From: Oscillospiraceae bacterium
GTDB lineage: Bacteria > Bacillota > Clostridia > Oscillospirales > Ruminococcaceae
Length of the DNA stretch: 55,416 nucleotides
Direction: 5' to 3'
Assembly (NCBI GenBank): GCA_009778115.1
Contig: WRKL01000005.1
Location: forward strand, 1 to 55,416
This document shows positions 1-55,416 of the stretch, in pieces. Under the pieces are notes generated by a model, which was not told where the DNA came from, ran no database searches, and worked only from the letters and a program-made list of their open reading frames with translations. How positions within the stretch are numbered: position 1 is the stretch's first letter; every line of letters starts with the position of its first letter. The position numbers were made by a program, and so were the translations under genes.

Positions 1-9
1 AAAATGAAC

Positions 10-152
10 CCGGGGCGCTGCCCCCGGACCCCCGAGGTTTATCGCTTTTGTTTCCGGGGAGCAAAAAAGAAGCAACGCCAAATGGCATTGCTCCCCGCAA
101 ACCTCATACGACGCTCTGGTCGCTCCTTAGCGTTGCCATATCCTCCGTATGA
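10..152. repeat. Cluster of nested inverted repeats beside the recombinase gene
   Basis: Several inverted repeats are packed together. A GC-rich hairpin lies around 10-27. GAGGTTT (34-40) pairs with AAACCTC (99-105). Inside it GGGGAGCAA (56-64) pairs with TTGCTCCCC (88-96), which encloses GCC AAAT GGC (77-86). TCATACG (104-110) pairs with CGTATGA (146-152). No reading frame was recognised here. The structure could be the end of a mobile element, a recombination site or a strong terminator; the pairing is visible, the role is a guess. Confidence 0.5.
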
Positions 153-248
153 GTAAAGCATTATCAGTATAGCATGATTCAAAAGCAACTTCAACAACCT
201 AACCGCTCAAAAGGTTAAAATGTCCACACTTTGGGGTACATGTCATTT

Positions 249-836
249 TCAACCCGAATTTCCCCGCAGCAAGCGGTATTCCGCAAGTCTGCGGTAAAAA
301 GTCGCAGGACTAATCCCGCCGCACTGCTCGCAGACTTTTGAGAGTGGGATTTCCTTGTTCTCCCATGCTTTTACCAGCTCCCCGAAGTTCCCGGGAGCTT
401 TTTTGATGGGTCTGCCGAGATACTTCCCGCGGGATTTCGCAGAAGCTATCCCCTCAGCCTGCCGTTGCAGAATATACCCGCGTTCCAACTCTGCTACCGC
501 ACCAAATACGGTAAGCATGAATTTTCCCGTGGGTGTTGTAGTGTCAATCCGCTCCTTTTGGCTGATAAATTCCACACCTTTTACAATTAGCTGTTCCACC
601 AATTCAAGCAAATCCCGTGTGTTGCGGGCGAAACGGCTGATGCTTTCCACAATCACCTTGTCACCCGATTGAACAGTAGACATCAACCGCTGTAACTGCG
701 GGCGTTTGGTGTCTTTCCCACTTTGCTTCTCGATGAAGAGCCGTTCCGCCGGAATACCGAGAGCGGTCATGAAATCTAACTGCCGATTTTCGTTTTGGTC
801 GATAGAAGAAATGCGAATATAGCCATAAGTATTCAT
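249..836 (-). CDS. Serine recombinase (resolvase/invertase family)
   Basis: Small serine site-specific recombinase of 195 aa, the usual size of the resolvase/invertase group. It cuts and rejoins DNA through a phosphoserine link. The N-terminal catalytic domain (about 1-140) begins Y-G-Y-I-R-I-S-S with Arg8 and the likely nucleophile Ser10. It carries the conserved ISRFARN and VAELERG segments. The last 50 residues (K-V-C-E-Q-C-G-G-I-S-P-A-T-F-Y-R-R-L) look like a helix-turn-helix DNA-binding domain. The start follows AAAGGA about 10 bases upstream. No transposase is seen next to it, so it is either the edge of an element continuing left of the window or a solitary remnant. The inverted repeats at 10-152 lie just downstream. 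The family is clear; whether it acts as resolvase or invertase is not. Confidence 0.9.
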   Translation of the reverse strand: MNTYGYIRISSIDQNENRQLDFMTALGIPAERLFIEKQSGKDTKRPQLQRLMSTVQSGDKVIVESISRFARNTRDLLELVEQLIVKGVEFISQKERIDTTTPTGKFMLTVFGAVAELERGYILQRQAEGIASAKSRGKYLGRPIKKAPGNFGELVKAWENKEIPLSKVCEQCGGISPATFYRRLAEYRLLRGNSG

Positions 837-940
837 AGTTTGTTGTTCCTTTCAAATACTGTGCTTGATTTTTAGCGGTCTTTGTTTTTCAACGCAACCT
901 GATTTCTGCGCCATTTGTCCGTACTTTCATCATTTTACTA

Positions 941-968
941 TTGACTTAACGGCAAATTCATGTATTAT
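941..968 (+). promoter_or_regulatory. Probable sigma-A promoter of bioY
   Basis: TTGACT (941-946) and TATTAT (963-968) are separated by 16 bases, about 50 bases before the bioY start. No convincing BirA-type palindrome was seen around it. Confidence 0.5.
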
Positions 969-1018
969 GTATTGTAAATGCTAAATGATAATTAAATTAA
1001 AAAGAGGAGTGGTTTGTT

Positions 1019-1594
1019 GTGAGCGAATCAGCGGCAAAAAAAGTAAACTCTAAAACCTTGGTGTTGTGCGCCATGTTCGCGGCGTTAAGCTGCGTATTGT
1101 CACCTTTTACGATTCCGATAGGTCCGATTCCTATAGGCTTCGCGCATATTGTTATTTTTACCTGTGCGGGAATGCTGGGCGCAAAGTATGCTACGGTAAG
1201 TCAAACGGTATTTGTTTTGCTGGGAATGGCGGGGCTTCCCGTATTTTCCGGTTTACGGGGCGGTTTGGGTGTCATAACAGGACCGACCGGCGGTTTTATC
1301 ATTGGCTATATCCTATGTGCGTTTGTCGTTGGTCTTTTGATTCAATGGCTCGGTAAAACTATTCCGAAATTAATATTGGCTATGTATGTTGGCTGGGGTG
1401 TCACATACATATGCGGGGTTGCGTGGTTTATGATCGTTATGCGGGATAATGAAGCATACGGTCTGAGTATCCCGGGACTTATTGCTGTATTGAATGCTTG
1501 TGTGATTCCGTTCCTTATCGGCGACGTATTCAAAACCTTATTATCGGCGCTGCTCGTCAATCGGCTTCAATTTATTACGGAAGATCCCTCTTAA
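1019..1594 (+). CDS. bioY: BioY-type biotin transporter
   Basis: Integral membrane substrate-binding (S) component for biotin uptake, used with an ECF energising module or sometimes alone. The 191-aa protein has about six hydrophobic segments and the BioY signature with GLPVFSG, RGG.G.ITGPTGG and F-I-I-G-Y (about residues 72-98). Length matches the family. The start is GTG at 1019 with the ribosome site AAAGAGGAG 9 bases upstream. EcfA/EcfT genes are not in this window. The glycosidase-like gene follows after about 60 bases on the same strand, but a functional link is not evident. Confidence 0.92.
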   Translation: MSESAAKKVNSKTLVLCAMFAALSCVLSPFTIPIGPIPIGFAHIVIFTCAGMLGAKYATVSQTVFVLLGMAGLPVFSGLRGGLGVITGPTGGFIIGYILCAFVVGLLIQWLGKTIPKLILAMYVGWGVTYICGVAWFMIVMRDNEAYGLSIPGLIAVLNACVIPFLIGDVFKTLLSALLVNRLQFITEDPS

Positions 1595-1655
1595 TTAATT
1601 CTTATGGGGGTATTGAAAATTAGTGTAAAGCATAATGAAAGGCAGGTTCTTGCAA

Positions 1656-3854
1656 ATGGAGTTCTACGATAGACATGAGGAACGCACGGGCGTACAGGAA
1701 AGCAGGATGTACAACTCAAAAATTGATGTTCAATGCGATTTTGTGATGGTGTATGGTATTGATGATTCATTTGAGGAAAGAGTTGCGGAGTTTCGTAAAC
1801 GGGGCTATATTATACATCTCATGACCGGAGTGGCATGGGGTAAATATGTTGATTATCTGGAAGGACGTTTCGACGGAAGGGAACACTGGGATGAAGGGCA
1901 GCTAAGACGTAACGGCAGTGGTTTTTCTCATGGCAAAAATACCCCGTACATGGTTCCTACGATCGCCTTTTCCAACTATTTGGTAAGCATTCTCAAGCGT
2001 GCGGTCGATGCGGGCGTGGAAGCGATCCATATGGAAGAGCCCGAATTTTGGGTAGATTCCGGCTATTCGGATGCGTTCAAACGCGAATGGGAAATGTATT
2101 ATCACGAGCCATGGCAGGATCCCGTAAGTTCCGCTGATGCACAGTTTAGGGCGTCCAAGCTTAAATCACATATGTATGCGCGCACACTGGACCGGCTCTC
2201 TGCGGAATTGAAAGAATACGCAAAAATCAAATACGGACGTTCGCTGCGTTTTTATGTACCCACGCATTCGCTGATAAATTATACCCATTGGAGAATCGTT
2301 TCGCCCGAAGGCGCACTCATAGACATTCCCGGGGTTGACGGCTATATTGCACAGATTTGGACAGGCACATCCAGGACCCGGAACGTTTATGAGGGTATTT
2401 TTAAGGAACGCACTTTCGAAACAGCGTTTTTGGAATACGGTGTCATGCAGGAACTTGTGCGCGGCACCGGCAAACGTATGTGGTTTTTACACGATCCGAT
2501 CGAAGACAACCCAAGGCACGATTGGGAGGATTACCGCTCTAACTATTTCAAGACGGTGGCTGCATCACTTTTTCATCCGAATGTACACCATTTCGAAGTC
2601 TGCCCGTGGCCGAACCGCGTGATGCACGGAAAATATCCGCGCGGAGATAACGGTATTTCAATACCTGCAGACTATGCGACTAATATGCTCACCATAATGC
2701 ATACTCTGCGTGATATGAAACAGACCGAATACGGTTTCGACGGCGGAATGAAGACCGTGGGTGTGCTGATGGCGGATTCAGGTATGTTCCAACGTCAGAT
2801 CATTGATACTCAATTCAAGAAAAACGAATCGGAAAACAAAGAAACGCTGGTAGACGGACACCCGATAGCAGCCGTCAGCAACGATGACAAAACGAACGAC
2901 ATAGCCTGCTTTAATTCGTTTTACGGCTTGACCCTGCCGTTACTTAAACAGGGGCTTTCGGTACGTCCGGTTCAGCTTGACAATGTACGCCGTTTCCCGA
3001 ATTACCTTAAAGATTACGACACCCTCATCCTCAGTTATGAATTCTTCAAGCCGGAATATCCTGATATACACAATGCGCTGGCAGGATGGGTAAAGGAAGG
3101 CGGAACTCTGATATATGTGGGTGACGGTTCGGATATTTTCCACGACATACGTCATTGGTGGACAGAAAACGGCTACAACAACGCCTCCGAGCATCTTTCC
3201 GAGTGTTTAGGTTTGGGCAAAAATTTCACAGAAAACGGAAAATCGGCGAAAAAATCTATTACCAAGGCAGGTAAAGGCTGGGTTTGCAAAATGACCGTGG
3301 ATCCGAAAAATATTGCGCTCAAAAAACCCAAGGCCGCCGAATACCGCAATTTTGTTGAACAGGCGTTAAACGCCCGGGGGGTCAGCTGGGACAAGCGGGC
3401 CGAAATAATTTTGCGGCGCGGCAAGTATGTTATCACAGCCGTTATGGACGAATCTGAATACAGCAAACCGCATACCCTGAAAGGAACCTATTTTAACCTT
3501 TTCACTCCGCTTATTGAGATAGAGAAAGATCCCGTATTGCAACCAGGCAGTGTAGGTTTATACATTGATGCGGGTAAGATCGACAAAGGTTCAGCGGCAC
3601 AAATACTTGCGGTTTCATCCAGGGTTGCAAATTTCAAGGAAACAGAAAAGAGGATAAAATTCACCGCGATCGGACCGGAAGACGTTATGGCAAGCATGAG
3701 GATCTATCTGCCTAAAAAGCCGGAAAAAGTCAAAGCTGTTTTGAATGGTAAAGAAATAAAAATAGATTGCAAATATAACAGCAAAACTTCGACGGCACTG
3801 TTTAGGTACTGGAATTCACCGGATGGAGTAGACGTAACGATCAACAAAAGTTAA
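1656..3854 (+). CDS. Putative glycoside hydrolase-like protein (TIM-barrel plus Rossmann-like domain)
   Basis: Large cytoplasmic protein (732 aa from this start) without a signal peptide. Numbering here counts from the ATG at 1635. The first 370 residues look like a (beta/alpha)8 glycosidase barrel: acidic motif H-M-E-E-P-E-F-W (132-139), Y-V-P-T-H-S (208-212), and H-F-E-V-C-P-W-P (319-326) near the end of the barrel, where nucleophile glutamates often lie. A Rossmann/GATase-like part follows (about 373-520, VGVLMADSG... and GGTLIYVGDGSD), a layout reminiscent of GH42-type enzymes. The C-terminus is beta-rich. The ATG at 1656 is preferred because GGCAGG lies 9 bases before it, while the ATG at 1635 has no ribosome site. 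I cannot assign a CAZy family or substrate; an inactive relative is possible. Confidence 0.5.
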   Translation: MEFYDRHEERTGVQESRMYNSKIDVQCDFVMVYGIDDSFEERVAEFRKRGYIIHLMTGVAWGKYVDYLEGRFDGREHWDEGQLRRNGSGFSHGKNTPYMVPTIAFSNYLVSILKRAVDAGVEAIHMEEPEFWVDSGYSDAFKREWEMYYHEPWQDPVSSADAQFRASKLKSHMYARTLDRLSAELKEYAKIKYGRSLRFYVPTHSLINYTHWRIVSPEGALIDIPGVDGYIAQIWTGTSRTRNVYEGIFKERTFETAFLEYGVMQELVRGTGKRMWFLHDPIEDNPRHDWEDYRSNYFKTVAASLFHPNVHHFEVCPWPNRVMHGKYPRGDNGISIPADYATNMLTIMHTLRDMKQTEYGFDGGMKTVGVLMADSGMFQRQIIDTQFKKNESENKETLVDGHPIAAVSNDDKTNDIACFNSFYGLTLPLLKQGLSVRPVQLDNVRRFPNYLKDYDTLILSYEFFKPEYPDIHNALAGWVKEGGTLIYVGDGSDIFHDIRHWWTENGYNNASEHLSECLGLGKNFTENGKSAKKSITKAGKGWVCKMTVDPKNIALKKPKAAEYRNFVEQALNARGVSWDKRAEIILRRGKYVITAVMDESEYSKPHTLKGTYFNLFTPLIEIEKDPVLQPGSVGLYIDAGKIDKGSAAQILAVSSRVANFKETEKRIKFTAIGPEDVMASMRIYLPKKPEKVKAVLNGKEIKIDCKYNSKTSTALFRYWNSPDGVDVTINKS

Positions 3855-3889
3855 TCTGCGAAATCTTTGATAAACTTTTCGTTGCAAAT

Positions 3890-3948
3890 AAAAAAACCGT
3901 TGCATAAAGCACCGTTGCATAAAGCAACGGAAGCGAGCCCGGTTTTTC
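3890..3948. terminator. Terminator after the glycosidase-like gene, with a 15-bp tandem duplication
   Basis: CCGTTGC (3912-3918) pairs with GCAACGG (3924-3930), enclosed by an A-rich AAAAACC left arm and GGTTTTT right arm (ending about 3947). The 15-base unit CCGTTGCATAAAGCA is duplicated in tandem (3897-3911 and 3912-3926), so two alternative stems are possible. Confidence 0.6.
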
Positions 3949-3967
3949 TATATTATAAAAATAATTT

Positions 3968-3999
3968 GCCGCCCCGGTTAAAATTTTAACCGGGGCGGC
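3968..3999 (-). terminator. Terminator of asnB: perfect 16-bp-arm palindrome
   Basis: GCCGCCCCGGTTAAAA (3968-3983) is the exact reverse complement of 3984-3999. It lies 5 bases past the asnB stop; on the minus strand it is followed by an AT-rich run ending in T5. A very stable hairpin closing the minus-strand operon. Confidence 0.85.
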
Positions 4000-4004
4000 A
4001 ATGT

Positions 4005-5834
4005 TTAATTTTCATGATTTTCATCGAAATATTGTTCGTGCCATATTAAAAACATAAATATAGTCCATATCTTACGGCTATTGTCCGCCTTACCCTGCTT
4101 ATGCCTGTATAAAAGTTTTAGCAAAACTTCGGTATGAAAATATTTTTTTGAGGCATGTCCGGTGAAATAACTTTTCACAATATTAAAATACTTGTCGTCT
4201 TTCAGCCATATGCGTATCGGCACAGGAAAACCGAGTTTTTTTCTCATTGCGGATTTATCAGGCAAATGGGCTTTTGCAGCCTGCCGGAACGCGTATTTTG
4301 TACCTTTTTTGTTAACACGATAGTTTACCGGGATTTTTGATGCAGTTCGGAAAACCTCTTTATCCAAATACGGCACCCTGACTTCCAAAGAATGTGCCAT
4401 GCTCATTTTGTCCGCTTTCAGCAGTATATCTCCCGTCATCCAAAGATTAATATCTAATAATTGCATTTTAGTTATATCGTCGTGATTTTTATATCTTTTG
4501 AAATAAGGACGCGTTATTGATTCCGGCGGTATATTATTCTGTGTATTTTTTAAAATCTTTTCCCGTTCTTTTGGGTTGAAGATATATGCGTTTCCTATAT
4601 ACCGTTCGTCCAGTGTTTTACTGCCCCTGATAAAAAAATTTTTACCCTTTAGGTTAAAAGGAATAAGTAAGGCTGTTTTTCCGAAAAATCTACGGATAGG
4701 TTTGGGTAAAAAATTAAATAATCTTAGACTGATAGGTTCTCTATATATATTGTAGCCGCCAAAAAGTTCATCAGCTCCCTCGCCCGACAATGCGATTTTT
4801 ACATATTTTGATGCTATGCGGCTAACAAAGTACAAAGCGACCGCCGAGGGATCAGCTAACGGTTCGTCCATATGATACTGTACTTTCGGGAGATGCTCCC
4901 AGTATTCTTCCGTTGTTATGATCTCAGAATGATTTTTAACACCGATAGCTTTGGATAATTCTTTTGCGTAAGGTATTTCGTTATACTTTTCATAATCAAA
5001 TCCAACGGTAAAAGTCTTTTTCCCTTTGAAACACGCTGCTGCATAACTTGAGTCAATGCCGCCGGACAAAAAAGAACCTACTTCTACATCGCTGACTTGT
5101 TGATGCAGCTGAATAGAACGGCTGACGGTTTTGTCTATATCCGCGGTAATTTGCGCTAAGGTTAACGGTTCAGGTTTGTAATCGGGCTCAAAATAACGGT
5201 TTGTCGTAATTTTACCGTCTTCATATATCAGCCTGTGACCGGGCTTTAGCTTATAAACGCTTTTAAAAAATGTTTCATCTAACACCGAATATTGGAATGT
5301 AAGATAATGAGCGAGAGCTTTTGTGTTCAATTCCTTAACAAAATCGGGATGAGCTAAAAAACTTTTTATTTCGGAACCGAACAAAAACAGACCGTTGCGA
5401 TAATAATAATACAAAGGCTTAATGCCGAAATAGTCCCGGGCAAACAGCAGCCGTTTTTTAATAATATCATATATCGCAAACGAAAACATCCCGCGCAGAT
5501 ATGTGACAAAATCGTCGCCATGTTCTTCATAGGCGTGGATCAAAACTTCGGTATCTGTGTGGGTGGTAAAAATATGCCCTTTTTCGGTTAATTGCTCTTT
5601 GAGTTCGGCATAATTATATATTTCGCCGTTGAAAACAATAACGATGGTTTTATCCTCGTTGAAAATAGGCTGGTTTCCGTCCTCTAATCCTATAATGGAT
5701 AGTCTTCGCATACCCAGCGAAACATCATCGCTCAAATATCGCCCCTCCGAGTCAGGACCGCGATGTTCGATTCTTTTTAACATTGCAGATAAAATTTCCG
5801 TATTATTTGCGTTAAATCCTGCGATCCCGCACAT
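4005..5834 (-). CDS. asnB: Asparagine synthetase (glutamine-hydrolysing)
   Basis: Converts aspartate, glutamine and ATP to asparagine, glutamate, AMP and PPi. The 609-aa protein has the N-terminal class II glutaminase domain starting M-C-G-I-A-G-F (Cys2 is the nucleophile after Met removal; R-G-P-D at 25-28, N-G-E-I-Y-N-Y at 69-75). The C-terminal synthetase domain has the PP-loop S-G-G-I-D-S-S (257-263) and S-G-E-G-A-D-E-L-F-G-G. Length fits the family. The start follows AAAGGAG. It lies 16 bases after purL on the same strand, so the two glutamine amidotransferases are probably co-transcribed. A terminator follows at 3968-3999. Confidence 0.96.
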   Translation of the reverse strand: MCGIAGFNANNTEILSAMLKRIEHRGPDSEGRYLSDDVSLGMRRLSIIGLEDGNQPIFNEDKTIVIVFNGEIYNYAELKEQLTEKGHIFTTHTDTEVLIHAYEEHGDDFVTYLRGMFSFAIYDIIKKRLLFARDYFGIKPLYYYYRNGLFLFGSEIKSFLAHPDFVKELNTKALAHYLTFQYSVLDETFFKSVYKLKPGHRLIYEDGKITTNRYFEPDYKPEPLTLAQITADIDKTVSRSIQLHQQVSDVEVGSFLSGGIDSSYAAACFKGKKTFTVGFDYEKYNEIPYAKELSKAIGVKNHSEIITTEEYWEHLPKVQYHMDEPLADPSAVALYFVSRIASKYVKIALSGEGADELFGGYNIYREPISLRLFNFLPKPIRRFFGKTALLIPFNLKGKNFFIRGSKTLDERYIGNAYIFNPKEREKILKNTQNNIPPESITRPYFKRYKNHDDITKMQLLDINLWMTGDILLKADKMSMAHSLEVRVPYLDKEVFRTASKIPVNYRVNKKGTKYAFRQAAKAHLPDKSAMRKKLGFPVPIRIWLKDDKYFNIVKSYFTGHASKKYFHTEVLLKLLYRHKQGKADNSRKIWTIFMFLIWHEQYFDENHEN

Positions 5835-5850
5835 TGCTACGCTCCTTTTA

Positions 5851-8800
5851 CTATTTAAAGTAATCTATTCCGCCTTCGAAGAGGGGTAAAACCTTATTTC
5901 CGGGTATATTCCTTGCCGTATATTCGTTATACCGTTCAGTATGCGCCATTTTTCCCAATACACGCCCGTCCGGGCTGCATATACCCTCGATCGCCCATAC
6001 GGAACCGTTTGGATTGCAAGAAATGTCCATTGAAGGGTTGCCGTTATGGTCGGCGTATTGAAAAGAAATCTGATTATTTGCCTTTAGAGCTTTCAACATT
6101 TGCGGCGATGCGGTAAAACGTCCCTCGCCATGAGATACAGGCTGAACAGTTACTTCACCGACAGTACATTTGGAAAGCCACGGGGAAGCCGCAGAAGCTA
6201 CACGGGTCGAAACATATAATGATTGATGCCGTCCGATACGGTTGAATGTCAGGGTGGGACAATCGGGAGTCATATTTCTGATTTGACCGTAAGGGAGCAG
6301 TCCCAGTTTTATCAACGCTTGAAAACCGTTGCATATACCTAAAATCAAGCCGTCCCTGTTTTCGATTAATTCCCGGACAGATTCGGTTAAGCGGGGATTT
6401 CGCAGGAGAGATACAATAAATTTCCCCGAACCGTCCGGCTCGTCGCCGCCTGAAAATCCGCCCGGAAAAACGATCATTTGAGCAGAAGTTATTGCTTTTT
6501 CCAGCGCATTAACAGAGGATTGTAATTGATCAGGTGTTAAATTGCGGATCAGCACAACCTCGCAAATACCGCCTGCACGCTCTATTGCTGCCGCTGTATC
6601 GTATTCGCAATTTGTTCCGGGGAAAACGGGGATAATAGCTTTGGGTTTTGCAAAAGACGATCCCTTTCTCGGCACCGCCTGTTTCGTGTCGGAAATTATA
6701 GGGATGTCGCCGGACTGTTCCGTTTTTACCGGAAATACTTTCTCCAGCGGAGATTCCCATGCGCTGCGAATATCTTTCAACGGCAAAACGGTTTCGTTTA
6801 ATTCGAGTACGGGAGTTTTTTGTGTATAGCCTATTAACCGGAAGCCGTTCAGTTTGTCTGAGGATTCAAACAATATTGAACCCCATTGGCGGTCAAAGAA
6901 TTCATCGTTTACGATAGTAGAATCGTTCCTAATGCTGGAAAAGCCGATCATATTACCCATTGCCATTTTTATTATTCCGCCGTAGACACCGCTGGACTCA
7001 CATGACCATGCCGACAAAACTTTTCTCTCGCGGCACAATTTGACGTAAGTTTCCCATAAGTTCCTTAATGCCGCATAATCCGGCAGTCCATCCGAATCCA
7101 TCGGTGTTTCCAGCAAATAAACAGGATTTTCTGTGCCTTTAAATTCCGGGCTTATCAGTTCTTTTGCATCACATACTCCGACAGCGAACGATATTAATGT
7201 GGGCGGCACATCCAGATCCCCGTAACTGCCGGACATAGAATCTTTGCCGCCAATCGCTGCAAGATTCAACCCCATTTGCGCCGAAAAAGCTCCCAGCATA
7301 GCGGCGAACGGCTTACCCCAGCGAACCGGATCGTCATTAGTGCGCGGAAAATATTCCTGCAATGAAAGATGTATTGTATCCGGATTGATACCCGATGCAA
7401 CCAACTTAGCCGCGGAGGACAATACAGCCCAAGCCGAACCGCCAAAAGGATCCTTTTCGGTGAAGTACGGGTCAAACCCATATGCCATGACCGAAGCGGT
7501 CCGCGTTTTAAGCGCGGGAATCATAGCCGCCATAACTTGCAGTTCTGTTAGTGCGTATTTTCCGCCGAACGGCATGAAAACGCTTGCGGTGCCGATAGAA
7601 CTGTCAAAACGTTCGACCAGACCTTTTTGCGAACAAAAATTCAAATCATTGCATAGCCGGAAAATCTTTTCTTTCAATGTCATTGCGGCTGACGGCGTCT
7701 TTTTTTTGGACAACATCGGAACCGTGACGGCGGCATTTCGTTCCGCTCCGTTTGTATTTAAGAATTCTCTTTCAATATCCACAATTTTTTTACCGCGCCA
7801 GACCATAACAAGCCGTTGTTTTTCGGTCACACGGGCTACCGCAGTTGCTTCGATATTCTCCATTTCGGCGTAACGGATCAGGGCAGGGAGGTCGTTCTCC
7901 GACACTACCGCCGCCATACGTTCCTGGGATTCGGATACGGCAAGCTCTGTTCCGTCCAAACCCTCATATTTTACGGGAATAACATCCAAATCAATTTCAA
8001 CACCGCCGGCAAGTTCGCCAATCGCAACCGAAGCTCCGCCGGCACCGAAATCATTGCAGCGTTTGATCAATCCGGTTACGTCCGGATTTCGGAATAATCG
8101 TTGAAGCTTTCGTTCCTGCGGTGCGTTGCCTTTTTGAACTTCTGCCGCGCATACGGATGCAGTATCTGTTCCGTGTGTTTTGGATGAGCCGGTAGCTCCG
8201 CCGATGCCGTCCCGGCCGGTACGTCCGCCCAGCAGAACTACAATGTCGCCCGGAGACGGGCGTTCCCGTTTTATCCAACTTTTCGGCGCGGCACCGACCA
8301 CCGCTCCCGTTTCAAGACGTTTTGCGATATATCCGTTATGGTACAATTCTTTGACATAGCCGGTGGCAAGTCCTATTTGATTACCGTAGGATGAAAAGCC
8401 TTCGGCGGCGGTAATGGTAAGCTTGCGTTGCGGCAATTTTCCCGGCAGGGTGTTTTCCAGCGGACTTCCGGGATCGCCCGCACCCGTGATCCGCATGGCT
8501 TGATAAACATAAGCCCGTCCCGAAAGGGGGTCGCGTATTGCGCCGCCAATACAGGTGGATGCGCCGCCGTAGGGTTCTATTTCGGTAGGATGGTTATGAG
8601 TTTCGTTCTTAAAGAATAAAAGCCAGTCTTCCTGACCGTGTGCGAAATCCGCTTTTATTTGTATGGTACAGGCATTGTTTTCCTCGGATATATCGAGCAT
8701 GGGTAATTTACCCTGACCGCTAAAATGCCGCATGGCGGCGGTAGCTATACCCATCATGGTTACGGGTCTTTTTCCGTTGACGGATAAAAACGAATCAAAA

Positions 8801-9549
8801 GCCTTTTGCACTCGCGCATCTTTAATTTTCACCGAATTAATGACGGTATTGAAAGTTGTGTGACGACAATGATCTGACCAATATGTGTCTATAACCCGCA
8901 GCTCGGTCAGGGTAGGATCGCGTTGTTCGTGCTGAAAATACGCTTTGATTAAACGAAGATCGTCAGAAGACATAGCCAAATCTAATTTTTCCTTTAGCTC
9001 GTCCGGCTGTTCTGTTTTTTTAAAACCTTTTAGGACAGGTATATCCGGGGGTGATTGAAGATTTTTGACCGTCAGCGTATCAGGTTTTTCCGGAGAAGCT
9101 TCCTGATATTCTAACGGGTTTATTATATATGCCTTGACACGGTTAAACTCAAGATCGTCAATGCCGCTGAAAGCATAAACATAAGCCGTTTTAACGACGG
9201 GCCGGTTTCCGCTGACAAGTATTTGGATGCATTGTTCGCACGAGTCGGCGCGGACATCATACTGACCGGGCAGCGGTTCAATGTACAATAAACGGGTTTT
9301 TGCCGGCAAAGGGGGAAGATGTTCTTCGTAATAAACATCGCTCATAGGCTCGCTAAGTACGGTGTTTATTACGGACTCCCACTGTTCATGAACAAAACCT
9401 TGCAAATCATAACGGTTAAAAATCCGTACCTGTATTTTACGCAACCCTAAAACTTCGGATAATTCGGTCTGTACAGACTTTGCGGCAACATCAAAGCCGG
9501 GTCTTTTTTCCACATAACAGCGATATATTCGTTGCATATTAAACGCCAT
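5851..9549 (-). CDS. purL: Phosphoribosylformylglycinamidine synthase, single-chain form
   Basis: Fourth step of purine synthesis: FGAR + ATP + glutamine to FGAM. The single 1232-aa chain joins the linker, two AIRS-like halves and a C-terminal class I glutaminase, so separate PurQ and PurS are not needed. Visible signatures: K-N-E-T-H-N-H-P-T in the FGAM synthase core, the glycine-rich GGASTCIGGAIRDPLSG, and in the glutaminase P-G-G-F-S-G-G-D-E, nucleophile Cys1073 in G-I-C-N-G-F-Q, and His1203/Glu1205 in K-M-A-H-T-E-R. No ribosome site is evident before the ATG at 9549; the ATG at codon 5 fits family N-termini equally well. It lies 135 bases after the malic enzyme gene with no clear terminator between, so it may be read from the upstream operon or its own weak promoter. 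Confidence 0.95.
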   Translation of the reverse strand: MAFNMQRIYRCYVEKRPGFDVAAKSVQTELSEVLGLRKIQVRIFNRYDLQGFVHEQWESVINTVLSEPMSDVYYEEHLPPLPAKTRLLYIEPLPGQYDVRADSCEQCIQILVSGNRPVVKTAYVYAFSGIDDLEFNRVKAYIINPLEYQEASPEKPDTLTVKNLQSPPDIPVLKGFKKTEQPDELKEKLDLAMSSDDLRLIKAYFQHEQRDPTLTELRVIDTYWSDHCRHTTFNTVINSVKIKDARVQKAFDSFLSVNGKRPVTMMGIATAAMRHFSGQGKLPMLDISEENNACTIQIKADFAHGQEDWLLFFKNETHNHPTEIEPYGGASTCIGGAIRDPLSGRAYVYQAMRITGAGDPGSPLENTLPGKLPQRKLTITAAEGFSSYGNQIGLATGYVKELYHNGYIAKRLETGAVVGAAPKSWIKRERPSPGDIVVLLGGRTGRDGIGGATGSSKTHGTDTASVCAAEVQKGNAPQERKLQRLFRNPDVTGLIKRCNDFGAGGASVAIGELAGGVEIDLDVIPVKYEGLDGTELAVSESQERMAAVVSENDLPALIRYAEMENIEATAVARVTEKQRLVMVWRGKKIVDIEREFLNTNGAERNAAVTVPMLSKKKTPSAAMTLKEKIFRLCNDLNFCSQKGLVERFDSSIGTASVFMPFGGKYALTELQVMAAMIPALKTRTASVMAYGFDPYFTEKDPFGGSAWAVLSSAAKLVASGINPDTIHLSLQEYFPRTNDDPVRWGKPFAAMLGAFSAQMGLNLAAIGGKDSMSGSYGDLDVPPTLISFAVGVCDAKELISPEFKGTENPVYLLETPMDSDGLPDYAALRNLWETYVKLCRERKVLSAWSCESSGVYGGIIKMAMGNMIGFSSIRNDSTIVNDEFFDRQWGSILFESSDKLNGFRLIGYTQKTPVLELNETVLPLKDIRSAWESPLEKVFPVKTEQSGDIPIISDTKQAVPRKGSSFAKPKAIIPVFPGTNCEYDTAAAIERAGGICEVVLIRNLTPDQLQSSVNALEKAITSAQMIVFPGGFSGGDEPDGSGKFIVSLLRNPRLTESVRELIENRDGLILGICNGFQALIKLGLLPYGQIRNMTPDCPTLTFNRIGRHQSLYVSTRVASAASPWLSKCTVGEVTVQPVSHGEGRFTASPQMLKALKANNQISFQYADHNGNPSMDISCNPNGSVWAIEGICSPDGRVLGKMAHTERYNEYTARNIPGNKVLPLFEGGIDYFK

Positions 9550-9582
9550 GCCGGGTTACATGAGGAGAATACGCATTAAAAA

Positions 9583-9621
9583 CAGTATGCCGCAACAGTA
9601 TGCCGCCGCTCTGCCGCAACA
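9583..9621. repeat. Short tandem repeat upstream of purL
   Basis: The 13-base unit CAGTATGCCGCAA (9583-9595) recurs as CAGTATGCCGCCG (9596-9608) and then as a diverged CTCTGCCGCAACAG. It lies in the 135-base gap between the malic enzyme gene and purL. Role unknown. Confidence 0.5.
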
Positions 9622-9684
9622 GGCACTATTCACGCAGACCCGGTTTCTTTCTTTTAGTATTTTTTATTTTGTGAAGACGGGATA

Positions 9685-10845
9685 TTATACTGAGAAGGAA
9701 GCGGCTTTTGCCACCGCTTTTGCTACATAAGCCGCAACCTCTCTGCATAACGGGCTGGGCAATATATAATCGGCTGTAAGCTCATCGTCCTTAACATATC
9801 CGGCTATCGCTTTTGCCGCGGCAATTTTCATCGCTTCCGTAATGCCGGAGGCTTTTGCATCGAGTGCACCCCGGAGCACACCGGGAAAAGCCAGCGCGTT
9901 ATTGATTTGGTTGGGGAAATCGCTTCGCCCCGTTCCCACTACTGCCGCTCCGCCCGCTTTTGCTAAATCGGGCATTATTTCGGGTGTCGGGTTGGACATG
10001 GGGAATACTATCGGATCCTTATTCATGCTCTCCACCATAACCGGGGTAACACAACCCGGCGCGGATAAACCAATGAAAATATCCGTTTTGACCAAAACAT
10101 CCGCAAGAGCTCCTTTTCGGTTTTCGGGGTTTGTAGTTTCGGCAATTTTTAATTTTTCGGCGTTCAGATCACCGCGGTCTTTCCAAATTGCTCCGCGGCG
10201 GTCGCATAATATGATGTTTTTCATGCCGGAGTCAGCCAAAAGCCGTGCGGTCGCAATACCCGCCGCACCGGCTCCGTTGATAACCGTTGACAGCTCATTA
10301 AGCTTTTTTCCGGTTAAGCGCACGGCGTTCAATACCGCTGCAAGGGTAACAATCGCCGTACCGTGCTGGTCATCATGGAATATAGGTATGTCACAGCATT
10401 CTTTTAAGCGGCGTTCAATTTCAAAACACCGCGGTGCTGATATATCCTCCAGGTTGATCCCGCCGAAACTGCCTGCCAGCAGACGTACGGTGTTGACAAT
10501 ATCATCCACATCATGGGAGCGTATGCATAACGGAACAGCATCTACGCCGCCCAGCTCTTTGAACAGCACAGACTTCCCTTCCATCACCGGCATGGCGGCT
10601 TCGGGACCTATATCTCCTAAACCCAGAACAGCCGTACCGTCGGTAATAATGGCGACGGTGTTTGAACGCCGGGTCAGGCTGTAGCTTTTGCTAATATCTT
10701 TTTGGATTGCCAAACACGGCTCAGCTACTCCGGGTGTGTACGCTATGGATAGGTCCGTTTGCGTTTTGACCGGAACCCTGCTGACTATTTCAATTTTACC
10801 GTTCCATTCATAATGTTTCTTCAACGATTCTTTCGCGTAGTTCAT
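9685..10845 (-). CDS. NAD(P)-dependent malic enzyme
   Basis: Oxidative decarboxylation of malate to pyruvate and CO2 with reduction of NAD(P). The 386-aa chain is the short bacterial type without the phosphotransacetylase extension. Signatures: Y-T-P-G-V-A-E-P-C near the N-terminus, GLGDIGPEAAMPVMEGK, F-H-D-D-Q-H-G-T-A-I-V (metal/substrate site) and the Rossmann N-G-A-G-A-A-G-I-A. The start chosen is the ATG at 10845, preceded by AAAGGGG; the longer frame to 10893 adds 16 residues unlike the family. It overlaps the end of fumB by 38 bases, so translation is probably coupled. As last gene of the arg-fum run it can turn the malate made by FumAB into pyruvate. NAD versus NADP preference cannot be read here. 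Confidence 0.93.
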   Translation of the reverse strand: MNYAKESLKKHYEWNGKIEIVSRVPVKTQTDLSIAYTPGVAEPCLAIQKDISKSYSLTRRSNTVAIITDGTAVLGLGDIGPEAAMPVMEGKSVLFKELGGVDAVPLCIRSHDVDDIVNTVRLLAGSFGGINLEDISAPRCFEIERRLKECCDIPIFHDDQHGTAIVTLAAVLNAVRLTGKKLNELSTVINGAGAAGIATARLLADSGMKNIILCDRRGAIWKDRGDLNAEKLKIAETTNPENRKGALADVLVKTDIFIGLSAPGCVTPVMVESMNKDPIVFPMSNPTPEIMPDLAKAGGAAVVGTGRSDFPNQINNALAFPGVLRGALDAKASGITEAMKIAAAKAIAGYVKDDELTADYILPSPLCREVAAYVAKAVAKAASFSV

Positions 10846-11359
10846 AGATACTATCCCCTTTGCAATCAATGGATACCACCAGCGGCATATCACGAACCGT
10901 CAGCTTGAAAACGGCTTCTGCGCCCAACTCATCAAAGGCAACGATTTCAGAACTTTCCACGCATTTAGAATAAAATGCTCCTGCGCCGCCGACGGCAGTT
11001 AAATATACACCTGTGTATTGACGTATGGCATCAATTACCGCTGAATTCCGCAAGCCTTTACCGATCATAACCCGCAGCCCTTTTTGTATCAGACGGGGTG
11101 TATATTCATCCATCCGCGAGCTTGTGGTAGGACCGGCAGAACCGATAATTTTCCCGGGCGGAGCAGGACAGGGACCGGCATAATATATGGCTTGTCCTTG
11201 AAAATCAAACGGAAGCGGATTGCCGCGGTCGAGCAATTCTGCAATTCGTTTGTGCGCGGCATCCCTGCCGGTGTAAATCGTGCCCGAAAGTATTATCTGT
11301 TCACCGGCTTTCAAATCCCGTATAACCTTATTTGAAAGAGGGGTTGTTATTTGTTTCAT
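10808..11359 (-). CDS. fumB: Class I fumarate hydratase, beta subunit
   Basis: C-terminal half of the two-subunit Fe-S fumarase (fumarate + water to L-malate). The 183-aa protein matches the beta-subunit size and shows G-R-D-A-A-H-K-R, the glycine-rich P-G-K-I-I-G-S-A-G-P-T-T-S, R-M-D-E-Y-T-P and I-G-K-G. It overlaps the alpha-subunit gene by four bases (ATGA), a typical coupled pair. L(+)-tartrate dehydratase subunits are close homologues and cannot be excluded by sequence alone, but the position after argH and before a malic enzyme favours fumarase. Confidence 0.88.
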   Translation of the reverse strand: MKQITTPLSNKVIRDLKAGEQIILSGTIYTGRDAAHKRIAELLDRGNPLPFDFQGQAIYYAGPCPAPPGKIIGSAGPTTSSRMDEYTPRLIQKGLRVMIGKGLRNSAVIDAIRQYTGVYLTAVGGAGAFYSKCVESSEIVAFDELGAEAVFKLTVRDMPLVVSIDCKGDSIYELRERIVEETL

Positions 11360-12195
11360 AATACAGCCGTCCTGTGCCGGTTAGCATGGCAGCCGATATT
11401 AACGGCAACCGGTAATCCGGCGATATGTGTGGGATAAGTTAATATATTTACACCGAGAGCCGTTGCGATGCCGCCGTATCCGGTCGCTCCGATACCCAGA
11501 GTGTTGATACGCTCAAGTAAACGGTTTTCAACTCCGGCCCAAAACGGATCGGGATTAATATGATCCACATCAAGAAGTAATGCTTGCTTGGACATGAGAG
11601 CGGCTTTTTCCATCGTGCCGCCTATACCGATTCCGGCTATAATAGGCGGACAGGGTTTTGCATCTGCTATGCGTATAGTTTCGACGATAAAATCTTCTGC
11701 GCCGGCAAGTCCGTCGGATGGGTTGAGCATACGAACTGCGCTCATGTTTTCGCTGCCAAAACCCTTGGGTGCCACAGTTATGCGTAAAGAACATCCGGGT
11801 GCAAAATCATAATAAATTACAGCAGGCGTATTATCACCGGTGTTAACGCGGCGCACAGGGTCGATTACCACGCTATTTCTGCAATACCCCTCCCGATAGC
11901 CCCGGCGCACACCGTCGTTGATTGCTTTATCAATATTGCCGTTAATGTGAACGTCCGCACCGACGGTAACAAAAACTACCGCCATGCCGGTATCCTGACA
12001 AACAGGCAGATTTTCACGAGCTGCTATATCGGCGTTCTTTAAAAGCATATCAAGTGCCGAATGTGCGAGCGGCGTCTTCTCCCGGGCCCGCGCGGTTTCC
12101 AATGCCGATAATATGTCCTCATTCACGCAAACATTAGCCTGTACACATAATTTTGCTACGGTGTCTGCGATTTGACACGATTCTATGATCCGCAT
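11356..12195 (-). CDS. fumA: Class I fumarate hydratase, alpha subunit
   Basis: N-terminal, Fe-S-binding half of the two-subunit fumarase, 279 aa. Cysteines expected to hold the [4Fe-4S] cluster are visible in P-V-C-Q-D-T-G, K-P-C-P-P-I-I-A-G-I-G-I-G-G and N-I-G-C-H-A-N-R-H near the C-terminus. The ATG at 12195 is chosen: GCGGAG lies upstream and the product then begins M-R-I-I-E as in the family; the longer frame to 12276 only reads back into argH. It overlaps the argH end by 13 bases and fumB by 4. The [4Fe-4S] cluster suggests an oxygen-sensitive enzyme, fitting an anaerobe. The tartrate dehydratase caveat applies here too. Confidence 0.88.
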   Translation of the reverse strand: MRIIESCQIADTVAKLCVQANVCVNEDILSALETARAREKTPLAHSALDMLLKNADIAARENLPVCQDTGMAVVFVTVGADVHINGNIDKAINDGVRRGYREGYCRNSVVIDPVRRVNTGDNTPAVIYYDFAPGCSLRITVAPKGFGSENMSAVRMLNPSDGLAGAEDFIVETIRIADAKPCPPIIAGIGIGGTMEKAALMSKQALLLDVDHINPDPFWAGVENRLLERINTLGIGATGYGGIATALGVNILTYPTHIAGLPVAVNIGCHANRHRTAVL

Positions 12196-13556
12196 AAAAA
12201 TTTCTCCGCTTGCTTGATCGCCTTTGCGACAGCACTGCCTGCCGGTCCTCCCGGAGCGTTTCTTGCTTCGACACACGCCTCAACGGATATAGCATCGTAA
12301 ATTGTTCCGTCAAAAACATCGGATATTTTTTTGTATTCTTCGAGCGGCAATTCACAAAGTGCGGCTTTTTTTTCTATAGCGTATTTGACCAGTCTGCTGA
12401 CGATTTCATGCGCTTTTCGAAAGGAAACACCTTTTTTTACCAGCCAATCCGCCGCATCGGTTGCGTTGGTATAACCGCCGAGAGCGCTCTTATACATAAT
12501 ATCTTTGTGAAATGAAGTGCTTTCCAGCATTCCTTTGAAAACGGTTAAACATGATTTCACCGTATCAGCGGCATCAAAAACCATTTCCTTATCTTCCTGC
12601 ATATCTTTGTTATACGCCAACGGCAAGCCTTTCATCACCGTCAAAAGTCCCATAAGACTGCCGTATACGCGTCCCGTCTTGCCGCGTATTAGTTCAGCCA
12701 TATCGGGGTTTTTTTTCTGCGGCATAATTGAGGAACCGGTGGCATAAGCATCGGAAATTTCGATAAAATCAAAAGAATCTGCCGACCACAGGATCAGCTC
12801 TTCGCAAAATCTGCTCAGGTGCATCATAATAACGGATAGTCCCGACACAAACTCAACACAAAAATCCCGATCGCTCACAGCATCAAGGCTGTTCTCGGTT
12901 ATTCGCGCAAATCCCAGTTTTTCCCGGATAAAATCCCTGTCGATAGGATAAACAGTTGATGCCAGCGCACCCGATCCAAGGGGCATTTCATCCGCAATCT
13001 CACGGCAATTAGCCAGCCTTTTTATATCCCGCCGGAACATTTGAAAATATGCCAGAAGATGATGCGCCAATGTAACAGGCTGCGCTTTTTGCAGATGAGT
13101 AAATCCGGGCAGGATCGTTGAAGTATGCTGTTTTGCCAGCTTTAAAAGAACCTCAAGCAATTCTCGGATCAAAGTGTTTATCGTTTCTGTTTCGTCCTTG
13201 ATATACATTCGTGTATCCAGAGCGACCTGATCGTTCCGGCTTCGTCCGGTGTGCAAGCGCCGCCCGGCATCACCGATACGCGAGGTAAGTTCAGCTTCGA
13301 CAAAGGAATGAATATCTTCGGAATCAGGATCTATGCCCAGCTCCCCGCTCTTGATTTGAGCTAAAATATCTTCCAATGTTTTTATAATCGAATCCGAATC
13401 CTCTTTTGAAATAATTCCCTGCCGCCCCAGCATCTGCGCATGAGCAATACTTCCGTTTATGTCCTGTTGATATAATCTCCGGTCAAACGAAACAGACGAA
13501 TGGAAATGACTCGCTTGTTCATTTGTATGCTCTGAAAACCGACCGCTCCATAACAT
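12183..13556 (-). CDS. argH: Argininosuccinate lyase
   Basis: Last step of arginine synthesis: argininosuccinate to arginine plus fumarate. The 457-aa protein has the superfamily signature G-S-S-I-M-P-Q-K-K-N-P-D (flexible catalytic loop), H-T-G-R-S-R-N-D-Q-V-A-L-D near residue 80-92 and T-H-L-Q-K-A-Q-P. The ATG follows the argG stop directly; its ribosome site AAGGAG lies inside the end of argG. Its product fumarate is the substrate of the enzyme encoded next (fumAB), and the argH and fumA frames overlap. Confidence 0.97.
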   Translation of the reverse strand: MLWSGRFSEHTNEQASHFHSSVSFDRRLYQQDINGSIAHAQMLGRQGIISKEDSDSIIKTLEDILAQIKSGELGIDPDSEDIHSFVEAELTSRIGDAGRRLHTGRSRNDQVALDTRMYIKDETETINTLIRELLEVLLKLAKQHTSTILPGFTHLQKAQPVTLAHHLLAYFQMFRRDIKRLANCREIADEMPLGSGALASTVYPIDRDFIREKLGFARITENSLDAVSDRDFCVEFVSGLSVIMMHLSRFCEELILWSADSFDFIEISDAYATGSSIMPQKKNPDMAELIRGKTGRVYGSLMGLLTVMKGLPLAYNKDMQEDKEMVFDAADTVKSCLTVFKGMLESTSFHKDIMYKSALGGYTNATDAADWLVKKGVSFRKAHEIVSRLVKYAIEKKAALCELPLEEYKKISDVFDGTIYDAISVEACVEARNAPGGPAGSAVAKAIKQAEKFLCGS

Positions 13557-14768
13557 TTAAAGGCCACGCTCCTTTTTCATCAATGCCCGGACGGTCATGG
13601 GAAGCCCCAGCAAATTGATAAATCCTTCGGCATCCTTATGGTTGTACAAATCTCCGGTTATAAAACTGGATAATTCTTTGTTATGCAGGGAATAAGGGGA
13701 GGTTATGCCTGCTGATATGATGTTGCCTTTGTATAGTTTTAATTTTACCGAACCGGTCACGATTTCCTGTGTTTTGTCCACAAAGGACGACAACGCTTCT
13801 CTGAGCGGGGTAAACCATTCTCCGGTATAAATAAGCTCTGCGAGCTCAAGTCCAACATTATTTTTAAATACTTCGGTCTGACGGTCTATGCAAAGACTTT
13901 CAAGATCCCTGTGTGCTGCATATAAAATTGTTCCGCCGGGCGTTTCGTATACTCCGCGTGATTTCATGCCGACCACTCGATTTTCCACAATATCCACGAT
14001 GCCTATGCCGTTTCTGCCCCCGATCTCATTTAAAGCCTGCATCAGCGCGACCGGCGGAAGTGTTTCCCCGTTGAGTTTGACCGGAATGCCTTTTTCAAAC
14101 GCTATATCTACATATTCCGGCGAATCAGGCGCATCCTCCGGCGGAACGGAGAGCTGCAAAATATGTCTGTAATTCGGTTCCAGCCCCGGATCCTCAAGTT
14201 CAAGCCCCTCGTGGCTCAAATGCCATAAATTTTGGTCGCGGCTGTAATTCTGCTCTTTTGACGAGGGAGCTTCTATTCCGCGTTCCTTTAAATACGCCAT
14301 AGCGTCCTCGCGGGAATTTATATCCCATATACGCCACGGCGCAATGACGTTCAACCACGGAGCAAAAGCCTTAATAGTCAATTCAAAACGAATTTGATCG
14401 TTACCCTTACCCGTTGCTCCATGACAAATTGCGTTCGCGTTTTCCTTGAGCGCGATATCCACAAATTTTTTTGCGATCAAAGGACGCGCCACCGAAGTGC
14501 CGAGAAGATATTTCCCCTCATAAACTGCGTTGGCTTTGATCATCGGAAAAATATAATCGGTCATGAATTCTTCCCGGGCATCTATTACATATACTTTGTC
14601 TGCTCCGGTTTTCATTGCTTTTTCCCGCAATTCATCATAATTACCGCACTGACCTACATCAACACAGCAGGCGATAATTTCGCAGGATTCGTAGTTTTCG
14701 TTAAGCCACGGTATGATGACGGTGGTATCCAGACCGCCGGAATAAGCCAACACAATTTTATTATTCAT
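13557..14768 (-). CDS. argG: Argininosuccinate synthase
   Basis: Condenses citrulline and aspartate with ATP to argininosuccinate. The 403-aa protein starts [16 protein letters not shown], the PP-loop ATP-binding motif at its very N-terminus, and has [13 protein letters not shown], the other family signature. The ATG at 14768 is preferred over the one 21 bases upstream because AAGGAG sits 10 bases before it and family members begin at this point. First gene of the argG-argH-fumA-fumB-malic enzyme run, behind the promoter at 14918-14947. Confidence 0.97.
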
Positions 14769-14917
14769 TTTTACGTTACTCCTTGTCAATATTCACGGTT
14801 TTTTTACCGCAGTTTTAATAATAATCCGTCAAATGTAACCGGAAAAGAAATAAAGGTGTCTACCGGCAAACTAACATGATCAGTTTCGCCGATAAACGCC
14901 CTTGTTTATCAGAACTC

Positions 14918-14947
14918 AGTATATCATAAGAAGATGCCGGTTGTCAA
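14918..14947 (-). promoter_or_regulatory. Promoter of the argG operon
   Basis: On the minus strand TTGACA (14947-14942) and TATACT (14923-14918) are 18 bases apart, with TG one base before the -10 (extended -10). Start of transcription is expected near 14911, giving a leader of about 140 bases. No ArgR box was recognised with confidence. Confidence 0.75.
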
Positions 14948-14965
14948 TCACTATTTCTTTTTTTG

Positions 14966-15070
14966 ATACTAATCTCATTTTAAAAACCGTTGAAAACGAG
15001 TGAGTAGTTTTTTAAGAAAAACGAATAACGAACGAAGTTTGAAACGATGATTTTAATGTGGGATTAGTAT
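14966..15070. repeat. 105-bp region bounded by imperfect 20-bp inverted repeats
   Basis: The left end (14966-14985, starting ATACTAATC) and right end (15051-15070, ending GATTAGTAT) match at 17 of 20 positions as inverted repeats. The interior is AT-rich and has no reading frame. It lies between the secreted-protein terminator and the argG promoter. It may be a small non-autonomous element or a long hairpin; no second copy was seen in the window. Confidence 0.4.
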
Positions 15071-15119
15071 GAGTTTCCTCGTTTTTCGATTTTTTAAAGT
15101 CTTTAAAGTCTGTTCCATA

Positions 15120-15155
15120 CAAAAAAAGACGGGCGCAATATGCACCCGCCTTAAA
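15120..15155 (-). terminator. Rho-independent terminator of the secreted-protein gene
   Basis: On the minus strand GGCGGGTGC, loop ATATT, GCGCCCGTC (15150-15128) followed by T7. It begins about 12 bases after the stop codon. Confidence 0.88.
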
Positions 15156-15162
15156 AAATCTC

Positions 15163-17745
15163 CTACCGTACCCTCACCTTAACGGTTTTGCTTGTCGTTG
15201 TTGTGCGTTTTGTCGAATTTGCATCGGTATTTGTGACAACAACGCGGTAATAAACAGTTCCGCGTTTGCTGCTCGGCACTCTGTAGCGTATGCTTTTGCC
15301 CGCAGCACCCGAAATTTTCTTAAAGCCGGTTTTTTGTTTACTGCTTCTAAACCATTGATAACTGAGAACTCCGGGATTCGCCCGTGCGGTAACCTGCAGA
15401 GTGTGTAAAGCTCTTCGTTTTATAGTTTTGCCTTTTGGTTGTTTGCTGATTTTCGGCGCGACGGCGGCCGCTCTTCTAACCGTTACCGAAGCAACCCGTG
15501 TGGTTGCCGCGGCACTTACGTTACCCGGCAGAGTATTGGTGATCACACAGTAATAAAAACGTGTGCCGGCACTGGTGGTTGGAACGGTATAGCGCGCCGA
15601 AACTGCGTTGCTGATTCTGGTGCCGCCTGTTGTACTGTTTCTAGTGTTAGAAAACCATTGATAGCTTACCGTGCCGCCGGGCGAGGGGTTTGCCGCCGTT
15701 GTAAGAACAGTAGCGGCCTTCAGATTGACGGTGGTTGCACCGGCAGGATGAAGGGTAATGGTTGGCAAGGTAGGTCTGTGCGTTTCCGTAACGGTGATAT
15801 AACAAGTGGCGGAAGCATAACTAACACCATCGACGGATGCCCGAATAAAGGTTGAACCTGCTCTGTGTGCGGTTACCAATCCGTTTGTGCTGACGGTAGC
15901 GATGCTGGAGTTTCCGGTTGTCCAGGTAACAGAACGGGACGGTGTGGCGGGTAAAATATTTGGCGTTAGCTGTAGGGTCCCGCCAATCGCCATGTTGGCC
16001 GAGGGCAGCATGGTGATGGTGGTAGGCGCAACGCCGTCCATTCGGAAGGTAAATTCTATTGCCGCACTGGAACTGTTGGAAATATACAGGTAATAGGTTC
16101 CCGCTGTTGGGAAAGTGTACTCCATTGTGCCGGAAGGAGAGGTGTAGAGGTTAAGAGTCTCCCCTATATAATTATTTTGAACGTTTCTTATGTAAGCGTA
16201 TAGGGAAATAGATTCCGTTTCATTCGTCCGCGAAACGGTAAGGGAGATTCCGTAGTTGTTTTGCGGGATGGTGAAGCTGTACCAGTGGCTGGAATCCCGC
16301 CCATAGCTGGTGCCGCTGCCCGGTTTCCCGAAATATCCGGCAGCACCTTGGTGCAGTGTATTCAAGGCGGCCGGCGCGGCGGTCTGGAGGGTGTCCCCTT
16401 TGGGCGACAGCCCGGTCACCGGTTCCGCCGTTACGGTTACCGTGCCATACCCGTTTAAAGTGGATTGAGAGCCGGAACTCGCCCGAACATAATAAATACC
16501 GGGAATTACTTTATATTGCACGCTTGCGGTTTCGGTACCTCCGGTTCTTACCGATATGGAGGAGGAGCTGGTACCGACCGGACTCATAGTTGAAGTGCCG
16601 TTGGGCTGATAGAGTGTGATGGACAAATCGTTGTTTCTCCAATCCGGATTTTCTTTTTGTCCAATTTGAACATCGACGGTAAGAACGGAGATTGTTGAGA
16701 CTTCGAAATATTTCCATTGGTAATTCAAATAATGTCCATAAATTGCGTTTGGCTGCGGTGCGCCAAAAACGGTTTGCTGATTGAGGTTAAAGGCTTCGGC
16801 GTTGTTCCATGTATTGTTAAATTCCGGGTGTGTCTGACCGGACAGGGTAAAAGTAAATTCCGTGCCCCTGCTGGTATTGTAAAGATATAAATAATAGGTT
16901 CCTGCGGTTGAAACGGTAATGTCTTGCGTTCCGGACGGATTGTATTGCAAGTCAAGGCTGCTTCCAACCCTGTTGTTTGACGCATTTCTTATTTCAGCAT
17001 ACATATAAAATTGCTGCGTTGCATCCTGACGGGTAACAGACAAGGTAAGCCCAAAATTGTTTTCCGGGATTGTAAATTTATAGTAATTGATGGTGTCGCG
17101 CCCATAGCTGGTGCCGGTCAATTTTCCTTGATAGCCGATTATGCCTTTATACTCCGTATCCAGCTCGACTTCCTCCGCCAATAACAAACTGTCCCCTTTT
17201 GGAGTAAGACCGGTCTGCGGTACTGCCGTTACGGTTACCGTGCCGTACCCGTTGTTGGCCGTGGTGCTGCCCGCACGGACAAAGTAAGTCCCGGGCAGAA
17301 GTTTATAGGTTACGGTGGCGGTGGGCTCCACCGCACTGCTTATCACGCTTGTAGCCGTAGAGCTTCCCGCTTCATTGGCCATTGTCGAGCTTCCGTTTGG
17401 CTGATATAGCTGAATTTGCAGTTGGTTTTCCCGCCAGCCGGTTCCGGTGTTTTCTTTAATGCCGGCGGCAATTTCCACCGTAACGATGGACGGGTTTTCG
17501 ATTGTGAATTTTTTCCATTGGTATTGTAAATAAATATAATCGGCCGCTATCGGCTGCGCTTCGCCGAAAGTGGAAGGTGCGCCTAAAACAAGCTCGTCTG
17601 CTGTGGCAGCCGTATTGTCATACGTTCTGAGTTGAGCCGCCAAAACCGGAGGAACAGCCTGAAACACAAAAACCAGGGTAAAAACCAGGGATAAGGTAAC
17701 CGCCCCTAAACTGCGAAAAAGCTTTCTGTTGAACACTCTCTTCAT
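15163..17745 (-). CDS. Secreted protein with duplicated beta-rich domains, Big_2 and Ig-like domains
   Basis: Exported 860-aa protein of unknown role. Signal peptide: basic M-K-R-V-F-N-R-K-L-F-R followed by a hydrophobic stretch, cleavage probably after V-L-A-A near residue 37. A module of about 255 residues occurs twice (about 50-305 and 315-575); both copies share L-Y-Q-P-N-G-(S/T)-S-T-M, T-S-Y-G-R-D and T-A-G-T-Y-Y-L-Y, the last resembling pre-peptidase C-terminal domains. A bacterial Ig-like group 2 domain (about 575-655, VSTNGLVTAHRAGS) and two Ig-like repeats with S-Y-Q-W-F (about 660-860) follow. The end is very basic and has no LPXTG or transmembrane anchor, so it may bind the wall by charge. 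The ATG at 17745 has AAGGAG 8 bases upstream; the longer frame to 17790 has no signal-like start. A surface adhesin or structural role is inferred only. Confidence 0.75.
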   Translation of the reverse strand: MKRVFNRKLFRSLGAVTLSLVFTLVFVFQAVPPVLAAQLRTYDNTAATADELVLGAPSTFGEAQPIAADYIYLQYQWKKFTIENPSIVTVEIAAGIKENTGTGWRENQLQIQLYQPNGSSTMANEAGSSTATSVISSAVEPTATVTYKLLPGTYFVRAGSTTANNGYGTVTVTAVPQTGLTPKGDSLLLAEEVELDTEYKGIIGYQGKLTGTSYGRDTINYYKFTIPENNFGLTLSVTRQDATQQFYMYAEIRNASNNRVGSSLDLQYNPSGTQDITVSTAGTYYLYLYNTSRGTEFTFTLSGQTHPEFNNTWNNAEAFNLNQQTVFGAPQPNAIYGHYLNYQWKYFEVSTISVLTVDVQIGQKENPDWRNNDLSITLYQPNGTSTMSPVGTSSSSISVRTGGTETASVQYKVIPGIYYVRASSGSQSTLNGYGTVTVTAEPVTGLSPKGDTLQTAAPAALNTLHQGAAGYFGKPGSGTSYGRDSSHWYSFTIPQNNYGISLTVSRTNETESISLYAYIRNVQNNYIGETLNLYTSPSGTMEYTFPTAGTYYLYISNSSSAAIEFTFRMDGVAPTTITMLPSANMAIGGTLQLTPNILPATPSRSVTWTTGNSSIATVSTNGLVTAHRAGSTFIRASVDGVSYASATCYITVTETHRPTLPTITLHPAGATTVNLKAATVLTTAANPSPGGTVSYQWFSNTRNSTTGGTRISNAVSARYTVPTTSAGTRFYYCVITNTLPGNVSAAATTRVASVTVRRAAAVAPKISKQPKGKTIKRRALHTLQVTARANPGVLSYQWFRSSKQKTGFKKISGAAGKSIRYRVPSSKRGTVYYRVVVTNTDANSTKRTTTTSKTVKVRVR

Positions 17746-17816
17746 TATATGCACTCCTTTTATTGAATTTTTGACAACACAGATTCTCAATTTTATGTTA
17801 TCTGATACTGTCTAAT

Positions 17817-17845
17817 AATATACCAGTTCTCAAGCAATTTGTCAA
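17817..17845 (-). promoter_or_regulatory. Promoter of the secreted-protein gene
   Basis: Minus-strand TTGACA (17845-17840), 17-base spacer, TATATT (17822-17817): near-consensus sigma-A promoter, leader about 65 bases. Confidence 0.8.
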
Positions 17846-17927
17846 TACATTAATTATATATTTTCGCAATATTAGCATGAAAATTACAATAAATTGCATA
17901 TAAGATAATCCTGTAACATAACCATAC

Positions 17928-19256
17928 CTATGAAATATTCGGTTTTTTCTTTCCGTGAATATCCGCTGTTATATCCACCGCGGCGGGAATATCTTTAATT
18001 TTGTCCCAATACATTTTTGCCGCTTGTTCGGTTTTGTTGTCGCCGTATTTATAATACTGCCTGTTCTCAAGGTTGTGCGGAAGATACGTTTGTTCTGCAT
18101 AATGATTCGGAAAATCATGTGGGTTGAGATAGTTTTGTCCGGTGTGTTCAGAGCCTTCGCCGTCAAAATGTTTATTTTGCAAACAACGAGGGAATTCTCC
18201 GCCCAAACCGTTCTCAACATCTGCGACAGCTTGCTTGACGGCGGCGAAAGCGGAATTGGATTTAGGAGCGTTTGCAAGCAATATGACGGCATTCGCAAGC
18301 GGGATCATTGCTTCAGGCATTCCGAGCTGTATCGCTGAATCTACGCACGCCTTAACGATCGGGATAGCGTTCGGATAAGCAAGCCCTATATCTTCGCACG
18401 CAATAACCAGCAGACGGCGGCAAGGGGATAAAATATCTCCCGCAGACAAGAGCCGCGCTAAGTAATGCAGTGCGGCATCAGCATGAGAACCGCGTATGGA
18501 TTTTTGCAATGCGGACACAAGATCATAATGCTGTTCGCCGTTTTTATCGTAGTTCATAGAACTTTTTTGAGTAAGCTCGGCGGCAAGAGAAAGCGTGATG
18601 TCTTTACGTTTTGGAGCCGCGGACAAAGGCGCGGCGAGTACCGTAAGCTCGACGGTATTTATCGCTTTTCTAACATCGCCGCCGCATCCTTTTGCGATAT
18701 ATTCCACAGCATCGTCCCGAGCGTTAATTTTTACACCCAGCTCAGCTTCCAGCAGCGAGAAAGCTGCCCGTATCCGTTTTTCTATGCTATTGGGCGGGAC
18801 GGGCTTAAATTCAAAAACCGTACTCCGGCTTAAAATAGCGTTATAGATGTAAAAATAGGGATTTTCGGTGGTAGACGTGATCAGGGTGATGTCGCCGTTT
18901 TCGATATATTCCAACAAGCTTTGCTGCTGCTTTCGGTTAAGATACTGTATTTCATCTATATATAAAATTATTCCGTCCTGTCCTGCCATCGTCCCTATTT
19001 CACTCACGACATTTTTAATATCCGCAAGCGAAATATTCGTGCCGTTTAATTTGTGCAGACGTTTATTCGTATTGTTCGCAATAATACGGGATACGGTGGT
19101 TTTGCCGGTTCCTGACGGGCCGTAAAAAATAAGATTAGGGATATTCCCCGAATTTATTATTGCACGCAGAGGTCTGCCTTCGCCGAGAATGTGATTCTGA
19201 CCGGCAACGTCGTCAAGATTATCGGGTCTGAAACGATCTGCAAGCGGTGCGGACAT
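17928..19256 (-). CDS. rarA: Replication-associated recombination protein A (RarA/MgsA AAA+ ATPase)
   Basis: Clamp-loader-like AAA+ ATPase that acts at stalled replication forks. The 442-aa protein begins P-L-A-D-R-F-R-P with the family G-Q-N-H-I-L-G. Walker A is G-P-S-G-T-G-K-T-T (46-54), Walker B has I-D-E (100-102), and sensor 1 is T-S-T-T-E-N-P. The C-terminal part carries the MgsA tetramerisation segment ending in L-P-H-N-L-E-N-R-Q-Y-Y. Full length. The glyA gene lies upstream on the same strand with a 162-bp terminal-inverted-repeat element between them. Confidence 0.93.
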   Translation of the reverse strand: MSAPLADRFRPDNLDDVAGQNHILGEGRPLRAIINSGNIPNLIFYGPSGTGKTTVSRIIANNTNKRLHKLNGTNISLADIKNVVSEIGTMAGQDGIILYIDEIQYLNRKQQQSLLEYIENGDITLITSTTENPYFYIYNAILSRSTVFEFKPVPPNSIEKRIRAAFSLLEAELGVKINARDDAVEYIAKGCGGDVRKAINTVELTVLAAPLSAAPKRKDITLSLAAELTQKSSMNYDKNGEQHYDLVSALQKSIRGSHADAALHYLARLLSAGDILSPCRRLLVIACEDIGLAYPNAIPIVKACVDSAIQLGMPEAMIPLANAVILLANAPKSNSAFAAVKQAVADVENGLGGEFPRCLQNKHFDGEGSEHTGQNYLNPHDFPNHYAEQTYLPHNLENRQYYKYGDNKTEQAAKMYWDKIKDIPAAVDITADIHGKKKPNIS

Positions 19257-19320
19257 AAAAGCACGTCCCCCATTTCAATAAATTTCACATATATTAGACC
19301 CCTATCAACCGTAGTTTCAA

Positions 19321-19482
19321 TAGACCTCCTCGAAAATCACTTCGCAACGTATGAACGGAAGATTTCCCGTCACACGGCGTTAATTTATTCTCAAATATCC
19401 ATGATATTCTCGTCAAAATTGCCTTGTTTGACGAAAAATCATCTGTGTTCATACATCACGTTTTAATTCCCGGGGAGGTCTA
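19321..19482. mobile_element. MITE-like element, copy A (longest copy)
   Basis: 162 bp, with TAGACCTCCTCG (19321) and CGGGGAGGTCTA (19471-19482) as inverted ends matching 11 of 12. Inside are two short hairpins shared by other copies: AATATC CAT GATATT (about 19396-19410) and CGTCAAA...TTTGACG (19411-19433). The right end overlaps the glyA stop codon. TA at both borders is compatible with a TA target duplication. No protein is encoded. Copies B-G are at 27561, 29719, 29883, 31189, 32840 and about 45526. Confidence 0.75.
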
Positions 19483-20730
19483 ATAAAGCGGATATTTACT
19501 TGTTATCCCTTTCACCATATCCAAAACTTTTGATTTGTTCGCACTCATATCACGGGCGGCAAGAGATATACATTCTGCGATAACGTCAATGTCGTCCTCT
19601 TTTAAACCGCGGGTAGTGATAGCCGGGGTTCCAATGCGGATTCCGCTGGTGACAAAGGGGCTGAGGGTTTCGTTGGGAATAGTGTTTTTGTTTACGGTTA
19701 TGCGCACTTCGTCCAGGTCGCGTTCCAGCTGCTTGCCTGTAACATCAAATTTGGTTAAATCACAAAGCAAAAGATGAGTATCGGTTCCGTCCGAAACAAG
19801 GTCCATACCGCGCTTTTTCAAACCGTTTGCCATAGCTGCCGCGTTTTTTATAACCTGTCCGATATATTCTTTGAATTCATTTGACATCGCTTCGCCGAAA
19901 CATACGGCTTTGGAAGCTATTGTGTGCATCAAAGGGCCGCCCTGTGTGCCCGGGAAAACACCTCTGTCCATTTGTTTTGCAAACTCTTCCTTGCACAGGA
20001 TCAAGCCGCCGCGGGGTCCGCGCAGAGTTTTGTGGGTCGTGCTGGTCACAATATCTGCATAAGGAACCGGGGATTGATGAAATCCCGTTGCGACAAGGCC
20101 GGCAATATGCGCCATATCCACCATAAAATATGCGCCGCAGTCTCCGGCAATCTGCGATATTTTTTCGAAGTTGATAGCACGGGGGTAAGCGGTGGCTCCG
20201 GCCACGATAAGTTTGGGCTTTTCACGCAGCGCCAGTTCGTGCAATTTATCATAATCAATCAAATGCGTAACTTTGTCAACACCGTAAGGGATAAACTCAT
20301 AATACTTCCCCGATATATTAACCGGAGAACCGTGGGACAAATGTCCGCCTTCGGCAAGCGACATACCCAAAACCTTGTCACCCGGCTGAAGAAGCGCAAA
20401 GTACACGGCGTTGTTGGCCTGCGCGCCGGAATGCGGCTGCACATTTGCGTGATCAGCTCCAAACAGCTTTTTTGCCCGCGCAATAGCTATATCTTCGGAT
20501 ACATCCACAGCCTCACAACCGCCGTAATAACGTTTTCCGGGATAACCCTCCGCGTATTTGTTGGTAAGCACGCTGCCCATTGCCGCCATTACCGCAGGAG
20601 ATACAATATTTTCGCTTGCGATCAATTCGATATTGTCGCGCTGCCGGGTAAGCTCTTTTTGCATTGCCTCCCCGACTTCCCGGTCACGGGCTGTTACAAA
20701 ACCCACCGCATCAATCAAATCATGGAACAT
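19480..20730 (-). CDS. glyA: Serine hydroxymethyltransferase
   Basis: PLP enzyme interconverting serine + tetrahydrofolate with glycine + methylene-tetrahydrofolate; main source of one-carbon units, which the purine pathway also draws on. The 416-aa protein has I-E-L-I-A-S-E-N near the N-terminus, the tract [14 protein letters not shown] and the PLP-lysine motif [14 protein letters not shown]. The ATG at 20730 is preferred: AGAAAGGATGG lies 5-8 bases before it and covers the alternative ATG at 20739. The stop codon TAG is shared with the terminal repeat of the element at 19321-19482. Confidence 0.97.
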
Positions 20731-20790
20731 AGAAACCATCCTTTCTGCTAAAAATCAATTTTTCTTTTTTTCTTTTATGAAAAGTAAATA

Positions 20791-22245
20791 TTAAAATTTT
20801 ATCGAGGGATTTAATTTGTATATATTCAGCGAATCTATCTTTGCCGCGCTGCGGGTAAAGAATTCCAACCCTGTGCTTGCCGGGTCGGGAAAGATCAGAC
20901 CGGTGAAAACAACTTTGCCGTTTTGAGCGAATATTTCAACCGAAGAATTGTCCACGAATATCCGCAGCCGGATTTTTCCGTTTTCCGGCTCAATATCGGC
21001 GGTGAATTCGCTTTGGAAACGTTCTGTTGGAATTTCACCCGATTTCGCACGATCCAGCGTCAGGGTTTGTTTGCCTGCATCGTAACGTATTTCGGTAAAT
21101 TCGTCCGCGTTTGCGTTTGTCCGCAGCCGGAATCCAAAATCATCGCCGCAGCTCGCATCAATCAAAGCATCAATTTCATATATTGCAAGCGACAAATCTT
21201 CCAAAACATTTTTTGTGCCGGCTTCCACCCGGATATTTTCCCGGCTGTATGCTTCACCGCGCAGAACAGCCAGTTCTTTCACGGGGTTTTGTGTTAAAAG
21301 GAATGTATCTTTATATTTGATGAGCCCCAGCTCGTAAGGCAATGTCAGCGCATGACACCACGGATCCGTTATATCCTGTATACCCCGATCGCCGGCATAA
21401 CCTATAAAGGTCATCCAGTCAACCTTGATACACCGTCCGTCAGGTGCGTTTGAAAATGTCTGGGCGGCGTAAACATCAATACCGTAATTAAAAGGATACC
21501 TTTCGTTTGTGTCGGGTACGAAACTCCATACGCCGTTAACCTTAGCAAAACCGCCGACCATGTACCAAACCCCGCCGCCGAAAAGTATCCATTTGGATTC
21601 CGTTCCGTTTGTACCGCTAACTTCAAGTTCAAAGAAGTCGGGACATTCGGTATGAATATCGTTTTGCATCCCTTCAGGTTTCCAGTCGATAAGATTTTTC
21701 GAGGAATAGAACCGTATCGGTCCCCCGGCAACGATCATCATCCACTGATCGCTTTCGTTGTGCCAAAAAACTTTTGGGTCGCGGAAATCGGGGCAGTCCA
21801 GCGGGTCGTCACGGTCGCTTATAATGGGTGCGCCGTTGTTGTATTTTATCCAGGTTTCGCCGCCGTCCTTACTGTAAGCCATGCTCTGGCGCTGCTTGTC
21901 CGGAACCGAAGTATAGAACGCAACAAGTCCCTGTTTGTCCGGTGCATCTGGTGCATCGGGAAAAAGCCCGGAGGAGTTGACGGAATCAACAATAGCTGAA
22001 CCTGACCAGATTGAACCGTGTTCATCGGGTTCCAGCGCAATGGGACGTATCTCCCAGTTTGCAAGATCGCGGCTGATTGCGTGTCCCCAGTATTTATCAT
22101 GACCGGCATACTTTGTGCGCGGCTCAAGCTGATAAAACAAATGCCAAACCCCGCCGGAAAAAACCATTCCGTTAGGGTCGTTCAGCCAGCCGGACGGATG
22201 CGTGACATGGTATTGCGGCCTGTACTTTTCTTTGTAATCGTTCAA
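20791..22245 (-). CDS. Glycoside hydrolase family 32 beta-fructosidase (sucrose/sucrose-6-phosphate hydrolase type)
   Basis: Hydrolyses terminal beta-fructosides such as sucrose, sucrose-6-phosphate or fructans. The 484-aa cytoplasmic protein has all three GH32 acidic motifs: W-L-N-D-P-N-G (nucleophile Asp23), R-D-P (155-157, transition-state stabiliser) and E-C-P-D (acid/base Glu200), then the C-terminal beta-sandwich with F-V-D-N-S-S-V-E-I-F. Start is TTG at 22245 with GGAGG 7 bases upstream; this TTG overlaps the fructokinase stop by four bases (TTGA). Upstream in-frame codons only read back into the fructokinase gene. No transporter is adjacent, so whether the substrate arrives phosphorylated is unknown. 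Confidence 0.93.
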   Translation of the reverse strand: MNDYKEKYRPQYHVTHPSGWLNDPNGMVFSGGVWHLFYQLEPRTKYAGHDKYWGHAISRDLANWEIRPIALEPDEHGSIWSGSAIVDSVNSSGLFPDAPDAPDKQGLVAFYTSVPDKQRQSMAYSKDGGETWIKYNNGAPIISDRDDPLDCPDFRDPKVFWHNESDQWMMIVAGGPIRFYSSKNLIDWKPEGMQNDIHTECPDFFELEVSGTNGTESKWILFGGGVWYMVGGFAKVNGVWSFVPDTNERYPFNYGIDVYAAQTFSNAPDGRCIKVDWMTFIGYAGDRGIQDITDPWCHALTLPYELGLIKYKDTFLLTQNPVKELAVLRGEAYSRENIRVEAGTKNVLEDLSLAIYEIDALIDASCGDDFGFRLRTNANADEFTEIRYDAGKQTLTLDRAKSGEIPTERFQSEFTADIEPENGKIRLRIFVDNSSVEIFAQNGKVVFTGLIFPDPASTGLEFFTRSAAKIDSLNIYKLNPSIKF

Positions 22246-23174
22246 ATTAATTCCTCCATCAATTCCGAATTGTAATCCGGGACTGCTCCCAATTGTGTGA
22301 CAACATAACTGCTCAGTTTTACCGCACGGGCAATACATACGTCAAGAGGTTTTTCGTGCAGATAATTATAAGTAAAACAAGCCAAAAAACTGTCTCCTGC
22401 ACCTACAGCCGAAACCAGTTTGCCGCGGGGCTTTTCGGAATATAAAAATTTTCCGTTTCGGGCGTCATAGATCGCTGCGCCGTTCTTGCCCGTTGTTATT
22501 ATAATAATTTTGATATTATACCTTTGCGAAAGTTCTTTGCACAATTCGGTGTAGTCAGGATTTTCGCCGGGGTTTACGGTTTTTTCATTTATTAACCCTA
22601 ATTTTTCGAACACATAAAGTTCATCGTGGGAAACCTTCAGCATGGTGCAGCTCTCAAGACAAAGCCGGACGGATTCCGTGCTGTAAAAATTTTGACGAAT
22701 GTTTATATCGCATAAAATTTCGCCGAATTCACATTCGGTAATAATTTGTATCAGGGTGTTTTTTGATACGGCATTCCGCAAAGCCAGTGTGCCAAAATAG
22801 AGAAAGTCTTGCTTCCCTTCCTCGTTTATTGCCCGGACATCTGCGGTAATGTTATCGTATGCCATGTTCTCCCCGAGATCGTATATCGGGGTCCCATCCC
22901 CGGCGAGTGTAACTTTGCACACTCCGGTGGGATAATTTACATCGGCGACATAATCATCAGCTATGTTGTAATTGCGGATAACTTTGCGGGCTTTACCGCC
23001 CAGCACATCCTTACCGACGGCAGAAACCAAAGATACCCGAAATTCAGGCGTGTCCGGTTTTTTCAGTCCTGACAGTTTCGCTAAATGAGCGCAAAAATTG
23101 AACGGTGCGCCGCCAATCACGCGATTATAATCAAAACAATCCCATAATACTTCCCCGAAAACTAAAATTTTCAC
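22242..23174 (-). CDS. Fructokinase (PfkB/ribokinase family)
   Basis: Phosphorylates fructose released by the GH32 enzyme. The 310-aa protein has the N-terminal sugar-binding G-G-A-P-F-N and the C-terminal ATP-binding motif V-G-A-G-D-S-F with catalytic base Asp261. The start is GTG at 23174; no clear ribosome site precedes it, so the start is less sure than the family. It is translationally coupled to the GH32 gene through a TTGA overlap, which supports fructose as substrate. Other PfkB sugar kinases are possible in principle. Confidence 0.88.
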   Translation of the reverse strand: MKILVFGEVLWDCFDYNRVIGGAPFNFCAHLAKLSGLKKPDTPEFRVSLVSAVGKDVLGGKARKVIRNYNIADDYVADVNYPTGVCKVTLAGDGTPIYDLGENMAYDNITADVRAINEEGKQDFLYFGTLALRNAVSKNTLIQIITECEFGEILCDINIRQNFYSTESVRLCLESCTMLKVSHDELYVFEKLGLINEKTVNPGENPDYTELCKELSQRYNIKIIIITTGKNGAAIYDARNGKFLYSEKPRGKLVSAVGAGDSFLACFTYNYLHEKPLDVCIARAVKLSSYVVTQLGAVPDYNSELMEELI

Positions 23175-23325
23175 GATGTGATATATGCGCCGGGCTGCAC
23201 AAAAACCATGAAACGACGCAATTCCTTTCCTGAAGACTTTATGATACGGTCATCCGGAACACGTTCCCTTGATAAGTTAAATATCTTTGGTGAACCGGAT
23301 TTCGGACTTTTCGGACTTGTTCGGC

Positions 23326-23355
23326 GTGCCCTGTTTCTATGTGCCCTGTTTCTAT
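23326..23355. repeat. 15-bp perfect tandem duplication across the DUF4349 stop codon
   Basis: GTGCCCTGTTTCTAT at 23326-23340 is repeated exactly at 23341-23355. The second copy includes the minus-strand stop codon of the DUF4349 gene. Confidence 0.8.
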
Positions 23356-24308
23356 TTTTTCTTGTTGATTTTCATAATGATTAATACAACGGGGACAGCA
23401 ACGACCGCCAATGTCAGGACAAAAGGCGAAACAGAAATTACAGCGAGCAATAATGATCTGAAAAATTCGGCAAGTGCTTCAACAGATGAAGCAAAAACAT
23501 CTTTTATGTCCTTTAACAAATTTTGCTGTGACTGCGGGGTGATGGCTTTCACCTCGGTCAAGGTCAGCGATAACGTCCCCATGTCCGAAAGAAGATTAGT
23601 GTTCTTTTGCTGTGCTTTCAGCGACTCTATTTCAGATCTCACGCTCGAAATCCTTTCACGGATAGCGAATATGTCGGTCATTTTTTCCGCCTGACCCATA
23701 AGTTTGGTCAATTCGGTTTCTTCCGCTTCAAGTATTTTTATTCGGGCTTCATTGTCGTAATATTGTTCGGTAACATCATCAACACGGGTGTTCAAACTCA
23801 AAAGGTTGCCGAAATCCGTCAGACTTGCGAGAAAACCCTCGAACTTTTCACTGGGTATACGCATAACGATAGACAATATACGCGGATGCTTATCGCTTCC
23901 GTCCCCGTTGAGATTGGTTGACTGCGCATAACCCCCGGACTCCTTTAGTTTGGATTCGAGGTTTGTTTGGGATGCTTCAAAATTTTCGGTTTCAATTTTC
24001 GCATTCGCTTCAGATATAATTTTACGCGATAACGAGATATTTGATGCTGTGTTTTTCGAACCTTGCCAGGTATCGGTAGTCAGGTTTCCTGCAGCATCTT
24101 CATATTCCGTGAGTCCGTCGTCTTCCGGGGCATATTCATAATCTTCCGTTGGAGTAAGCCTAGCGTATTCCGGGGCGTAATAATTATAATCATCCGTCGC
24201 ATATTCCGTAGCATCTTCGTTATATACATATCCGCTCCCCATACTGCATCCTGCGCTGAAAACAATCAGCAAAGCTGCGCATATCATAATAACCGATTTT
24301 TTAAACAT
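23352..24308 (-). CDS. DUF4349 domain lipoprotein
   Basis: Probable lipoprotein with a C-terminal membrane anchor, 318 aa, function unknown. The lipobox is F-S-A-G-C with Cys21. An acidic, tyrosine-rich stretch (about 27-75) follows, then a DUF4349 region (about 90-310) with M-R-I-P-S-E-K-F, a long coiled coil (about 185-250, many E/K/Q heptads) and a terminal hydrophobic helix (about 287-313) followed by K-I-N-K-K-K. The layout suggests a coiled coil held at the outer face of the membrane. Neighbouring genes give no clue to its role. Confidence 0.85.
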   Translation of the reverse strand: MFKKSVIMICAALLIVFSAGCSMGSGYVYNEDATEYATDDYNYYAPEYARLTPTEDYEYAPEDDGLTEYEDAAGNLTTDTWQGSKNTASNISLSRKIISEANAKIETENFEASQTNLESKLKESGGYAQSTNLNGDGSDKHPRILSIVMRIPSEKFEGFLASLTDFGNLLSLNTRVDDVTEQYYDNEARIKILEAEETELTKLMGQAEKMTDIFAIRERISSVRSEIESLKAQQKNTNLLSDMGTLSLTLTEVKAITPQSQQNLLKDIKDVFASSVEALAEFFRSLLLAVISVSPFVLTLAVVAVPVVLIIMKINKKK

Positions 24309-24338
24309 AATAAAACCATCCTATTCTATAAATATTAT

Positions 24339-25262
24339 TTATGCCAGCATTTGTCCGATTGCTATAAATACAGGCATAGTAAAAACAGAAAGTACTGTGG
24401 TAAAAGTGACTATACGGCTTGCTTCTACCTCGTCCTTGCCGAACCGCGCTGAAAACAAAACAACGTTCGCAGCGGCGGGGGCGCACGCCGGAATCAAAGA
24501 TGCCATAAAAATCAGAGGGGATATGGGCAAAAAATAGAACAGCGGCAGCAAAACAGCGGGTACAACTAAAAGCCTAAGCAGAGATACTATGTACAGATTC
24601 CGGCTTTTGAGCAGCGTAGAAAACTTCATGCGCGCAATGAACACTCCTATTACTAACATTGCGAGGGGGGTATTCACATCGGCGAGCATTTTAAGTGCGC
24701 CGCTTACCGGAGCGGGGAAATTAACCGGGAACACAAAAACGACCAAAGCCAAAGCTGATCCTACAAGACCGGGATTCAACAAAGCCTTTCTTACGGATAT
24801 ATTCTTTATATCCCCGGACATTGAAACCGCGCCGTGAGTCCAAAGAAAAATCTGGGAAACAACGATAAAAATCGCACCGTAGAATACACCCTCATCACCT
24901 AGTACCGCTTTGGTCAGCGGTAAAGCCATAAAACCGCAATTCGAATATACGATTGCACAACGGTACAAGGATTTTTTATCAGATTTTTTGAAAAAAAACA
25001 TACCGATAACGATTGCCAGTGTATGAGCGGCAACGGTGCAAAGACCTATCCACAGCAAGCCGGTCAGTTTGTCCGGCGCGTATTCGGTGTTATAAAAAGC
25101 GTTGATAATAAGACAAGGGTTCACGACAAACAACAACAGATTGATAAGCTGTTTTGCTCCGCGCGGGCTGATCATTTTAAAATGCGCTGAAGCAAATCCT
25201 GCGGCTATCATCAAAAATAAAGTGAACACCGGCGTTAGGATCGTCAGCACGTTTTCTGTCAT
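24339..25262 (-). CDS. AEC family permease (auxin efflux carrier/malate permease type)
   Basis: Membrane transporter of 307 aa with about ten hydrophobic segments in two five-helix halves, typical of the AEC family. Visible family features include N-L-L-L-F-V-V-N-P-C-L in the first half and A-C-A-P-A-A-A-N in the second. Bacterial members export or import organic acids such as malate, but the substrate cannot be read from the sequence. It has its own promoter at 25398-25426 with a structured leader of about 130 bases. Confidence 0.88.
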   Translation of the reverse strand: MTENVLTILTPVFTLFLMIAAGFASAHFKMISPRGAKQLINLLLFVVNPCLIINAFYNTEYAPDKLTGLLWIGLCTVAAHTLAIVIGMFFFKKSDKKSLYRCAIVYSNCGFMALPLTKAVLGDEGVFYGAIFIVVSQIFLWTHGAVSMSGDIKNISVRKALLNPGLVGSALALVVFVFPVNFPAPVSGALKMLADVNTPLAMLVIGVFIARMKFSTLLKSRNLYIVSLLRLLVVPAVLLPLFYFLPISPLIFMASLIPACAPAAANVVLFSARFGKDEVEASRIVTFTTVLSVFTMPVFIAIGQMLA

Positions 25263-25365
25263 TACAATCTCCTAATTTAACGATGATTTATCCGGAAATA
25301 ATTATAACATAAATAAAACAAAGCGTATGCGTTTTATCTATGTTTCAATGTTCTCGGGACCTGTT

Positions 25366-25382
25366 CTAAATCTTTGATTTAG
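25366..25382 (-). other. Hairpin in the AEC permease leader
   Basis: CTAAATC (25366-25372) and GATTTAG (25376-25382) form a 7-bp stem with a 3-base loop; the flanking AGGT/ACCT could extend it past a bulge. It lies just downstream of the expected transcription start. It may be a regulatory leader or an incidental hairpin; no known riboswitch was recognised. Confidence 0.4.
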
Positions 25383-25397
25383 GTAACGGGTGAGGTT

Positions 25398-25426
25398 ATT
25401 ATAACATAAGAACGAAAAAATGTAAA
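25398..25426 (-). promoter_or_regulatory. Promoter of the AEC permease gene
   Basis: Minus-strand TTTACA (25426-25421), 17-base spacer, TATAAT (25403-25398). Strong sigma-A match. Confidence 0.78.
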
Positions 25427-25467
25427 CCGAAATTTTTTATCATTGCCTTATGGGTCTTATGGCTTAT

Positions 25468-26397
25468 TTATGTCCGGTTATTTCGGATATAGTGAAATAA
25501 TATTTGCTGTGCGATCCCTGCGTAGGGTTTGATGAACACAGGGAATCCGTCTGCGTAGTACTGTTTTAAAGCGCGCGAAATCCACACATCTACGGGAAAA
25601 GCATCCGTTCTCGCGAAACCGAAAAGCAGCGTGCATTCCGCCACCTTAGGGCCGACACCCTTGATCTTCATCAGGGCTTGCCGCGCGTTTTGGCTGCTCA
25701 TTTTGGATATTTCGGCAAGTGAAATTTCGCCTGAAGCCAGCTTGCGCGCCGCATCGAAAATGTATTTTTCCCGAAAACCGGCGCGTATCACCGATAAATC
25801 CCGGTCAGTCAAAGCGGAGATTCGTTTATATGACGGGAAGCTGAATACGGAAGAATTTTCGAGCACACGGAAGAACGCCCGTATATGCGCCGGGATGTTG
25901 TTATCGGGCTTGACGGAAATATGCACCCGATTTCCGAAATTTTCACAGAGCCGTTGTATAATGCCTTTTATCCGCGGGATATTATTGTTTTGTGAAATGA
26001 TAAAACTGCACAGAGTTTCCCACGGTTGTTGGCGTAAAACCCGGATTCCGCCCGCAAATTTTACGGCATCCCGCATAACCGGATCAGCGGCAAATATTTT
26101 TTTCAATTTTTCATAATCTGTGTCCAGATCGAAATAATTATACCAGAACTCGTAAAATTCGTCTTCGTTTGTGTTATAAAATGTTATGTCGTTTCCCTCT
26201 TGCCCGGCAAGCACGGCACGATCACCGGCTATTCCAAAAAAGACATCGGCGGAAATTGCTTTTTGGGGGATTTTTTCAAATCGGAAGCATTGTCCGCAAT
26301 CTACCGTACCGGCAAGCGAAAATCCGGGCAGGGTCAAAACCATGCTGCTGCCTTCGCGCCGGATATGTGTATTACGGTGTTCTTTTTCTGTTATCAT
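25468..26397 (-). CDS. OGG1-type DNA glycosylase (HhH-GPD superfamily)
   Basis: Base-excision repair enzyme that removes oxidised guanine and can nick the abasic site. The 309-aa protein has the OGG1 N-terminal domain, I-S-Q-N-N-N-I-P-R-I (134-143) and the helix-hairpin-helix I-K-G-V-G-P-K-V-A-E-C with catalytic Lys251, followed by Asp270 in F-P-V-D-V-W. Both key residues are present, so it is probably active. It overlaps the upstream aroC by four bases (ATGA), so the two are likely co-translated although their functions are unrelated. Confidence 0.9.
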   Translation of the reverse strand: MITEKEHRNTHIRREGSSMVLTLPGFSLAGTVDCGQCFRFEKIPQKAISADVFFGIAGDRAVLAGQEGNDITFYNTNEDEFYEFWYNYFDLDTDYEKLKKIFAADPVMRDAVKFAGGIRVLRQQPWETLCSFIISQNNNIPRIKGIIQRLCENFGNRVHISVKPDNNIPAHIRAFFRVLENSSVFSFPSYKRISALTDRDLSVIRAGFREKYIFDAARKLASGEISLAEISKMSSQNARQALMKIKGVGPKVAECTLLFGFARTDAFPVDVWISRALKQYYADGFPVFIKPYAGIAQQILFHYIRNNRT

Positions 26398-27533
26398 AAT
26401 GCTAATTCGCTTTTTAACGCGGAAAGCACCGCTATGTTTGCCGCCGCTTCGATAACCGGGACGACCCGTGGGACTATGCAGGCATCATGTCTTCCCGTCA
26501 CACTCAATTCGGTGTTTTCCATTGCCCTAAGATTTACGGTGTTTTGCGGTTTGGAAATAGAGGGTGTAGGCTTGACGGCAACCCTGAATATAATGGGATC
26601 ACCGGTGGATATCCCGCCCAGGATCCCTCCGTTGTTGTTGGTACGGCTTTGTATTTTTATAGCGGGATTTCGCATATCGGTTCTTTGTTCCGTGTTTTCG
26701 TAATACATTTCATCATTGCATTCACTTCCGGTCATGTCCGCGACCGCAAACCCTGCTCCGAATTCCAGCCCTTTAACCGCGGGAATACCAAAAACCAAGC
26801 CGGATATAATATTTTCAAGACCGCCGAATATAGGGGAGCCGATCCCGGCAGGCAATCCCGTAACACAGCATTCCGTTATTCCGCCCAGCGAATCCCCGTC
26901 TGCTTTCGCGGATTTTACCGCATCCATCATTTTTTTTCCTGCAGCATCGTTTATTACGGCGAGTTTTTTTCCGCGCAATGCAAGCAGGTCTTCTTTTTTG
27001 ATGTCTGTAAAGTCCCAGGCTTTATCCTTTATTCCGCCTATCGAGTATATATGAGCTCCGCAAAAAATACCTCTGCGTTCTAAAATTTGAGCGGCGACCG
27101 CTCCCGCGAAAGTAAGCGGCGCGGTGAGTCTTCCCGAAAAATGACCGCCGCCGCGAAAATCGTTATACCCTTTGTAACGCAGGGAACCGGAATAGTCGGC
27201 GTGTCCCGGGCGCGGTGTATGCTTTAAATCACGATAATCGCCGGAATGATTTCCGACATTTTCGATTATGCACGCTAACGGGGTTCCGGTGGTCCGCCCG
27301 TCAAACACACCCGAAAGTATGTTGGGTTCGTCGGGCTCCTTTCTCGATGTTGATGCAGCTGCGGCGGGATCAGGCCCCGAAGGACGCGGCGCACGGCGTG
27401 CCATGAACGAACGTATTCTATCCATATCCAATTCTTCGCCCGGCGGGAGATTGTCGATAACGACACCTATCGCCTTGCCGTGAGATTCGCCGAAAAGCGA
27501 GATGCTGATTGAACCGGTAAAAATTGACGACAC
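26394..27533 (-). CDS. aroC: Chorismate synthase
   Basis: Last step of the shikimate pathway: EPSP to chorismate, with reduced FMN. The 379-aa protein shows the three family signatures: F-G-E-S-H-G-K-A-I-G near the N-terminus, R-P-G-H-A-D-Y-S-G around residue 110 and S-R-T-N-N-N-G-G-I-L-G-G toward the C-terminal third. Full length. No other aro genes are adjacent. A diverged copy of the repeat element lies just upstream (27561 onward). Confidence 0.96.
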   Translation of the reverse strand: MSSIFTGSISISLFGESHGKAIGVVIDNLPPGEELDMDRIRSFMARRAPRPSGPDPAAAASTSRKEPDEPNILSGVFDGRTTGTPLACIIENVGNHSGDYRDLKHTPRPGHADYSGSLRYKGYNDFRGGGHFSGRLTAPLTFAGAVAAQILERRGIFCGAHIYSIGGIKDKAWDFTDIKKEDLLALRGKKLAVINDAAGKKMMDAVKSAKADGDSLGGITECCVTGLPAGIGSPIFGGLENIISGLVFGIPAVKGLEFGAGFAVADMTGSECNDEMYYENTEQRTDMRNPAIKIQSRTNNNGGILGGISTGDPIIFRVAVKPTPSISKPQNTVNLRAMENTELSVTGRHDACIVPRVVPVIEAAANIAVLSALKSELAL

Positions 27534-27560
27534 GTTAAGATCACCTCGAATAAAAAATAT

Positions 27561-27676
27561 TAGATTTCCCCGGAAATTAAAACGCGATATACGGACACAG
27601 ATGATTTTTCGTCAAACTAAGGAAATTATGACGAGAATATCATGACATTTGCGGATAAATTAACGCCGTGTGACGA
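27561..27676. repeat. MITE-like element, copy B (diverged, inverted)
   Basis: Opposite orientation to the other copies. One end (TAGATTTCCCCGG) is a mutated terminal repeat; the other end fades after GCCGTGTGACG. The internal CGTCAAAC...TTATGACG arms are recognisable. It fills much of the gap between aroC and the DUF4830 gene; nothing else was recognised in that 289-base gap. Confidence 0.6.
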
Positions 27677-27822
27677 AAGTTTATTATATACCGTCTGGTT
27701 TAACTATATATGTACCGCTATATATTGTCAAGGCAAAAATTGTATAGGATTTATGGTATTAAGCGGAGGGTTCCTTCATATAAATTATATACAATAATTA
27801 TTTAAGGACGGGGCAGGTAAGA

Positions 27823-28299
27823 ATGTTTATATTATCGTTTAAAACATCGCGTTTAAAATTAATAACAGCAGGAGTGGCGGTATTGGCGGCATTTCTAACG
27901 ATAATCTACGCCATCAGCTCTATGGCAACCGCTCAAACAGGCGTAAAGCCGGAAAAAAAGACCGATGCTACAGATAACGGGCAGCGCCTGGAATTTATTC
28001 GCTCTTTTGGTTATCAAGCTAAGAGCGATCCGGTTGAGGTTGCAGAAATAATAATCCCCACCGAATTTGATGAGGTCTACCTCGACTACAACAAAATGCA
28101 GAAAGAGCAAGGATACGACTTAACGGGATTCAGGGGCAAACGGGTAAAAAGATACACCTACGAAATAACAAATTATCCCGAACACAGTGCGGGCGTGCGC
28201 GCCGACATTTTGGTTTCGGACGGAAAAGTGATAGGCGGAAACGTATGCTCAATACTTGAGGGCGGTTTTATACACGGCTTTAGTGCGCCTGTCCAATAA
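27823..28299 (+). CDS. DUF4830 domain protein, membrane-anchored
   Basis: 158 aa, function unknown. A single N-terminal hydrophobic segment (about 12-33) is followed by an extracytoplasmic domain with R-L-E-F-I-R-S-F-G-Y, I-P-x-E-F-D-E-V-Y, Q-K-E-Q-G-Y-D-L, R-V-K-R-Y-T-Y and S-D-G-K-V-I-G-G, recognised as DUF4830, a family seen mainly in clostridia. The ATG is preceded by GGGGCAGGTAAG, a modest ribosome site. It stands alone between two oppositely arranged groups. Confidence 0.78.
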   Translation: MFILSFKTSRLKLITAGVAVLAAFLTIIYAISSMATAQTGVKPEKKTDATDNGQRLEFIRSFGYQAKSDPVEVAEIIIPTEFDEVYLDYNKMQKEQGYDLTGFRGKRVKRYTYEITNYPEHSAGVRADILVSDGKVIGGNVCSILEGGFIHGFSAPVQ

Positions 28300-28401
28300 T
28301 TTTGAATTTTGTAAGCCTTATCGCAAATTAACAATATTATCCCTTAAAATTCGCCATGCTTATACATATTTTTTCTTTTTTAGTTATCTTATCTAAATAT
28401 G

Positions 28402-28437
28402 AAAATAAAAGTTTGTGCAATAAAACACTTTTATTTT
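28402..28437. promoter_or_regulatory. Perfect 11-bp inverted repeat at the ABC-ATPase promoter
   Basis: AAAATAAAAGT (28402-28412) and ACTTTTATTTT (28427-28437) are exact inverted repeats 14 bases apart; the right arm runs into the -35 box. It could be a repressor operator or a hairpin at the end of the DUF4830 transcript. Confidence 0.5.
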
Positions 28438-28463
28438 GACTTAAAATATGTTATATTTATTAT
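28436..28463 (+). promoter_or_regulatory. Promoter of the ABC ATPase gene
   Basis: TTGACT (28436-28441), 16-base spacer, TATTAT (28458-28463). The leader of about 80 bases shows no recognised riboswitch. Confidence 0.6.
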
Positions 28464-28547
28464 ATTATACTGTGGGAACGACACCGGATATTTAAAATCG
28501 TATTCTGCAGAGAGAAATGGAAAATCAGAAATTTAGGGGGAAGAACT

Positions 28548-29690
28548 GTGGCAAGCGTAACTTTGAAAGGTATATATAAAAAATATCCCGGCGGAGTGGT
28601 CGCTGTATCTGACTTTAATCTGGAAATAGCTCACAAGGAATTTATAATCCTTGTTGGTCCGTCCGGGTGCGGTAAGTCAACAACGCTGCGTATGATTGCG
28701 GGGCTGGAGGACATTACCGACGGAGAATTGTACATAGGCGACAAACTGGTAAATGATATGGCACCGAAAAACCGCGACATAGCGATGGTGTTTCAGAACT
28801 ATGCGCTTTATCCGCACATGACCGTGTTTGATAATATGGCGTTCGGGCTGAAAATCCGTAAGGTTCCTAAGGATCAAATAAGGAAATTGGTCGAAGAAGC
28901 AGCGCAGATCCTGGATATTGTTCATCTGCTTGACCGTAAACCCAAGGCTCTTTCGGGCGGACAGCGTCAGCGTGTGGCGCTCGGTCGTGCTATTGTGCGT
29001 AATCCAAAAGTATTTTTGCTGGACGAGCCTTTGTCCAACCTTGATGCGAAACTTCGTGCACAAATGCGTACGGAACTTTCCAAGCTACATCAGCGTTTGG
29101 GCACTACTTTTGTGTATGTAACCCATGATCAGGTTGAAGCCATGACGATGGGAACCCGTATTGTCGTTATGAACGAGGGTTTCATACAGCAGGTTGACAC
29201 ACCTCAGAACCTTTACAATAAACCGGTCAATACTTTTGTGGCAGGCTTTTTAGGCTCACCGCAGATGAACTTTATAGATGCGGTCGTGCTCAAAAAAGGT
29301 GAAAAGTTTTACGTTGAATTCGGCAGCGAAGCGACAAAAACCTACAAAGGTAAAAAGTATCTTTTAGAACTGCCCGAAATTAAGAACCGCAAGGGTGTTT
29401 TGGAGCCATACGATGAAAAAGAAGTTATTTTGGGAGTACGTCCTGAAAACCTTCATGACGAAGAAATATACTTGTCCGCCGAAAACGCCAGTATAATCGA
29501 ATGTAAAGTCGATGTTACCGAGCTTATGGGCGCAGAAACATTCTTGTATTTGAATTGTGAAAATATACCGCTTACAGCCAGAGTTTCTCCGCGTTCAACA
29601 GCGGGAGCAGGCGATGTCATTCAGGTTGCGGTCGATGTCGGCAGAATACATATTTTCGATAAAGACACCAAGGATGTAATCACGAATTAA
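28548..29690 (+). CDS. Sugar ABC transporter ATP-binding protein (MsmK/UgpC type)
   Basis: Energising ATPase for carbohydrate ABC importers of the CUT1 class. The 380-aa protein has Walker A G-P-S-G-C-G-K-S-T (37-45), the Q-loop V-F-Q-N-Y (81-85), signature L-S-G-G-Q (135-139), Walker B L-L-D-E-P (157-161), the H-loop V-T-H-D and a C-terminal TOBE regulatory domain (about 240-380). The start is GTG with AGGGGGAA upstream. No permease or binding-protein genes are adjacent, so it is an orphan ATPase probably shared by several sugar transporters, as known for MsmK/MsiK. A terminator follows. Confidence 0.93.
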   Translation: MASVTLKGIYKKYPGGVVAVSDFNLEIAHKEFIILVGPSGCGKSTTLRMIAGLEDITDGELYIGDKLVNDMAPKNRDIAMVFQNYALYPHMTVFDNMAFGLKIRKVPKDQIRKLVEEAAQILDIVHLLDRKPKALSGGQRQRVALGRAIVRNPKVFLLDEPLSNLDAKLRAQMRTELSKLHQRLGTTFVYVTHDQVEAMTMGTRIVVMNEGFIQQVDTPQNLYNKPVNTFVAGFLGSPQMNFIDAVVLKKGEKFYVEFGSEATKTYKGKKYLLELPEIKNRKGVLEPYDEKEVILGVRPENLHDEEIYLSAENASIIECKVDVTELMGAETFLYLNCENIPLTARVSPRSTAGAGDVIQVAVDVGRIHIFDKDTKDVITN

Positions 29691-29718
29691 AAACCCTGAC
29701 ACCAGCCGTCGCGTACTT

Positions 29719-29736
29719 GATTTCCGAGGAGGTCTA
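29719..29736. repeat. Solo terminal repeat of the MITE-like family (copy C)
   Basis: GATTTCCGAGGAGGTCTA matches the right end of the other copies; no left end or interior was found within 150 bases upstream. Confidence 0.5.
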
Positions 29737-29774
29737 TTGGAACGGCGGAAACAATTAATTCATAATCTGATAAA

Positions 29775-29815
29775 AACAAGCCATCCGGCAAAATCCGGGA
29801 ACGGCTTGTTTTTTT
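29775..29815 (+). terminator. Terminator of the ABC ATPase gene
   Basis: AACAAGCC (29775-29782) pairs with GGCTTGTT (29803-29810), with an inner CCGG/CCGG stem, then a T-run to 29815. Confidence 0.88.
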
Positions 29816-29882
29816 GAAATGTTATAAAGGGGGTGTTCGAAAAATAAAACCGAAAAAAGCCTGTAAATCATAAAAGAGTCAC

Positions 29883-29958
29883 TAGACCTCCTAGAAAACC
29901 ACTTCGCGACGTTATGATCTGTGTTCATACATCACGTTTTAATTTCCGAGGAGGTCTA
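29883..29958. mobile_element. MITE-like element, copy D (76 bp, internally deleted)
   Basis: TAGACCTCCTAG at the left and CGAGGAGGTCTA at the right. It keeps the outer ACCACTTCGCGACG and TTCATACATCACGTTTTAAT segments but lacks the central hairpin part seen in copies A, E and F. Confidence 0.7.
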
Positions 29959-29981
29959 CTTTGAACAGCGGTTAAATTATA

Positions 29982-31160
29982 TCAAACCGCATCCGAACCC
30001 CATGCCACAGCGGTGCTGTTCCCTTCGCCTATCGTCAAAAGTATTTTTATTTCCGCTCCCGAAACCGCAACGGTCGCAAGATCCCTGTTATAATCAATGA
30101 ACTCCCCGTTCGTCATAAGTGAATATCTGCCTAAATCTGAAGAAACCGTAACCGACAATTCGTTTCTGTCAAAATCATCACCCAGTCCGCCTATTGCGAA
30201 AATTAAATCATATCTTCCTGCGTTAGGGTCGAATAAAGCCGCGGAAACTTCTCTGGAGTTTACTGTGAGTTTTGCAACTGATTTCGCAGAATGCTCGTCA
30301 TAAGCGCCGGAAACAGCACATTCGATCAATTTGGATGCGCCTCTGGATGATGCCATCATCTGACGGGTGAGGTTTTGAATTACCCAATACATTGAATTAG
30401 CGAAAATTTCATAGTTTTCAGAATTTATTATAATAGGACGATTGCCCGCTTTGCGCGAGGATAGGGCGACCGCCATATCATTTACCGTGGGGCGGCCCGC
30501 TTTCATATCAAAAGTGAGCCTTGATGCGTATTTTAAAGCTTGAGAAAGCACGGAATTAGAAACATTTGCATCCGTAGTTATGATAATAATGTTCCCGGCA
30601 TAACCTGTGTCCAACCCTGCTCCCGAAGAAGTTATTCCCCCGATCGTGCATTCTTTGCCTTTCAGGTTAAACTTTACGGCATATTGGTTGTTTACCGCGG
30701 GGTTGCTTCTAAGCACCCTTGATGCTAGTTCCGAACCGTTCAGCGACAAATTCGTCGCCAAATCCGTCATATTGCAAATGATATTTTCGGAATCCAGCGG
30801 GATATTTGTTATTCCGGCACTTGCGTTCAGAAAGTTCCCGCCTAAAACATGGGATGCAGATTTTACGCATAAGCCCGCAGTGTGTATATCCTGTTCGTAG
30901 TCATAACAGTTAGCGATCTTCGAATTTATCAATATTCCGCGCACATCGCCCTGTGTAACCGAAAGGGTGGAAATACTCAGCGGAGCGCCCTTGAATTTGT
31001 TCGCTGACGTATATAAAGCGACCCGGCAGGGTTCGTCCGAATATATAAGCGCAAGATCCGGTTCATCGTGGTTTTCGGAAAGTCCGCAATATATTGCGTT
31101 AGCGTAAAATCCCTGTGCCGCGCAAATTCCGCCGCCGGTGTATTCAAATTGTTCCAGCAT
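29982..31160 (-). CDS. ArgJ (ornithine acetyltransferase)-like protein lacking the catalytic threonine
   Basis: Resembles bifunctional glutamate N-acetyltransferase ArgJ along its 392 aa: A-A-Q-G-F-Y-A-N, D-L-A-L-I-Y-S-D, N-S-x-x-A-N, C-T-I-G-G-I (171-176), I-T-T-D-A (194-198), L-F-D-P-N-A-G-R and A-V-A-W-G near the end. True ArgJ cleaves itself before the Thr of the P-N-M-A-T-M-L motif, which then becomes the nucleophile. Aligned residue by residue, this region reads T-G-Y-A-G-N-I, with Gly189 at the Thr position. The D-G-D-T-S-T-N-D loop is also altered and the usual tail after W-G is cut short. It probably cannot process or catalyse as ArgJ does. It lies downstream of hisF, isolated by repeat elements on both sides. 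The frame is intact, so a new function is possible; active ornithine acetyltransferase would have to be encoded elsewhere. Confidence 0.72.
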   Translation of the reverse strand: MLEQFEYTGGGICAAQGFYANAIYCGLSENHDEPDLALIYSDEPCRVALYTSANKFKGAPLSISTLSVTQGDVRGILINSKIANCYDYEQDIHTAGLCVKSASHVLGGNFLNASAGITNIPLDSENIICNMTDLATNLSLNGSELASRVLRSNPAVNNQYAVKFNLKGKECTIGGITSSGAGLDTGYAGNIIIITTDANVSNSVLSQALKYASRLTFDMKAGRPTVNDMAVALSSRKAGNRPIIINSENYEIFANSMYWVIQNLTRQMMASSRGASKLIECAVSGAYDEHSAKSVAKLTVNSREVSAALFDPNAGRYDLIFAIGGLGDDFDRNELSVTVSSDLGRYSLMTNGEFIDYNRDLATVAVSGAEIKILLTIGEGNSTAVAWGSDAV

Positions 31161-31188
31161 ATTTCGATCCTTATAATTATTGATTTAT

Positions 31189-31311
31189 TAGACCACCGTC
31201 ACACGGCGTTAATTTATCCTCAAATATTCATGATATTTCCGTCAAAATTGCCTTGTTTGATGAAAAATTATCTGCGTTCATGCATCACGTCTTAATTCCC
31301 GGGGAGGTCTA
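31189..31311. mobile_element. MITE-like element, copy E (123 bp)
   Basis: Ends TAGACCACCG (left, shortened) and CGGGGAGGTCTA (right). Both internal hairpins are kept; the changes in one stem (TTTGATG against CGTCAAA) still allow a G-U pair. It lies between the hisF stop and the ArgJ-like gene. Confidence 0.75.
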
Positions 31312-31322
31312 TTGACGGTTAA

Positions 31323-32084
31323 CTATATGCGGACGTTTATTCCGTTTTGAAGAAGAGTGGTTTTTAATTCTTTTATGTTTATTTCGCCGTAGTGGAAAAT
31401 AGAGGCGGCAAGAGCCGAGTCAACATTATCAATGGATTTAAAAAGCTCGATGAAATCTTCTGTTTTGCCCGCACCGCCCGAGGCAACAATAGGGATGCTG
31501 ACTGATTTTGCGATAACTTGAAGCATTTGCAAATCGAACCCCTCTTTTACGCCGTCGGTGTCGATAGAATTTATTACAAGCTCCCCGGCACCGTCTGCCT
31601 CCGCCTTTTTTGCCCAATCGACCGCACTGTATTCGGTTTCCTGTATCCCGACATGGGAATACACCATAAACCTGCCGTCCGGTGCGCGTTTTATGTCCAT
31701 GGACAAAACAATACACTGACTGCCGTATTTTGAAGCGGCATTTTTTACCAGATTCGGGTCACGCAGCGCACCTGAGTTGATGCTGACTTTATCCGCGCCC
31801 ATATTTAACAGCCGTCCGCAATCCTCTATCGTGTTGATCCCGCCGCCGGCCGTAAGGGGGACAAAAGTTTCCTTTATAACCTTTTTTAACGCGTCGTCAA
31901 ACAGTTCACGACCTTCCGCAGTAGCTGTAATATCGTAAAAAACCAATTCATCCGCACCTTGCTCGTTATACTTTTTCGCGAGTTCGGCAGGGTCGGCGAC
32001 ATCCGTGATTTGCCGGAATTGTCTGCCCTTTACGACTTTACCGTTGCGTACATCCAGGCATGGAATAATTTTTTTTATGATCAT
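31323..32084 (-). CDS. hisF: Imidazole glycerol phosphate synthase, cyclase subunit
   Basis: Cyclase half of the glutamine-dependent synthase that turns PRFAR into imidazole glycerol phosphate and AICAR. 253 aa, a (beta/alpha)8 barrel: [15 protein letters not shown] at the start with catalytic Asp11-type residue, A-G-G-G-I in the middle and S-G-G-A-G-K in the phosphate site near the end. It overlaps hisA by four bases. The glutaminase partner HisH, usually encoded nearby, is not in the window. Confidence 0.97.
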
Positions 32085-32797
32085 ACTTTACCTCCGAATT
32101 TCAAATTCACTTCTGCAAGATTAATCGCTCCGATATATATTGCTTTGCCTAATATTGCGCCGTAGATTCCCATATCGCTCAAGGCGGAAAGTTCCTCCAT
32201 CGAACTTATGCCGCCGGATGCAATAATTTCTGCGTTGATTTCGGATTGCAGTAAACGGTAGATTTCAAGGTTTGTTCCCCTCATCATGCCGTCACGGGAT
32301 ATATCGGTATATATTATGGTCTTTATACCCTTAGTTGAAAGTGTTTTGCAAAACTCAACGGAATCCAGCTCCGAAGTTTCCCGCCAGCCTTTGATCGCAA
32401 CTTTTCCTTTGCGTGCATCTACCCCGACCGCAATTTTTTCGCCGAATCTGTCCAGTGCCGTTTGCAGGAATTCGTCATTTAGCGCAGCACTTCCCAAAAT
32501 AACCCTTTGTGCTCCGATAGACAGATAACACTCGCAGCTTTCAAGGTCGCGTATACCGCCGCCTACCTGACATTTTATGCCCGTTGCTATAATTCTTTCA
32601 ATGGTTTTGAAATTTTTGAATTTTCCGTCCCGCGCACCGTCAAGATCAACGATGTGCAAAAATTCGGCCCCCTGTTTTTTGAAGTCGGAAGCGACAAATG
32701 CGGGGTCTTGATTAAACACGGTGACCTGATCATAATCGCCCTGTAAAAGTCTTACGGCCTTTCCGTCTTTTATATCTATAGCGGGAAAAATATTCAT
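32081..32797 (-). CDS. hisA: ProFAR isomerase (phosphoribosylformimino-AICAR-P isomerase)
   Basis: Isomerises ProFAR to PRFAR, the HisF substrate. 238 aa, barrel fold homologous to His[15 protein letters not shown] at the N-terminus (Asp8), [15 protein letters not shown] (catalytic Asp) and A-S-G-G-I near the C-terminus. AAAGGAG lies 12 bases before the ATG. It is separated from hisB by 224 bases holding a weak terminator-like hairpin and repeat copy F, so hisAF may be transcribed separately from hisZGDCB. Confidence 0.97.
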
Positions 32798-32839
32798 ACG
32801 AATGTTCCACTCCTTTCAGGTACAGCGATGTTATTATAA

Positions 32840-32964
32840 TAGACCACCGTCACACGGCGTTAATTTATCCTCAAATATCCAGGATATTCTCGTCAAAATT
32901 GTGCCTTGCTTGACGAAAAATCATCTGTGTCCGTATATCGCGTTTTAATTCCCGGGGAGGTCTA
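32840..32964. mobile_element. MITE-like element, copy F (125 bp), between hisB and hisA
   Basis: Ends TAGACCACCG (left) and CGGGGAGGTCTA (right). The hairpin AATATC CAG GATATT is kept although its loop differs from copy A. CGTCAA/TTGACG is kept despite a two-base loop insertion. It occupies the place where hisH often lies in clostridial his operons. Confidence 0.75.
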
Positions 32965-33000
32965 ATTTTACTCCAAGTTGGGGAACACACAAAAATGAAA

Positions 33001-33017
33001 AAGAGGTTACTGAACCT
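33001..33017 (-). terminator. Weak terminator-like hairpin after hisB
   Basis: Minus strand AGGTT-CAGT-AACCT (33017-33004) followed by CTTTTT. The stem is only 5 bp, so termination may be partial. Confidence 0.4.
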
Positions 33018-33021
33018 GCTT

Positions 33022-33606
33022 TCAAACCAGAATTCCTTTGGATGACGGAATATTATCGCCTGTAACGGTCAGAGCTTTTCTTAATGCAACCGCTGCCGCT
33101 TTGAAGGTTGCTTCTATAATGTGATGTATGTTTTCGCCGTGGATAAGTTTCAAATGTAATGTCAAGGGGAATTTCCGGACGAAAGATTGAAAAAACTCCC
33201 GGGATAACTGTATGTCGAAATCGCCGGTTTTAATCGCCGGAAGAGGGAAGTCGTACCGCAAATGTCCGCGTCCGCTTATATCCAAGGCGGCAAGAACCAG
33301 AGTTTCGTCCATTGGCATAAAAATATCCGAGAAACGTTCTATTCCCCTCATGTTTCCTGCGGCCTGCTTAAAAGCTGCGCCCAAAACGATTCCGACATCC
33401 TCCACGGTATGGTGTCCGTCGATATGCAGATCGCCGTCACATTTTAACGTTATGCCGAAACGTCCGTGTTTCGCGAAAGCAGACAGCATATGATCGAAAA
33501 ACCCTATGCCGGAGGTTCCGTCGAAGCCGCCGCACGAATCAATGTCCAAAGCCAAGGTTATGTTGGTTTCGCTGGTTTTGCGTTCAATTTTACTTGTGCG
33601 TTTCAT
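33022..33606 (-). CDS. hisB: Imidazoleglycerol-phosphate dehydratase
   Basis: Dehydrates imidazole glycerol phosphate to imidazole acetol phosphate. The monofunctional 194-aa form, without the phosphatase domain found in enterobacteria. Mn-binding histidine motifs are visible: F-F-D-H-M-L (about 36-41), D-G-H-H-T-V-E-D (about 64-71) and H-H-I-I-E-A-T-F-K-A near the C-terminus. Histidinol-phosphate phosphatase must come from another gene. The hisC gene lies 36 bases upstream on the same strand. Confidence 0.96.
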   Translation of the reverse strand: MKRTSKIERKTSETNITLALDIDSCGGFDGTSGIGFFDHMLSAFAKHGRFGITLKCDGDLHIDGHHTVEDVGIVLGAAFKQAAGNMRGIERFSDIFMPMDETLVLAALDISGRGHLRYDFPLPAIKTGDFDIQLSREFFQSFVRKFPLTLHLKLIHGENIHHIIEATFKAAAVALRKALTVTGDNIPSSKGILV

Positions 33607-33642
33607 TGGAACTCACTTCTTTCTTGCTTAATTATCAAAAAA

Positions 33643-34692
33643 CTAAAAAAACTCGTTTGCACATATTTCAACCAAGCTGTCAATCTCCGCTTCGGTTCCG
33701 ATTGTTATACGCACATATTCGCGAATCCGCGGTTTGTCGAAATATCTAACAAGTACACCGCGCTTTTTTAACTTTGAGTATATTTCGCCGCCGTTTATAC
33801 CCGGAAAGGAAGCAAACACAAAGTTCGCCATGCTGTCGGTGACTTTTGCGCCCATTGCGATAAGGTTCTCTTTAAGCTTTTCGCGGGTATTAGTCACGGC
33901 TTTTACGGTTTTTTGAAAATACAAGTCATCGCAGATCGCCGCCGTACCTGCCAGTTGTGCCGCCATATTAACATTATAGGGGTTGCAGGAATATTTAACT
34001 TTTTCCAGAGCCTCGATAAGCGGGGAAGCGCCTGCGGCAAAACCTAACCGCAGTCCTGCAAGCCCCCGGGATTTTGAAAAAGTCCGCATTATCAAAAGAT
34101 TATTGTACTTATTCGTCAGACCAAGAGCGGAATTTCCGCCGAAATCTATATAAGCTTCATCTATTATAACAAGCCGGCGTGGATTTTGCAACAACAATTC
34201 TTCAATTTCATTGTTACTGAGATACAATCCGGTGGGCGCGTTGGGATTTGCGATTATTATTGTACTGTTATCACCGGCAATGTGATAATCCGAAACGTTT
34301 ATGCGAAAATTTTCAGATAAAGGTATCATGGTTGCGGCAGCGTTATAATATGCCGAAAAAACACGATAAAAATCATAAGTTATGTCGGCAAAGAAAACCT
34401 TTTCCCCGGCAATAAAAGCGCGGAACGCAAAAGAGAGGGCTTCGTCGCTTCCTGCGGACACAAAAATATTTTCCTTACGCAAATTATAATATTCGGCGAT
34501 CGCGGCTTTTAATTTGCCGGATGCCGGGTCGGGGTACAGCCGGGGGTTAAAATCAGACAAAGCTTTTATAACATCCGGCGACGGAGGATAAGGCAGCTCG
34601 TTGGTATTCAATTTGATATAATCCATATCCCGCGGCTGTTCTCCGGGGGTATATGCAACGAGGTTTTTCATATCAGATACGGTAAAATCCAT
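33643..34692 (-). CDS. hisC: Histidinol-phosphate aminotransferase
   Basis: PLP-dependent transamination of imidazole acetol phosphate. 349 aa, fold type I. N-P-N-A-P-T-G is the substrate/PLP site, D-E-A-Y-I-D-F the pyridine-contact aspartate, and T-F-S-K-S-R-G-L-A-G-L-R-L-G-F holds the Schiff-base lysine. The stop of hisD is 1 base before the ATG, so the genes are tightly coupled. Confidence 0.95.
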   Translation of the reverse strand: MDFTVSDMKNLVAYTPGEQPRDMDYIKLNTNELPYPPSPDVIKALSDFNPRLYPDPASGKLKAAIAEYYNLRKENIFVSAGSDEALSFAFRAFIAGEKVFFADITYDFYRVFSAYYNAAATMIPLSENFRINVSDYHIAGDNSTIIIANPNAPTGLYLSNNEIEELLLQNPRRLVIIDEAYIDFGGNSALGLTNKYNNLLIMRTFSKSRGLAGLRLGFAAGASPLIEALEKVKYSCNPYNVNMAAQLAGTAAICDDLYFQKTVKAVTNTREKLKENLIAMGAKVTDSMANFVFASFPGINGGEIYSKLKKRGVLVRYFDKPRIREYVRITIGTEAEIDSLVEICANEFF

Positions 34693-34693
34693 G

Positions 34694-35974
34694 TTATCCT
34701 CTTTCCTGATTAAATCTTATCCTGACAGAATTTGCGTGGGCATCCAAACCTTCAGCTTCGGCGAAAGTTATGATTTTATCCTTGACTTGTGCTAATGTAT
34801 CCCTTGTGTAATAAATATATGAAATCTTTTTCACAAAATCGCTGACCGATAATCCCGATGAGAACCGAGCCGATCCGTTAGTGGGCAGTACATGGTTGGT
34901 ACCGGCTATATAATCCCCTGCCGCTTCGGGAGCCATATGCCCCAGAAATACCGAACCGGCATTTTCTACAGCACCGAGAAGCGCAAAAGGATCCTGCGTA
35001 CACAGCTCAAGATGTTCGGGCGCGAATTCGTTGGATATTTTCACAGCGGTTTCGACGGTATCCGCTATAATTATATATCCGTTGTTTTGAAGTGAAGTTT
35101 CGGCGATTGAGCGGCGGGAAAGAAGTCGTAACTGTTTTTCGAGTTCAGCGGCGGTGTGCCGCGCTATACTGCGGGAAGTGGTAACGAGAACTGCGGCGGA
35201 TAAAACATCGTGTTCAGCTTGCGAAAGAAGATCCGCCGCTATATAGCGGGGACTTGCTGTTTCGTCGGCGACAATTAAAATTTCGCTCGGACCTGCGATC
35301 ATATCTATATCCACATCACCGAAGACCTGTTTTTTTGCAATCGCCACATATATATTCCCGGGACCGGTGATTTTGTCCACACCGCATACCGTATCCGTTC
35401 CGTAAGCGAGTGCTGCTACGGCTCCCGCGCCGCCTATTTTATAAACGGTTTTGACACCGCACATATTTGCCGCTGTCAGGATAGGAGCGGCAACACTGCC
35501 GTCTGCATCGGGCGGAGTCGCCATATATATTTCCGAAACGCCGGCTATCATGGCAGGTACAGCGTTCATAAGCACCGAAGAAGGATAACTGGCAGTACCG
35601 CCCGGAACATATATTCCGGCGCGTTTTAACGGTGTAAGTTTTTGCCCCAGCGCAGAATCGTTGTCACGAAGTACAAAACCTTCGTTTTTTTGAGCGCTAT
35701 GGTATCTAATCAGATTTTCCAGCGAAGTCTTCATTGCCTCGAGCAGAGGTGTACCCTCAAGCTTCCGCTGCGCTTCTTTACGTTCCGCTTGTGTAACCTC
35801 GAGCGAATTTAATTTTGCCCCGTCGAACTTTTCAGCGTATTCAAACAGCGCATCATCGCCCCGGGTCTTTACATCGCAAATAATTTTCGCAACAATATCG
35901 TTTATAGCCTTATCTTCGGTTTTACGGCATATAAGACCGGAAAGAGGCTGTCCTTTATATTCGATGATTTTCAT
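34694..35974 (-). CDS. hisD: Histidinol dehydrogenase
   Basis: Zn enzyme that makes the last two oxidations, histidinol to histidine with two NAD. 426 aa, normal length. Signatures: Y-V-P-G-G-T-A-S-Y-P-S, I-A-G-P-S-E-I-L-I-V-A-D, L-L-S-Q-A-E-H-D and, later, F-A-P-E-H-L-E-L with the catalytic Glu-His. It overlaps hisG by four bases. Confidence 0.97.
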   Translation of the reverse strand: MKIIEYKGQPLSGLICRKTEDKAINDIVAKIICDVKTRGDDALFEYAEKFDGAKLNSLEVTQAERKEAQRKLEGTPLLEAMKTSLENLIRYHSAQKNEGFVLRDNDSALGQKLTPLKRAGIYVPGGTASYPSSVLMNAVPAMIAGVSEIYMATPPDADGSVAAPILTAANMCGVKTVYKIGGAGAVAALAYGTDTVCGVDKITGPGNIYVAIAKKQVFGDVDIDMIAGPSEILIVADETASPRYIAADLLSQAEHDVLSAAVLVTTSRSIARHTAAELEKQLRLLSRRSIAETSLQNNGYIIIADTVETAVKISNEFAPEHLELCTQDPFALLGAVENAGSVFLGHMAPEAAGDYIAGTNHVLPTNGSARFSSGLSVSDFVKKISYIYYTRDTLAQVKDKIITFAEAEGLDAHANSVRIRFNQERG

Positions 35975-36600
35975 AATGTTTTCTCCAGTTCTCCGACGAT
36001 TTTTGTTATTTCCCGGTTTTTGAATTTAAAACTTATTTTATTCGAAATAAGCCGCGCGGAGGACAAAGCTATTTCAGCGATAACTTCCAGTCCGTTTTCG
36101 CGGATCGTTGCGCCGGATTCAACAATATCAACGATCGTATTTGCAAGACCAAGACACGCCGCAAGCTCGATGGAGCCCCCAAGCTTGATAACTTCTACTT
36201 CCTGCCCCAAACACGCATAGTAATTTTTTGCGGTGTTCACATACTTAGTTGCTACCGTAAGACGTTTTGAGGTATCCGGGACATATCCCTTGAGTGCAGC
36301 AACAGATAAACTGCATTTTCCAAGCTTCAAATCAAGCAATTCAAAAACATCACTTTGCTGTTCTATCAAAATATCCTTACCGATTACGCCTATATCGGCG
36401 GCTCCGCGCTCCACATAAATTCCCACATCAGAAGGTTTAACAAGAAAATAGCTGACTTTACGCTCATCGTTATGAAAAACCAGCTTTCGGCTATCGTTAA
36501 AAGTTTCGCCGCACTCCAGCCCGATCTTGCTGAACATGGTGTACACTTTGTTTCCCATTCTGCCTTTGGGAAGAGCTATTTTTAAGTTGTTGTTTTTCAT
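35971..36600 (-). CDS. hisG: ATP phosphoribosyltransferase, short form
   Basis: First committed step: ATP + PRPP to phosphoribosyl-ATP. At 209 aa this is the short HisG, which lacks the C-terminal regulatory domain and needs HisZ, encoded immediately upstream with a 4-base overlap. Signatures: A-L-P-K-G-R-M near the N-terminus, G-V-I-G-K-D and the PRPP loop region E-S-G-A-T-I-R-E-N-G-L. Confidence 0.96.
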   Translation of the reverse strand: MKNNNLKIALPKGRMGNKVYTMFSKIGLECGETFNDSRKLVFHNDERKVSYFLVKPSDVGIYVERGAADIGVIGKDILIEQQSDVFELLDLKLGKCSLSVAALKGYVPDTSKRLTVATKYVNTAKNYYACLGQEVEVIKLGGSIELAACLGLANTIVDIVESGATIRENGLEVIAEIALSSARLISNKISFKFKNREITKIVGELEKTL

Positions 36601-37517
36601 ACGCGTTCCTCAATTTCGTTGAGCTTTACCGCAAACCCCATAGCGCCGCCGGTTCCACCCAGTTTTCGCACCAAATTGTCATATCTTCCGCCGGACAGAA
36701 CAACCGAAGACAATTCTTTTACATAGCCGCGGAAAATTATCCCACTGTAATATGATAAATCGTTTATGATGCCGAAGTCAAGCCTTGCCGTTTTTGAAAG
36801 TCCGGCATTAACAAGATAATTGTAAAGAGCTTTTAAATCGGTTAAAATATTTTCCATTTCGGCACTTATAACTAATTTTTCAGCTTGCGGAAGAATGTCG
36901 GAAAATTTACCGTGAAGCCCCGGGAGAATCAATAATTTTTCCTTCAAAGAATCCGCAATTTCTGCGTTTTCCAAAACTCCGGTTATTCCGTGCCGGCTTT
37001 TGAGAATAACATTTTCGAATACAGCGTCGCGCAACGGCTTTTCCAAACCCTTAAACAAATCTGATATAAACCCTACATGGGATATGTCAAGAATATAATC
37101 ATCGCTGATCGTTTTAAGGCTTTTTAACGCAAGTGTAATGATTTCCTCCGTGCTTTGCCGGTCAATATCACCGATATGCTCCAACCCTATTTGGCGGATA
37201 GCTTCGTATTTTCGGCTGACCGGGGACATACGGCAAACTTCATCCGAATAATAAAGCTTTTGACATCCGCCGGCGGATAATGCTTTTTTCACGACGGATA
37301 AAGTTACATCCGGTTTTAACGACAACAACTGCCCATCCGTATCCATAAAAGTGATGATCCCGCCCGAACCCACAAAATTTTTGTTGTCGATATAAAGCTC
37401 CGCCCGTTCAAATTTCACAGGACGGACAGCCGAAAAACCTGCTTTCTCGTAAATATCGCGCAAAGCAAACTCTATCAGTTCGCTGCGGTTTAAAATGTTC
37501 ATAAAATTCTGCATCAT
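36597..37517 (-). CDS. hisZ: ATP phosphoribosyltransferase regulatory subunit
   Basis: Histidyl-tRNA-synthetase-like protein without aminoacylation role; it forms the hetero-octamer with short HisG and carries feedback inhibition by histidine. 306 aa from the ATG at 37517. This start has GGAAAGG 6 bases upstream. The longer frame (to 37565) would begin inside the -10 box of the promoter at 37561-37589, so it cannot be the main start. Features: L-K-P-D-V-T motif 2-like segment and a class II core; C-terminal G-G-R-Y-D-N-L. First gene of the his run. Confidence 0.93.
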   Translation of the reverse strand: MMQNFMNILNRSELIEFALRDIYEKAGFSAVRPVKFERAELYIDNKNFVGSGGIITFMDTDGQLLSLKPDVTLSVVKKALSAGGCQKLYYSDEVCRMSPVSRKYEAIRQIGLEHIGDIDRQSTEEIITLALKSLKTISDDYILDISHVGFISDLFKGLEKPLRDAVFENVILKSRHGITGVLENAEIADSLKEKLLILPGLHGKFSDILPQAEKLVISAEMENILTDLKALYNYLVNAGLSKTARLDFGIINDLSYYSGIIFRGYVKELSSVVLSGGRYDNLVRKLGGTGGAMGFAVKLNEIEERV

Positions 37518-37560
37518 GCGCAACCTTTCCAATAAACCATGCGGCATATTTAATAAAACC

Positions 37561-37589
37561 AGCATATTCCACTTTAGCTATTTAGTCAA
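37561..37589 (-). promoter_or_regulatory. Promoter of the histidine operon
   Basis: Minus-strand TTGACT (37589-37584), 17-base spacer, TATGCT (37566-37561). Leader of about 37 bases before hisZ, too short for a T-box. Confidence 0.8.
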
Positions 37590-37605
37590 GCGAATCGCTA
37601 AAGTG
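37570..37605. promoter_or_regulatory. Perfect 9-bp inverted repeat around the hisZ -35 box
   Basis: CACTTTAGC (37570-37578) and GCTAAAGTG (37597-37605) are exact inverted repeats 18 bases apart, with the -35 hexamer between them. A good candidate operator for a histidine-responsive repressor; which regulator is unknown. Confidence 0.6.
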
Positions 37606-37731
37606 TTAACAAAAATTTAACAAAGTAAAATCTGTTAATCTCTATCAGGTATGTGTATAATGAAGCTGGAACATTTTTGCCGCCGCAGGTAAAAAATAAT
37701 ATGTTCGTAATAATTGCCAGGAGGTTTGACA

Positions 37732-39090
37732 ATGAAGTTAAGGGTCGAAAAGAAATATATAATCACAGCGGTTCTGTCTTTTTTGGTTATAGCCGCTTCG
37801 ATTTTATTTTTTCTTGCAGTTAATAATTTCGGCAGGATTTTATCGGCGATAAGCTTTCTTTTTTCGATACTGTCGCCGGTCATATTCGGATTTGCGTTTG
37901 CGTATCTGCTTGCACCCGTACTAAATTTTTATGAAAAAACCGTACTTAAGAAACTTAACAATAACCCGGAGCGAAAAAAACTCACCCGGGTTTTGGGAAT
38001 GATGATGACCTATCTTTCCTTTCTCGCAATCATCGTCTTTTTCCTTTGGACATTGATACCCACACTTATAGATTCGATACGGGGGGTAATAGGCAATTCT
38101 AACCAATACATAGAAAACATAACCTCCTTTGTGAACGAGTTTCTCAAGGGATCTGCCGCCGAGGGTGTGGTTCAGGATCAATTAAACAACATCGCAGATA
38201 ACATTATAAACTCCATGGATATGCTCCCTTCGGTTTTGAATTCGGCGGTGTCCAATCTGATAACCGTGGTTATTGAGGTCGCCAACAGCATTATAAACAT
38301 CCTGATCGGCGTAGTAATTTCCGTTTATTTCCTTGCGGGCAAGGAAAACTTTTTTGCGCAGACCAAAAAGGTTATGTTTGCTCTGTTTGGCAAAAGGGTA
38401 GCTAACCGGACTATCGAAATAACAGCACATACCCACAATGTGTTCAGCAAGTTTATTTTCGGCAGAATAATTGATTCAGCAATAATCGGTGTCATATGTT
38501 ATGTCGGAATGCTGATTCTGCGTTTGCCGCATCCGGCACTTATAGCGTTTATTGTCGGAATTACCAATATCATACCGTTTTTCGGGCCTTTTATGGGTGC
38601 GATCCCCAGCGCTATACTAATACTTTTCGACGACTGGGTAAAAATGATATGGTTTGTGATCTTCATTTTGATTCTGCAACAATTTGACGGAAACTTTTTG
38701 GGACCGAAAATTGTCGGTAAATCAGTGGGGTTACCCGCATTTTGGGTTATTTTTGCCATTTTAATCGGGGGCGGGCTTTTCGGGATTCCGGGTATATTTA
38801 TGGCAGTCCCGATATTCGTGATAATATTCGGTCTGTTCAACGCCTTTATCACACGGCGGCTGCAATCCAAAGGTATGCCGGATAAATCCTCCCAATACAG
38901 AGAAATCACCGCAGAGCATGAGGAAACAACACCCGAATCCGAATCCGAATCCGAATCCGGTTTCGGATTATGGGGTAAAGTTAAAGGCTTATTTTGGCGG
39001 AAAGAATCCCCGGAAACCGAAACACGCCAAACCTTTGAAAAGGATGACTTAAAAGCCCGGGCAAGCGAAGCAGACATTAATTCTAATTAG
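37732..39090 (+). CDS. PF01594 ('AI-2E family') membrane transporter
   Basis: Polytopic membrane protein of 452 aa with about eight hydrophobic segments. Family hallmarks are visible: the central amphipathic stretch, V-I-S-V-Y-F-L-A-G-K-E, the I-P-F-F-G-P-F segment (about 280-290) and Q-Q-F-D-G-N-F-L-G-P-K-I-V-G. Despite the family name few members move AI-2; others act as ion or solute exporters. The C-terminal tail (about 395-452) is polar and has four S-E repeats encoded by tandem GAATCC units at 38935-38958. The ATG at 37732 is preceded by AGGAGG at 7 bases; the longer frame to 37714 has no such site. TATAAT at 37656-37661 is a plausible -10. Confidence 0.88.
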   Translation: MKLRVEKKYIITAVLSFLVIAASILFFLAVNNFGRILSAISFLFSILSPVIFGFAFAYLLAPVLNFYEKTVLKKLNNNPERKKLTRVLGMMMTYLSFLAIIVFFLWTLIPTLIDSIRGVIGNSNQYIENITSFVNEFLKGSAAEGVVQDQLNNIADNIINSMDMLPSVLNSAVSNLITVVIEVANSIINILIGVVISVYFLAGKENFFAQTKKVMFALFGKRVANRTIEITAHTHNVFSKFIFGRIIDSAIIGVICYVGMLILRLPHPALIAFIVGITNIIPFFGPFMGAIPSAILILFDDWVKMIWFVIFILILQQFDGNFLGPKIVGKSVGLPAFWVIFAILIGGGLFGIPGIFMAVPIFVIIFGLFNAFITRRLQSKGMPDKSSQYREITAEHEETTPESESESESGFGLWGKVKGLFWRKESPETETRQTFEKDDLKARASEADINSN

Positions 39091-39155
39091 AAAGGGAGTC
39101 TTTTTAGAAAGGGATTCTTTTTAGAAAGGGATTCTTTTTAGAAAGGGATTCTTTG
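39089..39155. repeat. Four 17-bp tandem units overlapping the permease stop codon
   Basis: Unit AGAAAGGGATTCTTTTT at 39106-39122 and 39123-39139, a one-base variant at 39089-39105 and a truncated fourth at 39140-39154. The first unit includes the last two bases of the permease stop codon. The rest of the gap to malQ holds three 9-bp TTCAGGTAG-type units (39227-39253) and nothing else recognised. Confidence 0.85.
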
Positions 39156-39226
39156 TTTTTCAATACACCCGGAAATGAAAATGAAAAATCGCATCAAACC
39201 CTGCATACGATAGTCTTACTTGATTT

Positions 39227-39253
39227 TTCAGATAGTTCAGGTAGTTCAGGTAG
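39227..39253. repeat. Three 9-bp tandem units upstream of malQ
   Basis: TTCAGATAG, TTCAGGTAG, TTCAGGTAG in direct succession about 70 bases before malQ. Confidence 0.8.
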
Positions 39254-39324
39254 TTATTTTAAGAATAAAAATTTATATGAAACCATGAACTTATGAAACA
39301 TGAACCGGAGGGAGAGTTATAATA

Positions 39325-40785
39325 ATGAAAAGAGCCAGCGGTGTTTTGCTGCATATATCCTCGCTGCCCGGTCAGCATTCGATCGGCTCGCTGGGTAAAA
39401 GTGCGCGCAGATTTGTAGACTTTTTAAAATCAGCAGGGTTCACATACTGGCAAATACTACCGATCAACGAAACCGACGACTGTAATTCACCATATAAAAG
39501 TCCGTCGGCATTTGCCGGCAATCCGCTCTTTATCAGCTTGGAAGAACTGCACTTACAGGGACTTTTAAATAAAAGCGAATTGGATGAACATCAGCAAAAA
39601 ACACCGTATAGCTGTGAGTTTGACATTCTGCGTAAAACCCGGCTGCCGTTGCTGCGCAAGGCTTTCTCCCGCATCGGTCAGGATATAAAGCTTAAAGCGG
39701 AATCTTTCGCAAACCAAAATAAACAAATAGCGGAATATGCGGATTTTATGGCACTTAAGGCGGCGAACGGCGGCAAGAGATGGCAGGATTGGGAAACGAC
39801 AGAAGCGGACAAAAACGAAGTCGGATTCTATCGGTTTTTACAATATGAATTTTTTCGTCAATGGAACGATTTGAAAATCTACGCCAACAAAAATAATGTT
39901 AAAATTATAGGCGATATGCCCATATATGTGTCTGAAGACAGCGCAGATGTTTATTATAACCGTAAAATATTTTTGCTCGATCCGCAAGGCGACCCTCTTG
40001 CGGGCGCAGGAGTTCCCCCGGATTATTTCTCCGAAACCGGTCAGAATTGGGGCAATCCGCTTTATGACTGGGACGAGCTGAAAAAGACCGGATACAAATG
40101 GTGGATCGAACGGATAGAGCATTCGCTGCGGCTTTTTGATAAAGTACGAATTGATCATTTTCGCGGTTTTTCGGAATTCTGGTCTATCCCCAAAGACAGA
40201 GAACCTATAGACGGAAAATGGGAAAAAGGACCGGGTATGGATTTCTTTAACGAATTAAAAAAAGTGATTCCTAAACCCGAAATAATAGCGGAGGATCTGG
40301 GCGACATTGACATAAAAACCGTTGAACTCCTGAAAAAGACGAAATTTCCGGGGATGAAAGTAATGCAGTTCGGATTTATGGACGGTTCGGACAGCGTGCA
40401 TCTGCCGCATAATTACATAGAAAATACGGTAGCGTATATCGGAACCCACGATAATAATACTTTACTGGGATGGCTGTGGGAGCTTGTTCCCGAAGCCCGC
40501 GAATGGGTTTTGGATTATTGCGGCTATACCAACGGAGACTGGAGTTCGGGCGGTGCGGGTGCGGGTGCGATACGTTCGGTAATAAGAGCACTGTACCTAA
40601 GTGCGGCGGGGGTAGTTATTCTGACTATTCAGGATCTATGCGGTTACGGACGGGATACAAGAATAAATATTCCGGGGAAAAGCGAAAATAACTGGGCGTT
40701 CAGGATCACGGAAGAACAACTTGGGACAATCGACAAGTCATGGATTATAAAGATGAACAAGACCTATAAAAGAAACATTTTATGA
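39325..40785 (+). CDS. malQ: 4-alpha-glucanotransferase (amylomaltase)
   Basis: Transfers alpha-1,4-glucan segments between maltodextrins and releases glucose; family GH77. 486 aa, the usual bacterial length. Catalytic motifs are visible: R-I-D-H-F-R-G-F (nucleophile Asp), I-I-A-E-D-L-G (acid/base Glu) and G-T-H-D-N-N-T (transition-state Asp). CGGAGGGAG lies upstream of the ATG. The pckA gene follows behind its own promoter. It fits storage glycogen or maltodextrin use together with the orphan sugar ATPase at 28.5 kb. Confidence 0.96.
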   Translation: MKRASGVLLHISSLPGQHSIGSLGKSARRFVDFLKSAGFTYWQILPINETDDCNSPYKSPSAFAGNPLFISLEELHLQGLLNKSELDEHQQKTPYSCEFDILRKTRLPLLRKAFSRIGQDIKLKAESFANQNKQIAEYADFMALKAANGGKRWQDWETTEADKNEVGFYRFLQYEFFRQWNDLKIYANKNNVKIIGDMPIYVSEDSADVYYNRKIFLLDPQGDPLAGAGVPPDYFSETGQNWGNPLYDWDELKKTGYKWWIERIEHSLRLFDKVRIDHFRGFSEFWSIPKDREPIDGKWEKGPGMDFFNELKKVIPKPEIIAEDLGDIDIKTVELLKKTKFPGMKVMQFGFMDGSDSVHLPHNYIENTVAYIGTHDNNTLLGWLWELVPEAREWVLDYCGYTNGDWSSGGAGAGAIRSVIRALYLSAAGVVILTIQDLCGYGRDTRINIPGKSENNWAFRITEEQLGTIDKSWIIKMNKTYKRNIL

Positions 40786-40802
40786 ACAATAACGCTTTTT
40801 TG

Positions 40803-40832
40803 TTGCTTTTTATTATAACTATGTGTTACAAT
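40803..40832 (+). promoter_or_regulatory. Promoter of pckA
   Basis: TTGCTT (40803-40808), 18-base spacer, TACAAT (40827-40832). The ATG at 40831 lies inside this -10, which excludes it as the gene start. Confidence 0.6.
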
Positions 40833-40866
40833 GACCGTAAAATATTTTGAGAGGAGTTCTGAATTA

Positions 40867-42669
40867 ATGTATAAAGTTTCCCACAAAGAGTTAAAAGCAT
40901 GGGTCGAGGAAGTAAAGGCGATGTGCAAACCGGACAGTGTCCATTGGTGTGACGGTTCGCAGGAGGAGTATCAGCAAATGCTCCAAGTTATGGTGGACGC
41001 AGGTTTGGGTACACCGTTAAATTCCAAGAAACGCCCCGGATGTTATTTGTTCAGAAGTCATCCGTCGGATGTTGCGAGAGTAGAAAACCGCACCTTTATT
41101 GCCTCGAAAAAAATGGAGGATGCTCCCTCGCCGGATGTTTGGGTCGAGCCGGAAGAATTGAAAGCTACAATGCGTAAATCATACGACGGTTGTATGAAAG
41201 GACGCACGATGTATGTCATCCCGTTTTCGATGGGTCCTATCGGTTCCCCGATTTCTAAAATCGGTGTAGAAATATCCGACAGTCCTTACGTTGCTTTCAA
41301 CATGAAAATCATGACCCGGATCGGCGCGGCTGTTATTGATGCTCTGGGCAGCGACGGCGAATATGTACGCTGTCTGCACTCGGTTGGAAGTCCTTTGGCA
41401 GAAGGTGAAAAGGACAAAGCCTGGCCCTGTGCTCCTTCTATTGACGACAAGTACATCAGTCATTTCCCTGAAGAAAGAATGATATGGTCATACGGTTCAG
41501 GATACGGCGGAAATGCGTTGCTGGGCAAAAAATGTTTTGCACTCAGAATCGCTGCTGTACAAGCCCGGGATGAAGGATGGCTTGCTGAACATATGCTGAT
41601 ATTGAAACTGACCGATCCGAACGGAAAGGTTCATTATGTCTGCGGCGCGTTCCCGAGCGCTTGCGGCAAAACCAACCTTGCTATGCTTGAACCGACCGTA
41701 CCCGGTTGGAAGGTCGAAACTATAGGCGATGATATTGCCTGGATGAAATTCGGAAAAGACGGCAGACTCTATGCCATTAACCCCGAAGCCGGATTCTTTG
41801 GAGTTGTGCCGGGTACTTCGATGAAGTCCAACCCGAATGCTATGAAACAGATCCAGACTAATACGATTTTTACGAATGTAGGTTTAACCGATGACGGCGA
41901 CGTATGGTGGGAAGGAAGCGGAATGCCTGCGCCGTCGCATCTTATTGACTGGAAAGGCAAGGACTGGACACCCGATTCGGGAGAACTGGCGGCACACGCC
42001 AACGCCCGCTTCACAACTCCGGCGGAACAATGTCCGGTCATCGCGCCGGAATGGGAAGATCCTGCCGGCGTACCCATATCAGCTATTCTCGTCGGCGGCC
42101 GCCGCAAGACCACCGTTCCTCTGGTTAACGAGAGCCGCGATTGGAACCACGGCGTATTTCTGGGTTCTATTATGGGCTCGGAAATTACCACCGCCGCTAT
42201 TACCGATAATGTCGGACAAGTTCGGCGCGACCCCTTCGCAATGCTTCCTTTCTTCGGTTATAACAAAGGCGATTATCTGCAACATTGGCTGGATATCGGT
42301 AAAAATGCCGACGCTTCCAAGCTGCCGAAAATATATTTCGTTAACTGGTTCCGCAAAAATGCCGACGATAAATTTATCTGGCCCGGTTTCGGCGAAAACA
42401 GCCGTGTGCTCAAGTGGATCATCGAACGTCTTTCCGGAACCGGAAAGGCTGCCGAAACCCCGATCGGCAACCTGCCTACCGCGGATGCAATTGATCTTAA
42501 TGGTCTTAATCTCAGCGCCAAAGACATGGAAGAGCTTTTGAAAATCGACAAAGACGAATGGAAAGCGGAAATTGAATCCATTCGGGAAGATTACAAAACC
42601 TACGGCACAAGGCTCCCCAAAGCGCTTGCCGACGAACTGGACAAGATGGAAAAACGCCTGAACTTATAA
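40867..42669 (+). CDS. pckA: Phosphoenolpyruvate carboxykinase (GTP)
   Basis: Interconverts oxaloacetate + GTP with PEP + CO2 + GDP; in anaerobes it often runs toward oxaloacetate. 600 aa, typical of the GTP class. Visible: the kinase-1a P-loop [12 protein letters not shown] (active-site Cys of the GTP enzymes), the D-D-I-A-W-M metal site and N-W-F-R-K near the C-terminus. The ATG at 40867 has AGAGGAG 10 bases upstream and starts after the promoter. A terminator follows at 42704-42738. It connects the C3 and C4 pools together with the malic enzyme at 9.7-10.8 kb. Confidence 0.95.
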
Positions 42670-42703
42670 GAACGGCAGCGATGATCCGGTGTTTCGTACT
42701 AAT

Positions 42704-42738
42704 CCCGGCAAGCTATGATTTCGCTTGCCGGGGTTTTG
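42704..42738 (+). terminator. Terminator of pckA
   Basis: CCCGGCAAGC (42704-42713) pairs with GCTTGCCGGG (42723-42732), followed by GTTTT. Confidence 0.85.
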
Positions 42739-42806
42739 TGCGTTGACCGTTACCGGAAAGATATACCGGCGGTCATGCTGATGCATCTTTTATTATTTTT
42801 CAACTC

Positions 42807-42836
42807 TTGACACGGTGGGGTACACTGAAGTACAAT
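42807..42836 (+). promoter_or_regulatory. Promoter of alaS
   Basis: TTGACA (42807-42812), 18-base spacer, TACAAT (42831-42836). The leader is only about 30 bases, so there is no room for a T-box. Confidence 0.75.
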
Positions 42837-42870
42837 ATGTAAAGTCATATGAAGGGATGGTTTTTAATTT

Positions 42871-45504
42871 ATGAAATGGACAGGATTAAACGATTTGCGG
42901 GAGAAGTTCCTTGCGTTTTTTGAGGGTAAGGATCATGTGCGGTTAAAAAGTTTTCCGTTAATACCTAAAAACGACAAAAGCCTGTTGCTGATAAATTCCG
43001 GTATGGCTCCGCTCAAACCGTATTTTTCAGGACAGAGTTCTCCGCCGGGCAAGCGTGCAACATCATGTCAAAAGTGTATCCGTACGCCGGATATTGACAG
43101 AGTTGGGATTTTTGCGAGGTATGGAACCTTTTTCGAAATGCTCGGGAATTTTTCGTTCGGCGGTTATTTTAAACGCGAAGCGGCGGCATGGGCGTGGGAG
43201 TTTTCGACCGTGGTTTTAGAATTACCGAAAGATAAATTGTGGATTTCGGTCTATCTCGACGATGATGAGGCTTTTGATATATGGACGAAAGAAGTCGGAG
43301 TGAAGCCGGAACGTGTGGTAAGGTTGGGCAAAGCGGATAATTTCTGGGAGCTCGGACCGGGACCGTGCGGACCGTGCAGTGAATTATATTATGACCGCGG
43401 GGAACAGAACGGCTGCGGTGAACCCGATTGCAAGGTAGGCTGTGACTGCGACAGATTTGTAGAATACTGGAACCTTGTTTTTACCCAATTTAATGTGGAC
43501 GGCAACGGTAATTATGCCCCGCTTGACAAACCCAACATCGACACGGGTATGGGACTGGAGCGGCTTGCTTGTATTATGCAGGGTACAAACAGTATTTTCG
43601 AAGTAGATACGATAAAGAACGTAATAGATAAAGCGGCGGAGATTGCAAATGTAAAATACGGTGAAAACAACAAAACCGATATTTCATTACGCATAATTAC
43701 TGATCATATAAGAAGCTCTGTATTCATGGTTTGCGATGGTGTTACTCCTTCCAACGAGGGACGGGGTTACGTTTTGCGGAGATTATTGCGAAGAGCGGTA
43801 AGGAACGGAAAGATTCTCGGAATCAACAGAGCGTTCATGCCGGAAATGGCGGATGGTGTGATAAATGAAAGCAAAGACGCGTATCCTGAGCTTTCGCAAA
43901 AACGTGACTATATCATCAGTGTCATTAAAGCCGAGGAAGAAAATTTTATCCGCACCTTGGACAAAGGAATGGAAATATTAAATTCTGTAATTCAAGAGTT
44001 AGGCAAAACCGGCGCAAAAGAAATACCGGGGGAGCAGGCATTCAAGCTGTATGACACCTACGGATTTCCGCTTGACCTGATAAAAGAAATTATCGCAGAA
44101 CACGATATTACCGTGGATGAAAAAGGTTTCACAAATCATATGCATAAGCAACGTGAACAAGCAAGAAAAGCGCGTGAACAAGCCGGCGGTGTTTCGTGGG
44201 AAGAAACCGGCTCGGCTTTCACCGGGATCGCACCCACAGAATTTGTCGGCTACACCCAATCGAGCTGCGGTGCAACCTTGCTGGCTATTAGCAAGGACGG
44301 TGAAAATACGGATAATATCACACAAGGAGAGGAAGCAATTTTTGTTTTTGATAAAACCCCGTTATATGCTGAAAGCGGAGGACAGGAAACAGACAAGGGT
44401 TGTTTCGATTCGCAAAACACATATATTGAATTTTACAAAATAAATCCGACAACAGGTGGTCATTACGCACATTTCGGAATTGTTAAGCAAGGATCGGCGG
44501 CTGCCGGAACAAAAGGGGAATTGACTATAGATACCCCCCGGCGTAAAGCAACGGCGCGCAACCATACGGCGGCACATCTGCTGCAAAAGGCCTTGCGCGA
44601 TGTTTTGGGGGATCATGTTCATCAAGCGGGGCAGCTGGTAGACGACCGAAGACTCCGCTTCGATTTTCATCATATGTCCGCGATGACGGCTGACGAGTTA
44701 AAACAAACCGCGGATAAAGTGAACAATGCTATATTGTCCGGATTACCCGTAAAGGTTTTTGAAACAAGTCTGGATTCTGCGCGAAAAATGGGCGCGATGG
44801 CGTTGTTTTCCGAAAAATATGAGGACAATGTACGGGTTGTCGATATCGACGGCTATTCTATCGAGCTTTGCGGCGGAACCCATGTGAGCAACACCTCACA
44901 AATAGGGTTGTTTGCAATATTGCGCGAAAGTTCGGTTTCTGCCGGTGTCCGCCGGATCGAAGCTGTCACGGGTGCGGGGGTGCTGGAATTGATATATTCG
45001 ATGGATGTTGTTATTAACTCCGTTTGCGCTAATCTAAAACTTAAAAACAAGGAAGAACTTTCAGCAAGAACAACTCAAATTCCGGCTGAGATCAAACAAC
45101 TCGAACAAAGAATCGAAAATTTAAATCAAAAAATAGCCGCTTCACACTTTGATGCGATGGCGGCGAACAGTATCGAAATAAATGGATTTATGGTCACAAG
45201 CTCTATTATGGACGGAGCGGACAAAGCTTCTCTGCGAGCGATGGGTGATAAACTCCGTGACAGTTTCCCGAACATTATTGCAGTTATAGGTTCTGTTTGC
45301 GAAGGAAAGGGGTCGCTGCTTGCGGTATGCGGCACAAAAGCCGTAGAGATGGGAGCTAAGGCCGGAAAAATAGTTGCGGAAATAGCGGAACTGACTGGCG
45401 GTAAGGGCGGCGGACGTCCGGACAGCGCAATGGCCGGTGTCGGGGAACCCGCAAAGCTTGAAAAATCACTGGAAGCATTGAACGGAATTATAGAAAAGAT
45501 ATAA
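42871..45504 (+). CDS. alaS: Alanyl-tRNA synthetase
   Basis: Charges tRNA-Ala and edits mischarged Ser/Gly. 877 aa, full length. The class II catalytic core is at the N-terminus (R-E-K-F-L-A-F-F, S-G-M-A-P-L-K-P, C-Q-K-C-I-R-T), with a cysteine-rich insertion around 180-200. The editing domain has H-T-A-A-H-L-L-Q and C-G-G-T-H (zinc ligands). The C-terminal C-Ala region ends G-G-K-G-G-G-R-P-D-S-A-M-A-G. AAGGGATGG lies 10 bases before the ATG. Confidence 0.97.
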   Translation: MKWTGLNDLREKFLAFFEGKDHVRLKSFPLIPKNDKSLLLINSGMAPLKPYFSGQSSPPGKRATSCQKCIRTPDIDRVGIFARYGTFFEMLGNFSFGGYFKREAAAWAWEFSTVVLELPKDKLWISVYLDDDEAFDIWTKEVGVKPERVVRLGKADNFWELGPGPCGPCSELYYDRGEQNGCGEPDCKVGCDCDRFVEYWNLVFTQFNVDGNGNYAPLDKPNIDTGMGLERLACIMQGTNSIFEVDTIKNVIDKAAEIANVKYGENNKTDISLRIITDHIRSSVFMVCDGVTPSNEGRGYVLRRLLRRAVRNGKILGINRAFMPEMADGVINESKDAYPELSQKRDYIISVIKAEEENFIRTLDKGMEILNSVIQELGKTGAKEIPGEQAFKLYDTYGFPLDLIKEIIAEHDITVDEKGFTNHMHKQREQARKAREQAGGVSWEETGSAFTGIAPTEFVGYTQSSCGATLLAISKDGENTDNITQGEEAIFVFDKTPLYAESGGQETDKGCFDSQNTYIEFYKINPTTGGHYAHFGIVKQGSAAAGTKGELTIDTPRRKATARNHTAAHLLQKALRDVLGDHVHQAGQLVDDRRLRFDFHHMSAMTADELKQTADKVNNAILSGLPVKVFETSLDSARKMGAMALFSEKYEDNVRVVDIDGYSIELCGGTHVSNTSQIGLFAILRESSVSAGVRRIEAVTGAGVLELIYSMDVVINSVCANLKLKNKEELSARTTQIPAEIKQLEQRIENLNQKIAASHFDAMAANSIEINGFMVTSSIMDGADKASLRAMGDKLRDSFPNIIAVIGSVCEGKGSLLAVCGTKAVEMGAKAGKIVAEIAELTGGKGGGRPDSAMAGVGEPAKLEKSLEALNGIIEKI

Positions 45505-45525
45505 ATACAGCGGAGTATGTATTTT

Positions 45526-45591
45526 CGCTGAAAATCACTTCGCAGCGTATGACGTGTTCATACATCACGTTTTAATTCCCGAGGAGATCTG
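45526..45591. repeat. MITE-like element, copy G (diverged)
   Basis: GAAAATCACTTCGCAGCG and TTCATACATCACGTTTTAAT match copies A and D, but both terminal repeats are mutated (right end GAGGAGATCTG). It lies between alaS and the HIT gene and has lost the central hairpins. Confidence 0.6.
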
Positions 45592-45641
45592 ATCATAATA
45601 ATTTCAAATCACGCAAATAAAAAGAGGGAAAGATTATAAAA

Positions 45642-45983
45642 ATGGAAAATTGTATATTCTGTAAAATTATAAACGGAGAACTGCCCTCGGCGACGGTTTA
45701 TGAGGACGAAAACACATTGGCATTCCGGGACATAAATCCTGCCGCGCCGATCCATGTTTTGGTTATTCCAAAGCAGCATATAATATCGCTGGACGACATA
45801 AATACCGAAAATAAGAAAACAGCAGCCAATTGTCTTGCGGCGATTCCTGAAATTGCAAAAAATCTGGGTTTGGTGGGCGGCTACCGTGTTATAACTAACA
45901 TTGGCAAGGACGGCGGTCAGGTAGTGCCGCATTTGCATTTTCATCTTCTTGGCGGTAAAAAGTTCAAAGAAAAGATAGTCTGA
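45642..45983 (+). CDS. HIT family protein (HinT-like nucleotide hydrolase)
   Basis: Small purine-nucleotide phosphoramidate hydrolase of the histidine-triad group, 113 aa. N-terminal C-I-F-C-K-I-I-N-G is typical of HinT; the triad motif is H-L-H-F-H-L-L near residues 97-103. The start follows GAGGGAAAG. HinT can hydrolyse aminoacyl-adenylates, so the position after alaS may be meaningful, but the two are separated by a diverged repeat copy. Confidence 0.93.
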   Translation: MENCIFCKIINGELPSATVYEDENTLAFRDINPAAPIHVLVIPKQHIISLDDINTENKKTAANCLAAIPEIAKNLGLVGGYRVITNIGKDGGQVVPHLHFHLLGGKKFKEKIV

Positions 45984-46063
45984 TAAAATCCGCATATTCC
46001 GGTTAATTTCGGTTAGTTTTATTTATAGCGCTATTATTTGAAATTAGTGTTACAAATCAAGGG

Positions 46064-47866
46064 TCAACGCCGGAGATAACTCATAGGATTAACCTGCCGC
46101 CCGCCCGAAATTATTTCAAAGTGCAGATGGTTGCCGGTGGAGTTTCCGGTGCTGCCTACCGAAGCGATTTTTTGTCCGCGCTCCACCCAGGTTCCGGGGC
46201 TTACAAAATTTGCGCTGTTATGAGCGTAACGGGTGCGGACACCGTTTCCATGGTCGATTACCAAGCATCTGCCGTATCCGCCGTAGACCGTAGACATTAT
46301 AACTTTGCCGGGTGCTGAAGCGTAAACAGGAGTGCCGTGCGGCCGGGGAACGTCTATGGCGCGATGCCAACCGTGGTATCCCTGGGAAATAGAGCCACCG
46401 GAGGTAGGCCATCCGAAACTTATCCCCGAGAGTGATCCCGAACCCGAAGAACCGGGTATTGAATGGTTAATATCAGGCTGCCGCGTTCCCACGACGATTT
46501 TTTCGTTCACCGGCTTTTGCAGTGTGACGGTGGAAAGGATCGTCCTTTTTTCTTCCACGCCGTCGATATATTCGACTCTGGCTTTTATCCTGTTTTTACC
46601 GTTGACACCCTTTTGCACAACATTTCTTGTACCCTTTAATTTGGTAGTGTCCTGTATTTCGGTTTTGGTGTACGGTACTCTTACCCTGTATTTAATTTCT
46701 TTAACCATCTTAACCGTCAAAAACGGCTTGGAGTTTGAGGTCAGAACCTCATCACCCGGATATATAACCTTTTTATCCAAACCGGGATTAAGATGCAGCA
46801 ACTCCTTAGCTGAAAGATTGTTCTTGCTTGCGATCGCATCAAAGGTGTCGCCGTCCGTGACGGTATAAACCGACCTTCCTTGAGTTTCGGAATTAAGAAG
46901 ATCCGAAACCTCTTCAGGTTCAATAATACCTTCCGTGAGATATAATCCTTGTTTGGTTTCTATGCTTTGAACAAACTCCACGGTGGTGTTTTTATTCTTG
47001 CCTAAATTTTTTGCCGAAATATTATCCAGTGTTTCCCGCACAACGTTTCCGTCAGCGGTTGCGCCGTAGAATTCACCGTCTATGTAAAGTCCGTAAGCCT
47101 CTATAAAATCTTGATCCGAAACACTTATCATAGCGTTGACAAGCTGATCTTCCTCACGGAAAGTCGTATCGGATATGACCTTCATTTTAAATTTTACCGA
47201 ATCGTCCAGCTCGGTGTCGCCGTCCACATATATAAGACGTTGCTTTAAGCGTTGCGCCGCCGTTTCAAAAACAGCTTCTTTTTCGATATATCCGATGTCG
47301 CTGCCGTTATAGTTAACGTTAAGAGCATAAGTGAGCCCGGCTGTATATTGTACGACTAAAATTAAACCCGTAACCGCTGCAATCGGGGCAATATAATTGA
47401 GAAAAGAAAGAAAACTGCGGTGAAGAACCCCGCTATTATGCTTTATTCCCATAAAAAACGTGACTGCAAAAGCGTGAAATCCGGTTTTATACCCCAATTC
47501 CTTATGTCTTTTAATATTTTTGCGGATAAGCTCCGCGCCGTAAACAATTCTTTGCAGCGGATGGACGATAACATCATGTTTATGTTTAATAGCTACCGCC
47601 GCCGCGTCGATATTGCGCTTGATAACAGTGAGGGGCTTTTTTGAAACCCTTTTGGTGAAAAAAGCAAACCCCAAAATACCGCGCTTTGCCAGTAAAGCAG
47701 CCTGCGCCCCCACGCGCAAGGATAGCTGATAACCGTATTTATAACAAATACGGAGAATCTTTTTCAAATATTTTAATTCAAACTCCACACCCGCACCGCG
47801 GACGTGATGTATTTCCGGCTTATCTTTTTTACCCCTGCTGACTTTTTCTTTCAAAAAATCAAACAA
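46064..47866 (-). CDS. Membrane-anchored M23 endopeptidase with LysM and G5 domains
   Basis: Cell-wall hydrolase of the lysostaphin/LytM group, 600 aa. Order: a basic cytoplasmic segment of about 165 residues, one transmembrane helix (I-A-P-I-A-A-V-T-G-L-I-L-V-V), a beta region, LysM (Y-T-V-T-D-G-D-T-F..., about 330-375), G5 (about 380-460) and the C-terminal M23 domain with zinc ligands in H-R-A-I-D-V and H-L-H-F-E plus R-Y-A-H. All expected catalytic residues are present. The ATG at 47887 is unlikely as start because its codons 2-4 form AAAGGAGG; the TTG at 47866 lies 9 bases after it. The long N-terminal cytoplasmic part is unusual and might bind a partner or regulate the enzyme. Confidence 0.88.
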   Translation of the reverse strand: MFDFLKEKVSRGKKDKPEIHHVRGAGVEFELKYLKKILRICYKYGYQLSLRVGAQAALLAKRGILGFAFFTKRVSKKPLTVIKRNIDAAAVAIKHKHDVIVHPLQRIVYGAELIRKNIKRHKELGYKTGFHAFAVTFFMGIKHNSGVLHRSFLSFLNYIAPIAAVTGLILVVQYTAGLTYALNVNYNGSDIGYIEKEAVFETAAQRLKQRLIYVDGDTELDDSVKFKMKVISDTTFREEDQLVNAMISVSDQDFIEAYGLYIDGEFYGATADGNVVRETLDNISAKNLGKNKNTTVEFVQSIETKQGLYLTEGIIEPEEVSDLLNSETQGRSVYTVTDGDTFDAIASKNNLSAKELLHLNPGLDKKVIYPGDEVLTSNSKPFLTVKMVKEIKYRVRVPYTKTEIQDTTKLKGTRNVVQKGVNGKNRIKARVEYIDGVEEKRTILSTVTLQKPVNEKIVVGTRQPDINHSIPGSSGSGSLSGISFGWPTSGGSISQGYHGWHRAIDVPRPHGTPVYASAPGKVIMSTVYGGYGRCLVIDHGNGVRTRYAHNSANFVSPGTWVERGQKIASVGSTGNSTGNHLHFEIISGGRQVNPMSYLRR

Positions 47867-47910
47867 AAATATACGCCTCCTTTTCATAAAGATTACAAAA
47901 CGGTAACAAC

Positions 47911-47939
47911 ATTATACCTAAAAGGAGACAACTTTGCAA
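47911..47939 (-). promoter_or_regulatory. Promoter of the M23 peptidase gene
   Basis: Minus-strand TTGCAA (47939-47934), 17-base spacer, TATAAT (47916-47911). Confidence 0.75.
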
Positions 47940-48018
47940 CCCCAAAAAGCAAAAAACCAATAATTATTCGCAAATGTCGTTGGACGTTCACAAATATATC
48001 AATGATATGCGCCGAATA

Positions 48019-48477
48019 TTATGCAGGATACACCAACATATCCGTGTTGTAGTTTTGTAACACTTTACGCAGACTTTCGATTTCTTTTTTTGCGCTATCC
48101 GTGTCATGATCCAGATAATTACCGCATTCCGCTTTGCTGCTTCCCGGAATTTCGCCCTCAAACTCGCTAATAAAGTTCATGCTTTCGCGTATCAACGTCA
48201 GAGCATCTTCGTGCGGCAAATTCCGTGACAGCATATAAAATCCGGTGCGGCAGCCCATCGGTCCTATGTATACAACGTTTTTCCCAAAAGCATGATTACG
48301 CGCAAAAGTTGCAAACAAATGTTCGATTGTGTGCAGCGCGGCAGGCGACGGATAAATTCCGGAGTTGGGTCTTATCATGCGTATATCATAGGTAGTAATG
48401 TCGCCGTCCACCCTTGAAATATATACTCCCACATCAATTTTGTCGTGATCTACGGCAAAGCTAGCTATTTTTTCCAT
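48019..48477 (-). CDS. luxS: S-ribosylhomocysteine lyase (AI-2 synthase)
   Basis: Cleaves S-ribosylhomocysteine to homocysteine and DPD, the precursor of autoinducer-2; part of the activated methyl cycle. 152 aa, normal length. Metal ligands are visible: H-T-I-E-H (49-53) and Cys118 in E-C-G-N-Y; the catalytic Cys76 is in G-P-M-G-C-R-T-G. GAGGAT precedes the ATG. No pfs (SAH nucleosidase) gene is adjacent. It is on the same strand as the flavodiiron gene but about 100 bases away. Confidence 0.97.
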   Translation of the reverse strand: MEKIASFAVDHDKIDVGVYISRVDGDITTYDIRMIRPNSGIYPSPAALHTIEHLFATFARNHAFGKNVVYIGPMGCRTGFYMLSRNLPHEDALTLIRESMNFISEFEGEIPGSSKAECGNYLDHDTDSAKKEIESLRKVLQNYNTDMLVYPA

Positions 48478-48583
48478 GTAAAAATATCCTCGTATAATTA
48501 AGATTTGCGGAGATTTTTTATGGACAGTTCCGCATAACTGTCACTTTGACGGTAATTTTGACGGCTTTTGCTTATTTTTGATT

Positions 48584-50446
48584 TCACAGCGGTTCAAAGT
48601 CGCTTGCGCCGTGTTTGCACCAAGGGCATATAATATCCGGGGGCAGCGTGTCGCCCTCATAAATATAACCGCATATTTTACAAACAAATCCTTTGACTTT
48701 TTCTTTTTGCGGCTGACGTTCGGGTTTGATATGGTCGAAATAATATTGATAGGTTACGCTGGGTTTTTTTGAAAGAATGAATGCCTGAGACACTTGTGCG
48801 ATAAATACCATGTGTGTTCCGCAATCAATAGTCTGTTCCACTTTTGCGGAAATAACGCTGTTTGTGTATTCGGGGATATAACGAATACCGTTTTCCGTGC
48901 GGTTTCGGTACCCGGCGGCGCTGAATTTATCGGTATCCTTGCCGCTGCTGAATCCGAATTGCTTGAATATTTCAAAAGGCACATCCTCTGACAATACGGA
49001 AAGATTAAATTCACCGGTATCCAGAATCATGCCGCAGGTATGGTTCATTTTATTTATAGTAACAGATATTTTACACGGCGTATCCGTTACCTGTTCGGCG
49101 GTATTGATAATGCAGCCGTTATCTTTTCCGCCGGATTTTGCCGTGAGAACAAACAACCCATAAGATATGCGGAACATTGCGGACGGGTCAAAACCGGAGG
49201 GGACAGGCGTGTTTTCCGTTGTGTTCCGACCTGTTTCCATAACGGTGACCGGGAATGTCGATAAAATAGCCGCGGTCATTTCATCAAGTTCTGCCAATTT
49301 GTCTTTTTTAAGACCGGATTTAATGCTCACTATATTGTCAAGTACATTTAGGTTTTTGCAACGGGTCAGCTTTTCGCGCATAAGACCGCCGCTGGCGGCC
49401 GCCCATGATCCGTTTTCAATAAGGGCAACGGTTCGGTTTTGTATGTTGTGCGCGGTAAGGTCGTTCAACAGCGCCTCCATCGTCACAAAAATACCGGAAT
49501 TATAGGTAGTGGATGCAAATATCAGGTGGCTCCATTTGAACGCCGCTGATATAATTTCCGATGCAGGTGTGACCGAAACGTCAAACATGACCGTATGGAT
49601 ACCTTTTTCCCGCAAACGGCAGGCAAGTATCTCCGCAGCGTTTTCCGTATTACCGTAAACCGAAGCATAAGCAATCATCGCGCCGTATTCCTCCGGTTTG
49701 TATTCGCTCCAAAGAATATATTTCCGGATAATGTCTTTTATATCTTTGCGCCAAACAAAACCGTGAAGCGGACATATCATATCAATATCCAACCCGGATG
49801 CTTTACGCAGCAGCGTTCCGGTTTGCGCGCCGTATTTGCCGACAATATTTGTATAATACCTCCGCGCCTCGTCCATGTAATCCCTTGCAAAATCCACTTC
49901 GTCCGCAAAAATCGCACCGTTTAATGCGCCGAAACTTCCGAAAGCATCAGCGGAGAAAAGAATTTTGTCCGTCGCATCATAAGTGACCATCACTTCCGGC
50001 CAGTGAACCATTGGAGCCATAATGAAATGCAGTTTATGTTTCCCCGTTTCAAGAACATCACTTTCTTTAACAATTTGAACACGGGAATCAATATCGAAAT
50101 CGTGAAATTGTTTGATGAAATCCAGTGTCTTTGCGTTGCATATAACCTTTACATCCGGATATCGGTTGATTATATCCTCCAGCGCGGCGGAATGGTCGGG
50201 TTCCATATGCTGTACGATAAGGTAGTCGAGTTGCTTTCCGTCTAACGCCTGAGCGACGTTTTCAAGAAATCTTTGTTTCACCGCTTTGTCGGCGGTATCG
50301 AACAGAACGGTTTTTTCGTCTTGCAATAAGTAAGAATTATACGAAACACCGTTCGGGACGGAATAAACACCCTCAAACATTGCCAGGCGCCGGTCGTTTG
50401 CGCCGACCCATGTTAAATTGTCCGTGATTTTTTTCGTGCAGTGCAT
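48584..50446 (-). CDS. Flavodiiron protein fused to flavin reductase-like and rubredoxin domains
   Basis: Reduces O2 (or NO) to protect anaerobic metabolism. 620 aa. The metallo-beta-lactamase-like diiron domain (1-250) has ligands His80, Glu82, Asp84, His148, Asp167 and His228, all present. A flavodoxin domain follows (about 256-400, Y-A-S-V-Y-G-N-T-E-N-A), then a flavin reductase-like domain (about 420-565, S-Y-G-L-F-V-L-T-A) and a short rubredoxin (587-620, Cys589/592/607/610). The chain thus carries most of its own electron path. It lies 26 bases downstream of the HD-GYP gene with GGGAGG before the ATG, so the two are probably co-transcribed. Confidence 0.93.
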   Translation of the reverse strand: MHCTKKITDNLTWVGANDRRLAMFEGVYSVPNGVSYNSYLLQDEKTVLFDTADKAVKQRFLENVAQALDGKQLDYLIVQHMEPDHSAALEDIINRYPDVKVICNAKTLDFIKQFHDFDIDSRVQIVKESDVLETGKHKLHFIMAPMVHWPEVMVTYDATDKILFSADAFGSFGALNGAIFADEVDFARDYMDEARRYYTNIVGKYGAQTGTLLRKASGLDIDMICPLHGFVWRKDIKDIIRKYILWSEYKPEEYGAMIAYASVYGNTENAAEILACRLREKGIHTVMFDVSVTPASEIISAAFKWSHLIFASTTYNSGIFVTMEALLNDLTAHNIQNRTVALIENGSWAAASGGLMREKLTRCKNLNVLDNIVSIKSGLKKDKLAELDEMTAAILSTFPVTVMETGRNTTENTPVPSGFDPSAMFRISYGLFVLTAKSGGKDNGCIINTAEQVTDTPCKISVTINKMNHTCGMILDTGEFNLSVLSEDVPFEIFKQFGFSSGKDTDKFSAAGYRNRTENGIRYIPEYTNSVISAKVEQTIDCGTHMVFIAQVSQAFILSKKPSVTYQYYFDHIKPERQPQKEKVKGFVCKICGYIYEGDTLPPDIICPWCKHGASDFEPL

Positions 50447-50472
50447 AATTTTACCTCCCGCTTAATTCTTAA

Positions 50473-51702
50473 TTAAAAAGTGAAATCCGGCGGCGGAACG
50501 GCCTTTTCTGAGTATTCTGCCATAACTGTGTCGAAATCTTTAACAATATCTTTATCGACAAACCCTCTGTCTGCCATTCCCCCTAATATTTGCATTGTTT
50601 GGACATGATCCCGTCCCGAATGATAAGGACGTTTTTCGCTGACTGCTTGATAGATGTCCGTGCAGGCAATCAAACGATCTGAAAAATCCAATTCCTCCGC
50701 ATTTTTGCCGAAGGGATACCCTGTTCCGTCGAGTTTTTCATGGTGAGAGGCTGCCCAGCGGCAAACCTCCTCAAAACCTGTAATTTCGTTAAGTAGATCA
50801 TGGGTAACCTTAACATGGTTTTTGATTATTTCGAATTCCTTTTCGCTGAGTTTTCCGGGCTTGTCTAAAATAGCGTTGGGAGTAGAGAGCTTTCCGATGT
50901 CATGCAATGAAGCCGCGAGATAAACTTTTGCCCGTTTAACCGGTTCGAATCCGTAATAGCCGCCCATTAACCATACTCTGTTTGCGATTTGGACAGAGTG
51001 ATTTTTGGTGAAAACCGATTTATGGTCGATGATCCGAGCGGCAAGCCCGGCAAGGCTCATGATCGATTTACTATCAATGCTCAATTCCCATGCGGGTAAT
51101 ATCCGCGCTGTTGTTTGGGCAATATTTTCATCCCGCAGTGACAATAATGTATCCTCGTTTAAAACCGCCAGCATAGCGTTTGCTGCGGTTGTCGTATACT
51201 TTTTGCCGGATTGCTCCGCTATTTCTTTTTGGATCGACGGGAGTTTTTCATACGGAACACGCTGTAGGTGACAATCCAAATCAAGAGTATCCGCAATAGC
51301 GATAAGCCCTGCTCCTTCGGGGAATTCGCCCTCTTTTTTTCCGAAAGAGCCTTTGCCGTCTGCCTGCTCGTGATGATACAGGATAAGACCGCTTACATCG
51401 GAATCAAAGGGAAACATTTCAATATTGCGCTGCCCGTATTCACAGTGAAGTCTTAAATTTATGTCGCTTTCCGTGTTTGCGTGTTTATACAATATATATT
51501 CAGTAAGCGCGTTGTCATGGAATAATGCGCAGGTTGTGACCGCCCTCTTTTCGTTTTCGCTCATGCCCAGTTCGTTTGCCATAAGAGCGCATAAAACCGC
51601 AATCCGTTTTCCGTGGTGGGTGCTTACGCCTAAAAATTCCGATTCCACAATATCCAGAGCGGCGGCTATTGATTGTATGAGTTCGTCCATATGGATTTTC
51701 AA
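50473..51702 (-). CDS. HD-GYP protein with two tandem HD-type domains
   Basis: Probable cyclic-dinucleotide phosphodiesterase or signalling protein, 409 aa. The C-terminal half (about 225-400) is a full HD-GYP domain: S-L-H-D-I-G-K, H-V-K, and H-H-E-K-L-D-G-T-G-Y-P, followed by the usual D-I-Y-Q-A tail. The N-terminal half contains a second, more diverged HD domain (A-L-F-H-D-N at about 82-87 and Y-H-H-E-Q-A-D-G-K-G at about 110-119). No receiver or sensor domain is seen. Located directly upstream of the flavodiiron gene, so it may respond to or serve the same oxidative condition; this is inference. Confidence 0.87.
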   Translation of the reverse strand: MKIHMDELIQSIAAALDIVESEFLGVSTHHGKRIAVLCALMANELGMSENEKRAVTTCALFHDNALTEYILYKHANTESDINLRLHCEYGQRNIEMFPFDSDVSGLILYHHEQADGKGSFGKKEGEFPEGAGLIAIADTLDLDCHLQRVPYEKLPSIQKEIAEQSGKKYTTTAANAMLAVLNEDTLLSLRDENIAQTTARILPAWELSIDSKSIMSLAGLAARIIDHKSVFTKNHSVQIANRVWLMGGYYGFEPVKRAKVYLAASLHDIGKLSTPNAILDKPGKLSEKEFEIIKNHVKVTHDLLNEITGFEEVCRWAASHHEKLDGTGYPFGKNAEELDFSDRLIACTDIYQAVSEKRPYHSGRDHVQTMQILGGMADRGFVDKDIVKDFDTVMAEYSEKAVPPPDFTF

Positions 51703-51720
51703 ACTTTACACTTCCTTACA

Positions 51721-51792
51721 TTAAGAGCCTGTCCTCTTTTGGGGTGATTGTTTAGTTTTCCACGCCGCAGACCCTATGAGAACAGGCTTTAA
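51721..51792. repeat. 72-bp region bounded by imperfect inverted repeats
   Basis: TTAAGAGCCTGTCCTC (51721-51736) and GAGAACAGGCTTTAA (51778-51792) are inverted repeats with one mismatch and one gap, separated by about 41 bases. A T-rich run follows on the plus strand only, so it is a poor terminator for yqeG. Possible small element remnant. Confidence 0.45.
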
Positions 51793-51797
51793 GTTTT

Positions 51798-52316
51798 TTA
51801 TTTTGAATTTAAAATGGGTTTTGATTTGTTTTTGTGCCGTTTGATTATAGGTTGCTCCAGCCAGCGTTTGAACCGGTATGTCGCGCCGTTTTCAAGTTTT
51901 AAAGGTTTCACTAATATTGTTGTAATTCCCAAAAGATTGCCGCCGATAATATCTGTGAATATTTGGTCGCCAACGATTGCCACTTGCTTTTTTGTGATGC
52001 CCAAACGCCTTTTTGCCCGCAAAATCCCGATAGGAGAAGGTTTTAATCCCATTGCGATAAAATCCAGTCCCAGCTTTTGTGCAAAGGGTTTCACTCGTGA
52101 CGGATAATTATTAGAAAGAATAATAAGGGCTATTCCGTTATCCTTAAGCTTGCCGATCCACGCCGCAATACCGTCAGCCGGTTCAGGTTTCCGGTAAAGC
52201 CGCAGGGTATTGTCCGCATCCAAAATCAACGCCTTTACTCCATGCTTTTTCAAAAACTCGGGCGTTATCTCCAACACGTTATTCAAAATAAATCCAGGTA
52301 AAAACAAGGGAATCAA
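51798..52316 (-). CDS. YqeG family HAD IIIA-type phosphatase
   Basis: Haloacid-dehalogenase phosphatase of the YqeG group, about 172 aa; the physiological substrate is unknown. Motif I is D-A-D-N-T-L (nucleophile Asp), motif II L-S-N-N, motif III/IV G-L-K-P-S-P and G-D-Q-I-F-T-D-I. The start is probably the TTG at 52316: AAAGGAG lies just upstream, and the product then begins I-P-L-F-L-P as in relatives. The ATG at 52358 adds 14 residues and lacks a ribosome site. It is about 175 bases downstream of rpsU on the same strand. Confidence 0.9.
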   Translation of the reverse strand: MIPLFLPGFILNNVLEITPEFLKKHGVKALILDADNTLRLYRKPEPADGIAAWIGKLKDNGIALIILSNNYPSRVKPFAQKLGLDFIAMGLKPSPIGILRAKRRLGITKKQVAIVGDQIFTDIIGGNLLGITTILVKPLKLENGATYRFKRWLEQPIIKRHKNKSKPILNSK

Positions 52317-52375
52317 GGAACTCCTTTCAGCCGTTAAACTGCCAAACGCGCTATCCAAAAATTATGCACTAACTA

Positions 52376-52413
52376 TGCACTGTAGGGACGATATAAACCG
52401 CCCCTACACGCCT
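52376..52413. repeat. Small hairpin between rpsU and yqeG
   Basis: TGTAGGGACG and CGCCCCTACA form an inverted repeat with one mismatch around a short AT-rich loop. Similar GTAGGGGCG palindromes are common dispersed repeats in many bacteria; only one is seen here. Confidence 0.45.
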
Positions 52414-52491
52414 TTTTATGAAAGCTAAAATAAAAAACCCCTGCCTAAAACCGCCAACGCAATCTTCGAACTGCCGGATCATATCACCGAA

Positions 52492-52668
52492 TTACCGGAA
52501 TTTCCGCTTGCGCGCTGCTTCGGACTTCTTTTTACGCTTGACCGACGGCTTCTCGTAATGCTCTCTCTTGCGGATCTCCGCAAGAGTTCCCGCCTTTGCG
52601 CAAGAACGCTTGAATCGTTTCAGAGCGCTGTCAATAGACTCGTTATCCTTAATTTTTATTTCCGACAC
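52492..52668 (-). CDS. rpsU: 30S ribosomal protein S21
   Basis: Small ribosomal subunit protein, 58 aa, very basic. Reading from GTG at 52668 gives [20 protein letters not shown], then [10 protein letters not shown] and [10 protein letters not shown], ending in R-K-R-K-F-R: the standard S21 pattern and length. The ribosome site GGGAGGGA (52682-52675) is 6 bases upstream of the GTG. It is short enough to fall below a 60-residue ORF cut-off. Behind a strong promoter at 52774-52803. Confidence 0.95.
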
Positions 52669-52764
52669 TGCAAATCCCTCCCTTGTTCCAAGGGTTCAGG
52701 ACGGATGTTCCAATGCACACGGAAATTACTCGAAAACCTCTCACTTGCATATTTAACACTTCCT

Positions 52765-52803
52765 GTATAATACATTATACAACACTATATCGAATGTTGT
52801 CAA
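52765..52803 (-). promoter_or_regulatory. Promoter of rpsU with a palindromic -10 region
   Basis: Minus-strand TTGACA (52803-52798), 18-base spacer, TATAAT (52779-52774): consensus hexamers. The -10 lies in the perfect palindrome GTATAAT-AC-ATTATAC (52765-52780), which also gives TATAAT on the plus strand. Leader of about 100 bases. Confidence 0.8.
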
Positions 52804-52877
52804 TACAAAAACCAACTAAAATGTTAAATATGTGTGAACGATGGATTTTATTTCCTATTTAGGATAATACTATTGTT

Positions 52878-53717
52878 ATGTTCAAATGGATCAAAAGGAT
52901 TTTAGCGATTTGTCTTGCGATCGGGATCATGAGCGTTAGCGTGAATATGTTTTTAGGGCCGCACAATATTGCCGCAGGCGGTCTTACCGGACTGTCAATT
53001 ATACTTGAGCGTTTAATATTTGTGGATCGCTCGGTTATAATTATGATCGGAAATGCCGCCGTTTTGATTTGCGCGTTTGTTTTTCTTGGCAAAGAAATGT
53101 TTTTAAACACCGTTATCGGAGCGGTATTATTACCGATCGTTATAGGTTTTGTGCCGCATATAACTATTATTGAAGACGTTATGCTTTCGATGGTAATGGG
53201 AAGCGCACTGTTTGGTATAGCGGTTTCTATCCTTTATTACAACAAGGCTTCCAGCGGAGGAACAGCGATACCCCCTTTGATTTTCAAAAAATATTTTGAA
53301 TTGAGCACATCGGTGGGTTTATTTGTGACCGACGGAATAGTAGTTATTTTAAGTTTGATCGTGTTTAGTGCGGAGTCTTTCTTTTATGCGGTATTTTCCA
53401 TTTTCATCACTTCGGTCGTTATGCACTATATCGAATCGGGTATAAACCGGAAAAAGATGGTTTATATAATCAGCGATAGAAATGAAGCGATAAGAAATGA
53501 TATAATGAATAAAGTAGGCCGCGGTGTAACTATAATACCGATTATTGGTGCATACAGGCAAAATCCTATGCAAATGCTTATGGTCACATTAAATATGAGA
53601 AATTATCAGCAGCTTTTGACAATCGTAAACAAATACGATAAAGAAGCGTTTATGATTACAGATACGGTTTCGGATGTATTCGGGCGCGGTTTTACCTACG
53701 AATCGGGAAGCGTATAA
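52878..53717 (+). CDS. YitT family membrane protein (YitT_membrane plus DUF2179)
   Basis: 279 aa, function unknown. Five or six transmembrane segments occupy the first 190 residues, with the family motif N-M-F-L-G-P-H-N-I-A-A-G-G-L-T-G at about 23-38 and the second-half G-I-A-V-S-I-L-Y-Y-N-K-A-S-S-G-G-T. The soluble C-terminal DUF2179 domain (about 190-279) has G-R-G-V-T and ends D-V-F-G-R-G-F. Only a weak ribosome site (AGGAT, 13 bases) precedes the ATG. Stands alone on the plus strand. Confidence 0.9.
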   Translation: MFKWIKRILAICLAIGIMSVSVNMFLGPHNIAAGGLTGLSIILERLIFVDRSVIIMIGNAAVLICAFVFLGKEMFLNTVIGAVLLPIVIGFVPHITIIEDVMLSMVMGSALFGIAVSILYYNKASSGGTAIPPLIFKKYFELSTSVGLFVTDGIVVILSLIVFSAESFFYAVFSIFITSVVMHYIESGINRKKMVYIISDRNEAIRNDIMNKVGRGVTIIPIIGAYRQNPMQMLMVTLNMRNYQQLLTIVNKYDKEAFMITDTVSDVFGRGFTYESGSV

Positions 53718-53810
53718 AAATGGATTTTTTTACAAGTATATTTTTTCACTACGCAGCAGGGTGTAATATATATTCCAAATCCCTCTCTTTTTAATTTTTA
53801 TTATTAACGA

Positions 53811-54452
53811 TTATTTTCTACGGTTTTTTTCATAACTATACAGGGCCGCATCAATTTCTTCTTTTTCTGTTTCGTCTTCGATAATATCGTATACACCGCC
53901 AGATGGATGGTTATAATTTTTCAATACGATATATAGTGAAATTCTATCGCTAATGTATTCGCTGCTCCCTTTTGCTAAAGCGTCAATTTTATTGTTTTGC
54001 CATACAGCACCTTTATGCTTATAAAAATAAACTTTTCTAAAATCTTCGCTGATTTCGTATTTATAAAAATAATTGGGGGCTGCTTCGACTACTTTTTTTA
54101 CTTCATCTTCTACATCTTTTTTTAGCCTTTTTATCAAAGCACTTTTTTGACCGGGAAAGAAGTATACTATAGTTCGATAATTATAACCGGTTCCCCAACT
54201 AATACCACTAGTGTCCCTTTTTGCAATGTAATATTTTCTATATTGATGGAGCATACTGCTTGCGGGACCTCCACCCGACATATCCGCAGTGAAAAAAATA
54301 TGATAACCAGTCGTTAGAAACGACACAATTGCGATGCTAAGGGTTGCTATTTTCAGCCATTGTATTCTTTTCGTAAAAGCGGCAAAAATAAGTACTAATA
54401 ATACAGGTATACCTACAAATATTAATCCATTGATTATAAACGCTATTTCCAT
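53811..54452 (-). CDS. Unrecognised membrane protein
   Basis: 213 aa; I do not recognise the family. Two N-terminal hydrophobic segments (about 4-25 and 33-54) form a hairpin, followed by a soluble domain of about 150 residues rich in Tyr, Lys and Glu with a charged stretch around 105-120 (L-I-K-R-L-K-K-D-V-E-D-E-V-K-K). The end is strongly charged (E-D-E-T-E-K-E-E). Codon use is AT-richer than in the biosynthetic genes, possibly a lineage-specific gene. A separate gene for an exported protein lies upstream on the same strand. Confidence 0.6.
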   Translation of the reverse strand: MEIAFIINGLIFVGIPVLLVLIFAAFTKRIQWLKIATLSIAIVSFLTTGYHIFFTADMSGGGPASSMLHQYRKYYIAKRDTSGISWGTGYNYRTIVYFFPGQKSALIKRLKKDVEDEVKKVVEAAPNYFYKYEISEDFRKVYFYKHKGAVWQNNKIDALAKGSSEYISDRISLYIVLKNYNHPSGGVYDIIEDETEKEEIDAALYSYEKNRRK

Positions 54453-54665
54453 ATGATTTTAACTCCTTTATTTAAAGTGCGAGTGAATGCCATCCGCCTG
54501 TTGATATTTATTTACATATTTAACATCTATGTTCATTAGTAAAAAGGGAACTATTTAGAGGATTTTGGAAAAGTCACCCACGATATATTGTTATTACAAA
54601 ATATTGTTACCGCAAAAAAATATTGCTTTTAATTTTTTAGCGGTTTTTGCTTTCAAAAAAACCAT
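54453..54665. other. Intergenic stretch without recognised features
   Basis: 213 AT-rich bases between the two unrecognised proteins; no gene, terminator or repeat could be supported. Confidence 0.4.
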
Positions 54666-55394
54666 TTATCCGATTTCGGATATCCTCACGCGTGAATCTA
54701 AATCTATCAAACCTTTCTTTTCTGTAGCAATACCAATTCTGATGTTTCCATGAAAAAAAACAGATGAAAAGTCCCATCCTTCCCAACCACCATTCTCTAC
54801 TGTTTTTTGATAATTAACATCATATATTTTTTCAATTTCAGTAGCTTTTATAGATTTAACTGCACCTAGAAACAGGTCTTCTACGTTAACATGATCAATT
54901 ACCAAGCATTTATGATGCTCTTTTGGTATTGGAGCTGATTTAACGATAATGTTACCTTTTTTATCAATTGGCCACTGCGTATCAGCATTTAACCAATCTT
55001 TGCTGTTGGAAAATTCCCAGGCATATTCTCCCAATCCGTGTTCAAACGTATAATTTATCCCCCCCTCTTTCGTTTCAACCTTAGTCAATCTACCTCTCTT
55101 TTTCCTTATCTGCGAAAAGGATAATCCGATATCCGATAACAAATCTTCGTTGAGTCTGGGTTTGTCCTCTTCCTCGGAACTCACAGCTTCGGAGCTGGCT
55201 TCAGAAGACAGCTCTTCTTTTGAGCTTTCCTCTGAGTTTAAAATTTCACTGCTCACTTCCTCGCTTTGCGGTTCTTCTGTTTCTGATTCTATTGATGTTC
55301 CGTTGTTTATTTCGCTGCAGACAAAAAATAGCGTTGCTGTCAGCATCAGCAATGTCAACATTAGTAATGTTAGTAATACTGCAATCTTTCTCAT
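54666..55394 (-). CDS. Unrecognised exported protein with a Ser/Glu-rich linker
   Basis: 242 aa, family not recognised. The N-terminus is M-R-K-I followed by a leucine-rich hydrophobic stretch (about 5-26), a signal peptide or anchor; a Cys at position 26 is not in a good lipobox. Residues 30-78 are almost only Ser and Glu (repeated S-S-E-E/S-S-E-A), a typical flexible linker. A compact domain of about 160 residues follows with several Trp (G-G-W-E-G-W-D-F). GAGAGGAAG precedes the ATG. The hydrophobic stretch contains a small tandem repeat (L-L-M-L-T). Confidence 0.6.
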   Translation of the reverse strand: MRKIAVLLTLLMLTLLMLTATLFFVCSEINNGTSIESETEEPQSEEVSSEILNSEESSKEELSSEASSEAVSSEEEDKPRLNEDLLSDIGLSFSQIRKKRGRLTKVETKEGGINYTFEHGLGEYAWEFSNSKDWLNADTQWPIDKKGNIIVKSAPIPKEHHKCLVIDHVNVEDLFLGAVKSIKATEIEKIYDVNYQKTVENGGWEGWDFSSVFFHGNIRIGIATEKKGLIDLDSRVRISEIG

Positions 55395-55416
55395 GGTAGC
55401 TTCCTCTCTTTCGCTG

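Follow-up and report, generated by a model that had tools for sequence, protein, structure and literature searches.

In ArgJ structures, the Lys, the Glu, the C-terminal tail and the Thr-Gly pair have roles in substrate and oxyanion binding. In other enzyme families, dead paralogues serve as partners, as is the case for HisZ and for the non-catalytic proteasome beta subunits. ArgJ is a self-processing ornithine acetyltransferase/N-acetylglutamate synthase (TIGR00120, PF01960), the nucleophile of which hardly varies. Autoproteolysis of the Mycobacterium tuberculosis enzyme takes place between Ala199 and Thr200 (PMC5887547). One ArgJ paralogue, OAT2 of Streptomyces clavuligerus (PDB 1vz6), has been recruited to clavulanic acid biosynthesis. 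The gene considered here was noticed in a preliminary description of the window, that is, the whole 55,416-nucleotide stretch analysed (Oscillospiraceae bacterium, contig WRKL01000005.1), as encoding an ArgJ-like protein that has lost its autocatalytic Thr.

Frame, family and predicted fold of the window gene

The gene and its upstream neighbourhood are as follows.

29982..31160, minus strand: odd gene of the ArgJ family, with a 392-aa product that is predicted to be a single chain (open reading frame, PF01960 and AlphaFold2)
31323..37565, minus strand: hisZ-hisG-hisD-hisC-hisB-hisA-hisF cluster upstream of the odd gene (context)

According to the list of open reading frames, the gene runs from an ATG at 31160 to 29982 through 392 codons with zero internal stops. 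PF01960 (ArgJ) is the sole Pfam match of the protein (E 3e-55, 187.9 bits, residues 20-390), and this match is full-length (profile positions 2-363 of 377) and above the cut-off of 32 bits, which places the protein in the ArgJ family in the broad sense. The NCBIfam ArgJ equivalogs, in contrast, give 181.6 against a cut-off of 351 and 175.2 against a cut-off of 298. Because these scores are about half of the curated cut-offs for ArgJ enzymes, the protein is homologous to ArgJ but is no ordinary ArgJ. An AlphaFold2 model, the input alignment of which included ArgJ relatives, has a pLDDT of 92.1 and a pTM of 0.92, and its best fold match is OAT2 1vz6 (Z 39.0 in VIA-align, 351 residues, 2.5 A, 22% identity); the fold families that come after ArgJ/OAT, of the DmpA/BapA/ThnT type, score Z ~19. 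The predicted structure shows that the ArgJ (Ntn) fold is kept. The ArgJ homology initially proposed is therefore upheld by the PF01960 score of 188 bits and by the predicted ArgJ/OAT fold. The reading of D-P-N-A-G-R as a retained ArgJ motif is not secure, because the normal motif is GxDANWGR, a gap is needed to align the two, and F-D-P-E-I-P is found in the orthologue described below.

The gene lies on the same strand as the his cluster, 162 bases after hisF, and its downstream neighbour is a convergent gene for an ABC-transporter ATPase. No Rfam elements were found around the gene at gathering scores, and promoter and terminator scans of its surroundings gave results at chance level.

Active-site positions

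The following positions differ from those of ordinary ArgJ; the orthologue is that of the sister genome.

30594..30596, minus strand: Gly189 codon (GGG) replacing the autocatalytic/nucleophile Thr (sequence and structure alignment)
30627..30629, minus strand: Ser178 codon replacing the invariant Lys of KG[AS]GM (Lys in 132/132 others; Thr in the orthologue)
30813..30818, minus strand: Ala115-Gly116 at the Thr-Gly oxyanion pair (Thr lost in the window copy, kept in the orthologue)
30477..30503, minus strand: KAGRPTVND in place of the VDGDTSTND loop (shorter by two residues; PTVND also in the orthologue)
30336..30350, minus strand: SSRGA (Arg273) replacing the invariant DGEGA, with loss of the catalytic-site Glu (Glu in 132/132 others; Tyr in the orthologue)
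29982..29999, minus strand: protein end after AWGSDAV, without the C-terminal tail LTYxYVKINxxYR[ST]

When the window protein is aligned with 133 homologues from relatives and GTDB genomes, the nucleophile column holds Thr in 132 of the 133, and Gly in the window protein and one other, the orthologue. Residues are numbered from Met1, so that the nucleophile position is Gly189, as in the preliminary description. In this region, OAT2 (1vz6) can be aligned without gaps to a profile built from the two odd proteins, Gly being opposite the Thr of PDMAT. In the structural alignment, model residue 188, which corresponds to Gly189 as Met1 is absent from the model, is matched to the first beta-chain residue of OAT2 (181) and of M. 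tuberculosis ArgJ (200). The sequence profile and the predicted structure thus agree with the original assignment of Gly189 to the position of the nucleophile.

It could be argued that the protein is still an ArgJ that uses another nucleophile, such as Thr185, which lies four residues ahead of Gly189. This is very improbable, because the alignment places Thr185 off the nucleophile column, the orthologue has no Thr there, the Lys, the Glu, the DGD loop and the C-terminal tail have also been lost, and a normal ArgJ is present; a catalytic Thr at this site, the circumstance under which the preliminary description was to be abandoned, is not seen.

The loss extends further than the Thr with which the preliminary description was concerned, since the Lys, the Glu, the loop and the tail have gone as well, and this makes the case for loss of ArgJ-type catalysis stronger than was originally proposed. 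The replacement of the T-V-D-G-D-T-S-T-N-D loop was correctly recognized, (K)AGRPTVND being accompanied by a two-residue deletion. The C-terminal ArgJ tail, in which an Asn is invariant and the last residue is Ser or Thr, was sought in all three frames and was found in none. Other ArgJs have 130 columns that are conserved at >=95%; 48 of these are retained by both members of the odd pair, whereas normal ArgJ pairs at 45-55% identity retain 107-113. Loss of ArgJ catalysis in the window protein is well supported, as judged from the alignments and the predicted structure.

Orthologue, distribution and selection

A second, normal argJ in the genome, which the preliminary description proposed to look for, is present on another contig. 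It scores 437 bits, has all catalytic residues and lies in the order argC-argJ-argB-argD (the neighbours argC, argB and argD were named from their sequences, without a family scan). The other genome compared in the genus, referred to here as the sister, has one ordinary argJ and one orthologue of the odd protein. This orthologue, which is 39% identical to the window protein and has an intact frame of 397 codons, is encoded on contig WRME01000053 of an Oscillospiraceae MAG from sample Th196P3; Th196 denotes the termite Termes hospes (PMC7024585). As in the window protein, AGN replaces AT(M/L), and the Lys, the Glu and the tail are absent; the oxyanion Thr, which the window protein has lost, is kept. 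Its predicted fold is confident (pLDDT 90). An orthologue with the same Thr-to-Gly substitution, another suggested check, has thus been found in the sister MAG.

The stop codon of the orthologue precedes the ATG of argF by 2 bases, and the argF of the window genome, which is 73% identical to that of the sister, is on another contig. No synteny common to the surroundings of the two odd genes was found. The window gene does follow hisZ-G-D-C-B-A-F, as had been pointed out; because the sister gene adjoins and precedes argF rather than his genes, the histidine neighbourhood is no conserved trait and looks incidental. No hisH or hisI/hisE was seen in the window his cluster, and another contig (G000:C49) carries a hisI-like gene. 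In the sister genome, a second hisH-hisF-like pair (L156 2082-3475) adjoins an asparagine-synthetase-like gene; its hisF-like member is 43% identical to the window hisF, and the pair resembles the WbuY/WbuZ sugar-amidation type.

A MITE-like repeat of ~116-131 bases with inverted ends TAGACCTCC...GGAGGTCTA occurs in the window at 31181-31311, 32837-32964 and 19367-19482, with partial copies at 29880-29958 and 29717-29736, and also at L033 5025-5150. It was scored at 40 places among 88 candidates in the 1.45 Mb window genome and at none in the sister genome. Copies flank the odd gene on both sides, sit within the his cluster and directly follow the normal argJ; one occupies the hisB-hisA gap (32797-33022), where hisH often lies. 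The window contig and the normal-argJ contig carry this same repeat family at ~90% identity, which ties them to one organism. A frameshift, misassembly or contaminating contig might be suspected, as both genomes are MAG-like drafts and the window genome is 65% complete; the intact frame, the presence of this protein in a second, independent MAG from the genus and the tie that the repeats provide between the two contigs make such an artefact very improbable.

The odd ArgJ appears to be rare. A profile search of 397 family genomes gave no further members that stood out, the next-best match scoring 309 bits against 763-784 for the odd pair, the scores of which are inflated because the pair built the search model. 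At E <= 1e-85, a threshold that would miss weaker orthologues, no further members were found in overlapping samples of 394 genomes from the order and 391 from the class. Only the sister MAG rose above the ArgJ background in a pattern scan of the 84,980 species genomes of GTDB r220, and strongly diverged relatives could have escaped all of these scans. Known members are thus confined to two genomes of one genus, both MAGs, the sister being from a termite gut. A full-text search of a literature collection found no description of an ArgJ pseudoenzyme. Nine other genomes of the family gave a second ArgJ match; these matches proved to be one tandem argJ pair and otherwise fragments or single copies. 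The tandem pair, in genome G322 (L166 1453-2697 and the next argJ frame), comprises two argJ copies after argC, both of which keep the nucleophile Thr; the first has DGDTD for DGEGA and a diverged GxDANWGR, and is perhaps a separate drifting ArgJ copy.

Synonymous sites of the odd pair are saturated (pS 0.78), and pN is 0.43 as compared with 0.74 for randomly paired codons; differences at the three codon positions are 0.46, 0.37 and 0.72. About 22 stops would be expected in unconstrained sequence of like composition, and none is observed. Among 48 family-conserved columns that have been lost in both proteins, 16 carry an identical replacement, as against 3.2 expected from shuffling, which indicates that the main loss took place before the two genes diverged and that the new sequence was in part conserved thereafter. 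Saturated synonymous sites together with restrained protein change and two intact frames argue against an ordinary pseudogene, in agreement with the initial view, based on the frame of 392 codons, that the gene is no simple pseudogene. In the tree, the odd pair forms one clade (support 99) on very long branches, and an origin by duplication within the genus is compatible with the data (p-AU 0.485). Past selection on the gene pair is well supported by these sequence comparisons, the averages of which show past constraint and not present-day usefulness.

The odd pair, at 39% identity, evolves faster than the normal ArgJ pair of the same two genomes (56%), and a recent loosening of constraint is therefore possible. 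The gene may be a decaying relic, a duplicate that lost catalysis and is drifting towards disappearance, in which the frame persists by chance or only briefly. The faster divergence, further losses private to each species, such as that of the oxyanion Thr in the window copy only, the differing gene neighbourhoods and the restriction to two genomes would all suit a relic, and past constraint is compatible with recent decay. We nevertheless consider a relic unlikely, because frames of 392 and 397 codons are intact despite saturated synonymous sites, protein change is restrained, the shared replacements, including AGN and PTVNDM, are not random, both folds are confident and the sister gene is tightly coupled to argF.

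Possible function and comparison with known systems

Catalytic residues have been lost while frame and fold were kept by selection, which is the pattern of a pseudoenzyme with retained function, here in two genomes only. The explanation that we favor, with moderate confidence, is that the odd gene encodes a single-chain ArgJ pseudoenzyme paralogue, retained by selection beside normal ArgJ, which is non-catalytic and tunes arginine synthesis. Given the known mechanism of ArgJ, a protein without the nucleophile Thr and its partners should undergo no autoproteolysis at that bond and should not transfer acetyl groups in the manner of ArgJ. It most likely works without ArgJ chemistry. It would most likely pair with ArgJ or a neighboring arginine enzyme, or bind a metabolite of the arginine pathway in the remodelled pocket, and either interaction could tune arginine synthesis. 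Such a role as partner or sensor is plausible, and we infer it by analogy; it is favored because the fold is intact, normal ArgJ coexists and the sister gene is coupled to argF. Since the dead copy has also been kept in the sister, next to an arginine gene, we regard a retained non-catalytic partner or sensor as the most likely identity of the protein, and the product of a broken gene as less likely. Against a link to arginine, the argF adjacency is limited to the sister, and the window gene lies behind hisF.

Alternatively, the ArgJ fold may have been repurposed as an enzyme or binding protein with other chemistry or another ligand, unlinked to arginine control. The overall fold is retained, and former active-site segments have been rebuilt partly alike in both proteins (N190, PTVND, S272 and DP311-312), as such a change of role would predict. 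However, the two members have no obvious new catalytic set in common, and their nucleophile regions (KGAGM-HPNMAT) are otherwise unlike, so that repurposing also seems improbable.

As to the pseudoenzyme reading, it is conceivable, although we put it forward only tentatively, that the odd proteins represent a new branch of the ArgJ fold, regulatory and non-catalytic, which remains uncut, senses a metabolite or pairs with ArgJ or ArgF, and provides extra control of arginine, possibly arginine-histidine, synthesis. If this is true, an ArgJ-like regulator would add a layer of control over arginine synthesis in these bacteria, possibly at an unrecognized control point. A lineage in which a copy that is dead and uncut accompanies an active ArgJ would also provide a natural test of the ArgJ fold without its chemistry. 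Domain-based annotation would label the window gene argJ, which should be taken as a warning.

Compared with ArgJ itself, the window protein has full-length homology, the same predicted fold and ~30-37% identity, but lacks the Thr, the Lys, the DGDTSTND loop, the Glu of DGEGA and the tail, and is predicted to be uncut. OAT2, too, is a second copy whose role has changed; it is an active enzyme that has kept its cleaved Thr181, whereas the window protein lacks that Thr. HisZ, the gene for which is present in the window his cluster, and the proteasome beta subunits resemble the window protein in keeping an enzyme fold without catalysis beside an active paralogue, a likeness that is one of analogy only. 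What is new here is a pseudoenzyme variant of the known ArgJ family.
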